Origin: a virus
Virus record (IMG/VR): IMGVR_UViG_3300006922_000046
Span: 1-44,883 of that record
Length of the DNA stretch: 44,883 nt
Reading direction: 5' to 3' (one strand)
Positions within the stretch are counted from its first letter, which is position 1, and the number at the start of each line of letters is the position of its first letter. Position numbers and translations under genes: made by a program. A model generated the notes under the pieces. It saw only the letters and a program-made list of their open reading frames with translations. It was not told the origin of the DNA and did not search any database. Shown here piece after piece: positions 1 through 44,883 of the stretch.

Positions 1-220
1 GTCCACCATTATGAAATTGTGTTACCCAAACACGGTCAGGTTTAAACTCATCTTTAATATCCTCCAGTTTACCTTCAACAAGTTTACTGATTTTTAAAGC
101 ATCTAAAACCATATCAGGTTTTTTCAATTTTTTCTTTTCTATTATATTTTTAACAACCAATAAGAGAACAGGACCTAAAACCCCTGTAATAAAGGCAATC
201 ATTACTTCTGACGTCAACAT
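1..220 (-). CDS. Membrane-anchored hypothetical protein (partial, runs off window)
   Basis: The reading frame starts at an ATG (218-220) and is open to the window edge, giving at least 73 residues. Residues about 6-24 form one hydrophobic segment followed by a Lys-rich stretch, which suggests an N-terminal membrane anchor with the rest in the cytoplasm. The last visible residues include RVWVTQFHNGG; I recall FHNGG segments of this kind in hypothetical proteins of phages and Bacteroidetes, but no function is known to me. Most of the protein lies outside the window. Confidence 0.6.
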   Translation of the reverse strand, partial: MLTSEVMIAFITGVLGPVLLLVVKNIIEKKKLKKPDMVLDALKISKLVEGKLEDIKDEFKPDRVWVTQFHNGG

Positions 221-299
221 AAATCTATTTTAATATAGTGATGTTTTATTTTATTACCTTTTAAACATCTTACAATAAATATAATGTTTAGTAAAAAAG

Positions 300-452
300 T
301 TATTGGTTTTCATTAAATTTACTAATTGAATTGATGATTGTTGGTCCCAATAATAAAGCCCATAAAGGGGTTAAACTCATAGAAATATGACAGCTATACC
401 CTATTAGAGTGAAAAAAGATAAATATGTGATGGCAAGTGCGATATATTTCAT
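300..452 (-). CDS. Small membrane protein, 50 aa
   Basis: This 50-residue frame starts 1 nt after the stop of the upstream reductase gene (454), so the two are probably translationally coupled. Residues 2-38 are mostly hydrophobic and could form two short membrane spans; the tail is polar (SKFNENQ). No family recognised. The tight coupling and membrane-like composition are the reasons for calling it. Confidence 0.5.
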   Translation of the reverse strand: MKYIALAITYLSFFTLIGYSCHISMSLTPLWALLLGPTIINSISKFNENQ

Positions 453-453
453 C

Positions 454-1137
454 TTATAATATTTTATTTAATTTAAGTTTATTTATGTTCATAGTAACGT
501 CTTTAGGTACGTTATTTGGTGATGAGATACAGTTAACTTCCTTAGTTTTACTTGCTAATTGGAATATAGTTTTTACCTCAGTCCCAATATTATAGACACC
601 AATCCCATTATTATTTATTAAATCCACAAGTAGTTGTACTATTTTTGGCGTGTAATCGGCATTAGTTATTACATCAAACCAAGCGTCACTGTAAGGAAAA
701 GGGGTGGGTTTATGTGATAACCTACAAATTAAAAAATTATCACACTCTAATTCAACATGAGCATCCCCTAATAATTTGGTATATCCATACCAACTTGAGT
801 GATGAACCGGAACATCAGTTTCTTTTCTATCATTGTCTGAATTAGCATAAATATAATCTGTGGATATATGAACTAATTTTTTATTAAATTTATTACAATA
901 TGATACCAAATCTCTAACAAAACGATAATTTAAATCTGTATGACTTACCTTATTTTCTGAGTACGTATTTGTATTTGCAATACAATTTAAAATTACATCA
1001 TACTCTGACAAATCATTTTTCCACTCATTAAAAAGTGAGGCTTCTATACCGTCTTTCTTACGAGACATATAGTCCCATTTTGTTTGATTTATAATTTCAG
1101 ACCCTAATAATCCGTCACCTAATACTAATATATTCAT
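454..1137 (-). CDS. NAD(P)-dependent sugar epimerase/reductase, RmlD-like
   Basis: A short-chain dehydrogenase of the extended NAD(P)-sugar type. The nucleotide-binding loop is at the N-terminus (LVLGDGLLGSE, about residues 4-14), STDYIYA carries the catalytic Ser/Thr region, and YGYTK provides the Tyr-xxx-Lys pair. At 227 residues it is shorter than typical dTDP-4-dehydrorhamnose reductases (about 290), so part of the substrate-binding lobe is reduced. The family makes deoxysugars such as dTDP-rhamnose. Neighbours are glycosyltransferases and a UDP-sugar dehydrogenase, which supports a role in sugar precursors for phage or host glycan modification. The exact substrate cannot be read from the sequence. 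Confidence 0.75.
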   Translation of the reverse strand: MNILVLGDGLLGSEIINQTKWDYMSRKKDGIEASLFNEWKNDLSEYDVILNCIANTNTYSENKVSHTDLNYRFVRDLVSYCNKFNKKLVHISTDYIYANSDNDRKETDVPVHHSSWYGYTKLLGDAHVELECDNFLICRLSHKPTPFPYSDAWFDVITNADYTPKIVQLLVDLINNNGIGVYNIGTEVKTIFQLASKTKEVNCISSPNNVPKDVTMNINKLKLNKIL

Positions 1138-1140
1138 TTT

Positions 1141-1266
1141 TTACTTATATATTTCGATACCTTCTTCTACTATCCCATTGTACTTTTTTGGTTTTTCCCA
1201 ATATTGATAAGACAGATACTTTACGATTAAAGTTACTTCTCTCACTATTAATTTGAGTATTCCCAT
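1141..1266 (-). CDS. Small hypothetical protein, 41 aa
   Basis: The frame starts at ATG 1264-1266 and stops 3 nt before the RmlD-like gene. The C-terminal part (YQYWEKPKKYNGIVEEGIEI) has normal protein composition, better than the alternative frame through the same bases. A second possible start in another frame lies just upstream, so the choice of frame is a judgement. Function unknown. Confidence 0.4.
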   Translation of the reverse strand: MGILKLIVREVTLIVKYLSYQYWEKPKKYNGIVEEGIEIYK

Positions 1267-1324
1267 TTTGTTGGTCATTTGTCATAATTTTTTTTATTAA
1301 ATGTTTATCAGAATAAATACTCTA

Positions 1325-1714
1325 TTAATTGAAAAGTGCCCAATTTTTTTCTTCATTATAAGCCTGTATTTCATATGGGTGATTTGAATACTCATAACCC
1401 ATATTGTAATATCTTTTAAACCAGCTTGGTGACTGTAAATAGTGTTGATATTCGTGGACTAAAGTTTGAATAACATGTTTTCTACTTACCATATTAGGCC
1501 AATAGATAACAATACTATTATCCGTTCTATCGTATTCGGCGTGGCATCCATCCTCATCACCTTTTGCTTCAGGCTCTCCACTATATCTAGCATAAATGTT
1601 ATAATGAGTTTCCACATAAGGAGTACACTCCGGAACAAATTTAGAGTATCCGTAATGTTTCTCTATTTTAGGGTAAACTTCGTTAATTATTTTTTGAACT
1701 TCTATCTCAGTCAT
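1325..1714 (-). CDS. Putative zinc metallopeptidase (HExxH), 129 aa
   Basis: The signature LVHEYQHYLQSP contains an HExxH zinc-binding motif, with a candidate third ligand Glu downstream in YEIQAYNEE. This arrangement fits small minigluzincin or SprT-like metallopeptidases, though the protein is short and no named subfamily is certain. I place the start at the internal Met (MTEIEVQ) at 1714 because the residues before it are a hydrophobic read-through of the AT-rich leader. A host-type promoter (1735-1766) lies just upstream of this start. Substrate unknown. Confidence 0.6.
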   Translation of the reverse strand: MTEIEVQKIINEVYPKIEKHYGYSKFVPECTPYVETHYNIYARYSGEPEAKGDEDGCHAEYDRTDNSIVIYWPNMVSRKHVIQTLVHEYQHYLQSPSWFKRYYNMGYEYSNHPYEIQAYNEEKNWALFN

Positions 1715-1734
1715 GTTTATTATTTTTGATATAA

Positions 1735-1766
1735 CAAATATACGAATAATAATTAAAATTGACAAA
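1735..1766 (-). promoter_or_regulatory. Host-type promoter TTTG-N20-TATATTTG
   Basis: On the minus strand the -33 TTTG is at 1763-1766 and the -7 TATATTTG at 1735-1742, with a 20-nt spacer. It matches the Bacteroidetes consensus and drives the metallopeptidase gene. Confidence 0.65.
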
Positions 1767-1773
1767 TTTAAAG

Positions 1774-1968
1774 TTAAAAATTATCTTTAGTATCTTCGAT
1801 TGAATACTTCTCTAATATTGAATGGTCATTTTTCCATTCCTCCCAAAAATTTGAGTCTTTAAATCGTTCTAAAGTTTTTTCAGGTATCATTATAAAACCT
1901 TCCGGGGCAATACCTGAAAATTTATGGAAATGAGAGTTTTTAATTTTTTCCTTAAACATATTTTTCAT
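1774..1968 (-). CDS. Small hypothetical protein, 64 aa
   Basis: It begins MKNMFKEK immediately after the stop of the glycosyltransferase gene (TGA at 1970-1972, ATG 1966-1968). A longer frame upstream would overlap that gene, so the internal Met is preferred. Composition is charged, with EGFIMIPEKTLERF in the middle. No family recognised. Tight spacing suggests co-translation with the glycosyltransferase. Confidence 0.55.
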   Translation of the reverse strand: MKNMFKEKIKNSHFHKFSGIAPEGFIMIPEKTLERFKDSNFWEEWKNDHSILEKYSIEDTKDNF

Positions 1969-1969
1969 A

Positions 1970-3145
1970 TCAACGACCTTTTTTTCTTTTACTGTCGCCA
2001 AACCCCCATTTATTTGCTAATTCCGCAACAGAACCTATTTGTATTTTAAGACCATCATTATTTTTTTCAACCCTTTTTGATGGGGTATTTTTTGGGATAT
2101 AGACTTTATTTGTATTTTGTATAACGGGTTTAGATTTGGTTTGTTTTATTACATTCGTTTCATTAGGTGAAAAACCCTTAATAATATCTGAAATTTCTTT
2201 TTTTAACTTGAATAAGTCATTCCGATTATTAGGTTTATTTTGTTTAATCGTTACTCTTTTTTCTTTATTTTTAACACTTTTTAACGATTTGTTAACCTCA
2301 CTATAATTAATATCTTTACGTTCTTTTTTAATTATTTTTTCCTCATTTAAATATTTGATTACAACATCTATACTATTAAACTTTTTACGGTTTTTTTGTT
2401 TATTTGTTGTTTCACCCATAGTGACAGGTAAATAACTTTTTAAACTGTAAATGTACTTTGCAGTTCTCCCCTGTAAGGTTTTATCTTTAAAATCTGTTTT
2501 ATCAGAATAAGACTGTCTGTCGTGCCATATGTATGTGTATAATGGTTCATCTATATAATGAAAGTGTTCCTTACCACACATCTCTAAAATAGGAATTCCA
2601 TGACCTAAATCACACGCGGCTTTAAAATAAGAACCTTCAAACTGTAAATCTTCGTCATCAATTAAGTTAAATAAAAAAGACCTAAATGTCCTGAGATGAG
2701 AAAAATTCCAAGAGGTCTTTCTTGCTCTATGTGGTTTAGGTTTACCATAGTTACCTATTTTACCGTATTGGTCTTTCCATTTGGACCCACACACCCAAAT
2801 GTTTTCATCCATGAAAACCTTATTTAACCTACCCAAAACAAAATTATCCGATAATCTATCGTCACCATCTAATTCAATTATAACATCATCCCACTTAATA
2901 TCATTATTATTTCTAATAATGTCAATGAAATTCTTTGTTTTATGTTTTTTTATTTTATTCTTAATAAGAACGAAACGGTCATCACCACCTATAGTTTCTT
3001 TAGCAACATTATAGGAGTTATCTGTTGAAACGTCATCTATAAAATAAGCTTTAAAGTTAGTATAGTATTGGTTTTTTAAAGATTCTATACATTTTTTAGT
3101 TAATTCAGGTGAATTCCAAAAAGGTGAGATAATTATTAAGTTCAT
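1970..3145 (-). CDS. Family 2 (GT-A) glycosyltransferase with long C-terminal extension
   Basis: Residues 1 to about 230 form a GT2 domain: the start NLIIISPFWNSPELTKKCIE, a YFIDDVSTDNS nucleotide-binding segment and a later ELDGDDRL carrying the DxD-type metal-binding acidic cluster. The remaining roughly 150 residues are Lys/Asn-rich and low in complexity, probably a linker or anchor. Such enzymes transfer sugar from a nucleotide donor in the cytoplasm. The start is the second Met, at 3145, because a TATTTATT element lies 25 nt upstream and the preceding residues are hydrophobic leader read-through. Donor and acceptor unknown. Confidence 0.8.
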   Translation of the reverse strand: MNLIIISPFWNSPELTKKCIESLKNQYYTNFKAYFIDDVSTDNSYNVAKETIGGDDRFVLIKNKIKKHKTKNFIDIIRNNNDIKWDDVIIELDGDDRLSDNFVLGRLNKVFMDENIWVCGSKWKDQYGKIGNYGKPKPHRARKTSWNFSHLRTFRSFLFNLIDDEDLQFEGSYFKAACDLGHGIPILEMCGKEHFHYIDEPLYTYIWHDRQSYSDKTDFKDKTLQGRTAKYIYSLKSYLPVTMGETTNKQKNRKKFNSIDVVIKYLNEEKIIKKERKDINYSEVNKSLKSVKNKEKRVTIKQNKPNNRNDLFKLKKEISDIIKGFSPNETNVIKQTKSKPVIQNTNKVYIPKNTPSKRVEKNNDGLKIQIGSVAELANKWGFGDSKRKKGR

Positions 3146-3170
3146 AAAATAAGTATTAAATATATATATT

Positions 3171-3178
3171 AATAAATA
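3171..3178 (-). promoter_or_regulatory. TATTTATT late-type element
   Basis: The octamer reads TATTTATT on the minus strand, 25 nt before the glycosyltransferase start. No TTTG -33 box is present. Confidence 0.4.
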
Positions 3179-3194
3179 CAACTTTAATTCATAT

Positions 3195-3764
3195 ATGTCA
3201 AATCAAATTTTCGAAAAACCTAAAAGTAAAATTTTTCACGTAATCCCATGGGATTCCAATAAAAACATTGGGGAGTCTTACAACAATTCTATGTCTAACG
3301 TTGGGTCTAAGGATTGGGTATGTTTTTTAGATGGCGATGCGGTACATACCACAACATTTTTCGGAAAACATATTGAGGATGTAATTAATGACAATCCCGA
3401 ATATGATTTATTTACTTGTTATACCAATAGAATAGGTTTTACACCTCAAATAGCCCCGGGGGTTGATAAGAATACTAATGACCAAAAATACCATAGGGAT
3501 TTTGGTACTCAAATGTGGGAGAAGTACGGTACTAATGTTAAAGACGTTACTAAACTTAATTATATTAGTGGCGTTATTTTATTAATAAGAAAAGATACTT
3601 GGGAAAAAGTAGGGGGTTTTAAATCGTCAAAAATGTTAGGGGTTGATAACGATATCCATATGAAAGTTCGTAATTACGGAGGTAAGGTAGGTTTAATGAA
3701 GGGAATATATGTTCAACATTGGTATAGAGGTGGTGATAAAAATTATACAAAACACTTAAAGTAA
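3195..3764 (+). CDS. Glycosyltransferase, GT2/galactosyltransferase-like, 189 aa
   Basis: VCFLDGDAV holds the DxD metal-binding motif, and SGVILLIRKDTWEKVGGF matches the C-terminal segment typical of GT-A enzymes in which the acceptor site follows the donor site. The protein is compact and appears to lack the N-terminal Rossmann strands of a full GT2 (it begins about where strand 2 or 3 would be). It may therefore be a shortened domain or work with a neighbour. It abuts the next gene with zero spacing (stop 3762-3764, ATG 3765). Part of the glycan cluster. Confidence 0.65.
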   Translation: MSNQIFEKPKSKIFHVIPWDSNKNIGESYNNSMSNVGSKDWVCFLDGDAVHTTTFFGKHIEDVINDNPEYDLFTCYTNRIGFTPQIAPGVDKNTNDQKYHRDFGTQMWEKYGTNVKDVTKLNYISGVILLIRKDTWEKVGGFKSSKMLGVDNDIHMKVRNYGGKVGLMKGIYVQHWYRGGDKNYTKHLK

Positions 3765-4445
3765 ATGAAGGTTATAATCTATAGTGTCAACATAGGTGGT
3801 TATGATTTATTTAACCAACCAACAAAATTTGACGATGACGTAAGGTATATATTGTTTACAGATAATAAATACTTTAAGTCTAATGTTTGGGAAGTCAATC
3901 ATATCGATTTTTTACCTAATAATTTAGATAACCGTTTAAAGGCTAGATATATAAAGACAAATCCTCATAAAATATTACCTGAACACGACATCAGTCTGTG
4001 GATTGACCATTGTTTTACACCTAAGTTTAATAGTTTTGAGAATATGTTAAAAGAAATCTCATTTAATGAAAATCAAATAATGTGTTACAAACACGATGAG
4101 AGAGAATGTATTTATGACGAATCGATTGCCGTTGAGAAACTAAGATTAGATGATTCCGATAGAATAAAAACACAAATGGAAAAATATAGAAAAGATAATT
4201 TCCCTAAAAAATTAGGTTTATTTCAATCGGGTTTTATGTTTAGACGTAATAATGAACGAGTAAACAAATTTAACGATATGTGGTGGTCAGAAATAAAAGA
4301 GGGATGTGGACGAGACCAATTATCACAGGTATATTGTTCTTGGAAAACAGGATTACCAATTAAAAAAATACTAAAAAATGGTGGTGTTTATGGTAACACA
4401 TTTTTAACACCAAAAACTAAACATATAATTAAATTAAGAAAATAA
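3765..4445 (+). CDS. DUF616-type glycosyltransferase (TOD1/MUCI70-like), 226 aa
   Basis: The start IIYSVNIGGYDLFNQP, then YILFTDN, then ARYIKTNPHKILP and SLWIDHCFTPK reproduce the order of conserved blocks in the DUF616 family, classed as glycosyltransferase-like. The Trp-Ile-Asp-His block corresponds to the catalytic acidic motif. Near the C-terminus SGFMFRRN and GRDQLSQVY match the usual Arg-Asp-Gln segment. It starts directly after the preceding glycosyltransferase and 1 nt before the UDP-sugar dehydrogenase, so these three form one rightward operon. Confidence 0.7.
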   Translation: MKVIIYSVNIGGYDLFNQPTKFDDDVRYILFTDNKYFKSNVWEVNHIDFLPNNLDNRLKARYIKTNPHKILPEHDISLWIDHCFTPKFNSFENMLKEISFNENQIMCYKHDERECIYDESIAVEKLRLDDSDRIKTQMEKYRKDNFPKKLGLFQSGFMFRRNNERVNKFNDMWWSEIKEGCGRDQLSQVYCSWKTGLPIKKILKNGGVYGNTFLTPKTKHIIKLRK

Positions 4446-4446
4446 G

Positions 4447-5268
4447 ATGAAAAAAACAGTAGGGGTTATAGGGAACGGATTCGTAGGTGAATCACAAGCA
4501 TTTGCTTTTTCACCGACAACGGACGTTAAAATTTACGATATTAACCCATTAAAAACAACTCACACTTTAGATGAGGTTTTAAAACAAGAATTTATATTTG
4601 TGTGTCTACCAACTCCAATGAGAGAAAACGGAGAACAAGATTTATCATTTATTGAAGACTTCTTTAAGGGTATAAAAGAGAATACAGACTCAATATTCAT
4701 AATTAAATCAACAGTATTACCGGGAACAACAAATGATTTGGTAAATAAGTTTGGTTTTAATATAATATTCTCACCTGAATTTCTAACTGAAAGAACTGCT
4801 AAACTAGATATGTTAACACAAGCTAGAATTATTATAGGTGGTAAAGAGAGTTTAACTACTAAAGTTAAGGAATTATTTGATGAAAGATTTATGAATCGTA
4901 ATATAATATTAACCGACTCAACAACTGCGGAATTCGTTAAATATATGAATAACACTTACTTTGCTGCTAAGATTAGTCTTATGAATGAATACTATAGACT
5001 TTCACAATCGTTGGATGTAGATTGGGAAACCGCTAAGTTTGGATTTGTTTCTGACGGTAGAATAGCCGATTCTCATTTACACGTTCCCGGACCTGACGGT
5101 AGAGTTGGGTTTGGTGGTACTTGTTTCCCTAAAGATATTAACGCAATTATAACTATGGGTAAGGAGTTAGGAATACCTATGAATACTTTAGAGGGGGCTT
5201 GGACAACTAACTTAGAAGTTAGACCTGAACAGGATTGGAAAATATTAAAAGGTAGAGCTATTAGTTAA
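4447..5268 (+). CDS. UDP-glucose/GDP-mannose dehydrogenase family protein (short), 273 aa
   Basis: The NAD-binding loop GNGFVG is at residues 9-14, FVCLPTPM at 51-58 and TVLPGTT at 89-95. The FSPEFLTE block contributes the catalytic Glu, and GFGGTCFPKD at 221-230 holds the catalytic Cys226. The family oxidises UDP-glucose or a related sugar twice, giving the uronic acid. It is clearly short (family members are about 380-450 residues): the N-terminal Rossmann and central dimer domains are present, but the C-terminal UDP-binding domain is missing. The gene ends cleanly 2 nt from a convergent gene, with no sign of a frameshift. It may bind its substrate differently. Confidence 0.8.
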   Translation: MKKTVGVIGNGFVGESQAFAFSPTTDVKIYDINPLKTTHTLDEVLKQEFIFVCLPTPMRENGEQDLSFIEDFFKGIKENTDSIFIIKSTVLPGTTNDLVNKFGFNIIFSPEFLTERTAKLDMLTQARIIIGGKESLTTKVKELFDERFMNRNIILTDSTTAEFVKYMNNTYFAAKISLMNEYYRLSQSLDVDWETAKFGFVSDGRIADSHLHVPGPDGRVGFGGTCFPKDINAIITMGKELGIPMNTLEGAWTTNLEVRPEQDWKILKGRAIS

Positions 5269-5269
5269 C

Positions 5270-6127
5270 TCATCCCTTCAATCTTTTCATAACTTTTTTG
5301 TGGTATGGTCTACTAATGACATCACAATATGGGTCCCATGTTGCACCCATATCTATTTGTGTGATAGTATTTGAATATTTATTATAAAACTTATCACACA
5401 TAATTTTGGCAACGAAGGAACAAGAATATAAAACAACAGGGTTGTTAGTTTTATACTTTTTAAGTAAATTACCAAGATTGATTTCAATCTCATCCATAAC
5501 CGTTTTTTCAAATAAACCAACCATAGGAGTTTCAATATGTTCTCTATCAAAACCTTTTAATTTCTTTAAATAATCAGGACCAACTAAAATTACTGACCTA
5601 TTTTTAATGGAATTAATGAAATCATCTAACCCCTTAGTGACCGACACACTTCTAAATATTTCACCAACAATTAAATTTTTTAAGTCTTTAAGGTAAGGCC
5701 AAACTAATCCAACTCTTTCATCAAAAGTTCCGGCATTAACTGAAATATAATATTCAGGTTTTTGTTTAATAATTTTTAATAACTCATTACTTAAAGGTTC
5801 TAATCTAGGCCGAGGACCATTTCTATATTTTCTACTATAATGAGGTTCTATTCTTAACATACAAGACCATTCCCCATCTTGATATCTGACTAAAGTAAAA
5901 TTATCAAAATTATTAATTTTATTAATGACCACAGGATAACTCATATACTCCCATTCTATTTTTTCGGCCAATCTTATAATAAACTCTTTTAGGTATTCGT
6001 TTGAACTTAAAACATAATCTACCTCATTCTTTATATGTGAATGATTATCTTTACTAGAAAAATAATCACCATCATTAATCATTTTACGTAATCCATTAAT
6101 TTTTTCAGGTTCGTTAGTTAATCTCAT
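5270..6127 (-). CDS. Putative GT-D type glycosyltransferase (DUF1792-like), 285 aa
   Basis: The segment NFTLVRYQDGEWSCML contains the R-x-x-DGE motif typical of the GT-D glucosyltransferase fold (DUF1792 family), and SVILVGPDYL resembles the second conserved strand. The N-terminal 60 residues are charged and probably helical. It converges on the UDP-sugar dehydrogenase gene and belongs to the same glycan island. A degenerate TATTTAAT element lies 3 nt before the ATG. The call rests on motif recognition alone. Confidence 0.55.
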   Translation of the reverse strand: MRLTNEPEKINGLRKMINDGDYFSSKDNHSHIKNEVDYVLSSNEYLKEFIIRLAEKIEWEYMSYPVVINKINNFDNFTLVRYQDGEWSCMLRIEPHYSRKYRNGPRPRLEPLSNELLKIIKQKPEYYISVNAGTFDERVGLVWPYLKDLKNLIVGEIFRSVSVTKGLDDFINSIKNRSVILVGPDYLKKLKGFDREHIETPMVGLFEKTVMDEIEINLGNLLKKYKTNNPVVLYSCSFVAKIMCDKFYNKYSNTITQIDMGATWDPYCDVISRPYHKKVMKRLKG

Positions 6128-6151
6128 ACTATTAAATATATTATAAAAAAA

Positions 6152-6174
6152 AAGGTGTCAAAAAATGACACCTT
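6152..6174 (-). terminator. Rho-independent terminator
   Basis: A 9-bp perfect stem (AAGGTGTCA/TGACACCTT) with a 5-nt loop, followed on the minus strand by a long T tract. It ends the leftward transcript carrying the genes from 8584 down to 6244. Confidence 0.8.
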
Positions 6175-6243
6175 ATTTTAGATACTGAATACCCCCTTTC
6201 TTTTATTGGTTTATTCTTTAAGGGTTCTACCCCTTAAGCATCA

Positions 6244-7560
6244 TTAAGCCCCAACTATATTGGCCTTAATCTCTTCTTCAGCATCTTTCATTTTAGTTTT
6301 TATACCACCCATTAATGGACATATTAAACCTTCTAAGAATCCTGAAATTTTGTTTTCGACTGCAGTGTCTTTAAAATAATCTCCAGCGATGTTACGTAGT
6401 AAATCCATGAATACACCATCTTTACCTGTTTTTTTCTCAACATTAAGAGCTATTGATTCGACTACTGAGTTGGTTATTAAATCACTTAAAAATTTACAGT
6501 CAGTTAATTTACCGTAATCGGTAAGAGGTAAGTTACCAAAGGCAACTATAATAAAATTGGATAAATAACTATCAGTACTAACACCTAATTTTTTAATTAA
6601 CCAAGTGGCCATTTTTTCTTTGATTATCTGACCTATTCCACCTCCGGCGGCTCCAAATAATCCTCCAATCATATCAAATAAACCTTCACTAATAACATCG
6701 GTTTCAAACCCTTGAGACCTTAGTTCAAACATTTCTAATATAATATCATCCGCGAATGAATTTTTTTCTATGTTTGTTTTAATATCTCTTCCTTCAGTTA
6801 ATACGGAAAATCTATTTTTAACTATATTACGTTCCTCAGTTAATGTTTTTTTTTTTAACCTAGACATTAAGTTTAAATTTTCTTTGATGATACTTGATAG
6901 TTCATTCGATAGTTCATCTTTTTTTGATTCTCTAATAATGTAGTTTCGGGTAACTTTACCACTTCTACTTTTATTAGTTAAGATTCTCCATATTTCTTTA
7001 AAACTTAACTCTTTACCTGCCTTAAGGAATCCAAATGGTGATAATCTTTTTCTAAGAGGTATTTTTGTCATACCTGATTCTCCGTCAAAGTCCATAAAAT
7101 CAACTTTTTTTAGAGGGTCCATATCCTCGAACATACCAGCACCGTAACATTTTATAATTTCAGATTTAAATTTTCTTAATTGTGGGTGTTGTTTTTCAAG
7201 TACTTTACCGTAATGTAACATACCTGATAGTAAATATTCCTTTAATGTTGATTTACATCCCTCAGGAGTTAATTTAATTTTAGTTGAAACTAATTTATCT
7301 GAGTTACTTTTTACTTCAACATCAAGTAATCCTTGACAATCCCATTCTGCTTTTTTACCTGTTTTAGTATTTTCAGCCGTCAAATCAGCATAAAACACAA
7401 ATTCATGACCTGTTTTTTCACCTTTACCCATTAAAACATCTTTACCCTTATAAACACCATATTTAGGCTCTGTTAACCATACAGGTGGTAGACATTTATT
7501 TTTAACCGCATATTCTAATCTTCTACGGTCTTCGCTTTTTTGTTCGTTTTGTTCGTTCAT
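6244..7560 (-). CDS. Large virion-type protein with repeated LTE motifs, 438 aa
   Basis: No enzyme family recognised. The N-terminal half is soluble and charged. A middle segment (about residues 225-260) carries two similar sites, KKTLTEERN and SVLTEGRD, which resemble the L-x-E sites cut by T4-type prohead proteases. The C-terminal half has a Gly-rich hydrophobic stretch (MIGGLFGAAGGGIGQII) and further amphipathic helices. The start MNEQNEQ at 7560 avoids overlap with the upstream gene; a Met at 7605 is also possible with a 17-nt overlap. It sits in a run of virion- and lysis-like genes and ends at a terminator. Confidence 0.6.
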   Translation of the reverse strand: MNEQNEQKSEDRRRLEYAVKNKCLPPVWLTEPKYGVYKGKDVLMGKGEKTGHEFVFYADLTAENTKTGKKAEWDCQGLLDVEVKSNSDKLVSTKIKLTPEGCKSTLKEYLLSGMLHYGKVLEKQHPQLRKFKSEIIKCYGAGMFEDMDPLKKVDFMDFDGESGMTKIPLRKRLSPFGFLKAGKELSFKEIWRILTNKSRSGKVTRNYIIRESKKDELSNELSSIIKENLNLMSRLKKKTLTEERNIVKNRFSVLTEGRDIKTNIEKNSFADDIILEMFELRSQGFETDVISEGLFDMIGGLFGAAGGGIGQIIKEKMATWLIKKLGVSTDSYLSNFIIVAFGNLPLTDYGKLTDCKFLSDLITNSVVESIALNVEKKTGKDGVFMDLLRNIAGDYFKDTAVENKISGFLEGLICPLMGGIKTKMKDAEEEIKANIVGA

Positions 7561-7588
7561 ATTATTATATTTAAAAAAAAATTCATCA

Positions 7589-8584
7589 TTATTCAAATTC
7601 ACCATCTTTTATATTAGGTATACTAATTGTGTCATTATCAGTTGTTATGGTTTCAACATCTTCAATTTCCGTATCATCTTTTGGGTCTTTTATTGGTTTT
7701 ATATTAGACTCCTCTTCTTTACCATCATCTTTACCTTTAACTATTTTATCAACATCAGCATCTGTAAATCCATTTTTAAAACCTACTTTTTCTAAAGCCG
7801 CTTGAGTTTTAGGTCCGAAAGCACCATCATCAACTATACCTAACGCCAATTGAACTTTACCTATAACTTCTTTATTATAACAGTACATTTTATATGTTCC
7901 TGTACATTTTTTATATTTTGATTTACCACCTTTTTTTCCTTCACCATCTTCAGGTGTAGGTACTAAAACTTCATCACCATCCTTTTGTTCTTCAGGTGGA
8001 AGAGTTTCTTCGGTTCTCTCAATTATATCGACTATAGGTATCCAAACATATTTTCTCCAATCTGAATCTATATCTATATCACCGTCTAACGCGTTTAATA
8101 GACTATCACCTTGTCTTCTTTGATATTTTTTAGCCATCGCACAAAAATCAGGAAAAGTTTCCAAACCACTAAGAGCGGACCTAATACCCTCTTCATCGGT
8201 TCCCCACCCATCAATCGCATCAAAAATTTCATCGGCTATACCATTTAACTCACCATCTGACATTGTGGGTTTACCTGATTTTTCAGGTGTACAGTATTGA
8301 GTAATTGCTGTACTTATTTGACTATAAGCGTTACCTGAACCTTTAAATAAACCTACTAAAGCTCCTATCGCACCACCAATAACAGTACCAGGACCCGGGC
8401 CGAAAAACGAACCTATAGCCGCTCCCGTCGCAGCATATCCTGCACCTGAACCGACGGCATCTGTAAAGTTATCTTCTTCGAGTTCCTCAACATTTTCTGT
8501 TAAAGTTTTTTTATTATCGTATTTCATTAATAATAGAATCTTCTTTAAAGATTCGTTCCCTTCGTTTAAATTGTATTTCGACAT
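7589..8584 (-). CDS. Glycine-zipper, annexin-like and peptidoglycan-binding virion protein, 331 aa
   Basis: Four parts are visible. Residues 1-35 contain the tag-like segment LNEGNESLKKILLLM and then KKTLTEN. Residues about 45-85 form a glycine zipper (GAAIGSFFGPGP, GTVIGGAIGALVG) able to span a membrane. Residues about 105-170 (DGWGTDEEGIRSAL and onward) resemble an annexin-type repeat. Residues about 225-280 (KVQLALGIVDDGAFGPKTQ) form a PG_binding_1 domain. Together these suggest a particle protein that meets the cell wall and membrane during entry or lysis. A TATTTATA element lies 15 nt before the start. Confidence 0.65.
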   Translation of the reverse strand: MSKYNLNEGNESLKKILLLMKYDNKKTLTENVEELEEDNFTDAVGSGAGYAATGAAIGSFFGPGPGTVIGGAIGALVGLFKGSGNAYSQISTAITQYCTPEKSGKPTMSDGELNGIADEIFDAIDGWGTDEEGIRSALSGLETFPDFCAMAKKYQRRQGDSLLNALDGDIDIDSDWRKYVWIPIVDIIERTEETLPPEEQKDGDEVLVPTPEDGEGKKGGKSKYKKCTGTYKMYCYNKEVIGKVQLALGIVDDGAFGPKTQAALEKVGFKNGFTDADVDKIVKGKDDGKEEESNIKPIKDPKDDTEIEDVETITTDNDTISIPNIKDGEFE

Positions 8585-8599
8585 GTTAATTCTTTTTAA

Positions 8600-8607
8600 T
8601 ATAAATA
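8600..8607 (-). promoter_or_regulatory. TATTTATA late-type element
   Basis: TATTTATA on the minus strand, 15 nt before the ATG at 8584. Confidence 0.5.
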
Positions 8608-8614
8608 TGTTGTT

Positions 8615-8863
8615 TTATAGTAATGTATTACTTTTACCTCTTTTTATGGTATAACTATCTTTCCACTTAGTGTTACCTGTTTGATTAGCTGACCCTCTAA
8701 CTAAACCTGTATCCCATTTAGTTACCTGAGGGTAACCAGGACCGGGACCTGTAGATGTAGTTTCATCTTCATCAATTTCACCACTTTCAGATTTGTCAAA
8801 ATTAACAGAACTGAAAGTAAAGTTTTTCATTAGTGTAATCAAATTATCTACGTCTACTACCAT
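8615..8863 (-). CDS. Small hypothetical protein, 82 aa
   Basis: The N-terminus is hydrophobic-acidic, the middle is Glu/Asp- and Thr-rich with a GPGPGYPQ hinge, and the C-terminus is basic and polar. A TATTTATT element lies 6 nt before the ATG, and the gene belongs to the leftward run of late-type genes. No family recognised. Confidence 0.5.
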   Translation of the reverse strand: MVVDVDNLITLMKNFTFSSVNFDKSESGEIDEDETTSTGPGPGYPQVTKWDTGLVRGSANQTGNTKWKDSYTIKRGKSNTLL

Positions 8864-8869
8864 ATTACA

Positions 8870-8877
8870 AATAAATA
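8870..8877 (-). promoter_or_regulatory. TATTTATT late-type element
   Basis: TATTTATT on the minus strand, 6 nt before the ATG at 8863. Confidence 0.4.
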
Positions 8878-8907
8878 GTCTTTTTTTTAAAAAAAAATAT
8901 TACCAAA

Positions 8908-9231
8908 TCAAAAAAGTTCTGAGTTTGGTAAATTCTCGGGGTATATTAGATAGTATTGATTTAAGAATGTAATGACTTCATAATGATTGAACTCCGAATC
9001 ATTTTTATCAAATGTAATAGTTTCATCTTCATAATTTATTTCTTCTTCATAACCATCAAATAAATCTATATCTATCTCATCTTTTAACTTATACCCGAAT
9101 GTTTCAACTTCAGTTAAATCAATCTCATCAACTCTCATGAACTCATCCTCGTCCCCAACTAACTTAAACGAAACATCTAATGTATTTGAAATGTCATTTA
9201 TATAATATGACATTAATTCACTTACCTCCAT
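8908..9231 (-). CDS. Acidic hypothetical protein, 107 aa
   Basis: Rich in Asp and Glu (for example FDGYEEEINYEDETITF) with few basic residues, and no membrane segment. It starts 23 nt after the stop of the next upstream gene (9255) and probably shares its transcript. No family recognised. Confidence 0.5.
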   Translation of the reverse strand: MEVSELMSYYINDISNTLDVSFKLVGDEDEFMRVDEIDLTEVETFGYKLKDEIDIDLFDGYEEEINYEDETITFDKNDSEFNHYEVITFLNQYYLIYPENLPNSELF

Positions 9232-9254
9232 CTTTAATTGTAGGTTTTTATTAA

Positions 9255-9758
9255 TTAGTTATACTCACTAAAACGTTTAAACATATCTAATGATTCTTTA
9301 ATGCTTAATATAACAACTTCTTTATCTTCTTCATCTTCTAATTCATCGTCGTCAAAAAAACCACCATAATCCATATAATCGTATGGGTCACCTTCTTCAC
9401 TATCTTCAAAGTAGTCGTCCATATCTATGTCAACATCTTCATCACTTGTCCCATGTTCTAAATCATCCGGACCGTCACCAATCATATCTAATTGTTCATC
9501 AATAGGTTCTTCATCCGAAAACAGGCCAGTTGATTTTCCATCATGTTTCATCTCATTAATACCAACATTCTTATATTCAGTTACATCACCGTTATTATTA
9601 ACAGTAACACCCTTTTTATCGTTAGCAAAATCTTGAACATATAAAGGTTGTTCTTCCGGTTTTGCGTATTCTGTTACATACCCGTCATAAATTTCTTTAT
9701 GCTTATCTAATATGTTTTCTCTTTCGTCTTTAGTTATATTGAAAAAATATGCGTTCAT
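9255..9758 (-). CDS. Very acidic tag-bearing protein, 167 aa
   Basis: It opens with NITKDERENILDKHKE, one of the shared N-terminal tag segments of this window. The region from residue about 85 to 150 is almost entirely Asp/Glu with scattered Tyr and Gly, then a short normal C-terminus. Such composition fits a DNA-mimicking or scaffold-like particle component, but no family is recognised. A TATTTATA element lies 16 nt upstream of the ATG. Confidence 0.55.
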   Translation of the reverse strand: MNAYFFNITKDERENILDKHKEIYDGYVTEYAKPEEQPLYVQDFANDKKGVTVNNNGDVTEYKNVGINEMKHDGKSTGLFSDEEPIDEQLDMIGDGPDDLEHGTSDEDVDIDMDDYFEDSEEGDPYDYMDYGGFFDDDELEDEEDKEVVILSIKESLDMFKRFSEYN

Positions 9759-9774
9759 AATCGTTTGTTTTGTT

Positions 9775-9782
9775 TATAAATA
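9775..9782 (-). promoter_or_regulatory. TATTTATA late-type element
   Basis: TATTTATA on the minus strand, 16 nt before the ATG at 9758. Confidence 0.5.
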
Positions 9783-9788
9783 TGTCAT

Positions 9789-10400
9789 TTATGATAGAAT
9801 GTAAATATAATTTTGTAATATTTGTGATGAATATCTCTTTAGGTAATTATTTATGTTTCTATCTGTTAATTCCTTCCCCTCCTTTTGTAGTATAGACATA
9901 ACCCCATTTATCATATACATTTGTGATGTGTCGGCCATTTCAAGTAATTCGTCAAATTTTTCTTCATCAGGTATATGTTTATATTTAAATTCATGTTCTA
10001 TTCTGTTTTTACCTAACCACAATAAATCACTTGCTCCGTACATATTAACTATACCACTATCTCTAATTGTAATTAAATAATCCATTAAAAACTTCATATT
10101 GAACATTCTAAATGAGTCAGCCCTATTTTCTATTGCGTCTCTATGTATGTTATCTTCATTTAAAGATTTATCATTTTTCTCTTTAAAATCATCTTCCAAC
10201 ATCCAATAGTCAGCATCTGATAAAAGTGACAAGCTTGAACCATTATCCCACTTTATACCGTATTGAGGTACTCCGAAAACTTTTTGTTTAGATGTGACCG
10301 TACCAACATCACCTAACGACAACGACGTCTCATCTGACATAAGAATTAATGATACTCTATCCCCTGACTTTAATTCTGGATTTATTTTATTTTTTGACAT
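9789..10400 (-). CDS. DUF4314-like domain protein, 203 aa
   Basis: Residues about 5-70 (LKSGDRVSLILMSDE, GDVGTVTSKQ, YGIKWDNGSSLSLL, DADYWML) follow the SH3-like pattern of DUF4314: G-D-R-V, a GTV turn, then W-D-N-G-S. The rest is helical and unassigned. The Met at 10400 is chosen because a TATTTATA element lies 15 nt before it and upstream residues are leader read-through. It is divergent from the gene at 10446, with a 45-nt shared promoter region. Confidence 0.55.
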   Translation of the reverse strand: MSKNKINPELKSGDRVSLILMSDETSLSLGDVGTVTSKQKVFGVPQYGIKWDNGSSLSLLSDADYWMLEDDFKEKNDKSLNEDNIHRDAIENRADSFRMFNMKFLMDYLITIRDSGIVNMYGASDLLWLGKNRIEHEFKYKHIPDEEKFDELLEMADTSQMYMINGVMSILQKEGKELTDRNINNYLKRYSSQILQNYIYILS

Positions 10401-10415
10401 AGTATGATATTTACT

Positions 10416-10423
10416 TATAAATA
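10416..10423 (-). promoter_or_regulatory. TATTTATA late-type element in a divergent promoter region
   Basis: TATTTATA on the minus strand, 15 nt before the ATG at 10400. The 45 nt between the two divergent genes contain similar AT-rich words on both strands. Confidence 0.45.
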
Positions 10424-10445
10424 CTCTAAATATAAATAATAAGTT

Positions 10446-11078
10446 ATGAATGTTAATATTATAATAACAGAAGAACAAAAAAAAGTACTAATAAAAGAAT
10501 CTATTAAATCTAAAGTTGAGGACATAATTAAAAAAAATTATGAATTCACAAGTAAAATATTTTATGAGACTTTTAAAACTACCGGAGTTAATTTAGAATT
10601 TATGTTAACGTGGGGAGCTAGTATTGGTGGTTTTATGAAACCTATTAGTGATTTTTTAAAAACAAACCATTTAGAAATTTCCGATATGGATTTATCCTTA
10701 ATATTAACTAGTATAGTGGCTACTTTATATTTGGAGAATAAAGAAACCTTAAAATTGTTAATGAATAAACTTAACGATAATCATTTATATGATATTTTTT
10801 TAAAGGGGTTAAAAAAAACTGAAGAAATCAAATATACTTTTATAAAGTTTTTGGAGTCTTTGAATATAACTTTTAGTAAAGTTTCAAATATGTTAGCTTA
10901 TGCGTTCTTAGTACCAATTTTACCTATGTTATATAAAATTGAACAAGCCGGTTTTAATTCGTCGGAAATTAAAGAAATGGCGATTAGAATATCTTCTTTT
11001 GGTGTTATAACAGTTTCATCTATAGTAATTAGAGATATCCTATCTAAAATACTTAACAGATTTAAACCAAAGCAGTAA
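10446..11078 (+). CDS. Tag-bearing predicted membrane protein, 210 aa
   Basis: The N-terminus IIITEEQKKVLIKES is one of the shared ITE tag segments. Downstream hydrophobic stretches (LSLILTSIVATLYL, LAYAFLVPILPMLYKI, FGVITVSSIVI) suggest several membrane-associated helices. The last residues are basic. The 3' end overlaps the convergent cupin gene by 17 nt. No family recognised. Confidence 0.55.
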   Translation: MNVNIIITEEQKKVLIKESIKSKVEDIIKKNYEFTSKIFYETFKTTGVNLEFMLTWGASIGGFMKPISDFLKTNHLEISDMDLSLILTSIVATLYLENKETLKLLMNKLNDNHLYDIFLKGLKKTEEIKYTFIKFLESLNITFSKVSNMLAYAFLVPILPMLYKIEQAGFNSSEIKEMAIRISSFGVITVSSIVIRDILSKILNRFKPKQ

Positions 11079-11424
11079 TTTTTATTACTAACTTATCACT
11101 ACCACGTTTAACTCTATGGTAAACACCTTCAGGTATTATAAAACTATCACCATCATTCATTTTAACGGGTAATTCATTATCTAATTGGAGTTCCCACCCA
11201 TTACCTTCTATAATTTCAACTAAACGGTCTTCTTTATCTCTATGCCAAACAAGTTCTTCGGTTAATACGTCTTTATTAAATGTTCTAATTCTACTTTCCC
11301 CAACTATAGATTCTTCAAATGGGTGTTTATCAGATTCTAATACTTCCATATTATCGATAGATTCGATATCCATTGTATCAAGTTGTCGATTAATAATCTT
11401 CTTTAAAATTTTTATATCTTCCAT
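11062..11424 (-). CDS. Cupin-fold protein, 120 aa
   Basis: Residues about 65-118 (LVWHRDKEDRLVEIIEG, NDGDSFIIPEGVYHRV) match the two cupin motifs: His early in the first strand pair, then a P-x-G-x-x-H near the end. No catalytic role can be assigned. Its ATG overlaps the stop of the upstream DUF5872-like gene (TAATG), so the two are translated together. In that context it may be a particle or assembly component rather than a metabolic enzyme. Confidence 0.65.
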   Translation of the reverse strand: MEDIKILKKIINRQLDTMDIESIDNMEVLESDKHPFEESIVGESRIRTFNKDVLTEELVWHRDKEDRLVEIIEGNGWELQLDNELPVKMNDGDSFIIPEGVYHRVKRGSDKLVIKITALV

Positions 11425-11957
11425 TACCAAAATCTACCCGGGACATTCTTCCCAAAATCTTTATGTGCTCTACAAGCCCAATATCCGGCCTTGGTTTTAT
11501 CTTTTTTCTTATCACATCTATGTCTAGCCGCAAATGACTTTCTAGCTCCGGTATCGTTCCAATTAGCACTCATATCGGGTGAACCGTAAGAAACTTTTTT
11601 AATTTTACCTGTTGATGGGTTCTTAACGTAAACGTACCATTTTTTAGGCCCACCGGTTTTAGGTTTGTTTAAACTAACATCCTTACCTTTATACTCGGCC
11701 TCCGAAATCATTGGCACTTCTAAGTAAATTTCTTCACCTGTGGTTAATTTAACCTTTTTACCTAAATCACTCTCGACTATATTTAAGTCCTTTTCACTTA
11801 ACCTTATCACATTTTCATTATATAGTTCTCTAACCTCATTAATTAATTCAAAGAATTTATTAGAATTTGGTCTGAAAATATTCTCATTTAAAGATATTTT
11901 ATTTTTTAAATGGTAATCTAAATTATTAGATACCTTTTTGTTTTCAGTTAATTTCAT
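11424..11957 (-). CDS. DUF5872-like virion-associated protein with N-terminal LTE/LNE motifs, 177 aa
   Basis: It opens MKLTENKK and repeats the motif at KISLNEN, both matching the tag words of this window. Residues 105-177 (KKWYVYVKNPSTGKIKKV, SPDMSANWND, then a Cys/Lys-rich KAGYWACRAHKDFG and VPGRFW end) resemble the conserved C-terminal block of DUF5872-type proteins, which I know from marine phage genomes. A TATTTATT element lies 16 nt before the ATG. Function unknown, but a structural role is likely from context. Confidence 0.6.
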   Translation of the reverse strand: MKLTENKKVSNNLDYHLKNKISLNENIFRPNSNKFFELINEVRELYNENVIRLSEKDLNIVESDLGKKVKLTTGEEIYLEVPMISEAEYKGKDVSLNKPKTGGPKKWYVYVKNPSTGKIKKVSYGSPDMSANWNDTGARKSFAARHRCDKKKDKTKAGYWACRAHKDFGKNVPGRFW

Positions 11958-11973
11958 CGATTTAATGTTTATT

Positions 11974-11981
11974 AATAAATA
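11974..11981 (-). promoter_or_regulatory. TATTTATT late-type element
   Basis: TATTTATT on the minus strand, 16 nt before the ATG at 11957. Confidence 0.45.
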
Positions 11982-11994
11982 GTAGGTTTAATTT

Positions 11995-12966
11995 TTATAA
12001 ATTAAGTAGCATATCTATTAATTCTTGTTGAGGGAACATATCGAACTTAGTACTTCTACAGTTAGTGTGTGACCACAGACCTTTAGTGTTAGTACACATC
12101 GATACACTACACTCATCAAATGCCTTCGCACCTTTCTCCCTTACTAATTCAGGTAAACCTTTTCGTATATCAATACCATCTCTATCACCAATATACCTTA
12201 ATAATTTTTCTAATTCAGAAATTTGTTTATCACTGTACTTATGCCAATATTTAAAACCTCTAAATTTCTCATCTAACTCAACCACTTGACTTGGGTGAGC
12301 CTCGGTGCCCACATAAGTGTAAAACTTACCGGGCGTCCTTTTAATCCATGTCCTATTACCGTTAATTCTTTTATAATAACCACCTTCGGTTAAGTACCCA
12401 AAGTTATTAACTTCAATACCAACAGAACCTCTATGCATTATATTGTTACCAATACCTAAATGCCAACCATAACCACCTTCTGGAAACGCCTGTACAGTAA
12501 CCCCATCATATTCATTATCATTATTTGTTATTTTCTGACCACCTAAAACAAATTCTGTAGCAACTCTACCTCTACTATCTCTCGACCAATGTTTAATTGT
12601 ATTATAAGGATTGTTCCACCCTGCGGTATGGTGTATGAAAATCCATTGTTTCTCTTCATTTGTTGTATAATATTCGTTCTTTGGCATATATGACTTTTCA
12701 ATCACTATATCAAAGTCTTCCGGTACAACCGGTTCTTCCATTTCATCTGTAGTAATTATCCCTAACTGATACGCTTTGTCCCACGTATTTTTACCCACAA
12801 TACCATCAGCGACTAAACCATTAACTCTTTGAAATTCTACTGTTGATTTATGTGTTAAATTACCAAAGTCCTCATCAACTTTATAATTATATAATTGTAA
12901 ATTTTTTAAAAATTCTTGCCAATAAGACACTATTAAACCTTTACTACCTTTCTTTATCGTTTCCAT
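11995..12966 (-). CDS. Endolysin: peptidoglycan-binding domain plus N-acetylmuramoyl-L-alanine amidase
   Basis: Residues about 5-65 form a PG_binding_1 domain (VSYWQEFLKNL, STVEFQRVNGLVADGIVG). Residues about 105-315 form an Amidase_2 domain that cleaves the bond between MurNAc and L-Ala of peptidoglycan. IFIHHTAGW holds zinc ligand His112 or His113, SVGIEVNNFG the conserved Glu region, and WSHTNCRSTKFDMFP the second zinc His and a K-x-D end where T7 lysozyme has K-x-C. No signal peptide is visible, so release should depend on a holin. A TATTTATA element lies 15 nt upstream. Confidence 0.85.
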   Translation of the reverse strand: METIKKGSKGLIVSYWQEFLKNLQLYNYKVDEDFGNLTHKSTVEFQRVNGLVADGIVGKNTWDKAYQLGIITTDEMEEPVVPEDFDIVIEKSYMPKNEYYTTNEEKQWIFIHHTAGWNNPYNTIKHWSRDSRGRVATEFVLGGQKITNNDNEYDGVTVQAFPEGGYGWHLGIGNNIMHRGSVGIEVNNFGYLTEGGYYKRINGNRTWIKRTPGKFYTYVGTEAHPSQVVELDEKFRGFKYWHKYSDKQISELEKLLRYIGDRDGIDIRKGLPELVREKGAKAFDECSVSMCTNTKGLWSHTNCRSTKFDMFPQQELIDMLLNL

Positions 12967-12981
12967 AATTTATATTTTTAA

Positions 12982-12989
12982 TATAAATA
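12982..12989 (-). promoter_or_regulatory. TATTTATA late-type element
   Basis: TATTTATA on the minus strand, 15 nt before the endolysin ATG. Confidence 0.5.
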
Positions 12990-13055
12990 TTTAGTTATTA
13001 CTTAAAATTAACATTTACATATTACACTTAAAAGATTTATTTTGTGATACACATA

Positions 13056-13063
13056 TATTTATA
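13056..13063 (+). promoter_or_regulatory. TATTTATA late-type element
   Basis: TATTTATA on the plus strand, 13 nt before the ATG at 13077. With 12982-12989 it forms a divergent pair. Confidence 0.5.
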
Positions 13064-13076
13064 ATAAAAAAAGAAC

Positions 13077-13397
13077 ATGATTATAGCGGAGATAACACCA
13101 ACGGCACAACAAATAATAACCTATACACCATTTAGTTCGGAAACGGTGTCCTTAACTCATATGACGGTATGGTGTAGGAATTACACACCGGGAAGTGACG
13201 ATAATATCTTCACAACACAATTCGGTGTACCAGTACTTAATACGGAAGGTGAAATGATAGATATTACAATAGGTGCTCAAGAAGGAGTCAAACTAACACA
13301 AGCAGAGTTATCAACATGGGGAGCTAATGACGAATCTTTATATAATATAGTTGCAAATAAGTTAGGTCTTACGATAACATCCTTTACAATTACATAA
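13077..13397 (+). CDS. Small hypothetical protein, 106 aa, probably structural
   Basis: Thr/Ile-rich, beta-type composition (IIAEITPTAQQIITYTPF at the start, LTITSFTIT at the end), with no charged tail or membrane span. It has its own late-type element and its own terminator, so it is a single-gene transcript and possibly highly expressed. No family recognised. Short beta-rich proteins of this kind are often head decorations or tail parts, which is an inference only. Confidence 0.55.
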   Translation: MIIAEITPTAQQIITYTPFSSETVSLTHMTVWCRNYTPGSDDNIFTTQFGVPVLNTEGEMIDITIGAQEGVKLTQAELSTWGANDESLYNIVANKLGLTITSFTIT

Positions 13398-13425
13398 TTT
13401 GTCATTTTGACAGTATTTTTTTACT

Positions 13426-13454
13426 AAACCTGACTTTGTGTCAGGTTTTTTTAT
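13426..13454 (+). terminator. Rho-independent terminator
   Basis: A 9-bp stem (AAACCTGAC/GTCAGGTTT) with a 5-nt loop, followed by a T tract. It ends the 13077 gene. Confidence 0.8.
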
Positions 13455-13476
13455 TTGGTATAATTTTGTTAGTATA

Positions 13477-13508
13477 CTTGATGTAATAAAATAAAATGCA
13501 TATACTTT
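13477..13508 (+). promoter_or_regulatory. Host-type promoter TTG-N20-TATACTTT (dnaK)
   Basis: TTG at 13478-13480 and TATACTTT at 13501-13508, 20 nt apart. This is close to the Bacteroidetes consensus, 18 nt before the dnaK ATG. Confidence 0.55.
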
Positions 13509-13526
13509 AACAAAATTAAAAACATT

Positions 13527-15401
13527 ATGGGAAAAATTATTGGAATTGATTTAGGCACAACAAACTCTTGTGTATCAGTTATGGAAGGTTCAGAACCTAT
13601 CGTAATACCTAACTCTGAGGGGAAAAGAACCACCCCTTCTATAGTCGCCTTTCTTGAAAACGAAGGTGATAGAAAAATTGGGGACCCGGCTAAACGACAG
13701 TCTGTTATGAATCCGGAAAAGACAATTTATTCAATCAAAAGATTTATGGGTTCGAGTTACGACGAATCTAAAAGTGAAATTGGTAAAATGTCTTATAAAA
13801 TTTCTAAAGGGGATAATAACTCACCTAGAGTTAATATCTCAGATAGAAGATACTCACCACAAGAAATTTCGGCGATGGTACTTCAAAAAATGAAAAAAAC
13901 CGCTGAAGAATATTTGGGTGAGAGTGTAACTGAAGCCGTTATAACGGTTCCGGCATACTTCAACGATTCTCAAAGACAAGCTACTAAAGAAGCGGGTGAA
14001 ATTGCAGGATTAAACGTTAAACGTATAATCAACGAACCAACTGCCGCAGCATTAGCTTACGGTATGGATAAAAAAGGTGGTGACAAAGTTATTGCCGTGT
14101 TTGATTGTGGTGGAGGAACTCACGATGTATCAATACTTGATTTAGGTGACGGGGTGTTTGAGGTACTATCAACAGACGGGGACACACACTTAGGTGGTGA
14201 CGATTTTGACAATATTATTATCGACTTCTTAAAATCGGAATATAAAAATCAAAATGGTTTCGACTTATCTAATGACCCGGTCGCAATTCAAAGATTACGT
14301 GATTCAGCTGAAAAGGCTAAGATTGAACTTTCATCAAGTCCTGAAACTGAGATTAATCTACCTTACTTAAGTGCTGATTCAACAGGTCCTAAACATTTAG
14401 TAACAAAGTTAACAAGAGCTAAATTCGAACAATTAACTGACTTACTAATTAAACGAACCATAGAACCTTGTAAAACCGCTATGAAAAGTGCTAATCTTAA
14501 AGTTAGTGATATTGATGAGGTAATTTTAGTTGGTGGTACCACAAGAATTCCAGCAATTCAAAAAGCGGTAAAAGATTTCTTTGGTAAGGAACCTTCAAAA
14601 GGTGTTAATCCGGACGAAGTAGTTGCTTTAGGGGCGGCAATACAGGGTGGAGTATTAAGTGGTGACATTAACGACGTCCTATTGTTAGACGTTACACCAT
14701 TATCATTAGGTATTGAAACTATGGGTGGAGTATTCACAAAGTTAATCGAGTCTAATACCACAATACCAAGTAAAAAGTCTCAAATCTTCTCAACTGCAGT
14801 TGATAATCAACCAACTGTGGAAATTCATGTTTTACAAGGTGAAAGAGCAATGTCGAAAGATAATAAAACGATTGGACGTTTCCACTTAGACGGTTTACCA
14901 CCTTCTCAAAGAGGTATACCACAAATCGAAGTAACATTCGATATTGACGCGAACGGAATTATAAACGTATCGGCAGTGGATAAGGGTACTAATAAAACTC
15001 AATCAATTCGTATTGAATCTTCATCAGGTTTATCTAAAGAAGAAATTGAGAGAATGAAATCGGAAGCTGAAGAAAATGCCGAATCTGACAATAAAATGAA
15101 GGAAGAAATTGAAACATTAAATTCAGCAGATAACTTAATTTTCCAAAGTAAAAAAAGTATGGAAGAAATGGGTGATAAAATATCTGAAGATGACAAAGAG
15201 GAATTGAATGGTCTGATTGAAAAACTAAAAGATTCTCATTCTAAAAAAGAAATGGAGAATATTAAAACGTATATGGATGACCTAAATTCTAAATTTCAAT
15301 CTATAAGTCAAAAGATGTATGAAAGTACGTCTGACGATGTACCCGAAGGTGACGGAATCGATGTGGAAGCATCAGATGTTGAGTTTGAGGAAGTTAAGTA
15401 A
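13527..15401 (+). CDS. dnaK: DnaK (Hsp70) molecular chaperone, 624 aa
   Basis: A full-length Hsp70. [17 protein letters not shown] is phosphate loop 1, followed by [12 protein letters not shown], phosphate loop 2 ([11 protein letters not shown], where most DnaK have LGGGTFD), and [13 protein letters not shown]. The substrate-binding beta domain starts with [17 protein letters not shown], and the lid is helical. The C-terminus ends DVEFEEVK, without the extra charged residues of E. coli DnaK. It is an ATP-driven folding chaperone in the cytoplasm. No dnaJ or grpE is in this window, so it would need host or distant phage partners. It stands alone between two terminators with its own host-type promoter. 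Confidence 0.95.
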
Positions 15402-15406
15402 TTTTT

Positions 15407-15436
15407 AATCCGGAATGTAATGTTCCGGATTTTTTT
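15407..15436 (+). terminator. Rho-independent terminator of dnaK
   Basis: A 9-bp perfect stem (AATCCGGAA/TTCCGGATT) and T tract, beginning 6 nt after the dnaK stop. Confidence 0.85.
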
Positions 15437-15478
15437 ATTCATTTGGGTCACATTAAAAAATATTTTACATTTTTGTCG

Positions 15479-15486
15479 TATTTATA
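15479..15486 (+). promoter_or_regulatory. TATTTATA late-type element
   Basis: TATTTATA on the plus strand, 19 nt before the ATG at 15506. Confidence 0.5.
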
Positions 15487-15505
15487 GTAAATTAATATTA
15501 TTATT

Positions 15506-15997
15506 ATGAAGATAAAAATACAAGAAGGAAAGTTTAATAAAATTGTGGACCATCTTTTAAAAGAAGAAAAAACTTCAAACAAAAAAGAAAGATGTGTATC
15601 AACCAATGTCGTTTCATTAAATGATATCGTTGGACCACAAAATGACTATCAAAACTATACTTCAGATTTATATAAAAGAAGTGGGGGGATTAATGGTATT
15701 GCCGATACTTTAGATATATTAAAAACACTGAGGTTACACCCTGAAATTAAAGATGGGGGTGAGCACTTATCTTATGAGTTAATGAATAATTTAAATAATT
15801 TCAGAGGTAGAAATTACTTTGATGAAACAAATAGAAATTGTCTTAAATCGATGGATAAAGTAATAGAGTTATACCGTGAAAACGAACATGGTGAAGACTT
15901 AGTTAAAGATATACAAAAAGTATTGGGACATATTGACCCATCACCAAGAGCTAAAGAGTACCTTAAAAGGTGTCAAGTTTTAATAAGAGAGAAATAA
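15506..15997 (+). CDS. Tag-bearing hypothetical protein, 163 aa
   Basis: The N-terminus KIKIQEGKFNKIVDHLLKEE fits the shared tag pattern, with IQE in the place of ITE. The rest is mostly helical and charged, with three Cys spread through it; no family is recognised. Its stop overlaps the start of a 27-residue Cys-rich peptide (TAATG), so the two are coupled. A late-type element precedes it. Confidence 0.55.
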   Translation: MKIKIQEGKFNKIVDHLLKEEKTSNKKERCVSTNVVSLNDIVGPQNDYQNYTSDLYKRSGGINGIADTLDILKTLRLHPEIKDGGEHLSYELMNNLNNFRGRNYFDETNRNCLKSMDKVIELYRENEHGEDLVKDIQKVLGHIDPSPRAKEYLKRCQVLIREK

Positions 15998-16080
15998 TGA
16001 TTAATAAGAATTGTACTTGTAACGAAAATTGTCTAACAGAAGAGTGTTCTTGCACTAACTGTGAATGTCAAATGAAATAA
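15997..16080 (+). CDS. Cys-rich microprotein, 27 aa (metallothionein-like)
   Basis: Seven Cys in 27 residues, at 6, 8, 12, 17, 19, 22 and 24, in C-x-C, C-x3-C, C-x-C, C-x2-C and C-x-C spacing. This pattern fits binding of Zn, Cd or Cu ions or an Fe-S cluster, as in metallothioneins, but no named family matches. The start ATG overlaps the stop of the preceding gene (TAATG), strong evidence that the frame is translated. Two hairpins follow at once, so it ends the transcript. Confidence 0.6.
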   Translation: MINKNCTCNENCLTEECSCTNCECQMK

Positions 16081-16110
16081 CACCCTTTTTTTTTTAAGGG
16101 GATTTAGGAC

Positions 16111-16129
16111 CGTTACCGTTGGGGTAACG
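16111..16129 (+). other. Hairpin preceding the terminator
   Basis: A 7-bp stem (CGTTACC/GGTAACG) with a 5-nt loop (GTTGG) and no T tract. It stands between the microprotein stop and the terminator and may protect the mRNA end. Confidence 0.45.
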
Positions 16130-16137
16130 AATTTAAA

Positions 16138-16166
16138 AGGGATGTATCGCTACAATCCCTTTTTTT
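16138..16166 (+). terminator. Rho-independent terminator
   Basis: The stem AGGGATGTA/TACAATCCCT (one bulged A) with TCGC loop, followed by TTTTTT. It ends the 15506-16080 transcript. Confidence 0.75.
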
Positions 16167-16176
16167 ATTTACCATA

Positions 16177-16184
16177 TATTTATT
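16177..16184 (+). promoter_or_regulatory. TATTTATT late-type element
   Basis: TATTTATT on the plus strand, 13 nt before the ATG at 16198. Confidence 0.45.
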
Positions 16185-16197
16185 ATAAAACTAAATT

Positions 16198-16518
16198 ATG
16201 AAAAAAAATAAAATAAAAACCCTATGGGATGAAATTAAGTGGGTTTTTAGAGAGTTAGGTAAATTATATAGTTTAGAAAAATCATACTTTTCAAAGAAAA
16301 GAGTAGAATCCGGAGTAGCATTTATTATCGGTCAAATAGGTATGGTGTTTTTTTTATTTAAAAAATATGAATCATTAAGTATGTCTGATTTCATTATGTG
16401 GGCAACTTTAGAATTTGCAATCGCGGGTTACTTAGTTAATCAAATACAGAAAGAGAAAAAAATCAATTCATTAGACACCGAAACCGATTTATCTGAAGAA
16501 GAAAACCCCACCGAATAA
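16198..16518 (+). CDS. Small membrane protein with two spans (holin-like topology), 106 aa
   Basis: A basic amphipathic N-terminus (residues 1-38) is followed by two hydrophobic segments (about 39-54 and 63-81) and an acidic tail (ETDLSEEENPTE). This shape is shared by many small phage membrane proteins, including holins, but no family is recognised. A late-type element and its own terminator mark it as a single-gene transcript. Confidence 0.55.
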   Translation: MKKNKIKTLWDEIKWVFRELGKLYSLEKSYFSKKRVESGVAFIIGQIGMVFFLFKKYESLSMSDFIMWATLEFAIAGYLVNQIQKEKKINSLDTETDLSEEENPTE

Positions 16519-16529
16519 GGTAGGGTTTT
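16502..16529. terminator. Bidirectional terminator overlapping the stop codon
   Basis: AAAACCCCACC pairs with GGTAGGGTTTT around GAATAA (one bulge). T tracts flank it on both strands, so it can serve the rightward gene it overlaps and the convergent gene at 16548. Confidence 0.65.
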
Positions 16530-16547
16530 AACAAAATAAGTATTCAC

Positions 16548-17171
16548 TTAACTAATAGTAGAACCGTCTTTACGATATATTTCTACAGTCGAGGCTTTAC
16601 CACGATTATCTAAATGGTCATACACCTCCAACTCCTTACCTTTGTAAAATACTTTGGAAATGAAATCCCAATCACCGTCAGGTGTCCCAATATCACCATT
16701 TTGAACACAAAAATCTTTTGCCGTTGGTACTTCATCTGATTCAAACATTTCGTATTCACAAATACCACCTTTATTTTCGTCAACTATGGATAGTATATTA
16801 TTGACTTTAGACTTATCACCTTCTCCAGGTATAGCTAAATACCCTTCATAAGGAATATCATCCGCAGAATCACCTAATGTCTCATATATGTCAGACATAT
16901 CAGACGGTTCAAAACGTAAAACTTCTTTATCGTTATCATCCCTAAGTGAAAACCAAAGACCACTATTGTCTAAACCACGAGAGACATGATATAAATCCGG
17001 GTTGTAAAGGTCATCAACTATACCTTCTATTTCTATATCATGACGAACCTCCCAAAGTTCATCTACCCCATTAACCTCCATTAAATCCTGAATTGATTTA
17101 ACCTGTTCATCCGTTAGTGAGTGACCTGTTGCTTCAACTTCCCACCCATACATTTCTAATTTATACTTCAT
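16548..17171 (-). CDS. Hypothetical protein, 207 aa
   Basis: Acidic soluble protein, probably mixed alpha/beta, with no recognised motif. Visible features are GYLAIPGEGDKSKVNNIL in the middle and an Asp-rich C-terminal half. The host-type promoter at 17188-17219 lies 16 nt upstream, so it is probably an early or constitutive gene rather than a structural one. Confidence 0.5.
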   Translation of the reverse strand: MKYKLEMYGWEVEATGHSLTDEQVKSIQDLMEVNGVDELWEVRHDIEIEGIVDDLYNPDLYHVSRGLDNSGLWFSLRDDNDKEVLRFEPSDMSDIYETLGDSADDIPYEGYLAIPGEGDKSKVNNILSIVDENKGGICEYEMFESDEVPTAKDFCVQNGDIGTPDGDWDFISKVFYKGKELEVYDHLDNRGKASTVEIYRKDGSTIS

Positions 17172-17187
17172 TATTGCTTATTTGTTA

Positions 17188-17219
17188 CAAATGTAATAAA
17201 AAAAATTTAATTAAACAAA
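17188..17219 (-). promoter_or_regulatory. Host-type promoter TTTG-N20-TACATTTG
   Basis: Minus strand: TTTG at 17216-17219 and TACATTTG at 17188-17195, spacer 20 nt. It overlaps the end of the upstream phosphoesterase gene. Confidence 0.65.
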
Positions 17220-17900
17220 TTCTATTTCGTTAGTTTTTGGGTCCCACTCCACAGTCATCGGTTTCTGAGTGAATACGTAATCCTCACCGAGTACCGCAGC
17301 GTTGAAGTAATGTGTCCCTTCATGGAACTTATAACCATACCCACTATGTATGTGACCACATACGTGTATCTTCGGGTTAACGACCTTTAACCGTTCAGTC
17401 AACAACTCACACCCCAAGTTAATGTTCTGACCTACAACAGTATCCAAATGACCCCATGCGGGTCCATGAGTAACCACAATGTCCATGTTATGTGGAATCT
17501 GATTCCACTTCTCATTTAACACCTCACTGTTGCGTGGCAAGTTAAATGCCCAATTGTTAAATTCAGGTTGCCACGGTGAACCCCATACTTTAACCGAATC
17601 TTGGTAAACTTCACCGATTACTTCCAAATCGTCCTGAAGGTAAGTAACATTAGGGTAGTAACTTATGATGTCTTTAGCCAACATTGGGTCGTCCTCAAAC
17701 ATAAAGTCGTGGTTACCTGCAATGACAATCTTATTGGTATAGTTATCCAAACCATTGAACCAATCAAAGAATCCGTCTATCTCGTGTTCATAACCTCGTG
17801 AAGAAAAGTCACCAGCATGGACCAACAAATCACCACCCGGCAACTGTGAGGTAACCTGATGATGTTTTGTGTGAGTATCCGATATGAATGTGATTTTCAT
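17211..17900 (-). CDS. Calcineurin-like metallophosphoesterase, 229 aa
   Basis: The full metal-binding series is present in order: FISDTHTKHH (D-x-H), HAGDFSSRG (GD), VIAGNHDFM (GNHD), VVTHGPAWGHLD (TH) and HVCGHIHSGYG (GHxH). It resembles the MPPED-type cytoplasmic phosphoesterases, which act on cyclic nucleotides or related phosphodiesters; the substrate is not readable. By eye it uses more G/C-ending codons than its neighbours, which suggests recent acquisition. The start MKITF at 17900 is chosen because the residues before it are an AT-rich leader. Confidence 0.85.
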   Translation of the reverse strand: MKITFISDTHTKHHQVTSQLPGGDLLVHAGDFSSRGYEHEIDGFFDWFNGLDNYTNKIVIAGNHDFMFEDDPMLAKDIISYYPNVTYLQDDLEVIGEVYQDSVKVWGSPWQPEFNNWAFNLPRNSEVLNEKWNQIPHNMDIVVTHGPAWGHLDTVVGQNINLGCELLTERLKVVNPKIHVCGHIHSGYGYKFHEGTHYFNAAVLGEDYVFTQKPMTVEWDPKTNEIEFV

Positions 17901-17947
17901 CTTGTTATTTTTTTCAAAGATAAACATAATTTTTTAATTATACTTCA

Positions 17948-18253
17948 TTATTGATTTCTATCTGAGTTAAATAAATCTTTCTCTACTAAGTCTTGATTAA
18001 ACAGTATCTTTTTTTTTGTACGTTTTTTTTTACTTACATCCTTAAATCTCTTTCCCGTGGATTTCCTTGTTGGAAATCTACCTTGATTTCCCATACCATC
18101 CATATCCACATTATCTACTTGTCCATGTCTAGCATAGTAGTTAGGATAATTTTCTTCTTGGCTCTTTCTCGAACTATAAAATATATTCCAAATAGTAAAG
18201 TAAATGTATACAGAAAATATACAAAACCCCACAATAAACATCGCTACATTCAT
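17948..18253 (-). CDS. Single-span membrane protein with basic tail, 101 aa
   Basis: Residues 1-25 are hydrophobic (NVAMFIVGFCIFSVYIYF). The tail is polar, with a strongly basic stretch (KKKRTKKKILF) near residue 75-90. Its ATG overlaps the TGA of the upstream small gene (ATGA), so both are coupled. No family recognised. Confidence 0.55.
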   Translation of the reverse strand: MNVAMFIVGFCIFSVYIYFTIWNIFYSSRKSQEENYPNYYARHGQVDNVDMDGMGNQGRFPTRKSTGKRFKDVSKKKRTKKKILFNQDLVEKDLFNSDRNQ

Positions 18254-18420
18254 CTTAATCTTCTTTGTCGAATTGCTATGGCAAATAGTAAAATAGTTCC
18301 TGCCCAATGAGCCGAGTATTGAGCCTCTTCTGTGTATCCAAATAACCCTAATCCAATAGAATATAACATAGCGATAAACGCTATAATAACAGGATACCAT
18401 GTGTTTAAAAATTGTTTCAT
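18250..18420 (-). CDS. Small two-span membrane protein, 56 aa
   Basis: Two hydrophobic segments (PVIIAFIAMLYSIGLGLF and GTILLFAIAI) flank a short polar loop, and the C-terminus is basic (RQRRLR). The stop TGA overlaps the next start in an ATGA arrangement. No family recognised; a membrane role is likely. Confidence 0.55.
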   Translation of the reverse strand: MKQFLNTWYPVIIAFIAMLYSIGLGLFGYTEEAQYSAHWAGTILLFAIAIRQRRLR

Positions 18421-18442
18421 CTGTTTTTTTTTTATTAATTAA

Positions 18443-19024
18443 TTAATTTTTATTAATGTCTTTCATAACATCTTTTCTAACTGTTTTCAAATATTTAACC
18501 CTCTTTTCCTGACTCACAAATGGAACCGACCAAAATTGTTTCGTTTTAAACCATCTAGACGGTTTCCAACCAAATACGAAGGTGTAGACACCCATAACCA
18601 ATCTTAACTTAACTGAGTTTAGATATAAAGTTAAAACGGGTATTGCCGGTGCTCCATGTGTGATATATGTTCTAACTTTTTTATCTTTTAAAAATGGTTT
18701 AGGGTAAGCATATTTACCAATAATTGGTACAAATTTATATGCAAAACCGGGTGTCATCACTTCATCAAAGAATACTTCCATTCGTGGGGTTAATCTAAAC
18801 CACCAAACAGGTGATACAAAATAAATTCTATCGGACCAAGTTACCAAGTCCTGATAACTGTTCATCAATTTTTTTCTATCCGCCGAATGAAATTCATCTC
18901 TATATAGGTCGATAACCTCAATTTGTTCACCATCAACATTTAAAGTTTCGTATATGGTCTTATATATACCGTTATAACAAAAACTATCCTTGTTAGGGTG
19001 ACCAATAACTATTAAATTCTTCAT
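18443..19024 (-). CDS. Flavodoxin-fold NAD(P)H:quinone oxidoreductase (Flavodoxin_2 family), 193 aa
   Basis: The start NLIVIGHPNKDSFCYNGI carries the family's flavin phosphate-binding motif (G-H-P-x4-S). FVSPVWWFRLTPRMEVFFDE is the conserved block after strand 3, which contacts FMN/FAD. Members such as KefF and MdaB reduce quinones with NAD(P)H in the cytoplasm. It is unusual in a phage and probably acquired from a host. It lies directly downstream of the tRNA-like RNA at 19098-19263. Confidence 0.8.
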   Translation of the reverse strand: MKNLIVIGHPNKDSFCYNGIYKTIYETLNVDGEQIEVIDLYRDEFHSADRKKLMNSYQDLVTWSDRIYFVSPVWWFRLTPRMEVFFDEVMTPGFAYKFVPIIGKYAYPKPFLKDKKVRTYITHGAPAIPVLTLYLNSVKLRLVMGVYTFVFGWKPSRWFKTKQFWSVPFVSQEKRVKYLKTVRKDVMKDINKN

Positions 19025-19097
19025 ATCTTTATTTTATTATAGTTAGAATATTTTATTTAATCAAGAAATTCAAATAAATATTCATTCTTTATTTTAG

Positions 19098-19263
19098 CGG
19101 ATAGAGGGGGAGTCGAACCCCCAATTAACCAATTCCCACGTTCCTAGTTGCGTAGGTACCAGGCTCTATTTCAGTTTTAAACGGTATTCCCTATGATTGA
19201 CCGACCTCAGCGAACTGAGTTCCCACATTGCCATAAATTTACTTTTTCACCTGGCGTCTATCC
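19098..19263 (-). ncRNA. Structured RNA with tRNA-like ends (class unknown)
   Basis: On the minus strand GGATAGA (19257-19263) pairs perfectly with TCTATCC (19099-19105) as a 7-bp acceptor-like stem, and a 5-bp arm with loop TTCGACT (19106-19122) is a textbook T-arm. The roughly 125 nt between contain an internal pairing CCAGG/CCTGG and a CTCAG-TTCG-CTGAG hairpin, but no normal D-arm and anticodon arm. It lacks the conserved 5' D-loop of tmRNA and the group I core motifs. A tRNA with a small unrecognised insertion, a tmRNA-like molecule or a Y-RNA-like mimic all remain possible. Confidence 0.5.
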
Positions 19264-19272
19264 GATATAGTT

Positions 19273-19312
19273 GTTATTAGGGGTGGTCGCGTTGCCATCA
19301 GGCCGCCTAATA
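19273..19312 (-). other. GC-rich hairpin region upstream of the tRNA-like RNA
   Basis: In this AT-rich genome a G/C-rich block stands out here; TTAGG and CCTAA close it on the minus strand around CGGCCTGATGGC and CGCGACCACC. It may be part of the same transcript as the tRNA-like RNA. Confidence 0.35.
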
Positions 19313-19347
19313 TTTAATTGAATATGATATCAAATACTCAAACACAA

Positions 19348-19566
19348 CTACACTGTTTTTTTAAATTTATTCTTAGTAACAAATTTGAATCTATTATACA
19401 ACCTATTGTATTTTGTTAAATTACCTTCTTTAGTGACATCCCATTTATTAATAAATAAAGAAAATAGTTTATCACAAACCAATAAATGTTCTATTGTTTT
19501 AGATGATTGTAATACTTTTAGTACCCAATGAAACTCTCCAATTTCGTCATTTAAAATATTAGTCAT
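19348..19566 (-). CDS. Small hypothetical protein, 72 aa
   Basis: Helical, with a basic C-terminus (NRFKFVTKNKFKKTV). It has a strong host-type promoter upstream (19605-19635) and precedes the tRNA-like RNA on the same strand, so both could share a transcript. No family recognised. Confidence 0.55.
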   Translation of the reverse strand: MTNILNDEIGEFHWVLKVLQSSKTIEHLLVCDKLFSLFINKWDVTKEGNLTKYNRLYNRFKFVTKNKFKKTV

Positions 19567-19604
19567 AATTTATAATTCTCGTTGTTTTTAATTGTTTGAT
19601 GGTA

Positions 19605-19635
19605 CAAATATACAATAAAAATTAACGTAACCAAA
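19605..19635 (-). promoter_or_regulatory. Host-type promoter TTTG-N19-TATATTTG
   Basis: Minus strand: TTTG at 19632-19635 and TATATTTG at 19605-19612, spacer 19 nt. A near-perfect Bacteroidetes promoter. Confidence 0.7.
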
Positions 19636-19660
19636 CTTTTCTATTATATTTTTTAATTTA

Positions 19661-19668
19661 TATTTATC
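19661..19668 (+). promoter_or_regulatory. TATTTATC late-type element
   Basis: TATTTATC on the plus strand, only 3 nt before the ATG at 19672. Confidence 0.35.
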
Positions 19669-19671
19669 AAT

Positions 19672-19953
19672 ATGATATATGACTTAGTTTTAGAAGACAT
19701 AATTAATAATACCCTCAAAAATGATATCACTCATTTATATGGTAATGATTCCGAAATTAAAGTTAACTACTTCAAATATTCAACTAACACCTCGAAATAT
19801 ATAATTGACTGTACTTTAATGATTAGTGAAATAGAAAACAATTTCGAAAATCACCCGTATGGTTTACATTTACTTATTGAGGAGTCCTTAAAATGTATCG
19901 CTTTCACCGAACCATATATAATTTCCTCATCAGTTAAATTAAATAAAATATAA
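19672..19953 (+). CDS. Small alpha/beta hypothetical protein, 93 aa
   Basis: The pattern helix, strand (SEIKVNYFKY), strand (KYIIDCTLMI), helix (YGLHLLIEESLKCIA), strand resembles the small proteins at 25504-27295 and 32709-33083, so it may be a distant paralogue. No family recognised. Confidence 0.5.
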   Translation: MIYDLVLEDIINNTLKNDITHLYGNDSEIKVNYFKYSTNTSKYIIDCTLMISEIENNFENHPYGLHLLIEESLKCIAFTEPYIISSSVKLNKI

Positions 19954-19976
19954 TTTTAATTTATGTTATATTTAAA

Positions 19977-20008
19977 ATTGACATTACAATTAAAAGTAAC
20001 TATATTTT
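19977..20008 (+). promoter_or_regulatory. Probable host-type promoter for the FKBP gene
   Basis: TTG at 19978-19980 and TATATTTT at 20001-20008, spacer 20 nt; the -7 box lacks the final G. The leader to the ATG is about 77 nt. Confidence 0.4.
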
Positions 20009-20085
20009 ATTCATAAATTAAATATTATTATTTTGACTTTCCATTTAGGAAATAAATTCATATAATTAAAAAAAAAACAAACATT

Positions 20086-20511
20086 ATGTTAAAAACAAAA
20101 CAAGGAGACACCGTAAAGGTAAATTACACAGGGAAATTAGAAGACGGTACAGTTTTCGACACATCATTAACTGAAGGTAGAGCACCAATAGAAGCTAAGT
20201 TGGGTGAGGGTCAACTAATTAAAGGTTTCGAAAACGCGCTATATGATATGTCAGAAGGTGAAAAGAAAGTAGTTGAGATAGCACCTGAAGATGCTTATGG
20301 AGACGTAAAAGATTTTATGGTTAGTGAAGTACCATTAACTCAATTACCTGAGCAGGTTAAAGTTGGTGAGATGTTACAAGGCCAAGGACCACAAGGCCCT
20401 GTTAATGTTAAAATCATTGAAATTAAAGAAGAGGTTGCTGTAGTAGACGCCAATCATCCATTAGCAGGTAAAAAACTAATATTCGATTTAGAATTAGTTG
20501 GCATAAATTAA
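20086..20511 (+). CDS. FKBP-type peptidyl-prolyl isomerase, SlyD-like, 141 aa
   Basis: The start VKVNYTGKLEDGTVFDTSL is the first FKBP strand pair. GEGQLIKGFENALYDMSEGE covers the active-site rim, and the insert-in-flap region spans about residues 70-120. It ends VDANHPLAGKKLIFDLELV, the signature end of SlyD-type proteins. The family catalyses cis-trans isomerisation of Xaa-Pro bonds and acts as a holdase chaperone in the cytoplasm. The His-rich metal-binding tail of E. coli SlyD is missing. It is a single-gene transcript with its own terminator and is rare in phages. Confidence 0.9.
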   Translation: MLKTKQGDTVKVNYTGKLEDGTVFDTSLTEGRAPIEAKLGEGQLIKGFENALYDMSEGEKKVVEIAPEDAYGDVKDFMVSEVPLTQLPEQVKVGEMLQGQGPQGPVNVKIIEIKEEVAVVDANHPLAGKKLIFDLELVGIN

Positions 20512-20542
20512 ATTTAATTGGCATTGACCATAATAAATATAA

Positions 20543-20574
20543 AAAGGAGATTCGTTGAATCTCCTTTTTTTTAT
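20543..20574. terminator. Bidirectional terminator
   Basis: An 11-bp perfect stem (AAAGGAGATTC/GAATCTCCTTT), loop GTT, with a T tract on the plus strand and A/T on the other side. It lies between the FKBP gene and the convergent gene at 20597. Confidence 0.85.
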
Positions 20575-20596
20575 GGTCTTTATATTACACTTTTAA

Positions 20597-20896
20597 TTAA
20601 AAAAAAGAAGATAATATATAAGCTAATTTATATCCAACAAACGCTCCGACTGCGGTTGGAACAGGGAAAACTATAAATTTACCTAAGCTTGTTACATATT
20701 TTGGTCTATTAACCACTCTACCCAAAAAGAAATAATAAATCATGTAACCCAATAGTACTAAAATATCTACTCTTTCAGCGATAAAAACCACTAAAATAGC
20801 ACCAAGTAAACCAAACACAAAATTATCAACAACGGCTGAAAATAATTCTTTTGAAGGTGTGTCCCTAAATTCTTTTTGTATTGTTTTTAAACTCAT
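20597..20896 (-). CDS. Small integral membrane protein, 99 aa
   Basis: Three hydrophobic segments (about residues 23-40, 46-58 and 72-97) follow a charged N-terminus (KTIQKEFRDTPSKELF). No family recognised. It is the last gene of the leftward run that contains thyA and glyA. Confidence 0.55.
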   Translation of the reverse strand: MSLKTIQKEFRDTPSKELFSAVVDNFVFGLLGAILVVFIAERVDILVLLGYMIYYFFLGRVVNRPKYVTSLGKFIVFPVPTAVGAFVGYKLAYILSSFF

Positions 20897-20908
20897 CTTT
20901 GTTTTGAT

Positions 20909-21034
20909 TTAATAGTCGTATTCGTCATCATTATATTCCACTTTTTTTTCAACGGGTATTTCATCTACACCATCAACATATATGGTTTCATCATCGTCCC
21001 ATTCATCCGGTTCATTATAAGTAAACATCATCAT
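20909..21034 (-). CDS. Acidic mini-protein, 41 aa
   Basis: Nineteen of 41 residues are acidic or aromatic, with alternating Asp/Glu and Tyr (EWDDDETIYVDG, YNDDEYDY). Three adjacent ATG codons (21026-21034) are possible starts. It starts 1 nt after the stop of the coiled-coil gene and sits inside the thyA/glyA operon. No family recognised. Confidence 0.5.
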   Translation of the reverse strand: MMMFTYNEPDEWDDDETIYVDGVDEIPVEKKVEYNDDEYDY

Positions 21035-21035
21035 T

Positions 21036-21206
21036 TTATCCTTTAGTTATTTGTTTTTTTAAATCTTTATATTTAAGATTCCATTTTGAAATTTCTTCTT
21101 TATATCCTTTTTTAATTAAATCTTGTTTTTCAAGTTCTAATCTAAGTTCTTTATTTTCTTTCTCAAGAGAATCTATTTTAATTTCGTATAATCTACTATG
21201 TTCCAT
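21036..21206 (-). CDS. Short coiled-coil protein, 56 aa
   Basis: Almost wholly charged helix with heptad-like Leu/Ile spacing (LYEIKIDSLEKENKELRLEL). It starts 1 nt after the glyA stop, so it is translationally coupled. No family recognised. Confidence 0.55.
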   Translation of the reverse strand: MEHSRLYEIKIDSLEKENKELRLELEKQDLIKKGYKEEISKWNLKYKDLKKQITKG

Positions 21207-21207
21207 T

Positions 21208-22350
21208 TTAATTATTTATTATTTTACTTATTTTTCTCGCCAATTCTCTAAACCAATGTTTACCATGTCCTCGTGTTGTTTCAGCCGCAGTACCTATTCT
21301 AATGCCACTTGTTTCAATAAAACTTCTTGGGTCATTAGGTATCCCATTCTTATTAACAGTAATACCGTTTTCTTCTAACATATCCGCAATCACTCTACCA
21401 CTGTGTTTTTTACTTGACAAATCAATTAAAATTAAATGTGAGTCCGTACCATCTGTTAAAATCGGTATATTGTTATCCTTAAATACATTACACATGTGTT
21501 TAGCATTTTCTTTTACTTTTAAACAATACTCCTTAAACTCTGATGTATTAGCTTCAATAAAACACTGCGCCTTTGCGGCTATTATATGCATTAACGGACC
21601 ACCTTGTGTCCCCGGAAATATCGCCCCATTTATCTTTTTTGTATAATCTGAATTATTCCATATAATTATACCCCCTCTTGGACCTCTAAGTGTTTTGTGA
21701 GTTGTTGAGGTTACCACATCAGCATACTCAATTGGGTTTGGATATTCACCACCCGCAATAAGACCTGAATAATGAGCCATATCAACTAATAAAATAGCTC
21801 CCACTTCATCAGATATTTCCCTAAACTTTTTCCAATCAATTATCCTTGAGTACGCACTTGCTCCCGCGATAACCATTTTAGGTTTAACCTCTAACGCTTT
21901 AGTTCGTATATCATCATAGTTTAAGTAACCATTTTCATCCACACCATATGAATGAGCATCATATACTTTACCTGAAATATTAGGTTTACTTCCATGAGAT
22001 AAATGACCACCACTAGCTAAGTCCATTCCAAGTATTGTGTCACCGGGTTTTAGGAAAGCTTGAAATACTGCGGTATTTGCATTTGCACCACAATGAGGTT
22101 GTACATTAGCATAATTACAATTATATAATTTTTTGAGTTCTTCAATGGCCAATGTCTCAACCTCATCCATATGTTCACACCCATTATAATATCTCTTATT
22201 CGGATACCCTTCAGCGTACTTATTAGTAAAAATAGAACCGGCTAACTCCATAACGGAGTCACTTGCGAAGTTTTCACTCGCAATTAGTTCAATGGTATTT
22301 GACTGTCTACCCTTTTCTCTATTTAATATTTCTGATATTCTTTTATCCAT
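21208..22350 (-). CDS. glyA: Serine hydroxymethyltransferase, 380 aa
   Basis: This PLP enzyme converts serine and tetrahydrofolate to glycine and 5,10-methylene-THF. Visible blocks: NTIELIASENFAS, NKYAEGYPNKRYYNGCE, LLVDMAHYSGLIAGGEYPNP and TTHKTLRGPRGG with the PLP lysine at Lys219. It is about 35 residues shorter than E. coli GlyA but keeps all core blocks. It lies 36 nt downstream of thyA on the same strand, and the two steps join: methylene-THF made here is the methyl donor for dTMP synthesis. Confidence 0.95.
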   Translation of the reverse strand: MDKRISEILNREKGRQSNTIELIASENFASDSVMELAGSIFTNKYAEGYPNKRYYNGCEHMDEVETLAIEELKKLYNCNYANVQPHCGANANTAVFQAFLKPGDTILGMDLASGGHLSHGSKPNISGKVYDAHSYGVDENGYLNYDDIRTKALEVKPKMVIAGASAYSRIIDWKKFREISDEVGAILLVDMAHYSGLIAGGEYPNPIEYADVVTSTTHKTLRGPRGGIIIWNNSDYTKKINGAIFPGTQGGPLMHIIAAKAQCFIEANTSEFKEYCLKVKENAKHMCNVFKDNNIPILTDGTDSHLILIDLSSKKHSGRVIADMLEENGITVNKNGIPNDPRSFIETSGIRIGTAAETTRGHGKHWFRELARKISKIINN

Positions 22351-22386
22351 TTTTGTTTTAAGGTTTTAAATTTATTTTAACACCAC

Positions 22387-23319
22387 TTAATTTGATAAAG
22401 GTGCTTTGATTGTTGGGTGATATTCATAATTATTAATTTCGTAATCAAACTCACCATTAAGTATATCTACATTCGATAGTTCGATAGTCGGTAATTCATA
22501 TGAGTTTCTATTTATTTGTTCCTTAGCTTGGTCCATATGATTTAAATATAAATGAGTATCACCTAAATTCCCAATTATTTCACCTGCCTCTAAATTTGTT
22601 TCTTTACATAATAAGAGTAATAGAGTACCGTAGGATGCAATATTAAATGGTAAACCTAAGAATGTATCTACTGAACGTTGATTCCACATTAGAGATAGCT
22701 TACCATCGTTTACATAACATTGGAATCCATAATGACACGGAGGAAGAACTACATTATCAATCTCATCAACATTCCAAGCTGACACCATCAATCTTCTACT
22801 ATCAGGATTATTCTTTATATTATCAATAAGTTTTACAATCTGGTCAATACCGGGTTTAACTCTTTTACGTGTACCTAATATGTTATTTGTTTCATACTTA
22901 GAACCCCACTCTCTCCATTGATTACCATATAGAGGCCCTAACTCTCCCCACTTCATAGCGAACTCATCATCGGTTTTTATTCGTTGAATAAACTCATCCA
23001 TAGTATCAGGCCAATTACCTTTATACTCATTAGTTTTACTAATATAGTTTTTGAAAGCATCACCATCCCAAATATGACAATTGTTATCAACTAAGTATTT
23101 GATATTAGTATCTCCTTTTAGAAACCACTTCAATTCAGTCATCATTGTTTTAACCGCCATCTTCTTTGTGGTTAATAATGGGAAACCATCCGACATTCTA
23201 TGTCTGATTTGCATCCCAAATTTAGATAAGGTACCTGTTCCTGTCCTATCACCCTTTTTTTTTCCATTATATAATAGTTCACCTAAAATAGCTCTGTATT
23301 GTTCATCTAATCTATTCAT
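22387..23319 (-). CDS. thyA: Thymidylate synthase, ThyA type, 310 aa
   Basis: Converts dUMP and methylene-THF to dTMP and dihydrofolate. RTGTGTLSKFGMQIRH is the phosphate-binding loop; LPPCHYGFQCY holds the nucleophile Cys195, and WNQRSVDTFLGLPFNIASY is the dUMP-binding block; GDTHLYLNHM is the conserved C-terminal His/Tyr region. The start is the Met at 23319; the frame runs further upstream, but that part overlaps the preceding small gene and has no ThyA similarity. It supplies dTMP for an AT-rich phage genome. Confidence 0.95.
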   Translation of the reverse strand: MNRLDEQYRAILGELLYNGKKKGDRTGTGTLSKFGMQIRHRMSDGFPLLTTKKMAVKTMMTELKWFLKGDTNIKYLVDNNCHIWDGDAFKNYISKTNEYKGNWPDTMDEFIQRIKTDDEFAMKWGELGPLYGNQWREWGSKYETNNILGTRKRVKPGIDQIVKLIDNIKNNPDSRRLMVSAWNVDEIDNVVLPPCHYGFQCYVNDGKLSLMWNQRSVDTFLGLPFNIASYGTLLLLLCKETNLEAGEIIGNLGDTHLYLNHMDQAKEQINRNSYELPTIELSNVDILNGEFDYEINNYEYHPTIKAPLSN

Positions 23320-23329
23320 ATTCTTTATA

Positions 23330-23527
23330 TTAATCCGTTCCTTTTCCGTGTTTATCCTCGTTACCACAATAAATAGGTGGTGGTCCGGTCCAATTAGGTT
23401 CACTATAGTAAGGATTTGGTGTATACATTGGTATACTAGTTCTCTCACTTTTTAACAAAATAACCGCCTCTTTTGCGGTGATATGTTTATTTTCTAATAA
23501 TCTTTCTACTATTTCTGCTTTACTCAT
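23330..23527 (-). CDS. Small hypothetical protein with helical N-terminus, 65 aa
   Basis: Residues 1-30 (KAEIVERLLENKHITAKEAV) look like a short helix-turn-helix-like unit. The rest is Pro/Tyr-rich (MYTPNPYYSEPNWTGPPP). It stops 11 nt before thyA. No family recognised; it may be a regulator or adaptor for the operon, but this is speculative. Confidence 0.55.
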   Translation of the reverse strand: MSKAEIVERLLENKHITAKEAVILLKSERTSIPMYTPNPYYSEPNWTGPPPIYCGNEDKHGKGTD

Positions 23528-23536
23528 AACATTTAA

Positions 23537-23938
23537 TTATTTTTTTCTTAACCATTTATTTTCACTATTTAACTTAAATTCACCCAAAAAATATTCTTCT
23601 TTATCCCATTCCTTAGGTGATATTATAGATAGAACGTCTTCAACACCAAAGTTATATAAAAAATACGATTTACCAACTATTGGTTCAAAACTAAATTTAG
23701 ATTCCCAAACCATAATAGAATCATTATATTCTTCATATAATTTTTTAACTTGTTCTACAATTTCATCTTTCTCCTGATTAAACGTATCCATCATCTTTTT
23801 AGATGACTTTTCTCTAAATAATGGTACATTAGGTACTTCAAAAACTGCGGACCCTAAACTAGTGGGGTATTCCGAAGTCTTTGAATAGTATCCTTTTTCT
23901 TTTGACCATACAACTAAATCAGGTTTTTTATCTGACAT
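23537..23938 (-). CDS. DUF2452-like protein, 133 aa
   Basis: The C-terminal half (FSFEPIVGKSYFLYNFG, LSIISPKEW, LGEFKLNSENKW) matches the conserved order of DUF2452: F-x-P-x-x-G-x-x-Y-x-L-Y, L-S-x-I-x-P-x-E-W, then a W near the end. The N-terminal PTSLGS segment also fits. Function unknown. The start MSDKKPD at 23938 follows the stop of the upstream gene by 1 nt. Confidence 0.6.
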   Translation of the reverse strand: MSDKKPDLVVWSKEKGYYSKTSEYPTSLGSAVFEVPNVPLFREKSSKKMMDTFNQEKDEIVEQVKKLYEEYNDSIMVWESKFSFEPIVGKSYFLYNFGVEDVLSIISPKEWDKEEYFLGEFKLNSENKWLRKK

Positions 23939-23939
23939 A

Positions 23940-24137
23940 TTAATATCCTTTTTGAAACGATATTGACAATTCAATTAATAATAAGTGAAATTTTATACCT
24001 AACGCTGGACTATAAACCCCTGTTTCTAAAAACGTTCTTTTACTATACCACACCTTTATTGTTGGAATAAGAAACAAATCTTTCTTACTTATTTTAACTT
24101 TCTTCTCTTTAATAAACCATTTACTCATTTTACTCAT
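23940..24137 (-). CDS. Small basic hypothetical protein, 65 aa
   Basis: A basic N-terminus (FIKEKKVKISKKD) precedes a moderately hydrophobic C-terminal half (FHLLLIELSISF). Two ATG codons near the start are possible (24137 or 24128). It is the first gene of the leftward thyA/glyA operon and is divergent from clpP. Confidence 0.45.
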   Translation of the reverse strand: MSKMSKWFIKEKKVKISKKDLFLIPTIKVWYSKRTFLETGVYSPALGIKFHLLLIELSISFQKGY

Positions 24138-24203
24138 TTTATATCTTATGTTTAATATAAAGAAATATATTTAAAAATTTTAAATAAATCAACACAATTT
24201 ATA

Positions 24204-24235
24204 TTTGTCACTTAGTTTTATTTAAATTATATTTG
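24204..24235 (+). promoter_or_regulatory. Host-type promoter TTTG-N20-TATATTTG (clpP)
   Basis: TTTG at 24204-24207, TATATTTG at 24228-24235, spacer 20 nt. This is a perfect match, 34 nt before the ATG. Confidence 0.75.
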
Positions 24236-24269
24236 TATTCAAATCAATAAACACATAAAACAATAAATT

Positions 24270-25013
24270 ATGAATTACGGAAAAGAATTCCAAAAATATG
24301 CAATGAGTGACCATAAAATTTCTTCATTGGAAATGGACCAATATGGTGAATTAGTTAAAGGGTCTATGACTCCTTACATTTTAGAAGAAAGAGAAATGAG
24401 AGCTACACAATTAGACATATTCTCTAGATTAATGATGGATAGAATTATATGGGTTTCGAGTGATGTGAATAGTAAAATGGCTTCGATAATTCAGGCTCAA
24501 CTAATGTTCTTAGATACTACGGACACTCAAGATATAAATCTATATTTAGATACTCCGGGTGGTAGTGTACTTTCAGGTCTTGGTATTAGAGATACAATGA
24601 ACTATGTTAAATCCGATATATCCACTACTAATGTTGGTATGTGTGCATCTATGGGCTCAATATTATTATCTTCAGGTACAAAAGGTAAACGTAATTCTTT
24701 AATATTTTCTAAGGTTATGACCCATATGGTTAGTCATGGTACTCAAGGTAATATTCAAGACACAAGGATTAACCAAATTGAAGCCGAAAAGTATAACTAT
24801 ATGTTATTTAAAATATTATCTCAAAATTCAGGGAAGAGTTTTGATGAGGTTTACGAATTATCACGTAATGATAAATGGTTTAATTCAGATGAGGCGAAAA
24901 AGTTTGGTTTGATTGATAATGTAATTGGTGTTGATAATAACCCAACTATTACCGAAATGATGAAGGGTTTTGATTCTTATTACAAAAAAGAGGTGATGAA
25001 ACGAAACTCATAG
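24270..25013 (+). CDS. clpP: ClpP-family serine protease, 247 aa
   Basis: A complete ClpP catalytic triad is visible: Ser127 in GMCASMGS, His152 in MTHMVSHG, and Asp201 in RNDKWFNSDEA, followed by the typical KKFGLID. TPGGSVLSGLGI is the oxyanion and substrate strand. The core matches cytoplasmic ClpP, with an extra N-terminal segment of about 30 residues and a short C-terminal tail. It may assemble with host ClpX, form an independent peptidase, or act as the prohead protease as ClpP-like enzymes do in many phages. It has its own host-type promoter and terminator. Confidence 0.9.
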   Translation: MNYGKEFQKYAMSDHKISSLEMDQYGELVKGSMTPYILEEREMRATQLDIFSRLMMDRIIWVSSDVNSKMASIIQAQLMFLDTTDTQDINLYLDTPGGSVLSGLGIRDTMNYVKSDISTTNVGMCASMGSILLSSGTKGKRNSLIFSKVMTHMVSHGTQGNIQDTRINQIEAEKYNYMLFKILSQNSGKSFDEVYELSRNDKWFNSDEAKKFGLIDNVIGVDNNPTITEMMKGFDSYYKKEVMKRNS

Positions 25014-25022
25014 GTGTAAAAT

Positions 25023-25054
25023 AAAAAACCCCCTTAGTAGGGGGTTTTTTTATT
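25023..25054. terminator. Bidirectional terminator after clpP
   Basis: CCCCC/GGGGG with a 6-nt loop, extended by A and T tracts on both sides. It serves clpP and the convergent holin-like pair. Confidence 0.85.
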
Positions 25055-25085
25055 TAAGACCTTTAAACTAAAATAAGTTCGTAAT

Positions 25086-25253
25086 CTATTTCTCAGTTTT
25101 AATTTTAGAAACTATCGACCATATTCCACCAATAAGGGTTAAAGTACCACCGATTATTTCTGTAATTAATGCCTCGTCAACGAGACCTTTAGCGACCACA
25201 ACACCACCAACAAAAGTTAGTATGTGTCGAATGATTCCCATTACTTGTTCCAT
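25086..25253 (-). CDS. Putative holin, Pam3-gp28-like, 55 aa
   Basis: The order GIIRHILTFVGG, VVVAKGLVDEALITEI, and LTLIGGIWSIVSKIK fits the Pam3-gp28 family of putative phage holins: one or two hydrophobic helices, a conserved W near the end and a short basic tail. It is too short to need a signal peptide. The upstream gene (25256) ends 2 nt before its start and encodes another small membrane protein, so the pair may form one lysis unit with the endolysins. Confidence 0.65.
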   Translation of the reverse strand: MEQVMGIIRHILTFVGGVVVAKGLVDEALITEIIGGTLTLIGGIWSIVSKIKTEK

Positions 25254-25255
25254 TT

Positions 25256-25456
25256 TCATTTTTTTATTTTTTTAGATATAAAATTAACTAATATATCCCA
25301 ATTTCTAGTTGCGAATACCCCGAATGAAAACCCTGCGAATATTTTATATCCGAAAGACCACAATATTAAACCTAAAATAAGACCTAATATACCTTCAACA
25401 CCGTTAGATATTAACCAACTTTTTATTCCATTAAATAATTTTTTTAATTTTTCCAT
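25256..25456 (-). CDS. Small membrane protein with basic ends, 66 aa
   Basis: One long hydrophobic region (residues about 21-46, GILGLILGLILWSFGYK) lies between basic ends (KLKKLFNGIK and SKKIKK). It is coupled to the holin-like gene downstream. It may be a holin partner or an antiholin; the sequence does not decide. Confidence 0.55.
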   Translation of the reverse strand: MEKLKKLFNGIKSWLISNGVEGILGLILGLILWSFGYKIFAGFSFGVFATRNWDILVNFISKKIKK

Positions 25457-25503
25457 AATAATTGTTTTATTATAAGTATCCGTTTTTTTTGAAAAGGACT
25501 AAT

Positions 25504-25824
25504 CTAATCAATATCACGGAACTCTAATACAGAACGTAATTCAGAGGTAATACCCAACAAATTATATAATTCTAACCATATCTCATTCATAATATCTTCT
25601 TGTCTAGATGTAAAATAATTTCTCCCTTTAGGTACAGGAAAATATATTACAACAATTGGTTGTGAAAAACCACCTAACGGTGTATCAACATTCATTTCAT
25701 CAGATAAGTGGTTAGGTGGTAAAATTTCTATATTTGATACTTCATCAAACTCAAGTGTATCTAAATAATCCTGAGCGATAGATAAAAATTTACCATATTG
25801 TTTTTTGTTAACTAATACTTCCAT
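25504..25824 (-). CDS. Small alpha/beta protein of the tag-bearing group, 106 aa
   Basis: The N-terminus EVLVNKKQYGKFLSIAQDYL resembles the tag segment but has K in place of the E. A strand (IVVIYFPVP), an amphipathic helix (IMNEIWLELYNLLGI) and a final strand (RSVLEFRDI) repeat the pattern of its neighbours. Third gene of a three-gene leftward operon with 1-2 nt gaps. Confidence 0.5.
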   Translation of the reverse strand: MEVLVNKKQYGKFLSIAQDYLDTLEFDEVSNIEILPPNHLSDEMNVDTPLGGFSQPIVVIYFPVPKGRNYFTSRQEDIMNEIWLELYNLLGITSELRSVLEFRDID

Positions 25825-25826
25825 AT

Positions 25827-26153
25827 TTAAAAATTTTCTACAGTTGTTTTTATATAATAAAATTCAAGTATAATACCATTACTTTCAAATCCAAATAAAT
25901 TTTTAATTTCTTCCTGAATACCATATTTCAAATGCATTCTAGAATCATTTCTATAAGGTATGGTGTCTTCCTTAAAAATTATTTTAAGTTTAGGTATCGT
26001 TCTTCGATTCATTTTCATTTTTCTACCATAACTATCAGTCCAAGCACCGAGAGTAACAGTATCAAATTCAATATCATCTATATCAGGATAATTAGTTTTT
26101 AAGTATTTTTCAATACTTCTATTCAATTGGTCTTCATTTACTATATAATCCAT
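25827..26153 (-). CDS. Small alpha/beta protein of the tag-bearing group, 108 aa
   Basis: The start MDYIVNEDQLNRSIEKYL matches the tag consensus (I-x-E-x-x-L-x-x-x-I-x-K-Y-L). Then come a strand (KLKIIFKED), a helix (LKYGIQEEIKNLFGF) and a strand (IILEFYYI). The Met at 26153 follows the upstream stop by 1 nt. No family recognised. Confidence 0.5.
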   Translation of the reverse strand: MDYIVNEDQLNRSIEKYLKTNYPDIDDIEFDTVTLGAWTDSYGRKMKMNRRTIPKLKIIFKEDTIPYRNDSRMHLKYGIQEEIKNLFGFESNGIILEFYYIKTTVENF

Positions 26154-26154
26154 A

Positions 26155-26595
26155 TTACTTGTATTGTTGGAATTCCCCAACACTTAAATTTGGTTTAATT
26201 GTTGTGGTTTTTTCATCAAATAACCCCACCAAATTAGATTCTGCACACATATTATCCGGTAAAAAATCATAAAAAGTATTTAGTTTATTTTTAATATCAT
26301 CCCTTATAGAATAATATTTTGAAAAATCTTCACTATCGTTATATGAGAATAACGTAGTAGAACGTAACATGTCCTTACCATATTTCTCATAAGAATCAAC
26401 CCAAAAGGGTCTTATCTCAGTATTATTTAATTCTGCTAACTCGAAAAAATCTATGAATAAATCTATGAATAATAGTCCATCGTATAATTCATAAGTTTCA
26501 GAAACTTGACCCCCCTTAATAAAACTAAAAGATTTAGTCATCGCTTTAATAACTAAATCAACACCCCTTTCTTGTTCTTTTGTAAGTTTCTTCAT
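26155..26595 (-). CDS. Tag-bearing hypothetical protein, 146 aa
   Basis: The start MKKLTKEQERGVDLVIKA is tag-like (LTKEQ). The body is mainly helical with acidic patches (FIDLFIDFFELAEL). First gene of the three-gene operon, with TATTTATA 19 nt upstream. No family recognised. Confidence 0.5.
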   Translation of the reverse strand: MKKLTKEQERGVDLVIKAMTKSFSFIKGGQVSETYELYDGLLFIDLFIDFFELAELNNTEIRPFWVDSYEKYGKDMLRSTTLFSYNDSEDFSKYYSIRDDIKNKLNTFYDFLPDNMCAESNLVGLFDEKTTTIKPNLSVGEFQQYK

Positions 26596-26614
26596 TTTAA
26601 ATATATTAATCTTT

Positions 26615-26622
26615 TATAAATA
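26615..26622 (-). promoter_or_regulatory. TATTTATA late-type element
   Basis: TATTTATA on the minus strand, 19 nt before the ATG at 26595. Confidence 0.5.
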
Positions 26623-26654
26623 TCAATTAATATTATAATTTACTATCATTATTA

Positions 26655-26662
26655 TATTTATA
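26655..26662 (+). promoter_or_regulatory. TATTTATA late-type element
   Basis: TATTTATA on the plus strand, 3 nt before the ATG at 26666. Confidence 0.4.
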
Positions 26663-26665
26663 TTT

Positions 26666-27295
26666 ATGAGACTTACTTTAGACATAATAAAAAAGATTTT
26701 AGATACTTCCATATTTGGCCCATCGGACATAGAATATAGTGTTAATATCTTAGATTGGAATTTTAAATATCAAGCCGATGTTTATAAAAAATACGTTAAT
26801 ATAACGGTATACGTCGATTTGGAAAAGTTTATGCCTGTGGGTAGTAGTTATAACTCAAGTTACGAATCTTCAATGTATGAACTTGAAGAAACTTTAGATG
26901 TTATCTATGGTCTACTAGGGTTATCTGATGGTCAAATACATTTAAATGTTGAATATATAAATTTTAACTCAATAAATAAAATATTGGACCGAATGACTAA
27001 TAAACTACGTGGTTATATAAATCACAACTATAATGTACCTTTAGATGATTTAACTGAAGTTAGGTACTATTTTTATGGGTCCGAAAGTGAAAACCCTTTT
27101 GTGAAAATAGAAGTTGATTTATACGAATTTTTTAGTAAATTCGATGTTGCTGGGGATGGTGGTACAACTGATATAGCCGGAAAAACAATAGATAATGCTT
27201 ATCTGCGGAATGATTTGGACGATATATCTAAAGAAATATTCTATGGTGAGAAACTACTTAGTGGCGCATACGATTTAGACATTATCGACTTTTAA
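26666..27295 (+). CDS. Probable two-repeat member of the small alpha/beta group, 209 aa
   Basis: The pattern strand (VNITVYVDL), helix (ETLDVIYGLLGL), strand (HLNVEYINF) in the first half returns loosely in the second half (VKIEVDLYEF, DLDDISKEIFYG). This suggests an internal duplication of the unit seen in 25504-26153. No ITE motif at the start (MRLTLDIIKKIL), but the length and spacing of the first helix are similar. Family unknown. Confidence 0.5.
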   Translation: MRLTLDIIKKILDTSIFGPSDIEYSVNILDWNFKYQADVYKKYVNITVYVDLEKFMPVGSSYNSSYESSMYELEETLDVIYGLLGLSDGQIHLNVEYINFNSINKILDRMTNKLRGYINHNYNVPLDDLTEVRYYFYGSESENPFVKIEVDLYEFFSKFDVAGDGGTTDIAGKTIDNAYLRNDLDDISKEIFYGEKLLSGAYDLDIIDF

Positions 27296-27304
27296 TTCTC
27301 ACCA

Positions 27305-27862
27305 TTATTTTACCTTAATAACATAATGAATTGGTCTACGAAACCCATCATATTGTTCACACGAATTACCATATAAAACGCCGTCAACTAATGCTAACGC
27401 ATGACCCTTAACGATTATAACATACCGACCATTAGGGTGTTGTTCCATAAAAGATTTAACAGTATACCCTGTAGGTTTCTTATACGTTGGATTAGTTAGA
27501 GTCTTACCTTTACAGTGAGAATAAGAACCTTTATATCTTGGGCTAATCCCCATAAGAGAAGTTCTCTTACCATTTTTAACGGAGCCCATCACACCTTTAA
27601 GATACTTACTAGTGTAAGTCCCTTTTCCATCTTTTCTTTTAAATTTTGATTTTACCCAAGAATGTGATGTTTTATATGGTATGTCAAATGCAACCATAAA
27701 AGCTCTAACAACACAATCATTCTTTTCGTTTTTCGCAATATCACAAGTACTACGAACCATTTCGTTAGTATCTTCGAAGAATTCCCCTTTAATCATCTTA
27801 ACAGTTTCTAAATCACCGTAGTAATTAGTACTTGTTTTGGTTGTTAGTATATCTCTTTTCAT
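27305..27862 (-). CDS. Putative papain-fold cysteine protease-like protein, 185 aa
   Basis: NDCVVRAFMVAFDIPY carries a Cys at the start of a helix, and RYVIIVKGHALALVDGVLYG a His in a beta-strand followed by Asp. This is the Cys-His(-Asp/Asn) order of papain-like folds, often seen in small phage proteins. No proven substrate. A host-type promoter ends 4 nt before the ATG, which suggests a leaderless mRNA and early expression. Confidence 0.45.
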   Translation of the reverse strand: MKRDILTTKTSTNYYGDLETVKMIKGEFFEDTNEMVRSTCDIAKNEKNDCVVRAFMVAFDIPYKTSHSWVKSKFKRKDGKGTYTSKYLKGVMGSVKNGKRTSLMGISPRYKGSYSHCKGKTLTNPTYKKPTGYTVKSFMEQHPNGRYVIIVKGHALALVDGVLYGNSCEQYDGFRRPIHYVIKVK

Positions 27863-27866
27863 ACTA

Positions 27867-27897
27867 CAAATATAAGTAAAATATTCCAAACCACAAA
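27867..27897 (-). promoter_or_regulatory. Host-type promoter TTTG-N19-TATATTTG, leaderless arrangement
   Basis: Minus strand: TTTG at 27894-27897 and TATATTTG at 27867-27874. Only 4 nt separate the -7 box from the ATG. Confidence 0.65.
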
Positions 27898-27924
27898 ATT
27901 ATTGTAAATAGTAATTAAGATTTA

Positions 27925-28548
27925 CTACTTTAAAAATAGCTTAGATTCTCTTTTTCTTCTGTTGGTCAAACCTTTACTGAATTTACCACTAATCATCGTA
28001 GTATCTGTCGGTAATAATTCAGCAGCTTCTTTGTATTTTTTTTGTTTCACTAATTGTATGAAGTCAGATTTTCTTAACCCTTGACAACCCGCGTTAAATG
28101 CTAATGAAACTAACACATCAAACATATTCTGAGTTATCATATGATTATTTTTGATAGATTTGTCAGTTTTCCATTCAGATAAAAATCTCCTAACACAATT
28201 AGCCGATTCAGTCGCATCATTTTGTAAGTATTCTTGAGCTTCTGTTTCGGTTATCGTATCTCCGACCTTGGGTTTTGGGTTTGAAAGAGCTCCTGTATGA
28301 CCCCAACCAATGGTGACTCTACCATCACCTAACTTATATGCCTTTAAAACCGGTTTACCTCTTTCCTTTAAACTACCTTCTTCTTTTTTAATAGTATCCC
28401 AAAAATTCTGAGAAGCCCTTAATTTTGTTCCGTCTACGTATTTCTTATCGATAACATATCCATCATCTTCATTTATTTTCTCTTTTCTAACTTTATCGTG
28501 CATTTCTAAAATATGACGTTTTTCGTTCTCATTTAATTTAAAACTCAT
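27925..28548 (-). CDS. T4-type (GH24) lysozyme with N-terminal LNE tag, 207 aa
   Basis: After an N-terminal tag-like region (SFKLNENEKRHILEMH, about residues 1-45) comes a GH24 lysozyme. KKEEGSLKERG holds the catalytic Glu, LGDGRVTIGWGHTG the conserved Gly/Thr/His loop, and VSLAFNAGCQG the C-terminal lobe. The enzyme hydrolyses the MurNAc-GlcNAc bond. It is the second wall-cutting enzyme of the window; because it carries the tag, it is more likely a particle-borne lysozyme for entry than the holin-released endolysin. The tail is basic. Confidence 0.85.
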   Translation of the reverse strand: MSFKLNENEKRHILEMHDKVRKEKINEDDGYVIDKKYVDGTKLRASQNFWDTIKKEEGSLKERGKPVLKAYKLGDGRVTIGWGHTGALSNPKPKVGDTITETEAQEYLQNDATESANCVRRFLSEWKTDKSIKNNHMITQNMFDVLVSLAFNAGCQGLRKSDFIQLVKQKKYKEAAELLPTDTTMISGKFSKGLTNRRKRESKLFLK

Positions 28549-28560
28549 GTTATGTTATTT

Positions 28561-29418
28561 TTAATACTTATTTATTATTAGTTTTTTACCATTTAATGAA
28601 ACACACCAATTTTCACACCCATCAACATTTTTTAACCCAACACAAAATTTTGGATTAGACTTTATTTGAATTGGTATCCATTTACCGTCTTTCTTAATTG
28701 CAACATCAATACCCATCATATCTATGAATGAGTAGTTCCCTGTGAAGTCGTATATTTCTGAATCAACGTATTCATCCAATAAAAGATTTTTAACATCTTC
28801 TTCAGCCTTATTACCATAGTCAGTGGTCGCCTTAATGGTTTTACCCATTTGATTCATTATTTTATTAGATTCTGCTTCAACACTAGGTTTTATGGAATCA
28901 ATAAAGTCAATAAAAGGACTTATTCCGGTTTTTTCATCGTAATTGAAAAAATTACGTACTATTGTGTCGGTATCCAACATATTATCTTTATCAAATCTTA
29001 ATTTAGTTATTAAGTAAGCCAAGGCCGAATAGTTGGTATTTAACTTATTTAAATACGACCATTCTCCGTCGGAGTCAATTATAACATGTTCTTCAATAAA
29101 ACCTTTCATATGGTCTTCAATATATTTAATTATACCTTCACAGTACTTAAACATATCCATAGCTACCTCAACCATAGCTTGACGACTTTTAAAAAAATCT
29201 AAAGTTTTTTCATATTTCATGGACCTAATACCCTCTTTATATTCTGATAGATATTCTTTAGCGTATTCACTTATTTTACGTGTTGTAAAGTTCAATAACG
29301 ACCTCTTTCTTCTTAAGTGAGTTTCGATTGAGTGACAAAACCTATATTCGAGACCCATAGGTATCGAATTACATCCGGTCTCACTTATTTTAGATTCTAT
29401 TAATGATTCTTTATTCAT
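28561..29418 (-). CDS. Hypothetical protein with C-terminal PD-(D/E)XK nuclease-like motif, 285 aa
   Basis: Residues 1 to about 195 are helical and unassigned. The C-terminal part has the order YGNKAEEDVKNLLLDE, then DMMGIDVAIKKDG, then WIPIQIKSNPK: Glu in the first helix, Asp in a strand and Q-x-K in the next, as in Mrr/PD-(D/E)XK nucleases. A DNA-cutting role is inferred. It ends 12 nt before the lysozyme gene, so both may share a late transcript. TATTTATA lies 12 nt upstream. Confidence 0.55.
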   Translation of the reverse strand: MNKESLIESKISETGCNSIPMGLEYRFCHSIETHLRRKRSLLNFTTRKISEYAKEYLSEYKEGIRSMKYEKTLDFFKSRQAMVEVAMDMFKYCEGIIKYIEDHMKGFIEEHVIIDSDGEWSYLNKLNTNYSALAYLITKLRFDKDNMLDTDTIVRNFFNYDEKTGISPFIDFIDSIKPSVEAESNKIMNQMGKTIKATTDYGNKAEEDVKNLLLDEYVDSEIYDFTGNYSFIDMMGIDVAIKKDGKWIPIQIKSNPKFCVGLKNVDGCENWCVSLNGKKLIINKY

Positions 29419-29430
29419 AAAATATTTTAC

Positions 29431-29438
29431 TATAAATA
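29431..29438 (-). promoter_or_regulatory. TATTTATA late-type element
   Basis: TATTTATA on the minus strand, 12 nt before the ATG at 29418. Confidence 0.45.
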
Positions 29439-29463
29439 GTTAGTTAAATAAAAAACCATTTAA

Positions 29464-29495
29464 ATTGATTATTTTAAAATTAATGAGTATGTTTG
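29464..29495 (+). promoter_or_regulatory. Host-type promoter TTG-N20-TATGTTTG
   Basis: TTG at 29465-29467, TATGTTTG at 29488-29495, spacer 20 nt. It drives the gene at 29518. Confidence 0.65.
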
Positions 29496-29517
29496 TACTA
29501 ATTAACCCAAAAAGAAT

Positions 29518-30096
29518 ATGAGTAAAGGAAAAAAAGATATTGTAGAAGAGGAAATGTGGGACCACTATAGTGAGTTACCAAATCCGATGTGGTATAAATA
29601 TAAAGAAGATAAACTTAGTTTATACGAGAGGTATAAGAATTCTAAAACTCAGGATGAGGAAGAGAAGATAGAAGTGATTAATGAAATCATTTCAACATAC
29701 CCAAAGATTATCGATTACTTATACAATAGATTGGATACCTGTTTTGGAGAACACACAGTATATTTGGTTCATATGAAAGTGAACGGTGAGGATATGTTAA
29801 AGGTGGGTTACACAAAGAATGATGTTGTAAGAAGATTCGGAGAGAAGAGATATGCGGGACAGAATACTTTAGACATTATAGAGGTTGTAAGAGACAATAA
29901 ACTACAAGCCAAAGGAGCGGTAGACTTTGAGAAGAAGTTAAAGGATATGATGGTAGGGTACCGTACAGAGTCTAACTTAACATTGCCAGGTAAGAATGAG
30001 TTTATGGATATTCAATATAAGGATGATATAGTAGAAATGTACGATACGTTTTACGAACAATACAAAGACGTAGAAGGGCTTAAATCCCCTAACTAA
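29518..30096 (+). CDS. T5orf172 / GIY-YIG-type domain protein, 192 aa
   Basis: Residues about 85-150 (HTVYLVHMKVNGEDMLKVG, then YTKNDVVRRFGEK) match the T5orf172 pattern: Y-L-V, a K-V-G-Y-T turn and a following Arg. This is a small fold related to GIY-YIG nucleases. The N-terminal 80 residues are charged and helical. By eye its codons are somewhat richer in G than those of its neighbours. It may be a DNA-binding protein or a nuclease; a catalytic Glu is likely in AVDFEKKL. Confidence 0.6.
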   Translation: MSKGKKDIVEEEMWDHYSELPNPMWYKYKEDKLSLYERYKNSKTQDEEEKIEVINEIISTYPKIIDYLYNRLDTCFGEHTVYLVHMKVNGEDMLKVGYTKNDVVRRFGEKRYAGQNTLDIIEVVRDNKLQAKGAVDFEKKLKDMMVGYRTESNLTLPGKNEFMDIQYKDDIVEMYDTFYEQYKDVEGLKSPN

Positions 30097-30100
30097 ATAT

Positions 30101-30120
30101 AACCCCTCAATTGAGGGGTT
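30101..30120. terminator. Bidirectional terminator (perfect palindrome)
   Basis: A 20-bp perfect palindrome (AACCCCTCAA/TTGAGGGGTT) between convergent genes, with T-rich flanks. Confidence 0.75.
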
Positions 30121-30407
30121 TATTGTATTCTTGTGTTAGTTATCAGGTGTATAACCCACGCTATCAAACCATTTAATTGTAATAACACTAAATTCCATTG
30201 TCTACGAACAGTTGTTTGAATCATAACACATATGAATCCAAATATAAATAAAAATGGGTTTAGTGTCCACTGACCCGCAACTAACAAACCCGCACCCATA
30301 TATCCAATTCTACTAGACATTCTCTCTACAGGAGTTAACTTACGTTCTCTAACCATAGCCTTTAATATGGCTCTCCTCCACTCAATATTAAATAGTGTTT
30401 TTCTCAT
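30120..30407 (-). CDS. Small membrane protein, 95 aa
   Basis: A basic N-terminus (residues 1-32) and two or three hydrophobic segments (ULV-type stretch GAGLLVAGQWTLNPFLFIFG and LQLNGLIAWVIHLI). It overlaps the upstream gene by 4 nt (ATGA). No family recognised. Confidence 0.55.
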   Translation of the reverse strand: MRKTLFNIEWRRAILKAMVRERKLTPVERMSSRIGYMGAGLLVAGQWTLNPFLFIFGFICVMIQTTVRRQWNLVLLQLNGLIAWVIHLITNTRIQ

Positions 30408-30595
30408 ACGAATATTAATAGAATTAAAAGTAAAATAAATAAAGCTATAGACGAAATACCTAATAGTTTATTATTATTATTAACCTGCCTTTCACTTCTA
30501 CCTTGCCAATCATTGGAATCCCATTCCTTTGTTCTCCCTTGATTAATCGAATATTTTTTAGACTTATCTTTTAATATTTCTTCAGTATTTTCCAT
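30404..30595 (-). CDS. Tail-anchored small protein, 63 aa
   Basis: A charged, Asn/Gln-rich N-terminal two-thirds and one C-terminal hydrophobic span (GISSIALFILLLILLIFV). It overlaps the next gene by ATGA. No family recognised. Confidence 0.55.
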   Translation of the reverse strand: MENTEEILKDKSKKYSINQGRTKEWDSNDWQGRSERQVNNNNKLLGISSIALFILLLILLIFV

Positions 30596-30607
30596 AATTT
30601 ATAAATT

Positions 30608-31000
30608 TTATTTTTTTCTGTTTCTAATTGTAAAAAAATTATTAATCGCTAACCATAAGGACACCGTTAAGGATAAGACACCTAAATAAACTAACCCAAT
30701 GTATTCACCAAATAATTCCATATGAGTTGTTGTATAAATAGTAATACCGGTAAATGTAATGAACCAAGCGATTACCCAAACTACTTCAGGTACTTTTTTA
30801 ACCACCGGCAATATTTTTTCTACTCTCCTGTCGTGAACGACTCTTGACAATGCGTCTTGTAAATCTTTACCGTACGCAGGTACTTTCTCTGTAGTTAAAT
30901 CTTCATTTTCAATTTCAACCTCATACTTAAAATATCCGTTGAATGTTTCACTCTCTTTCCTTAGTGTTGCGTTTAAAACTTTAGCCTTTTGTTTTTTCAT
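30608..31000 (-). CDS. Membrane protein with N-terminal beta domain, 130 aa
   Basis: Residues 1-65 are polar with strands (GYFKYEVEIENEDL). Two hydrophobic segments follow (VVWVIAWFITFTGITIY and IGLVYLGVLSLTVSLWLAI), with a basic end (RNRKK). It overlaps the DUF2805-like gene by 1 nt (TAATG). No family recognised. Confidence 0.55.
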   Translation of the reverse strand: MKKQKAKVLNATLRKESETFNGYFKYEVEIENEDLTTEKVPAYGKDLQDALSRVVHDRRVEKILPVVKKVPEVVWVIAWFITFTGITIYTTTHMELFGEYIGLVYLGVLSLTVSLWLAINNFFTIRNRKK

Positions 31001-31230
31001 TATTTCTGATTTTTTGATTTGAATCTATTTGACTCACTTGTTTTACTATGTTTTGTTTTTCTACCTTTTACTCTTTCCCTCCACATTTTGAAAGATGATT
31101 CTTTTAGGTTACTTCTCATAATCTTACGAACCTCATTTTCTTTTATCCCATATTGATACTCTATTGCTTCAAAAGGAGTTCTATCCTCCCAAGCCATTTC
31201 GATGATTCTATCTATATCTTCTATCTTCAA
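31000..31230 (-). CDS. DUF2805 (TIGR03643)-like protein, 76 aa
   Basis: IDRIIEMAWEDRTPFEAI, then EVRKIMRSNLKESSFKMW, then RERVKGRKTKH follow the conserved order of DUF2805, a small protein found mainly in bacteria. The fold looks like a helix-turn-helix unit with a basic C-terminus, so DNA or RNA binding is possible. First gene of a four-gene leftward operon of membrane proteins, presumably host-derived. Confidence 0.7.
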   Translation of the reverse strand: MKIEDIDRIIEMAWEDRTPFEAIEYQYGIKENEVRKIMRSNLKESSFKMWRERVKGRKTKHSKTSESNRFKSKNQK

Positions 31231-31263
31231 AACAATATGGTTAAATCATTTTCATATTAACCT

Positions 31264-31575
31264 CTAAATTATACCTCCAATTATATCTCTATCCTCCAAA
31301 TGGGTGAAATAGTTTACGTCAAATTTATGGGGTTTTGTATTAATCAGTATACCTTTTTCTGTATTAGTAAAACCTTCTACTATAACATTCATTTCATCTT
31401 CACCATGAATAACATGAGATAACATTTGACCAATCTTAATAAAAGGACCTCCCGATGGGTCTATAAAATCATCTCCGGCTCTCATGTATTCAAAATCACC
31501 TTCCCATAACACATTACCATCTTTTTGTTTAGTAAATGTGTACTCATCTCCATACCTATTTCTATATTTAACCAT
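31264..31575 (-). CDS. Hypothetical protein, 103 aa
   Basis: A beta-rich, soluble protein (RYGDEYTFTKQKDGNVLWEG at the start). No motif recognised. It ends 33 nt before the next downstream gene and follows a small coiled-coil gene by 11 nt. Confidence 0.5.
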   Translation of the reverse strand: MVKYRNRYGDEYTFTKQKDGNVLWEGDFEYMRAGDDFIDPSGGPFIKIGQMLSHVIHGEDEMNVIVEGFTNTEKGILINTKPHKFDVNYFTHLEDRDIIGGII

Positions 31576-31586
31576 ATATTTTTTTT

Positions 31587-31772
31587 TTAACCTAACATTT
31601 CAACTCTACTTCGGATAATAGATAATTTCTGTTCTAAAATTTTAATTTTATCTGTTTCATCTTTAGTTAAATCAAAGTTATTCATTTTAATGACACCTAT
31701 TTCATTACTTATTTTATCGTAATCGTACATGTATCTTTCGTATAATCTAGCCTTTTCTTCGTTATTACTCAT
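31587..31772 (-). CDS. Small coiled-coil protein, 61 aa
   Basis: Two charged helices with heptad-like Ile/Leu spacing (YERYMYDYDKISNEIGVI and TDKIKILEQKLSIIRS). A TACATTTG -7 box lies 17 nt upstream but has no TTTG box at the right distance. No family recognised. Confidence 0.5.
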   Translation of the reverse strand: MSNNEEKARLYERYMYDYDKISNEIGVIKMNNFDLTKDETDKIKILEQKLSIIRSRVEMLG

Positions 31773-31830
31773 AATATTTTTTGTTTATACAAATGTAGGT
31801 ATTTTTTTAAAAATAAAAAGTTAATACAAA

Positions 31831-31859
31831 AAAAAAGAGGATAGTTTATCCTCTTTTTT
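31831..31859. terminator. Bidirectional terminator
   Basis: A 13-bp perfect stem (AAAAAAGAGGATA/TATCCTCTTTTTT) with loop GTT. It ends the leftward transcript from 32243. Confidence 0.85.
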
Positions 31860-31907
31860 CACTTAAAAATTTTTATTTCTACATTCCGGTATTTAAAACT
31901 ATAAAGA

Positions 31908-32243
31908 TTACATAAACCCATCCTCATCGTTATCACTTAAATACAAATTTAAAATAGTATCACCATATTCCATTTTAACTACATCATATAGGTCATCATA
32001 AAAATCGGAATCTACATAATCATCTAATAGTTCTGATAAAAAGTTGTCACCGAACTCAAACTCGTCACTATAATCACTAGATTCCATTTGACCTAACACT
32101 TCAGAAAATTTTTGAGATAAAACTATCTTTTTAGCTAACTTATTAATATCTAACTCGCCATCTTCGGAGTATTGTTCCCTTAAGTTATACTTGCCTCTAA
32201 TGTCACGTCTTTCTTGTTCTGTTATTGTAAATCTCATTCCCAT
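31908..32243 (-). CDS. Tag-bearing acidic hypothetical protein, 111 aa
   Basis: The start RFTITEQERRDIRGKYNL is one of the clearest tag segments (ITE-Q-E-R-R-x-I). The rest is very acidic (DSDFYDDLYDVV, DNDEDGFM). TATTTATT lies 17 nt upstream. The first ATG (32243) and a second two codons later are both possible starts. No family recognised. Confidence 0.55.
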   Translation of the reverse strand: MGMRFTITEQERRDIRGKYNLREQYSEDGELDINKLAKKIVLSQKFSEVLGQMESSDYSDEFEFGDNFLSELLDDYVDSDFYDDLYDVVKMEYGDTILNLYLSDNDEDGFM

Positions 32244-32260
32244 ATCTAAATTGTTTTTCT

Positions 32261-32268
32261 AATAAATA
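32261..32268 (-). promoter_or_regulatory. TATTTATT late-type element
   Basis: TATTTATT on the minus strand, 17 nt before the ATG at 32243. Confidence 0.45.
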
Positions 32269-32287
32269 TAATAATTTTACAAAAAAT

Positions 32288-32623
32288 TTATACCTGAAAC
32301 CTTTTATTTGTATAAACTCTCTTAAAAAGAGTATTAATATTGTCAAATATCTGATTTGAGGTAATATTATCCTGAGTTAAAAATAAACTTAACATATTAT
32401 CCAAATAATTTATGTTATATGTACCACTTTCATCTTTAGTTATCACAATATACATTTTACCCGACCAATTTACACCTATTAATAAACCTTTTCCCGAACA
32501 GTTATATAATTCTGTAACATTCCAAGCTCGATATGTGTATTTATCGCTCGTTAACTCTTTAATTATTGAATTAACGTCGAATTCTCCCTTAAATAAATAA
32601 TCTATTTTTCTTATGTCTGTCAT
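32288..32623 (-). CDS. Hypothetical protein, 111 aa
   Basis: Mixed strand/helix composition (YRAWNVTELYNCSGKGLLIG, then MYIVITKDE). It has a host-type promoter, unlike its neighbours, so it is probably expressed separately from them. No family recognised. Confidence 0.5.
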   Translation of the reverse strand: MTDIRKIDYLFKGEFDVNSIIKELTSDKYTYRAWNVTELYNCSGKGLLIGVNWSGKMYIVITKDESGTYNINYLDNMLSLFLTQDNITSNQIFDNINTLFKRVYTNKRFQV

Positions 32624-32649
32624 ATTTTATCGAATTTTTAATTATATTA

Positions 32650-32680
32650 CAAATATAGTTAATCCATACTGATAACCAAA
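32650..32680 (-). promoter_or_regulatory. Host-type promoter TTTG-N19-TATATTTG
   Basis: Minus strand: TTTG at 32677-32680, TATATTTG at 32650-32657, spacer 19 nt, 26 nt before the ATG at 32623. Confidence 0.7.
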
Positions 32681-32708
32681 TAATTTTATTCTTTTTTAAG
32701 TGATAATT

Positions 32709-33083
32709 TTAATCGAAACGTACCATTTCATCGTTAACGACCATTTCTCGAACTTCTAATCCGGTTTTTTTCTCAAACCAATCTTTAAAAACCGGAATCC
32801 AAACATCATTATATAAACTATTAAGTTCTTCGGAGAAGTGTGTGTCCACTTTTAAGTGATACATGTAGTCATAACCGTCCCATTCACCGTAATAAGTACA
32901 AAATGTGTGATTATTATTGTCAAAATCGAATGAACCATACTTATCAACCTCACTATTGAAATATCTACGTGCATCAAGGGGTGATTCTATGTTGAACAGA
33001 TGGAAAGAATCCATATCATAATGTTTATCCAAATATTTGGTTATAATATCCCTAATTTTGGATTCTGTAATGATTATTTTCAT
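32709..33083 (-). CDS. Tag-bearing small alpha/beta protein, 124 aa (paralogue of 41147-41488)
   Basis: The start MKIIITESKIRDIITKYLDK is the archetype of the tag. Later blocks DKYGSFDF, YMYHLKVDTHFS, NDVWIPVFKDWFEKKTGLEV match, in order, the gene at 41147-41488 (DKYGSYDF, then GELWIPIFKRWFEYNSGLEV). No known family, but the two define one. TATTTATA lies only 3 nt before the ATG. Confidence 0.55.
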   Translation of the reverse strand: MKIIITESKIRDIITKYLDKHYDMDSFHLFNIESPLDARRYFNSEVDKYGSFDFDNNNHTFCTYYGEWDGYDYMYHLKVDTHFSEELNSLYNDVWIPVFKDWFEKKTGLEVREMVVNDEMVRFD

Positions 33084-33086
33084 ATA

Positions 33087-33094
33087 TATAAATA
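33087..33094 (-). promoter_or_regulatory. TATTTATA late-type element
   Basis: TATTTATA on the minus strand, 3 nt before the ATG at 33083. Confidence 0.4.
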
Positions 33095-33106
33095 CACCGT
33101 AAACAA

Positions 33107-33138
33107 AAAAACCCCAACGAATTAACGAAGGGGTTTTT
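33107..33138 (-). terminator. Rho-independent terminator
   Basis: AAAAACCCC/GGGGTTTTT with an inner CG pair on each side of AATTAA. It ends the leftward gene at 33156. Confidence 0.75.
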
Positions 33139-33155
33139 CAATATAAGATAGTTTT

Positions 33156-33428
33156 TTATTTTTTATATGATGGAAATTTAAGTGTAACTTCACCACACTT
33201 ACATTCACCTTCATCGTGTAACATTTTCATTTGTTTAGGTGTAATCGTGATAGATTCTGTTTTCTCGTTTATTGTTTTCTCATTTTCGATAATAAATGTA
33301 TTAACATTTCCACGTTTTTTATTTAAAAGTTTTGAGAAATTATCACTTTCGATTCTAATCCCACCAACGTGTTGTTCTAAAATTGAATTTTTGTCATCTT
33401 GACTAATATCATTTAATAAATGTTTCAT
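33156..33428 (-). CDS. Tag-bearing protein with C-terminal CxC, 90 aa
   Basis: The start LLNDISQDDKNSILEQHV fits the tag pattern (ISQ-x-D-K-x-x-I-L-x-x-H). An internal ITITPKQMKML and a C-terminal GECKCGEVTLKF with C-x-C follow. It has TATTTATA 17 nt upstream and its own terminator. No family recognised. Confidence 0.5.
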   Translation of the reverse strand: MKHLLNDISQDDKNSILEQHVGGIRIESDNFSKLLNKKRGNVNTFIIENEKTINEKTESITITPKQMKMLHDEGECKCGEVTLKFPSYKK

Positions 33429-33445
33429 AATTGAATTGTTTTATA

Positions 33446-33453
33446 TATAAATA
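33446..33453 (-). promoter_or_regulatory. TATTTATA late-type element
   Basis: TATTTATA on the minus strand, 17 nt before the ATG at 33428. Confidence 0.5.
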
Positions 33454-33637
33454 TACCATAACTAAAAAAGAACTGTATAACCGTGAAATTATATTATAAT
33501 AACAACTCATTATTTGTCAATTTTATACAATATCCCCTTGAAACAATTAATAAGTATATTTATCTTTAGTGAAATGGATAGTCAAGTTGAGTACCCATTT
33601 TTCGTTTTATACGGATAATTAATTAAAAAAGTACGTT

Positions 33638-33850
33638 ATGGAAGATGATAAGAAACAAAAAATAGATATTCTTAATAATCAAATAAACGTTTTAAATAAG
33701 GAAAAACAAACGTTACAGGATAACTGTAAACACGAAAAAAGAAAAGTTAAGTTCGAAAATGGTACAAATACGATGAAAACATATTGTGAAATATGTGGTA
33801 AAGAATTGGGATATCCGACAAAGGAAGAAGTGGAAGAGTTTTTAAAGTAA
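33638..33850 (+). CDS. Coiled-coil plus zinc-ribbon-like protein, 70 aa
   Basis: Residues 1-28 are a charged coiled coil (KIDILNNQINVLNKEKQTLQ). DNCKHEK and then YCEICGKELGY give C-x-H ... C-x2-C, a likely zinc site. The end is acidic. No family recognised. The 208-bp leader (33430-33637) contains a 14-codon ATG frame (33574-33618) and a TATTTATC word at 33558-33565. Confidence 0.5.
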   Translation: MEDDKKQKIDILNNQINVLNKEKQTLQDNCKHEKRKVKFENGTNTMKTYCEICGKELGYPTKEEVEEFLK

Positions 33851-33852
33851 TT

Positions 33853-34221
33853 TTACTCTTCCGTCGATTCTAAACTCTGAATATACTTAAATCTTTCAAT
33901 TTCATCACTAATTGAGTCTTGTTTAGTGTATAAATAAAGTTTATTATTAACCACTTCGTAATATAAAATATTATTAATGCTATCTAATGAGGTTAAATCA
34001 ATTTCATAGTGTTTAATTGTGTCTGTTACAACTACATTACTCGAAGGTTCAAGTTTTTCACCCACAACAACGTATTTTACAGTAAAAATCTCTTTGAGTT
34101 TATACGGTGATACAAATGCGAATAACGTAAAAGTAATAACTACCACCGAAAATGCTGAGACAAATACAGGTGATTTAAATTTATCCTTAATTATTTTTAA
34201 TAAATTTTTAATTTTTGACAT
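33853..34221 (-). CDS. Membrane-anchored hypothetical protein, 122 aa
   Basis: A basic start (MSKIKNLLKIIKDKFK), one hydrophobic span (residues about 18-38) and a Val/Ser-rich beta-type domain of about 80 residues outside or inside the membrane. It is convergent with the zinc-ribbon gene (2-nt gap). No family recognised. Confidence 0.5.
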   Translation of the reverse strand: MSKIKNLLKIIKDKFKSPVFVSAFSVVVITFTLFAFVSPYKLKEIFTVKYVVVGEKLEPSSNVVVTDTIKHYEIDLTSLDSINNILYYEVVNNKLYLYTKQDSISDEIERFKYIQSLESTEE

Positions 34222-34286
34222 AATTGATATTGTTTAGAGTAAAAATAACCATAAAATAATTTAATGTCAACTACATAACCATAAAA

Positions 34287-34313
34287 AAAACCCTCACATA
34301 ACGTAAGGGTTTT
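34287..34313 (-). terminator. Terminator
   Basis: AAAACCCT/AGGGTTTT stem around CACATAACGTA. On the minus strand it follows the CDGSH microprotein gene. Confidence 0.65.
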
Positions 34314-34317
34314 CTTT

Positions 34318-34401
34318 TTACTTAAGGTGTGAACCATCACAACAACCATTAGGGTCATTTGTTTGTCCACACCCACATTGTGGTCTGTCAGTCTTTTTCA
34401 T
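34318..34401 (-). CDS. CDGSH-type Fe-S microprotein, 27 aa
   Basis: The core CGCGQTNDPNGCCDGSH (residues 9-25) has C-x-C, a Thr, a Pro and then C-D-G-S-H, which is the CDGSH (mitoNEET-like) cluster-binding motif with three Cys and one His. Known CDGSH proteins are longer, about 60-80 residues or more; here almost nothing but the motif remains. It would need to dimerise to hold a 2Fe-2S cluster. A dedicated terminator follows, and no Shine-Dalgarno sequence is seen, which is normal for Bacteroidetes. Confidence 0.7.
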   Translation of the reverse strand: MKKTDRPQCGCGQTNDPNGCCDGSHLK

Positions 34402-34451
34402 AGCTTTTTTTTTATTATTATAGTTTATTTTTTTAAATATTACATGGTAAA

Positions 34452-34510
34452 TGCGTGAAAACCCCAACATTAATTTAATATTTTAAGGTTAATGTTGGTT
34501 TTTTCATGCA
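34452..34510. repeat. Long imperfect inverted repeat (hairpin)
   Basis: TGCGTGAAAACC...AACATTAA pairs with TTAATGTT...TTTTCATGCA, giving about 20 pairs around a 15-nt loop. It lies between two leftward genes and may be a terminator for 34545, an RNA processing site or a small RNA. Confidence 0.55.
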
Positions 34511-34519
34511 AATTTAAAA

Positions 34520-34531
34520 AGTGAGTTCTTT
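34520..34531. repeat. 12-bp inverted repeat, left arm
   Basis: AGTGAGTTCTTT here is the exact reverse complement of AAAGAACTCACT at 34912-34923. The two arms flank the gene at 34545-34880. Confidence 0.6.
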
Positions 34532-34544
34532 AACGGTTTATTTA

Positions 34545-34880
34545 TTACCCGTTAATAACGGAATTTTTGGGTTTATCTATTTGTCTATAAATTTCTGAGA
34601 TATGTTCACTCATTGCGTTTACTGACTTATCTACTCTACTATCAATATGACGGTAGAGTTCATTTACACTGTTCTCATTTTGAGTATGTAGTTCACCTAC
34701 ATGGTTATAGAGTTCAGTTCGAGTGTTTTCAGACTCGTGATACTGATTTTCGATTACTCGATTCAGTTGGTTTATTTCCTCTTTTAAGGACTTTGTTTTC
34801 ATAATGTTCACAAACGTACCCACAACCATTATTAATATAATGACCGCACATACACCTAAAATAAATGATGTTATTTCCAT
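34545..34880 (-). CDS. Membrane-anchored coiled-coil protein, 111 aa
   Basis: Residues 4-27 form one membrane span (SFILGVCAVIILIMVVGTFV). The rest is a long coiled coil with repeated H/N/E heptads (ELYNHVGELHTQNENSVNEL, then ELYRHIDSRVDKS). The repeats YNHVGELH and YRHIDSRV look like tandem units of about 14 residues. This shape is typical of spanin-like and anchor proteins, but no lipobox is seen. No family recognised. Confidence 0.55.
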   Translation of the reverse strand: MEITSFILGVCAVIILIMVVGTFVNIMKTKSLKEEINQLNRVIENQYHESENTRTELYNHVGELHTQNENSVNELYRHIDSRVDKSVNAMSEHISEIYRQIDKPKNSVING

Positions 34881-34911
34881 AATTTCTGTTTTTTAATTTA
34901 ATTTTTATGTC

Positions 34912-34923
34912 AAAGAACTCACT
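34912..34923. repeat. 12-bp inverted repeat, right arm
   Basis: AAAGAACTCACT, partner of 34520-34531, lying just before the tRNA cluster. Confidence 0.6.
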
Positions 34924-34925
34924 TG

Positions 34926-34999
34926 TGGACCTTGATGGACTCGAACCATCGACCTACGCATTATGAGTGCGGTGCTCTAACCAACTGAGCTAAAAGTCC
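34926..34999 (-). tRNA. tRNA with CAU anticodon (Met or lysidine-modified Ile2)
   Basis: A full cloverleaf: acceptor GGACTTT/AAGGTCC, D-arm GCTC...GAGC, anticodon loop CTCATAA and T-arm GATGG-TTCGAGT-CCATC. CCA is not encoded. The anticodon CAU is shared by elongator Met and by Ile2, in which the C is modified; the sequence alone does not settle it. Confidence 0.9.
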
Positions 35000-35002
35000 T
35001 AA

Positions 35003-35079
35003 TGGTGAACCCGGTAGGATTCGAACCTACGACCGTCTCCTTAGAAGGGAGATGCTCTATCCAACTGAGCTACGAGTCC
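35003..35079 (-). tRNA. tRNA-Arg(UCU)
   Basis: Acceptor GGACTCG/CGGGTTC with two G-U pairs, anticodon loop CTTCTAA, T-arm GTAGG-TTCGAAT-CCTAC. The 3' CCA is encoded. It reads AGA, the favoured Arg codon in this AT-rich DNA. Confidence 0.9.
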
Positions 35080-35083
35080 ATTG

Positions 35084-35155
35084 TACTCCGTAGGAGAATC
35101 GAACTCCTATTTTTAGGATGAAAACCTAATGTCCTAACCGTTAGACGAACGGAGC
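35084..35155 (-). tRNA. tRNA-Glu(UUC)
   Basis: Acceptor GCTCCGT/ACGGAGT, anticodon loop TTTTCAT with anticodon TTC, T-arm TAGGA-GTTCGAT-TCTCCTA type. CCA is not encoded. It reads GAA. Confidence 0.9.
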
Positions 35156-35160
35156 AAATA

Positions 35161-35276
35161 AGAGAGGTTTCGGGTCTTTCGGGGTTCCTGATAGATGATT
35201 TGTTTACGCTCTGACTACTCCAAACCCTTTTTCGTCATTTTAACACCATCATCTATTACAGCTTCACCACCTCTCT
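35161..35276 (-). ncRNA. Structured RNA with a predicted pseudoknot, class unknown
   Basis: In the tRNA cluster, on the minus strand. An 8-bp outer stem pairs 35161-35168 with 35269-35276 (AGAGAGGT/ACCTCTCT). A 9-bp inner stem pairs 35191-35199 with 35248-35256 (ATAGATGAT/ATCATCTAT). Inside that loop GGGTT (35223-35227) can pair with AACCC (35182-35186) outside it, a pseudoknot. Hammerhead core motifs are absent. It may be a ribozyme, a small regulatory RNA or a tRNA-array spacer element. Confidence 0.5.
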
Positions 35277-35420
35277 TTAGTACTACTGGCCGGAATCGAA
35301 CCGGCACGGACATTACTGTCCATTGGATTTTCTTACCTACTATAACTTTCGTTACCAACTTTCGTTGTTTGGGGTCTGGACTTTCTCTTAACCATTTTAC
35401 AGGTTCCTCCCGTCAAGTCT

Positions 35421-35864
35421 CTACACCTTTTTCACGTTTTTACCTCGATATGTATTTGTTTGTGAATGGCAGTTGGGACAGATAATTCTAAGATTATCTA
35501 ATAGATGATTATATCTATCCCCATCTATATGGTCTAACTCAAAACTGAGTTGTTTACCATTCCATTCAGTAACATTACATACCTCACATCTCAATTCCTT
35601 TATACCTTCACTAATTAATCGTTTTCTTAATTTATTAGTTTGGTAATGTGGATGATTACCTGCAAGAATCTCATCTATTGGTATTTTACCGGTGGTCTTG
35701 GGTTTTGGTACACCCTTTCCACTTTGGTTTGGTTTATACACTCCTAAACGTTTAGCATGTCTTATAAACGTATTGTAGTGTAATCCTACCTTCGATGATG
35801 CTCTTGCCATAGTAATCTCTTCCTCACAGGCCTTAATTATTTCTCTATCATTTATTTTTATCAT
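35421..35864 (-). CDS. Intron-encoded HNH homing endonuclease, 147 aa
   Basis: Residues about 96-140 carry the HNH signature: CEVCNVTEWNGKQ, SFELDHIDGDRYNHLLDNL, then ICPNCHSQT, with two C-x2-C pairs, D-H and N. The N-terminal part (MARASSKVGLHYNTFIRHA) is a DNA-binding helix-turn-helix-like segment. Such enzymes cut intronless tRNA genes and so spread the intron. The gene lies in the P6 loop of the intron, and its TAG stop (35421-35423) is part of the intron's conserved R/P7 region. The start MIKIND at 35864 has TATTTATT 3 nt upstream. Confidence 0.85.
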   Translation of the reverse strand: MIKINDREIIKACEEEITMARASSKVGLHYNTFIRHAKRLGVYKPNQSGKGVPKPKTTGKIPIDEILAGNHPHYQTNKLRKRLISEGIKELRCEVCNVTEWNGKQLSFELDHIDGDRYNHLLDNLRIICPNCHSQTNTYRGKNVKKV

Positions 35865-35867
35865 ACT

Positions 35868-35875
35868 AATAAATA
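35868..35875 (-). promoter_or_regulatory. TATTTATT late-type element
   Basis: TATTTATT on the minus strand, 3 nt before the HNH ATG, inside the intron. This would let the HNH gene be expressed apart from the tRNA transcript. Confidence 0.4.
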
Positions 35876-36089
35876 TAAACAAATCAGAAAAACAATCAGA
35901 TGTGTTTACTAAAACGTGAAACTTGGCTCGGGATTGCCATTTTAAAGGTTTCCCCGAATTTGAGAGGTTCTACATTAAGGGTTTCCCCCTAAGCACTCAA
36001 TTTTCCATAAGTCCAACGTGTCTACCAATTCCACCACAGTAGCATTTATGTTAACAAACATTAAAACGATTTAATAACACGTAATATAA

Positions 36090-36212
36090 TTAATGTTTAT
36101 ACCTTCTTTCAAATAAAACTACCTCATAACACCACCAATGTAAACTTACAAAGTCTTTAAATATTATTATAGTTGGTATTACCACTTTAGAACCTACCTT
36201 ATTTATTTTCAT
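36090..36212 (-). CDS. Small hypothetical protein, 40 aa
   Basis: Val/Ile-rich, beta-type composition (VGSKVVIPTIIIFKDFVSLH) with a WW pair and a basic end. It begins 11 nt after the stop of the upstream Cys-rich gene. No family recognised. Confidence 0.4.
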   Translation of the reverse strand: MKINKVGSKVVIPTIIIFKDFVSLHWWCYEVVLFERRYKH

Positions 36213-36223
36213 TTTTATAAAAT

Positions 36224-36409
36224 TTAGTTATTAATACTTTCATATTTTTTTCGTCCAATACACATAGTAGACTCATTTATATTCCAAAGGTCCTTACCAC
36301 CATTAACCATATGACAGTTGTGAGGTTTGTTCATTCTTTTAGAGAACCTTACAATATTATCGTTGTGTTTGTTTCTAACAACCCACGGACATTCTTTACA
36401 GTTTGACAT
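36224..36409 (-). CDS. Small Cys/His protein, 61 aa
   Basis: NCKECPWVVRNKHN, KPHNCHMV and MCIGRK give C-x2-C, H-x-x-C-H and a fourth Cys, a likely zinc site. CxxCPW at the N-terminus with a later NCHM resembles small phage proteins I have seen before, of unknown function. It probably shares a transcript with the gene downstream. Confidence 0.55.
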   Translation of the reverse strand: MSNCKECPWVVRNKHNDNIVRFSKRMNKPHNCHMVNGGKDLWNINESTMCIGRKKYESINN

Positions 36410-36432
36410 ATTATTCCGTTATTTAGTATATA

Positions 36433-36888
36433 TTAAAGGGCGTTTAGTAATCTACCAAATGATAACCCGATACCAAAGTGAACTCCCTGAGATATATTCA
36501 ACATCAAAGATATATCTGTTTGACGGTTATTCTGAGTTATTGTTTTCAAAGGGTGAAAACGAATTAGGACGTTAGGGATTATTCTGTAGTCATCTCCACC
36601 GTTTGACCACAATATTGTTCCACCGGCACCGATGTTCAAACCATTTTGAAATAATCCCACGTTTACACCCCACGTATCAGGAATTGCGTACCGATAATCG
36701 GATGGACTTAATTCTTCCGAACCTCCCCATATAGTGTACAATCCAAACGGACTATACTCTGTAGTTAAATTAATATTATCGGTACACAACACAATCGATT
36801 TAGTCGATGGAATATATCCAACAGTTGAAGATTGTGAATATCCTTTGATACTCATTAATAAAAGTAGTGCTATTGTAATCTTTTTCAT
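36433..36888 (-). CDS. Secreted beta-barrel-like protein with signal peptide, 151 aa
   Basis: A clear Sec signal peptide (MKKITIALLLLMSIKGYSQ, cleavage near residue 19) is followed by alternating hydrophobic/Gly strands (WGVNVGLFQNGLNIGAGG, FHPLKT, HFGIGLSFGRLL), like a small outer-membrane beta-barrel. Signal peptides ending in YSQ are common in flavobacteria. A phage product exported to the outer membrane could block re-infection by the same or other phages, but this is inference. No family recognised. Confidence 0.65.
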   Translation of the reverse strand: MKKITIALLLLMSIKGYSQSSTVGYIPSTKSIVLCTDNINLTTEYSPFGLYTIWGGSEELSPSDYRYAIPDTWGVNVGLFQNGLNIGAGGTILWSNGGDDYRIIPNVLIRFHPLKTITQNNRQTDISLMLNISQGVHFGIGLSFGRLLNAL

Positions 36889-36898
36889 TTTGTTTTTT

Positions 36899-37099
36899 TT
36901 AATAAAAAAGAGACATGGCGGTACGTAGACCTTCTTCAGTGGCTAAATGTACAGAATCGACACGAGGATTCAAAGTATCCGAATTTTCATATTCTTTAAG
37001 AGCCGCCTTAATTGCTCCTCGTTTGGTTTTGGCCCACACTGTATTCCAACCACCTTCTTCAAAGGTAAACATGTACTGTTTGTTTTTAAATTCCGCCAT
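36899..37099 (-). CDS. Small hypothetical protein, 66 aa
   Basis: FEEGGWNTVWAKTKRGAIKA then LKEYENSDTLNP: a small strand-helix unit, soluble. A host-type promoter lies 28 nt upstream. No family recognised. Confidence 0.5.
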   Translation of the reverse strand: MAEFKNKQYMFTFEEGGWNTVWAKTKRGAIKAALKEYENSDTLNPRVDSVHLATEEGLRTAMSLFY

Positions 37100-37127
37100 A
37101 ATTGTCTCTTTTTATTTTTGTATACCA

Positions 37128-37159
37128 CAAAGGTAATAAGTTATTATCGTATTTCCAAA
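37128..37159 (-). promoter_or_regulatory. Host-type promoter TTTG-N20-TACCTTTG
   Basis: Minus strand: TTTG at 37156-37159, TACCTTTG at 37128-37135, spacer 20 nt. Confidence 0.65.
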
Positions 37160-37162
37160 TCT

Positions 37163-37486
37163 TTACATAAATTTAAATTCCTTATCTACTTCATAATAGT
37201 GGACACCCATAGAGTAGTATAAAGTTTTAACTTTATTTTTTTCCCGTAGTTTACCTAACTGATTACTTTTTTCAGTGTCCCCCATAATAACCCCAACAAC
37301 CTTCTTACCCGGAGATGGTTTATATTCTGTAGGTAAACTAACGGTAACCTCAGGTTCCGTCGTGTATTTTATAATACTATTAATTAATACGGTTTTTGAC
37401 CCTGTACGACGAAGTCCATATCTTTTACAGATTTGTTTAATCTCAACCAACGATAATCCCTTTAAATTTTCTTTTGTGTATTCCAT
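37163..37486 (-). CDS. SAP-domain protein, 107 aa
   Basis: Residues about 7-42 (LKGLSLVEIKQICKRYGLR, then GSKTVLINSIIKY) form a SAP domain, a helix-turn-helix unit that binds DNA or RNA. The C-terminal part (KKVVGVIMGD, TLYYSMGVHYYEVDKEF) is unassigned. A host-type promoter ends 4 nt before the ATG, which suggests leaderless early expression. Confidence 0.65.
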   Translation of the reverse strand: MEYTKENLKGLSLVEIKQICKRYGLRRTGSKTVLINSIIKYTTEPEVTVSLPTEYKPSPGKKVVGVIMGDTEKSNQLGKLREKNKVKTLYYSMGVHYYEVDKEFKFM

Positions 37487-37490
37487 ATTA

Positions 37491-37522
37491 CAAATATAGT
37501 GAATAATATTTAATCTACCAAA
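37491..37522 (-). promoter_or_regulatory. Host-type promoter TTTG-N20-TATATTTG, leaderless arrangement
   Basis: Minus strand: TTTG at 37519-37522, TATATTTG at 37491-37498, spacer 20 nt, only 4 nt to the ATG at 37486. Confidence 0.7.
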
Positions 37523-37584
37523 AAAAGGAGTGAGGTATATGGAATATTAATAGAGAACGTTTTATAAGAATAAACTAAATCTCT

Positions 37585-39207
37585 CTATGTGTGATTAAAT
37601 TTATATTTTGTGGCGTGATAATTTTTTGACACTTCATCAGGTGATAAAGCTCTATCATAAATTCTAAATTGGAAGTAAGTCATATCACCCAAACTGTTTG
37701 GTGATGTTCTATTAGTTGCCCTACTATTTAATTTAGGGTAAGCGTTTGTTTGTGATGCTAAAACACCCCCACTTGGATAAGTATAAGTTTGGATTAATTC
37801 TCCATTTTTATAGGATTTAACATAATTTCCATCATATGTTAATACAAATTGAATAGTTTCCCCAACAGCAATATTAGCTGTTGAATCATACCAAAACCAA
37901 CCTTTATTATTAGCCTTCACAGCCCAGTATATATTACCCCCTTGTTCCTTAATTTCCCAACTATTTTCTTTATTAAAAATAATATTCTCACCACTATCAG
38001 CTGTATCTCTTCTAAACCATACTTCAACAGAAACATAATCTGTAGGTGTTTTGTCTGCTAAGGCAATAAATTCATCAGTGTTATTACAACTAATCCCACC
38101 TCCAAAATCAGTAACAGGGGTGGGAGTATTAAATAAATCAAAAGTATCGTTTCCTGTTAAATCATAACCACTACTATTTCCAATTTCGTAGGACATTAAA
38201 TTAGAAAAATCTAATGCTCTAATTAACCCGTCAGTTACGATTGGTCCTTGGTAGTAGTTTTGGAGGACTTCTGCTTCAGTTAATGTTTTATTATATACAA
38301 AAGCATTAGCACATTGCCCATTAGTACGATATGAGTGGTTAGGACCCATTACTCTAAATTTAGATGAGAAAATATTAGTTGCCCCTGATTTAGTACCAGC
38401 TCCACTACCTTGATTAAGTACACCATCTTTAATTAGATAAACTTTTGTTGTAGTTCCATCATAAGTTCCTACAGCATATAACCATTTTCCTGTTTCAACA
38501 CCTCCAACATTTACACTGTAGCAAGTACCTGTATCATTATAAAAATTTAAACTAGAAAAATGGGCTGCTAAACCTAAATTTTGACCACAACCATAATTTA
38601 AAGTACCTATTAATCCTCTTAAAGAAGCTGTATCATCTAATTTGAAAAGAATACCCATACTTACCTCAGTTTTTCCTTGTACTAAAGAGGTATTACTTGA
38701 ACCTAATTCTATATAATCATCGGTCCCATCAAAATTAAAATACCCATTTGAATTAAATGTTGGACCATTAACTAAAGTACCGTTATTTCCACCCCCACTT
38801 AAATCGTGCCAAGTAGTTCCATTATGAGGATATGAAGGAATGTTATTACCATCTAAATCTAAAACCAATCCATCTGTTATCCTAAAATTCATAGTTTGGT
38901 GGGTCACCATTTTATCATTTTGACCTTCAAAGTAATTAAAACATTGTGTTATAGTAGTATATGAAGCACGTGCAATATCATTTGTAATTTCAATCAATTC
39001 AGAATCATCAGAAGCAATTCGAATTGAAGGACCTTGATTTGCTTTATGTACATAGATAGCATAACCATCAGGAGGTGGAGTTATTCCGTTATAGTATCCT
39101 GTAACAGATGTGGGTCCCTTATCAACATCTCCGGTACCTATCCAAAAGTTACCGACATTTAAAGCGTTAGTTTCAGTTGAACTATTATATTTTATTGGAT
39201 TTGGCAT
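37585..39207 (-). CDS. Tail adhesin-like protein with two LamG-type domains, 540 aa
   Basis: After an N-terminal region of about 110 residues come two concanavalin A/LamG-like domains. The first runs from TDGLVLDLDGNNIPSYPHNG to ANAFVYNKTLTEAEVLQNYY, the second from TDGLIRALDFSNLMSYEIGN to QFRIYDRALSPDEVSKNYHA. Each opens with a D-x-x-N type start, has GVLFKL/VEVWFRRD-type strands and ends with the usual Y-N/D-R-x-L-x-x-x-E-V motif. Such domains bind sugars, and the gene is probably part of a tail fibre or decoration that contacts the host surface. TATTTATA lies 26 nt upstream. Confidence 0.75.
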   Translation of the reverse strand: MPNPIKYNSSTETNALNVGNFWIGTGDVDKGPTSVTGYYNGITPPPDGYAIYVHKANQGPSIRIASDDSELIEITNDIARASYTTITQCFNYFEGQNDKMVTHQTMNFRITDGLVLDLDGNNIPSYPHNGTTWHDLSGGGNNGTLVNGPTFNSNGYFNFDGTDDYIELGSSNTSLVQGKTEVSMGILFKLDDTASLRGLIGTLNYGCGQNLGLAAHFSSLNFYNDTGTCYSVNVGGVETGKWLYAVGTYDGTTTKVYLIKDGVLNQGSGAGTKSGATNIFSSKFRVMGPNHSYRTNGQCANAFVYNKTLTEAEVLQNYYQGPIVTDGLIRALDFSNLMSYEIGNSSGYDLTGNDTFDLFNTPTPVTDFGGGISCNNTDEFIALADKTPTDYVSVEVWFRRDTADSGENIIFNKENSWEIKEQGGNIYWAVKANNKGWFWYDSTANIAVGETIQFVLTYDGNYVKSYKNGELIQTYTYPSGGVLASQTNAYPKLNSRATNRTSPNSLGDMTYFQFRIYDRALSPDEVSKNYHATKYKFNHT

Positions 39208-39233
39208 TTAGTAACTAATATTTTGTTTATGTA

Positions 39234-39241
39234 TATAAATA
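39234..39241 (-). promoter_or_regulatory. TATTTATA late-type element
   Basis: TATTTATA on the minus strand, 26 nt before the adhesin ATG. Confidence 0.45.
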
Positions 39242-39261
39242 TATTGTAAACCAATTAATGA

Positions 39262-39383
39262 GACCAAAAAAGGGGCGGGGGATTTTTCACGAACGGAGTG
39301 AGATTCCGGTTCCGGAGACAAAACCGACCAAAAAAAGGGGGCGGGGGGTTTTTCAACGAACGAAGTGAGATTCCGGTTCCGGA
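39262..39383. repeat. GC-rich tandem repeat, two copies
   Basis: Copies at 39262-39316 and 39326-39383 (period 64 nt) share a G-run, TTTTTC, GAACGGAGTG or GAACGAAGTG, and the palindromic TTCCGGTTCCGGA. They sit between divergent transcription units in otherwise AT-rich DNA. A partial match (TTCCGGAACGGAGTG) is at 44527-44541. Confidence 0.7.
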
Positions 39384-39406
39384 AAAAAAACGGGATTTTT
39401 AGTACA

Positions 39407-39451
39407 AAAGATTTGTATTAACAATAATAATAACGTATATTTGTAGTCTAA
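39407..39451 (+). promoter_or_regulatory. Host-type promoter, copy 1 of a 45-bp repeat
   Basis: TTTG at 39412-39415 and TATATTTG at 39436-39443, spacer 20 nt. The 45 bp are identical to 39667-39711. It drives the gene at 39471. Confidence 0.7.
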
Positions 39452-39470
39452 CAAGTAAAAACATATACAA

Positions 39471-39668
39471 ATGCACACTATAGAGATTTCAATCAGCACA
39501 ACCAAATGGTTTGACACACAAAAACAAATGGCAGAATTCTTAGGAATAAAGAATACGTCAAAGAAATCAATATCGTCAAGATGTAGAGTATATGGATATG
39601 GGGTTAACTTCAACGACTATACGGGGGAATTAAACATAAACAAAAATATAGTACACCTATTGGCATAA
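39471..39668 (+). CDS. Small hypothetical protein, 65 aa
   Basis: A basic protein with a possible helix-turn-helix unit (TQKQMAEFLGIKNTSKKSI), reminiscent of a DNA-binding or adaptor domain. Two identical promoters flank it. No family recognised. Confidence 0.5.
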   Translation: MHTIEISISTTKWFDTQKQMAEFLGIKNTSKKSISSRCRVYGYGVNFNDYTGELNINKNIVHLLA

Positions 39669-39711
39669 AGATTTGTATTAACAATAATAATAACGTATAT
39701 TTGTAGTCTAA
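39667..39711 (+). promoter_or_regulatory. Host-type promoter, copy 2 of a 45-bp repeat
   Basis: TTTG at 39672-39675 and TATATTTG at 39696-39703, identical to 39407-39451. It drives the gene chain starting at 39744. Confidence 0.7.
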
Positions 39712-39743
39712 GAAGTCATACAATAGTATAACAAATTAAAAAC

Positions 39744-40076
39744 ATGAAAAATTATTTAAAAAAACTTCAAGATACCGAATACGCATTGGACGTAATATCT
39801 GGAATCTCACTTAAAGGTTATTTACACAACACAAAATACTCAGATTTAATCAAGACTTTTGGCCAACCAACTTTTAATCAAGAAAGTGGTGATGGTAAAG
39901 TTCAATTTGAATGGGTATTTGAATTCAATGGAGATATCTTTACATTATATGATTGGAAAACTTATGATGTTGAATACACAATCAATGAATTAACTACATG
40001 GAACATTGGAGGAAAAACAAGTTACGTTGATTTTTCAAATCATATCGAAGAACTATTAAATTCAAAACAAAGATGA
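39744..40076 (+). CDS. Hypothetical protein, 110 aa
   Basis: Aromatic and beta-rich (FEWVFEFNGDIFTLYDWKTY) with an N-terminal helix. The stop overlaps the next start by 4 nt (ATGA). First of a chain of small rightward genes. No family recognised. Confidence 0.5.
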   Translation: MKNYLKKLQDTEYALDVISGISLKGYLHNTKYSDLIKTFGQPTFNQESGDGKVQFEWVFEFNGDIFTLYDWKTYDVEYTINELTTWNIGGKTSYVDFSNHIEELLNSKQR

Positions 40077-40261
40077 AATCAAAAAAAGAATTATTAATAG
40101 AGAACATAACAAGGGAAGATGTGTGGGACAGTGCAAAACACAGATACGCAGATATACTACTTGAAAAATATGATGATGAAGATGTTAGAACATTCTTAAT
40201 GAACACCTTCAAACAAACGGGGGATTATTATTATATATCAATAATCAAAAATAAAGATTAA
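40073..40261 (+). CDS. Small hypothetical protein, 62 aa
   Basis: Charged helical protein (KSKKELLIENITREDVWDSA). It overlaps both neighbours (ATGA at the start, 1 nt at the end), so translation is coupled. No family recognised. Confidence 0.5.
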   Translation: MKSKKELLIENITREDVWDSAKHRYADILLEKYDDEDVRTFLMNTFKQTGDYYYISIIKNKD

Positions 40262-40527
40262 TGGAAAAAGAAAAACATATTTATTACGACTATGAAGATA
40301 ATCCCCATATTATAAATGAGGTTATTAACGAACTTATGATTGTAAGAACAATTCAAGAAATTGAAGAGTTCAATAAAGCACTCCAAATGACTTACCTAAA
40401 GATGTTCCCAACTGTAAGCGAACAAGGGGATATAATTGAAGGGATGTTTAATGAATATGTTAGTGACCACAATGTAAAACAGTGGTATGAGAGTTTATTT
40501 AAAATTAATATAGTAAAAACAAAATAA
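40261..40527 (+). CDS. Acidic hypothetical protein, 88 aa
   Basis: Mainly helical and acidic (VINELMIVRTIQEIEEFNKA). Its ATG overlaps the previous stop by 1 nt. No family recognised. Confidence 0.5.
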   Translation: MEKEKHIYYDYEDNPHIINEVINELMIVRTIQEIEEFNKALQMTYLKMFPTVSEQGDIIEGMFNEYVSDHNVKQWYESLFKINIVKTK

Positions 40528-40528
40528 T

Positions 40529-40702
40529 ATGTGGGGATTCTTTAAAAGAAAAAGTAAATTAGAAAAATTGGAAGAACAATACAGGTCTCTATTGAATGAG
40601 GCATTCCACCTGTCAAAGATAAACAGAACACAGAGTGATGAGAAATACTCCCAAGCTGAAGAGATACTAAAAGAGATTGAAAAATTATCCCCACTAAAAT
40701 AA
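40529..40702 (+). CDS. Lacal_2735-like small protein, 57 aa
   Basis: MWGFFKRKSKLEKLEEQY, then SLLNEAFHLSKINRTQSD and KYSQAEEILKEIEKL match the small Lacal_2735 family of flavobacteria in order and length. It is a basic N-terminal amphipathic helix followed by a coiled coil; its function is unknown. It points to a flavobacterial host or donor. Confidence 0.65.
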   Translation: MWGFFKRKSKLEKLEEQYRSLLNEAFHLSKINRTQSDEKYSQAEEILKEIEKLSPLK

Positions 40703-40710
40703 ATGAAACC

Positions 40711-40968
40711 ATGCCATATAAGATGACCAAAGATAGAACAACTCTAAAGTTGATTGAAGAATTAAATGAATTGGCCACAGTGTTACTTCAGAACTATAAT
40801 AAACCAAAGAAGGAATTTACATTGGAGATACAAGATGAAATTGCCGATGTCAAGTTATGGTTAAACATCGTAGAAAAACGATACGATGAAGAATATATAA
40901 ACAATAGAATTGAGGGGAAAAAGAAAAAATATAAGTTAAATAAATATGATGAAAATACAAGTCTATAA
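40711..40968 (+). CDS. MazG-like nucleotide pyrophosphohydrolase domain, 85 aa
   Basis: LIEELNELATVLLQ and LEIQDEIADVKLWLNIV give the E-x-x-E and E-x-x-D metal-binding helices of all-alpha NTP pyrophosphatases (MazG/MazG-like). Such enzymes cleave dNTPs or damaged NTPs to monophosphates. At 85 residues it is near the minimal domain. A short out-of-frame ATG at 40703 is not used. Confidence 0.6.
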   Translation: MPYKMTKDRTTLKLIEELNELATVLLQNYNKPKKEFTLEIQDEIADVKLWLNIVEKRYDEEYINNRIEGKKKKYKLNKYDENTSL

Positions 40969-41086
40969 AGTAGAATATCAAATATACTTAATACCCTACA
41001 TAAAAATAACCCACAATAGATTCCTCAATGGTAACTATGAATTTATTATAGGATGGTTTAATAGAGAACTAACAATATCAATATGA
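40946..41086 (+). CDS. Small hypothetical protein, 46 aa
   Basis: It overlaps the end of the MazG-like gene by 23 nt and the next gene by ATGA. NGNYEFIIGWFNRELTISI has normal composition. Two adjacent ATG codons are possible starts. No family recognised. Confidence 0.4.
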   Translation: MMKIQVYKVEYQIYLIPYIKITHNRFLNGNYEFIIGWFNRELTISI

Positions 41087-41175
41087 AAGAAGAAAGAATT
41101 TATACAATAATAAATATCATTATAGTGTTGGGACTTATAACACTGTTTATACTAGGAACCCGTCCCCAAGGATAA
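41083..41175 (+). CDS. Single-span membrane peptide, 30 aa
   Basis: One hydrophobic helix (IINIIIVLGLITLFIL) after a charged start; ATGA overlap with the preceding gene. It converges with the gene at 41147 (overlap 29 nt). Confidence 0.4.
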   Translation: MKEERIYTIINIIIVLGLITLFILGTRPQG

Positions 41176-41488
41176 ATACATCATCTACCTCAAGACCTGA
41201 ATTATACTCAAACCATCTCTTGAATATAGGAATCCATAACTCCCCAAATAAATTAGTTAACCTTTCATAAAGATGAGGTTCAATTAAAAGTTGTTTATCA
41301 TTCCCAAAATAAGAATAAGAAGCTATGTCATTTACCATAAAGTCATACGAACCATATTTATCAATATCCTCCCTGTAGAAATCATGTAACTCAGGACCCC
41401 ACGAATAATCAGGTTCAACATCCCTATCCAAATACGTAATAATTATATTCTCAAACTTATCCTTAGGTATCTTTACATTCATATACAT
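41147..41488 (-). CDS. Tag-bearing small alpha/beta protein, 113 aa (paralogue of 32709-33083)
   Basis: The N-terminus NVKIPKDKFENIIITYLDR is a diverged tag. DKYGSYDF and GELWIPIFKRWFEYNSGLEV match the paralogue at 32709-33083. Start could be 41488 or 41482. TATTTATG lies at the start. It is the only clearly late-type gene in this region. Confidence 0.5.
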   Translation of the reverse strand: MYMNVKIPKDKFENIIITYLDRDVEPDYSWGPELHDFYREDIDKYGSYDFMVNDIASYSYFGNDKQLLIEPHLYERLTNLFGELWIPIFKRWFEYNSGLEVDDVFILGDGFLV

Positions 41489-41493
41489 AAATA
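41486..41493 (-). promoter_or_regulatory. TATTTATG late-type element
   Basis: TATTTATG on the minus strand, 3 nt before an ATG at 41482 if that Met is the start; it overlaps the earlier ATG. Confidence 0.3.
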
Positions 41494-41912
41494 CCCATTA
41501 ATCCCTAAAATTTTTCTGAAAATTTATTTTTACATATAGAGTAACAATTACCCTCGTACATATAACAAGGGTAATCATTACACCCGTCCATTATAGTCCC
41601 ATTATAGTATAGGGGTCCATTTTCCCCAAAAATTTCCTAAAATTTTTTTCTAGAATTTTTTTGTACAAACACTGCAAAAGGGATTATCCCCCCTTTTTGA
41701 CCCTCCGAAACCCTATATGGAGGGGGGATACGGGGGAGGGGGCCCCCATAGGGGGGTATATCCGGGGGGTAGGGGAGTATTTAGGTCATTTAAATAATAT
41801 CCCCCTCCCTGATGTATATTCCACATATCCAAATTATATGGGGATTAGTTATTAACAATTGTCACATTGTCAGTTGATAACTTTTTTTTATTTGTAATTA
41901 GTTATGAATATG
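41489..41912. other. Gene-poor stretch with poly-G/poly-C tracts
   Basis: No convincing gene. From about 41675 to 41785 the strand carries repeated runs of 4-7 G or C (GGAGGGGGGATACGGGGGAG and similar) in AT-rich surroundings; the flanks are A/T tracts. A 65-codon frame through it (41661-41855) has odd composition and is not called. Confidence 0.6.
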
Positions 41913-41944
41913 TTTGGTGGATTGATTTATTAGTTGTATATTTG
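41913..41944 (+). promoter_or_regulatory. Host-type promoter, copy 1 of a 30-bp repeat
   Basis: TTTG at 41913-41916 and TATATTTG at 41937-41944, spacer 20 nt. The 30 bp at 41913-41942 recur exactly at 42836-42865. Confidence 0.7.
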
Positions 41945-41962
41945 TTATTAAATAATAAAGAT

Positions 41963-42133
41963 ATGATAGGGTTAAATGATTTAGTAGTAGGTATGGATTA
42001 CATTCACAATGGTGAGACAGTATTCACGTATGTAGGAATTGGTGACAATGAATTGTCGGACCACAATATAGTTCTTGAGTGTGGGACTGAATCATTTTTG
42101 GTTGGTGGGGATTGTATAACTAATATAAATTAA
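41963..42133 (+). CDS. Small hypothetical protein, 56 aa
   Basis: MIGLNDLVVGMDYIHNGE, FTYVGIGDNE, FLVGGDCITNI: a small beta-rich domain, soluble. The Met at 41963 is chosen because the upstream part is promoter read-through. No family recognised. Confidence 0.5.
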   Translation: MIGLNDLVVGMDYIHNGETVFTYVGIGDNELSDHNIVLECGTESFLVGGDCITNIN

Positions 42134-42139
42134 ATTGAT

Positions 42140-42211
42140 ATGAGAATTATAAAGGCGATAATCATAGGTCTACTTGTGATGTGGGGATATGATAAGGTAA
42201 AGAAGAAATAA
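42140..42211 (+). CDS. Tiny membrane peptide, 23 aa
   Basis: MRIIKAIIIGLLVMWGYD then a basic end. One span; spacing of 6 nt from the previous stop and 9 nt to the next start. Confidence 0.35.
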   Translation: MRIIKAIIIGLLVMWGYDKVKKK

Positions 42212-42220
42212 TTTTATACT

Positions 42221-42415
42221 ATGTGGTATATTATACTATTGGTATTTTTTATTATCATGTACCTCCGGTTTAATCTTAGAGTTGGTAGGGGTAAGAAGTA
42301 TTACCATCAGCTTATGGATGAGGTTCATGTATGTGATGGGTGTGGTAAGGAGTACCGTCGTATTGACGGTATTTCTGATTCCCATTGTTCCCTTCTTTGT
42401 TTTGGGGAAAAATAA
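42221..42415 (+). CDS. Membrane-anchored zinc-finger-like protein, 64 aa
   Basis: One membrane span (IILLVFFIIMYLRF) and a C-terminal VCDGCGKEYRR ... HCSLLC giving C-x2-C and C-x3-C, a likely zinc site. No family recognised. Confidence 0.5.
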   Translation: MWYIILLVFFIIMYLRFNLRVGRGKKYYHQLMDEVHVCDGCGKEYRRIDGISDSHCSLLCFGEK

Positions 42416-42835
42416 ATCTATTATTATTTTTTTATTTAATATATTATTCGTATCTTTGTTATGGTGCTCTATTGTTTGGTCCCCCCTTTTGTTTGGGGCA
42501 TCAACGCAAGTTACGGCGAAATTAATTAATAAACAATTTTTTTAATTCAAATGTTTTTCGTATCTTTGTATTATGATTGGGGGAAACCCCAACAGGGGCG
42601 GACCTTTTATTCGGGGGTGGAAGAGTAGACTCCAACCTGCTTATATATTATATATTTCCCCCCATTTAATTAGGTTATTAAATTTATTCTTCGTATCTTT
42701 GTTATGGTGCCCCATTGTGTGGGGGAAAATACAAACCAAGGCGTCAACACAAAGATACAACAATTTTTTGGTTCCACCAAATAAAACCTATGACAATGTG
42801 ACCATAATATAATTTTTTATTTCCCCAACATTATA
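42416..42835 (+). promoter_or_regulatory. Array of three TATCTTTG boxes, each next to an ATG
   Basis: TATCTTTG at 42451-42458, 42561-42568 and 42694-42701 lie 2, 4 and 2 nt before ATG codons at 42461, 42573 and 42704. The frames that follow are 22, 79 and 26 codons and are not clearly genes. A 20-bp unit is exactly repeated at 42447-42466 and 42690-42709. No -33 TTTG box is clear. Confidence 0.4.
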
Positions 42836-42867
42836 TTTGGTGGATTGATTTATTAGTTGTATATTAG
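42836..42867 (+). promoter_or_regulatory. Host-type promoter, copy 2 of a 30-bp repeat
   Basis: TTTG at 42836-42839 and TATATTAG at 42860-42867, spacer 20 nt. It drives the gene at 42872, whose ATG is 4 nt downstream. Confidence 0.6.
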
Positions 42868-42871
42868 CCAT

Positions 42872-43270
42872 ATGAATAACGACACAAGATATACGATTAA
42901 CCAAAAGATTGCGAAGCTCATCCGAAAGGACCTTCGTAAAAACAAACATGGGGGTAAATTAGTTGAGAGATATTATGACCTTGATGGTACCTACCGAATC
43001 TATGGGGTTTCATATAATACTTGGACCGAGGAATTTACATTGAACGTTGAAACCAAAAATCTAACATACGGTAGACGTTACGTTAAGGGATTACCCCAAT
43101 ACACAATTAAGTCCGGGTGGAGGTCTGTTGTTAGAATGAATAAAACTGTTAGACAATTAATTCAGGATGAATGGGGAACATACTTTGATGCAACTCACAG
43201 AAAGTATATTAGAGTAGGTAAAATTAGACATACCTACGATGAGAACTTGAAAGTGAACTTCATAGACTAA
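42872..43270 (+). CDS. Basic hypothetical protein, 132 aa
   Basis: A basic N-terminus (YTINQKIAKLIRKDLRKNK) then a beta-rich part (YRIYGVSYNTWTEEFTLNVE) and a further basic end. DNA or RNA binding is plausible. The Met at 42872 follows the promoter; an earlier Met would start inside it. No family recognised. Confidence 0.5.
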   Translation: MNNDTRYTINQKIAKLIRKDLRKNKHGGKLVERYYDLDGTYRIYGVSYNTWTEEFTLNVETKNLTYGRRYVKGLPQYTIKSGWRSVVRMNKTVRQLIQDEWGTYFDATHRKYIRVGKIRHTYDENLKVNFID

Positions 43271-43416
43271 AGTTTGTTCCAACTCCCCTTGAGGTTTATT
43301 TTGGGAATCTCCATATAGACCTCACCCTCTTTATCCATCGGAGCCAAATTGAAGTGGTCCCCAAGAGTATATTGGTCATTAAAATATTTCTGAACTTACT
43401 ATACAATATACATATA
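43271..43416 (-). other. Possible gene remnant downstream of 43417
   Basis: In the same frame as the gene ending at 43417, but after stop codons, the minus strand encodes YFNDQYTLGDHFNLAPMDKE and onward to GSWNKL before a TAG. The stretch looks protein-like yet has no good start codon. It may be the decayed end of a longer gene. Confidence 0.3.
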
Positions 43417-43836
43417 CTAACTTGGGGACCCAATTGGCTTACTTATCTCTCTAACATATAAATTTAATTCATTTAGAGAATCATTCCTTATCTCCATGGT
43501 GAGGTCCACCATATCACTTTCACTTAAAGGATGTCTGTCATTTATTCCGGAAATGATATCCCCCATCTCAGATGAAACCATTACATACACAACCTGATTG
43601 ATGGGTTTATTCTTCCCCTTTAAATTTACAACCTCATATATACATTCCCCACTGTATACCTCATCATGGTACTCCACAACAAAATGGGTGTCCTCACCCC
43701 TAACCTTTACTCCGATTCCTTCTAAATATTTCTTTTCCATACCCAATAATAAACTTATTAACAAAAAAATAAATAAAACATTAGTTATGGTCCCTATTAA
43801 AATTGTTAATAACTTTTTATAACTTGTCCCTGACAC
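43417..43836 (-). CDS. Membrane-anchored hypothetical protein, 139 aa
   Basis: One span (residues about 9-32, LLTILIGTITNVLFIFLLIS) and a polar beta-type domain (HFVVEYHDEVYSGECIYEVV). The longest frame starts with GTG at 43836; a later start is possible, but the membrane span argues for this one. No family recognised. Confidence 0.45.
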   Translation of the reverse strand: MSGTSYKKLLTILIGTITNVLFIFLLISLLLGMEKKYLEGIGVKVRGEDTHFVVEYHDEVYSGECIYEVVNLKGKNKPINQVVYVMVSSEMGDIISGINDRHPLSESDMVDLTMEIRNDSLNELNLYVREISKPIGSPS

Positions 43837-43866
43837 ACTGTCAGAGGGAAAATTGTTAATAACTTT
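43799..43866. repeat. 18-bp direct repeat and 9-bp inverted repeat
   Basis: AAAATTGTTAATAACTTT occurs at 43799-43816 and 43849-43866. GTCCCTGAC (43826-43834) and GTCAGGGAC (43899-43907) are inverted. They surround the start of the gene at 43836 and may be an operator. Confidence 0.55.
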
Positions 43867-43867
43867 A

Positions 43868-44585
43868 TACTAATTTATTAGGATTTGTCAGAATGTCAGT
43901 CAGGGACCACGATGGGGATAATCCTTTTCACCCACTTTAGACTACTACTATTTCCCACATTCTCCCACAATTGTGTTCCATTATTGTTGCCCACTATAGT
44001 GTAAAGACCATTTTTACCCTTCTGTAGGTACCTGTAGAGGTGATTAATTAGGTATTAACATATCCCAGAGTATTAGGGTAGTAAAGGTATAGTAGCGAGT
44101 GGGACACTTTAGTGTCTTAGAGTACCACTTCAACTCCTCGTAAGAGGTATATAAATGGACTACAAATGGGTTTCTAAATCTATGTGTATGACCACTAAGA
44201 CCTACTAAAAATAAACCCTTATATACTCTCTATTTAAGTCATTATTTTAGGTGGGAGAAGGTGGGACTTCGTCCCCAATATACACCTATAAAAACAGACT
44301 GACATATATACATTTATTCTTCTTCATATAGGGGAATTACATATATATTATTCGTATCTTATATAGAGAAACATATGGATAATTCCCTTAGTGAAAGAAT
44401 ACATATATGGGTTTCATATGTAAGGTCTCTTAAGTGACCTACCATAAAAAGGGGGTTGTTATATTGTGGGGGAAATTACTGTATATCATATACTATAAAA
44501 TAGTTAAGAATAAAACTATGAGTGAATTCCGGAACGGAGTGTAGGACTATGAACGAGTAGATTTAGTCTTAAGTATTTTTACTTA
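43868..44585. other. Long stretch without clear genes
   Basis: No frame with convincing protein composition was found on either strand. It holds a palindrome GACACTTTAGTGTC (44103-44116), a TTCCGGAACGGAGTG word (44527-44541) related to the 39.3 kb repeats, and many TATA-rich words. It may be regulatory or non-coding RNA-bearing. Confidence 0.5.
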
Positions 44586-44708
44586 CTATAATCTTTTAGT
44601 CTTATGGAATTGTTTGTATTCTTTTCTGTCTTTCACTATGGTATACACTATGAAGTATATGACAGGTAAAAGGAATATTGTGAAGTATAGTATCTCTATT
44701 AAGTTCAT
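44586..44708 (-). CDS. Single-span membrane peptide, 40 aa
   Basis: IEILYFTIFLLPVIYFIVYT forms a membrane span, followed by a basic tail (KDRKEYKQFHKTKRL). TATTTATA lies 15 nt before the ATG, which supports the call. No family recognised. Confidence 0.5.
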   Translation of the reverse strand: MNLIEILYFTIFLLPVIYFIVYTIVKDRKEYKQFHKTKRL

Positions 44709-44883
44709 TGTTAATTGTTTAGTTATAAATAACAAGAACCTATTGAAAAGGATATTAACTTTATATTATCTTTTAGTTAGTAAAAGTTGAAGTTATATTC
44801 TTTAACGTATAGTATAGTTCTTTATCTATATCTTATATGTAATTACGTATACTGTATTTTTTAGAATACGTATGGATAATGTA
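44709..44883 (-). promoter_or_regulatory. Upstream region with TATTTATA element (44724-44731)
   Basis: TATTTATA on the minus strand, 15 nt before the ATG at 44708. The rest of the stretch to the window end is AT-rich with no gene seen. Confidence 0.45.

Follow-up and report, generated by a model that had tools for sequence, protein, structure and literature searches.

Introns of tRNA-Leu(UAA) genes are the classic example of an ancient intron. The locus described here resembles the group IC3 intron of cyanobacterial and plastid tRNA-Leu(UAA) genes in the gene that is interrupted, the position after U34, the order of the core helices and the P, Q, R and S words; it differs in that the gene is carried by a phage, the intron falls in a separate clade and an endonuclease open reading frame (ORF) lies in loop L6. 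We know of no endonuclease in the cyanobacterial or plastid tRNA-Leu(UAA) introns; the phage copies described here have several. I-Ssp6803I of the cyanobacterial tRNA-fMet intron is likewise a tRNA-intron endonuclease directed at the anticodon region, but it has a PD-(D/E)XK fold, acts at another tRNA and is found on a bacterial chromosome.

The tRNA-Leu(UAA) introns of proteobacteria and other bacteria, for example Thiomargarita (PMC4853749), share the site and fold of the phage intron, whereas an HNH ORF is present in only 3 of the 88 that we list, antisense in L6 and from another clade. According to a 2014 review, every group I intron known from phages at that time interrupted a protein gene, although phage tRNA genes are numerous (PMC3984707), and no later report of a phage tRNA group I intron was found in the open-licence literature. 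F-CphI of cyanophage S-PM2, an EndoVII-like enzyme of collaborative homing at psbA (PMC6083498), is a free-standing endonuclease beside an intron at its target, with the intron as shield. That arrangement is absent in the DNA analysed here, where the gene lies inside the intron, and present in ten related phage loci (L006, L110, L248 and others); the differences are that the nuclease is an HNH enzyme at tRNA-Leu and is also found within the intron. The T5-type HNH enzyme F-TflIV and SegB of phage T4 are also nucleases of phage tRNA regions, but both are free-standing and SegB is of the GIY-YIG type; a protein of E. coli phage BP32 annotated as F-TflIV, 6 nt from tRNA-Leu, is a member of the HNH family studied here.

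It has been called unclear how one target comes to be shared by an intron and a nuclease that stands on its own (PMC10448857). The family of loci assembled here offers candidate intermediate states, from free-standing nuclease to intron-encoded one, side by side, and bears on the route by which a homing endonuclease that once stood free comes to be encoded in an intron. Already known are tRNA-Leu(UAA) group I introns, phage HNH enzymes that stand alone, and collaborative homing of the F-CphI kind; as far as we searched the open-licence literature, the phage-borne tRNA-Leu intron family, its endonucleases and the graded free-standing-to-intronic series are new.

A split tRNA-Leu(UAA) gene and its group I intron

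The window, by which we mean the whole stretch of DNA analysed, comprises the 44,883 bases of an IMG/VR virus record. Upstream of its genes the word TAnnTTTG is enriched and Shine-Dalgarno words are depleted, and its proteins have kin in the huge phages LR745206, LR756502 and LR756501, the Prevotella Lak phages and Tenacibaculum phage PTm1; judged by these signals, the window is probably from a phage of a Bacteroidetes host, as the original prediction presumed. The motif TATTTATA, found upstream of 12 of the 61 ORFs versus 1.0% of random windows (about 20-fold enriched), is likely a phage promoter. The features of the locus are as follows, each with its basis.

36009..36043 (-): tRNA-Leu(UAA) exon 1, ending ...GGACTT (C32 U33 U34); direct reading and pairing with exon 2
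35332..36008 (-): group I intron, 677 nt, after U34, with a terminal G; Rfam, helix pairing and covariance model R1
35995..35998 (-): internal guide GAGU, forming P1 with exon ACUU, with a U34.G wobble at the 5' splice site; direct reading and pairing
35971..35995 (-): P2 hairpin; pairing and two-sided changes in relatives
35962..35967 (-): P3 5' strand CCTCTC, partner GGGAGG at 35411-35406; pairing and covariation
35928..35957 (-): P4 (TCGGG/CCCGA) and P5; pairing and covariation
35913..35921 (-): P6a 5' strand TTTCACGTT, partner AACGTGAAA at 35438-35430 within the 3'-terminal part of the ORF; counterpart stems in L002 and L020
35866..35908 (-): leader of the HNH cassette, GTAAACACATCTGATTGTTTTTCTG...TATATTTATTAG, with a late-promoter-like TATTTAT; same block upstream of free-standing copies and of those in L1
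35421..35864 (-): HNH homing endonuclease ORF, 147 aa, in L6; PHROG, Pfam and AlphaFold
35379..35419 (-): P7, GACTT 35419-35415 with AAGTC 35383-35379, P3' and P8 in between; pairing and covariation
35342..35355 (-): P9.1 hairpin (GTAAC/GTTAT); pairing and covariation
35281..35331 (-): tRNA-Leu(UAA) exon 2, from A35 to the discriminator base; direct reading and pairing

When exon 1 (36043-36009, GCTACTGTGGTGGAATTGGTAGACACGTTGGACTT) is joined to exon 2 (35331-35281, AAAATCCAATGGACAGTAATGTCCGTGCCGGTTCGATTCCGGCCAGTAGTA), all 7 acceptor, all 5 anticodon-stem and all 5 T-stem pairs form, with the break between U34 and A35. In the window a split-tRNA scan detected this tRNA-Leu(UAA) and no other such gene, and 40 shuffled sequences gave none. 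ARAGORN found only the neighbouring tRNA-Glu, -Arg and -Met and did not report it; the intron accounts for the failure of tRNA finders to detect one tRNA in many large phages. The anatomy of the split locus is secure. The exons at 36009-36043 and 35281-35331 had been predicted exactly, and the predicted entry after U34 is read directly and supported by exon pairing. The spacer between tRNA-Glu and exon 2 (35160-35280) has the inverted repeat AAAGAGAGGT...ACCTCTCTT at its bounds, perhaps a processing stem or another small RNA.

Within the intron, helices P3, P4, P6, P7, P8 and P9.1 are fully paired and P2 is paired at 9 of 11 positions; the 5' splice site has the U34.G pair in P1, and the 3' end reads GTAAG/AAAA, leaving a terminal G. 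The Rfam Intron_gpI model scores 35.5 bits in the window against a gathering threshold of 50 because the ORF splits the core, and ORF-less relatives score above the threshold (L393, 78.7 bits; L006, 65.7; L110, 63.4; L353, 60.2). A covariance model (R1) was built from 24 ORF-less intron cores, excluding the window, with helices named by hand. R1 matched the window on both sides of the ORF, with 68.6 bits at 36000-35786 (E = 1e-17) and 67.1 bits at 35513-35333 (E = 2.7e-17), a third match of 5 bits being noise. Among the 24 relatives, two-sided changes occurred in 36 of 49 pairs and 91.8% of cells were paired; the covariation score of this alignment was reached by 0 of 500 shuffles, and sliding the partners by 1-3 columns reduced pairing to 31-44%. 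The complete core pairing, the R1 matches to both halves and the covariation in relatives uphold the predicted group I intron, which alignment with tRNA-Leu introns assigns to the tRNA type (IC3-like).

The HNH ORF inside loop L6

The ORF matches PHROG HNH families with E = 6e-31 and sits, as predicted, in the P6 loop, specifically in L6, enclosed by the 9-bp P6a stem (TTTCACGTT/AACGTGAAA). The Pfam HNH model falls below its cut-off on the window ORF (E = 0.0036) and matches 23 of 24 aligned members. The catalytic His/Asn/His and both CxxC pairs are intact, and CEVC...LDHIDG...DNL...CPNCHSQT is kept in all or nearly all of 22-24 homologues. The AlphaFold model of the 147-aa protein (mean pLDDT 88.5) predicts an N-terminal three-helix DNA-binding region (helix-turn-helix) and a C-terminal HNH domain; a fold search with this model gave no PDB match below E = 0.001, with weak helix-turn-helix and McrA/HNH resemblance only. 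The leader of the ORF contains TATATTTATTAG.

The last codons of the ORF are the 3' strand of P6a and the next ones are P6, with the stop codon between P6 and P7. The stem is kept with other bases in L002 (CCTAAATG/CATTTAGG) and L020 (TCTTAAATG/CATTTAAGA), and ORF and ribozyme are therefore mutually fitted.

HNH relatives beside and within tRNA genes

A search with the HNH protein alone listed 80 loci of 219; the set used below (95 members) combines the protein search, GenBank phages and the intron loci. A tRNA gene lies within 60 nt of 82 of the 95 members versus 87 of 334 other ORFs of similar size at the same loci (p = 9e-27), and the neighbour is tRNA-Leu(UAA) for 36 of 95 versus 14 of 334 (p = 6e-16). 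Isolates with a family HNH beside tRNA-Leu include Edwardsiella phage PEi26, Aeromonas phage avDM5, Klebsiella phage Muenster and E. coli phage BP32, and the uncultured crAss-like cr111_1 has the same arrangement; the HNH beside the tRNAs of cyanophage S-SRM01 falls outside the family.

In the HNH tree, the window groups with L002 and L020, all with the ORF in L6 (support 100/94), inside a seven-member clade (95/87) that also holds L003, L010, L004 and L005; this tree is unrooted, so that the direction of capture, or whether free-standing or intronic copies came first, is not readable from it. In L003 and L010 the ORF is in L1, with exon 1 on one side and the guide sequence on the other; in L004 and L005 it is free-standing, within 5 nt on the 5' side of an intronless tRNA-Leu(UAA). 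The leader GTAnACACATTTGATTnTTTTTCTG..TATATTTATA is common to the L6, L1 and free-standing copies of the clade, which argues that the HNH cassette moved whole. Other HNH lineages occupy the same intron in L1 (L114), sense in L6 (L317) and antisense in L6 (L205, L227, L369 and L392, with a remnant in L380); these lineages beyond the window's clade appear to have entered separately. Short tblastn matches of L114 to other intron cores were left out of the counts, as they arise because its ORF runs on into the ribozyme.

The ORF is open in every sense intronic copy. Among the matches listed, ten phage introns belong to tRNA genes flanked, at a distance of 4-71 nt, by a family HNH, an arrangement seen in none of the 88 bacterial introns, and 31 of 52 phage introns have no endonuclease detected within 300 nt. 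Of the 88 listed bacterial introns, 3 have an HNH ORF, one of these reduced to a remnant; each lies antisense in L6 and belongs to another HNH clade.

Several further arrangements were seen. At L267, a phage tRNA-Leu intron (2838-3689, minus strand) has a 195-aa LAGLIDADG ORF in an unusual position just after the P7 5' strand, with a family HNH also present 71 nt downstream of the tRNA-Leu gene. A separate HNH clade (L041-L081) adjoins or overlaps tRNA-Thr(UGU), the end of the ORF often overlapping the first tRNA bases. At L015/L025, the 5' half of a tRNA-Leu gene (2904-2940) stands directly before a family HNH that is followed by tRNA-Leu(UAG), and may be the remnant of a former insertion.

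Anticodon-arm alleles near the HNH ORF

The canonical intronless tRNA-Leu sequence is GGACTTAAAATCC. The arm GACTTAAAATC occurs in 0 of 11 intronless tRNA-Leu(UAA) alleles beside HNH ORFs of the window's wider clade; these carry GCACTTAAAATGC, as L004 does, GGCTTAAAACC or GTCTTAAAAAC, changed at the closing pairs of the anticodon stem. Control alleles without such an HNH, from loci found by a scan leaving the GACTT bases free, have the canonical arm in 112 of 125 cases. In matched controls (loci with at least 5 tRNAs), the arm is canonical in 34 of 43 and altered in 9 of 43, versus altered in 11 of 11 (p = 1.8e-6); because the HNH-adjacent alleles share ancestry, such p-values overstate independence. 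L006, which has both HNH and intron, keeps the canonical arm, and its closest HNH kin, L007 and L008, have an altered arm and no intron. A second HNH clade beside tRNA-Leu (L024, L026, L039 and others) is accompanied by the canonical arm. The pattern hints that altered arms are cut-resistant alleles, as self-protection from an arm-reading enzyme would predict.

Distribution and ancestry of the intron

Pattern scans, the HNH search and exon pairing gave at least 52 distinct tRNA-Leu(UAA) introns in phage records and at least 88 in bacterial genome records, many of them through patterns requiring GACTT in exon 1. To these is added an unannotated 278-nt intron in an isolate, Agrobacterium phage Atu_ph07 (MF403008, near 113253-112889). 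Such an intron, which the original prediction held would be striking, is thus no isolated case. Among the phages that carry one are two huge phages of 735 kb (L316), another of 595 kb (L317) and T4-like cyanophages (L204 group); the huge-phage paper leaves introns unmentioned (PMC7162821). In a similar neighbourhood, the isolated cyanophages S-SKS1, S-TIM5 and S-SRM01 carry tRNA-Leu(UAA) without an intron, and the site is therefore polymorphic. Bacterial carriers include alpha-, beta- and gammaproteobacteria, cyanobacteria and Bacteroidota; the introns of L343 and L351, just after an mreB-rodA type operon, and of L353, beside SusC/SusD-like genes, are taken as chromosomal because of these neighbours. 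The "cyanobacterial site" of the original prediction holds as a position, after U34, but is not specific, being occupied also in proteobacterial and Bacteroidota chromosomes.

In the intron-core tree, a branch of 1.58 leads to a single clade of the cyanobacterial introns (100/100); the window clusters with L002, L003, L020 and L393 (100/97). The proposed bearing on movement between kingdoms finds no support here, since the window's intron lies outside the cyanobacterial clade; these separate clades speak against cyanobacterial import.

L393, a contig of a Schleiferiaceae metagenome-assembled genome (JAGYIN010000003.1), was considered as a host copy of the intron and rejected. Its intron is identical to that of L002 at 275 of 288 aligned positions; similarity to sister genomes ends at base 5884, within tRNA-Thr and near the contig end; and the L393 genome holds its own intronless tRNA-Leu(UAA), with 1 of 396 genomes of the order matched. 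The segment 5884-6542 is, on these comparisons, almost certainly a phage tRNA array joined inside tRNA-Thr to a host contig (an assembly chimera), and the Bacteroidota label of L393 in the intron-core tree is to be ignored. The spliced L002 tRNA has 1 difference in 85 positions from the intronless tRNA-Leu(UAA) of that Schleiferiaceae genome. The likeliest course suggested by this similarity is that the tRNA was taken by the phage from a Schleiferiaceae-like host and the intron then arrived in the phage copy.

Working model and alternatives

The comparisons give good support to a working model in which a tRNA-Leu(UAA)-specific nuclease was captured by an intron at its target. The intron RNA would fold and splice itself out through the U34.G pair and the terminal G, restoring the tRNA, and the HNH protein would be made from its own late-type promoter. 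It would recognise the canonical arm GACTT/AAAATC of intronless tRNA-Leu(UAA) in co-infecting phages and cut or nick that allele, and repair would copy intron and HNH into it; its own copy would be shielded, the intron splitting the target. The HNH lineage would have been a free-standing nuclease living beside tRNA-Leu(UAA) genes, and the intron at the same target would have captured it, with its leader, more than once. Captures by the window's lineage would account for L6 (window, L002, L020) and L1 (L003, L010), and those from other lineages for L1 (L114) and L6 (L317; antisense in L205, L227, L369 and L392). That the intron has repeatedly taken up a tRNA-Leu-specific homing endonuclease whose target it occupies is, from these patterns, probable. 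We lean slightly towards a wider reading, a phage-wide family of tRNA-specific HNH enzymes with one tRNA gene per lineage, whose Leu(UAA) lineage and an independent group I intron at the same anticodon would have come together several times, with the nuclease beside the intron, in its L1 or in its L6, sense and antisense, and with escape by the intron or by swaps of pairs 30-40/31-39. If true, the loci are a natural record of collaborative homing turning into an intron-encoded endonuclease.

The HNH could instead target another part of the locus or an intronless host tRNA-Leu, serving to attack rival phages or the host and not in intron homing. Phage homing nucleases other than this one are established to act against competitors, and the host Schleiferiaceae gene, with its single difference from spliced L002, means that host DNA would offer the same site. 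We consider this unlikely, because the altered arms and the intron as shield fit the cutting of co-infecting phage alleles. Alternatively, tRNA arrays may be tolerant landing zones, gene-poor and nuclease-rich, in which the HNH has no specificity for the neighbouring tRNA and the L6 copy is one more tolerated insertion. The tRNA neighbours of the family do span many isotypes (Thr, Tyr, Ile, Pro and others), but isotype tracks HNH phylogeny (28 changes versus 40.6 in shuffles, with 0 of 200 as low), whole leader and ORF occur in two different loops of the single intron placed in the neighbouring tRNA's own anticodon, and the anticodon arms are altered; such indifference to the tRNA is unlikely.

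Most listed phage introns (31 of 52) have no endonuclease detected within 300 nt, as would be expected of an inert, vertically kept relic with the HNH as an inactive passenger. Against this stand the intact catalytic residues, the ORF open in every sense copy, the compensatory changes that keep P6a around it, and a patchy occurrence in which some cyanophages lack the intron at this locus, and we hold a relic to be very unlikely. Descent from cyanobacteria or plastids would explain the shared insertion site and intron family, but with the cyanobacterial clade (100/100) on its long branch and the window placed with other phages (100/97) it is extremely improbable. Capture of a tRNA-Leu(UAA)-specific nuclease at its target remains the reading we prefer.

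Related sequences in other tRNA genes

Group I core words of a similar kind lie directly within the anticodon arms of other phage tRNA genes (L085, L122, L174, L180, L119, L104, L124, L164 and L097). The phage tRNA-Leu introns of L220, L272 and L309 have a greatly enlarged periphery and divergent core words, and no HNH-like ORF was seen in those of L220 or L309. In Atu_ph07 (L587), an annotated hypothetical protein (AUZ94936.1, 1813-1929) runs across the intron 3' end and tRNA exon 2, and is probably a spurious gene call. At L006, a GOLLD RNA (1109-1572, 205.7 bits) surrounds a tRNA-like stretch in the phage tRNA array.
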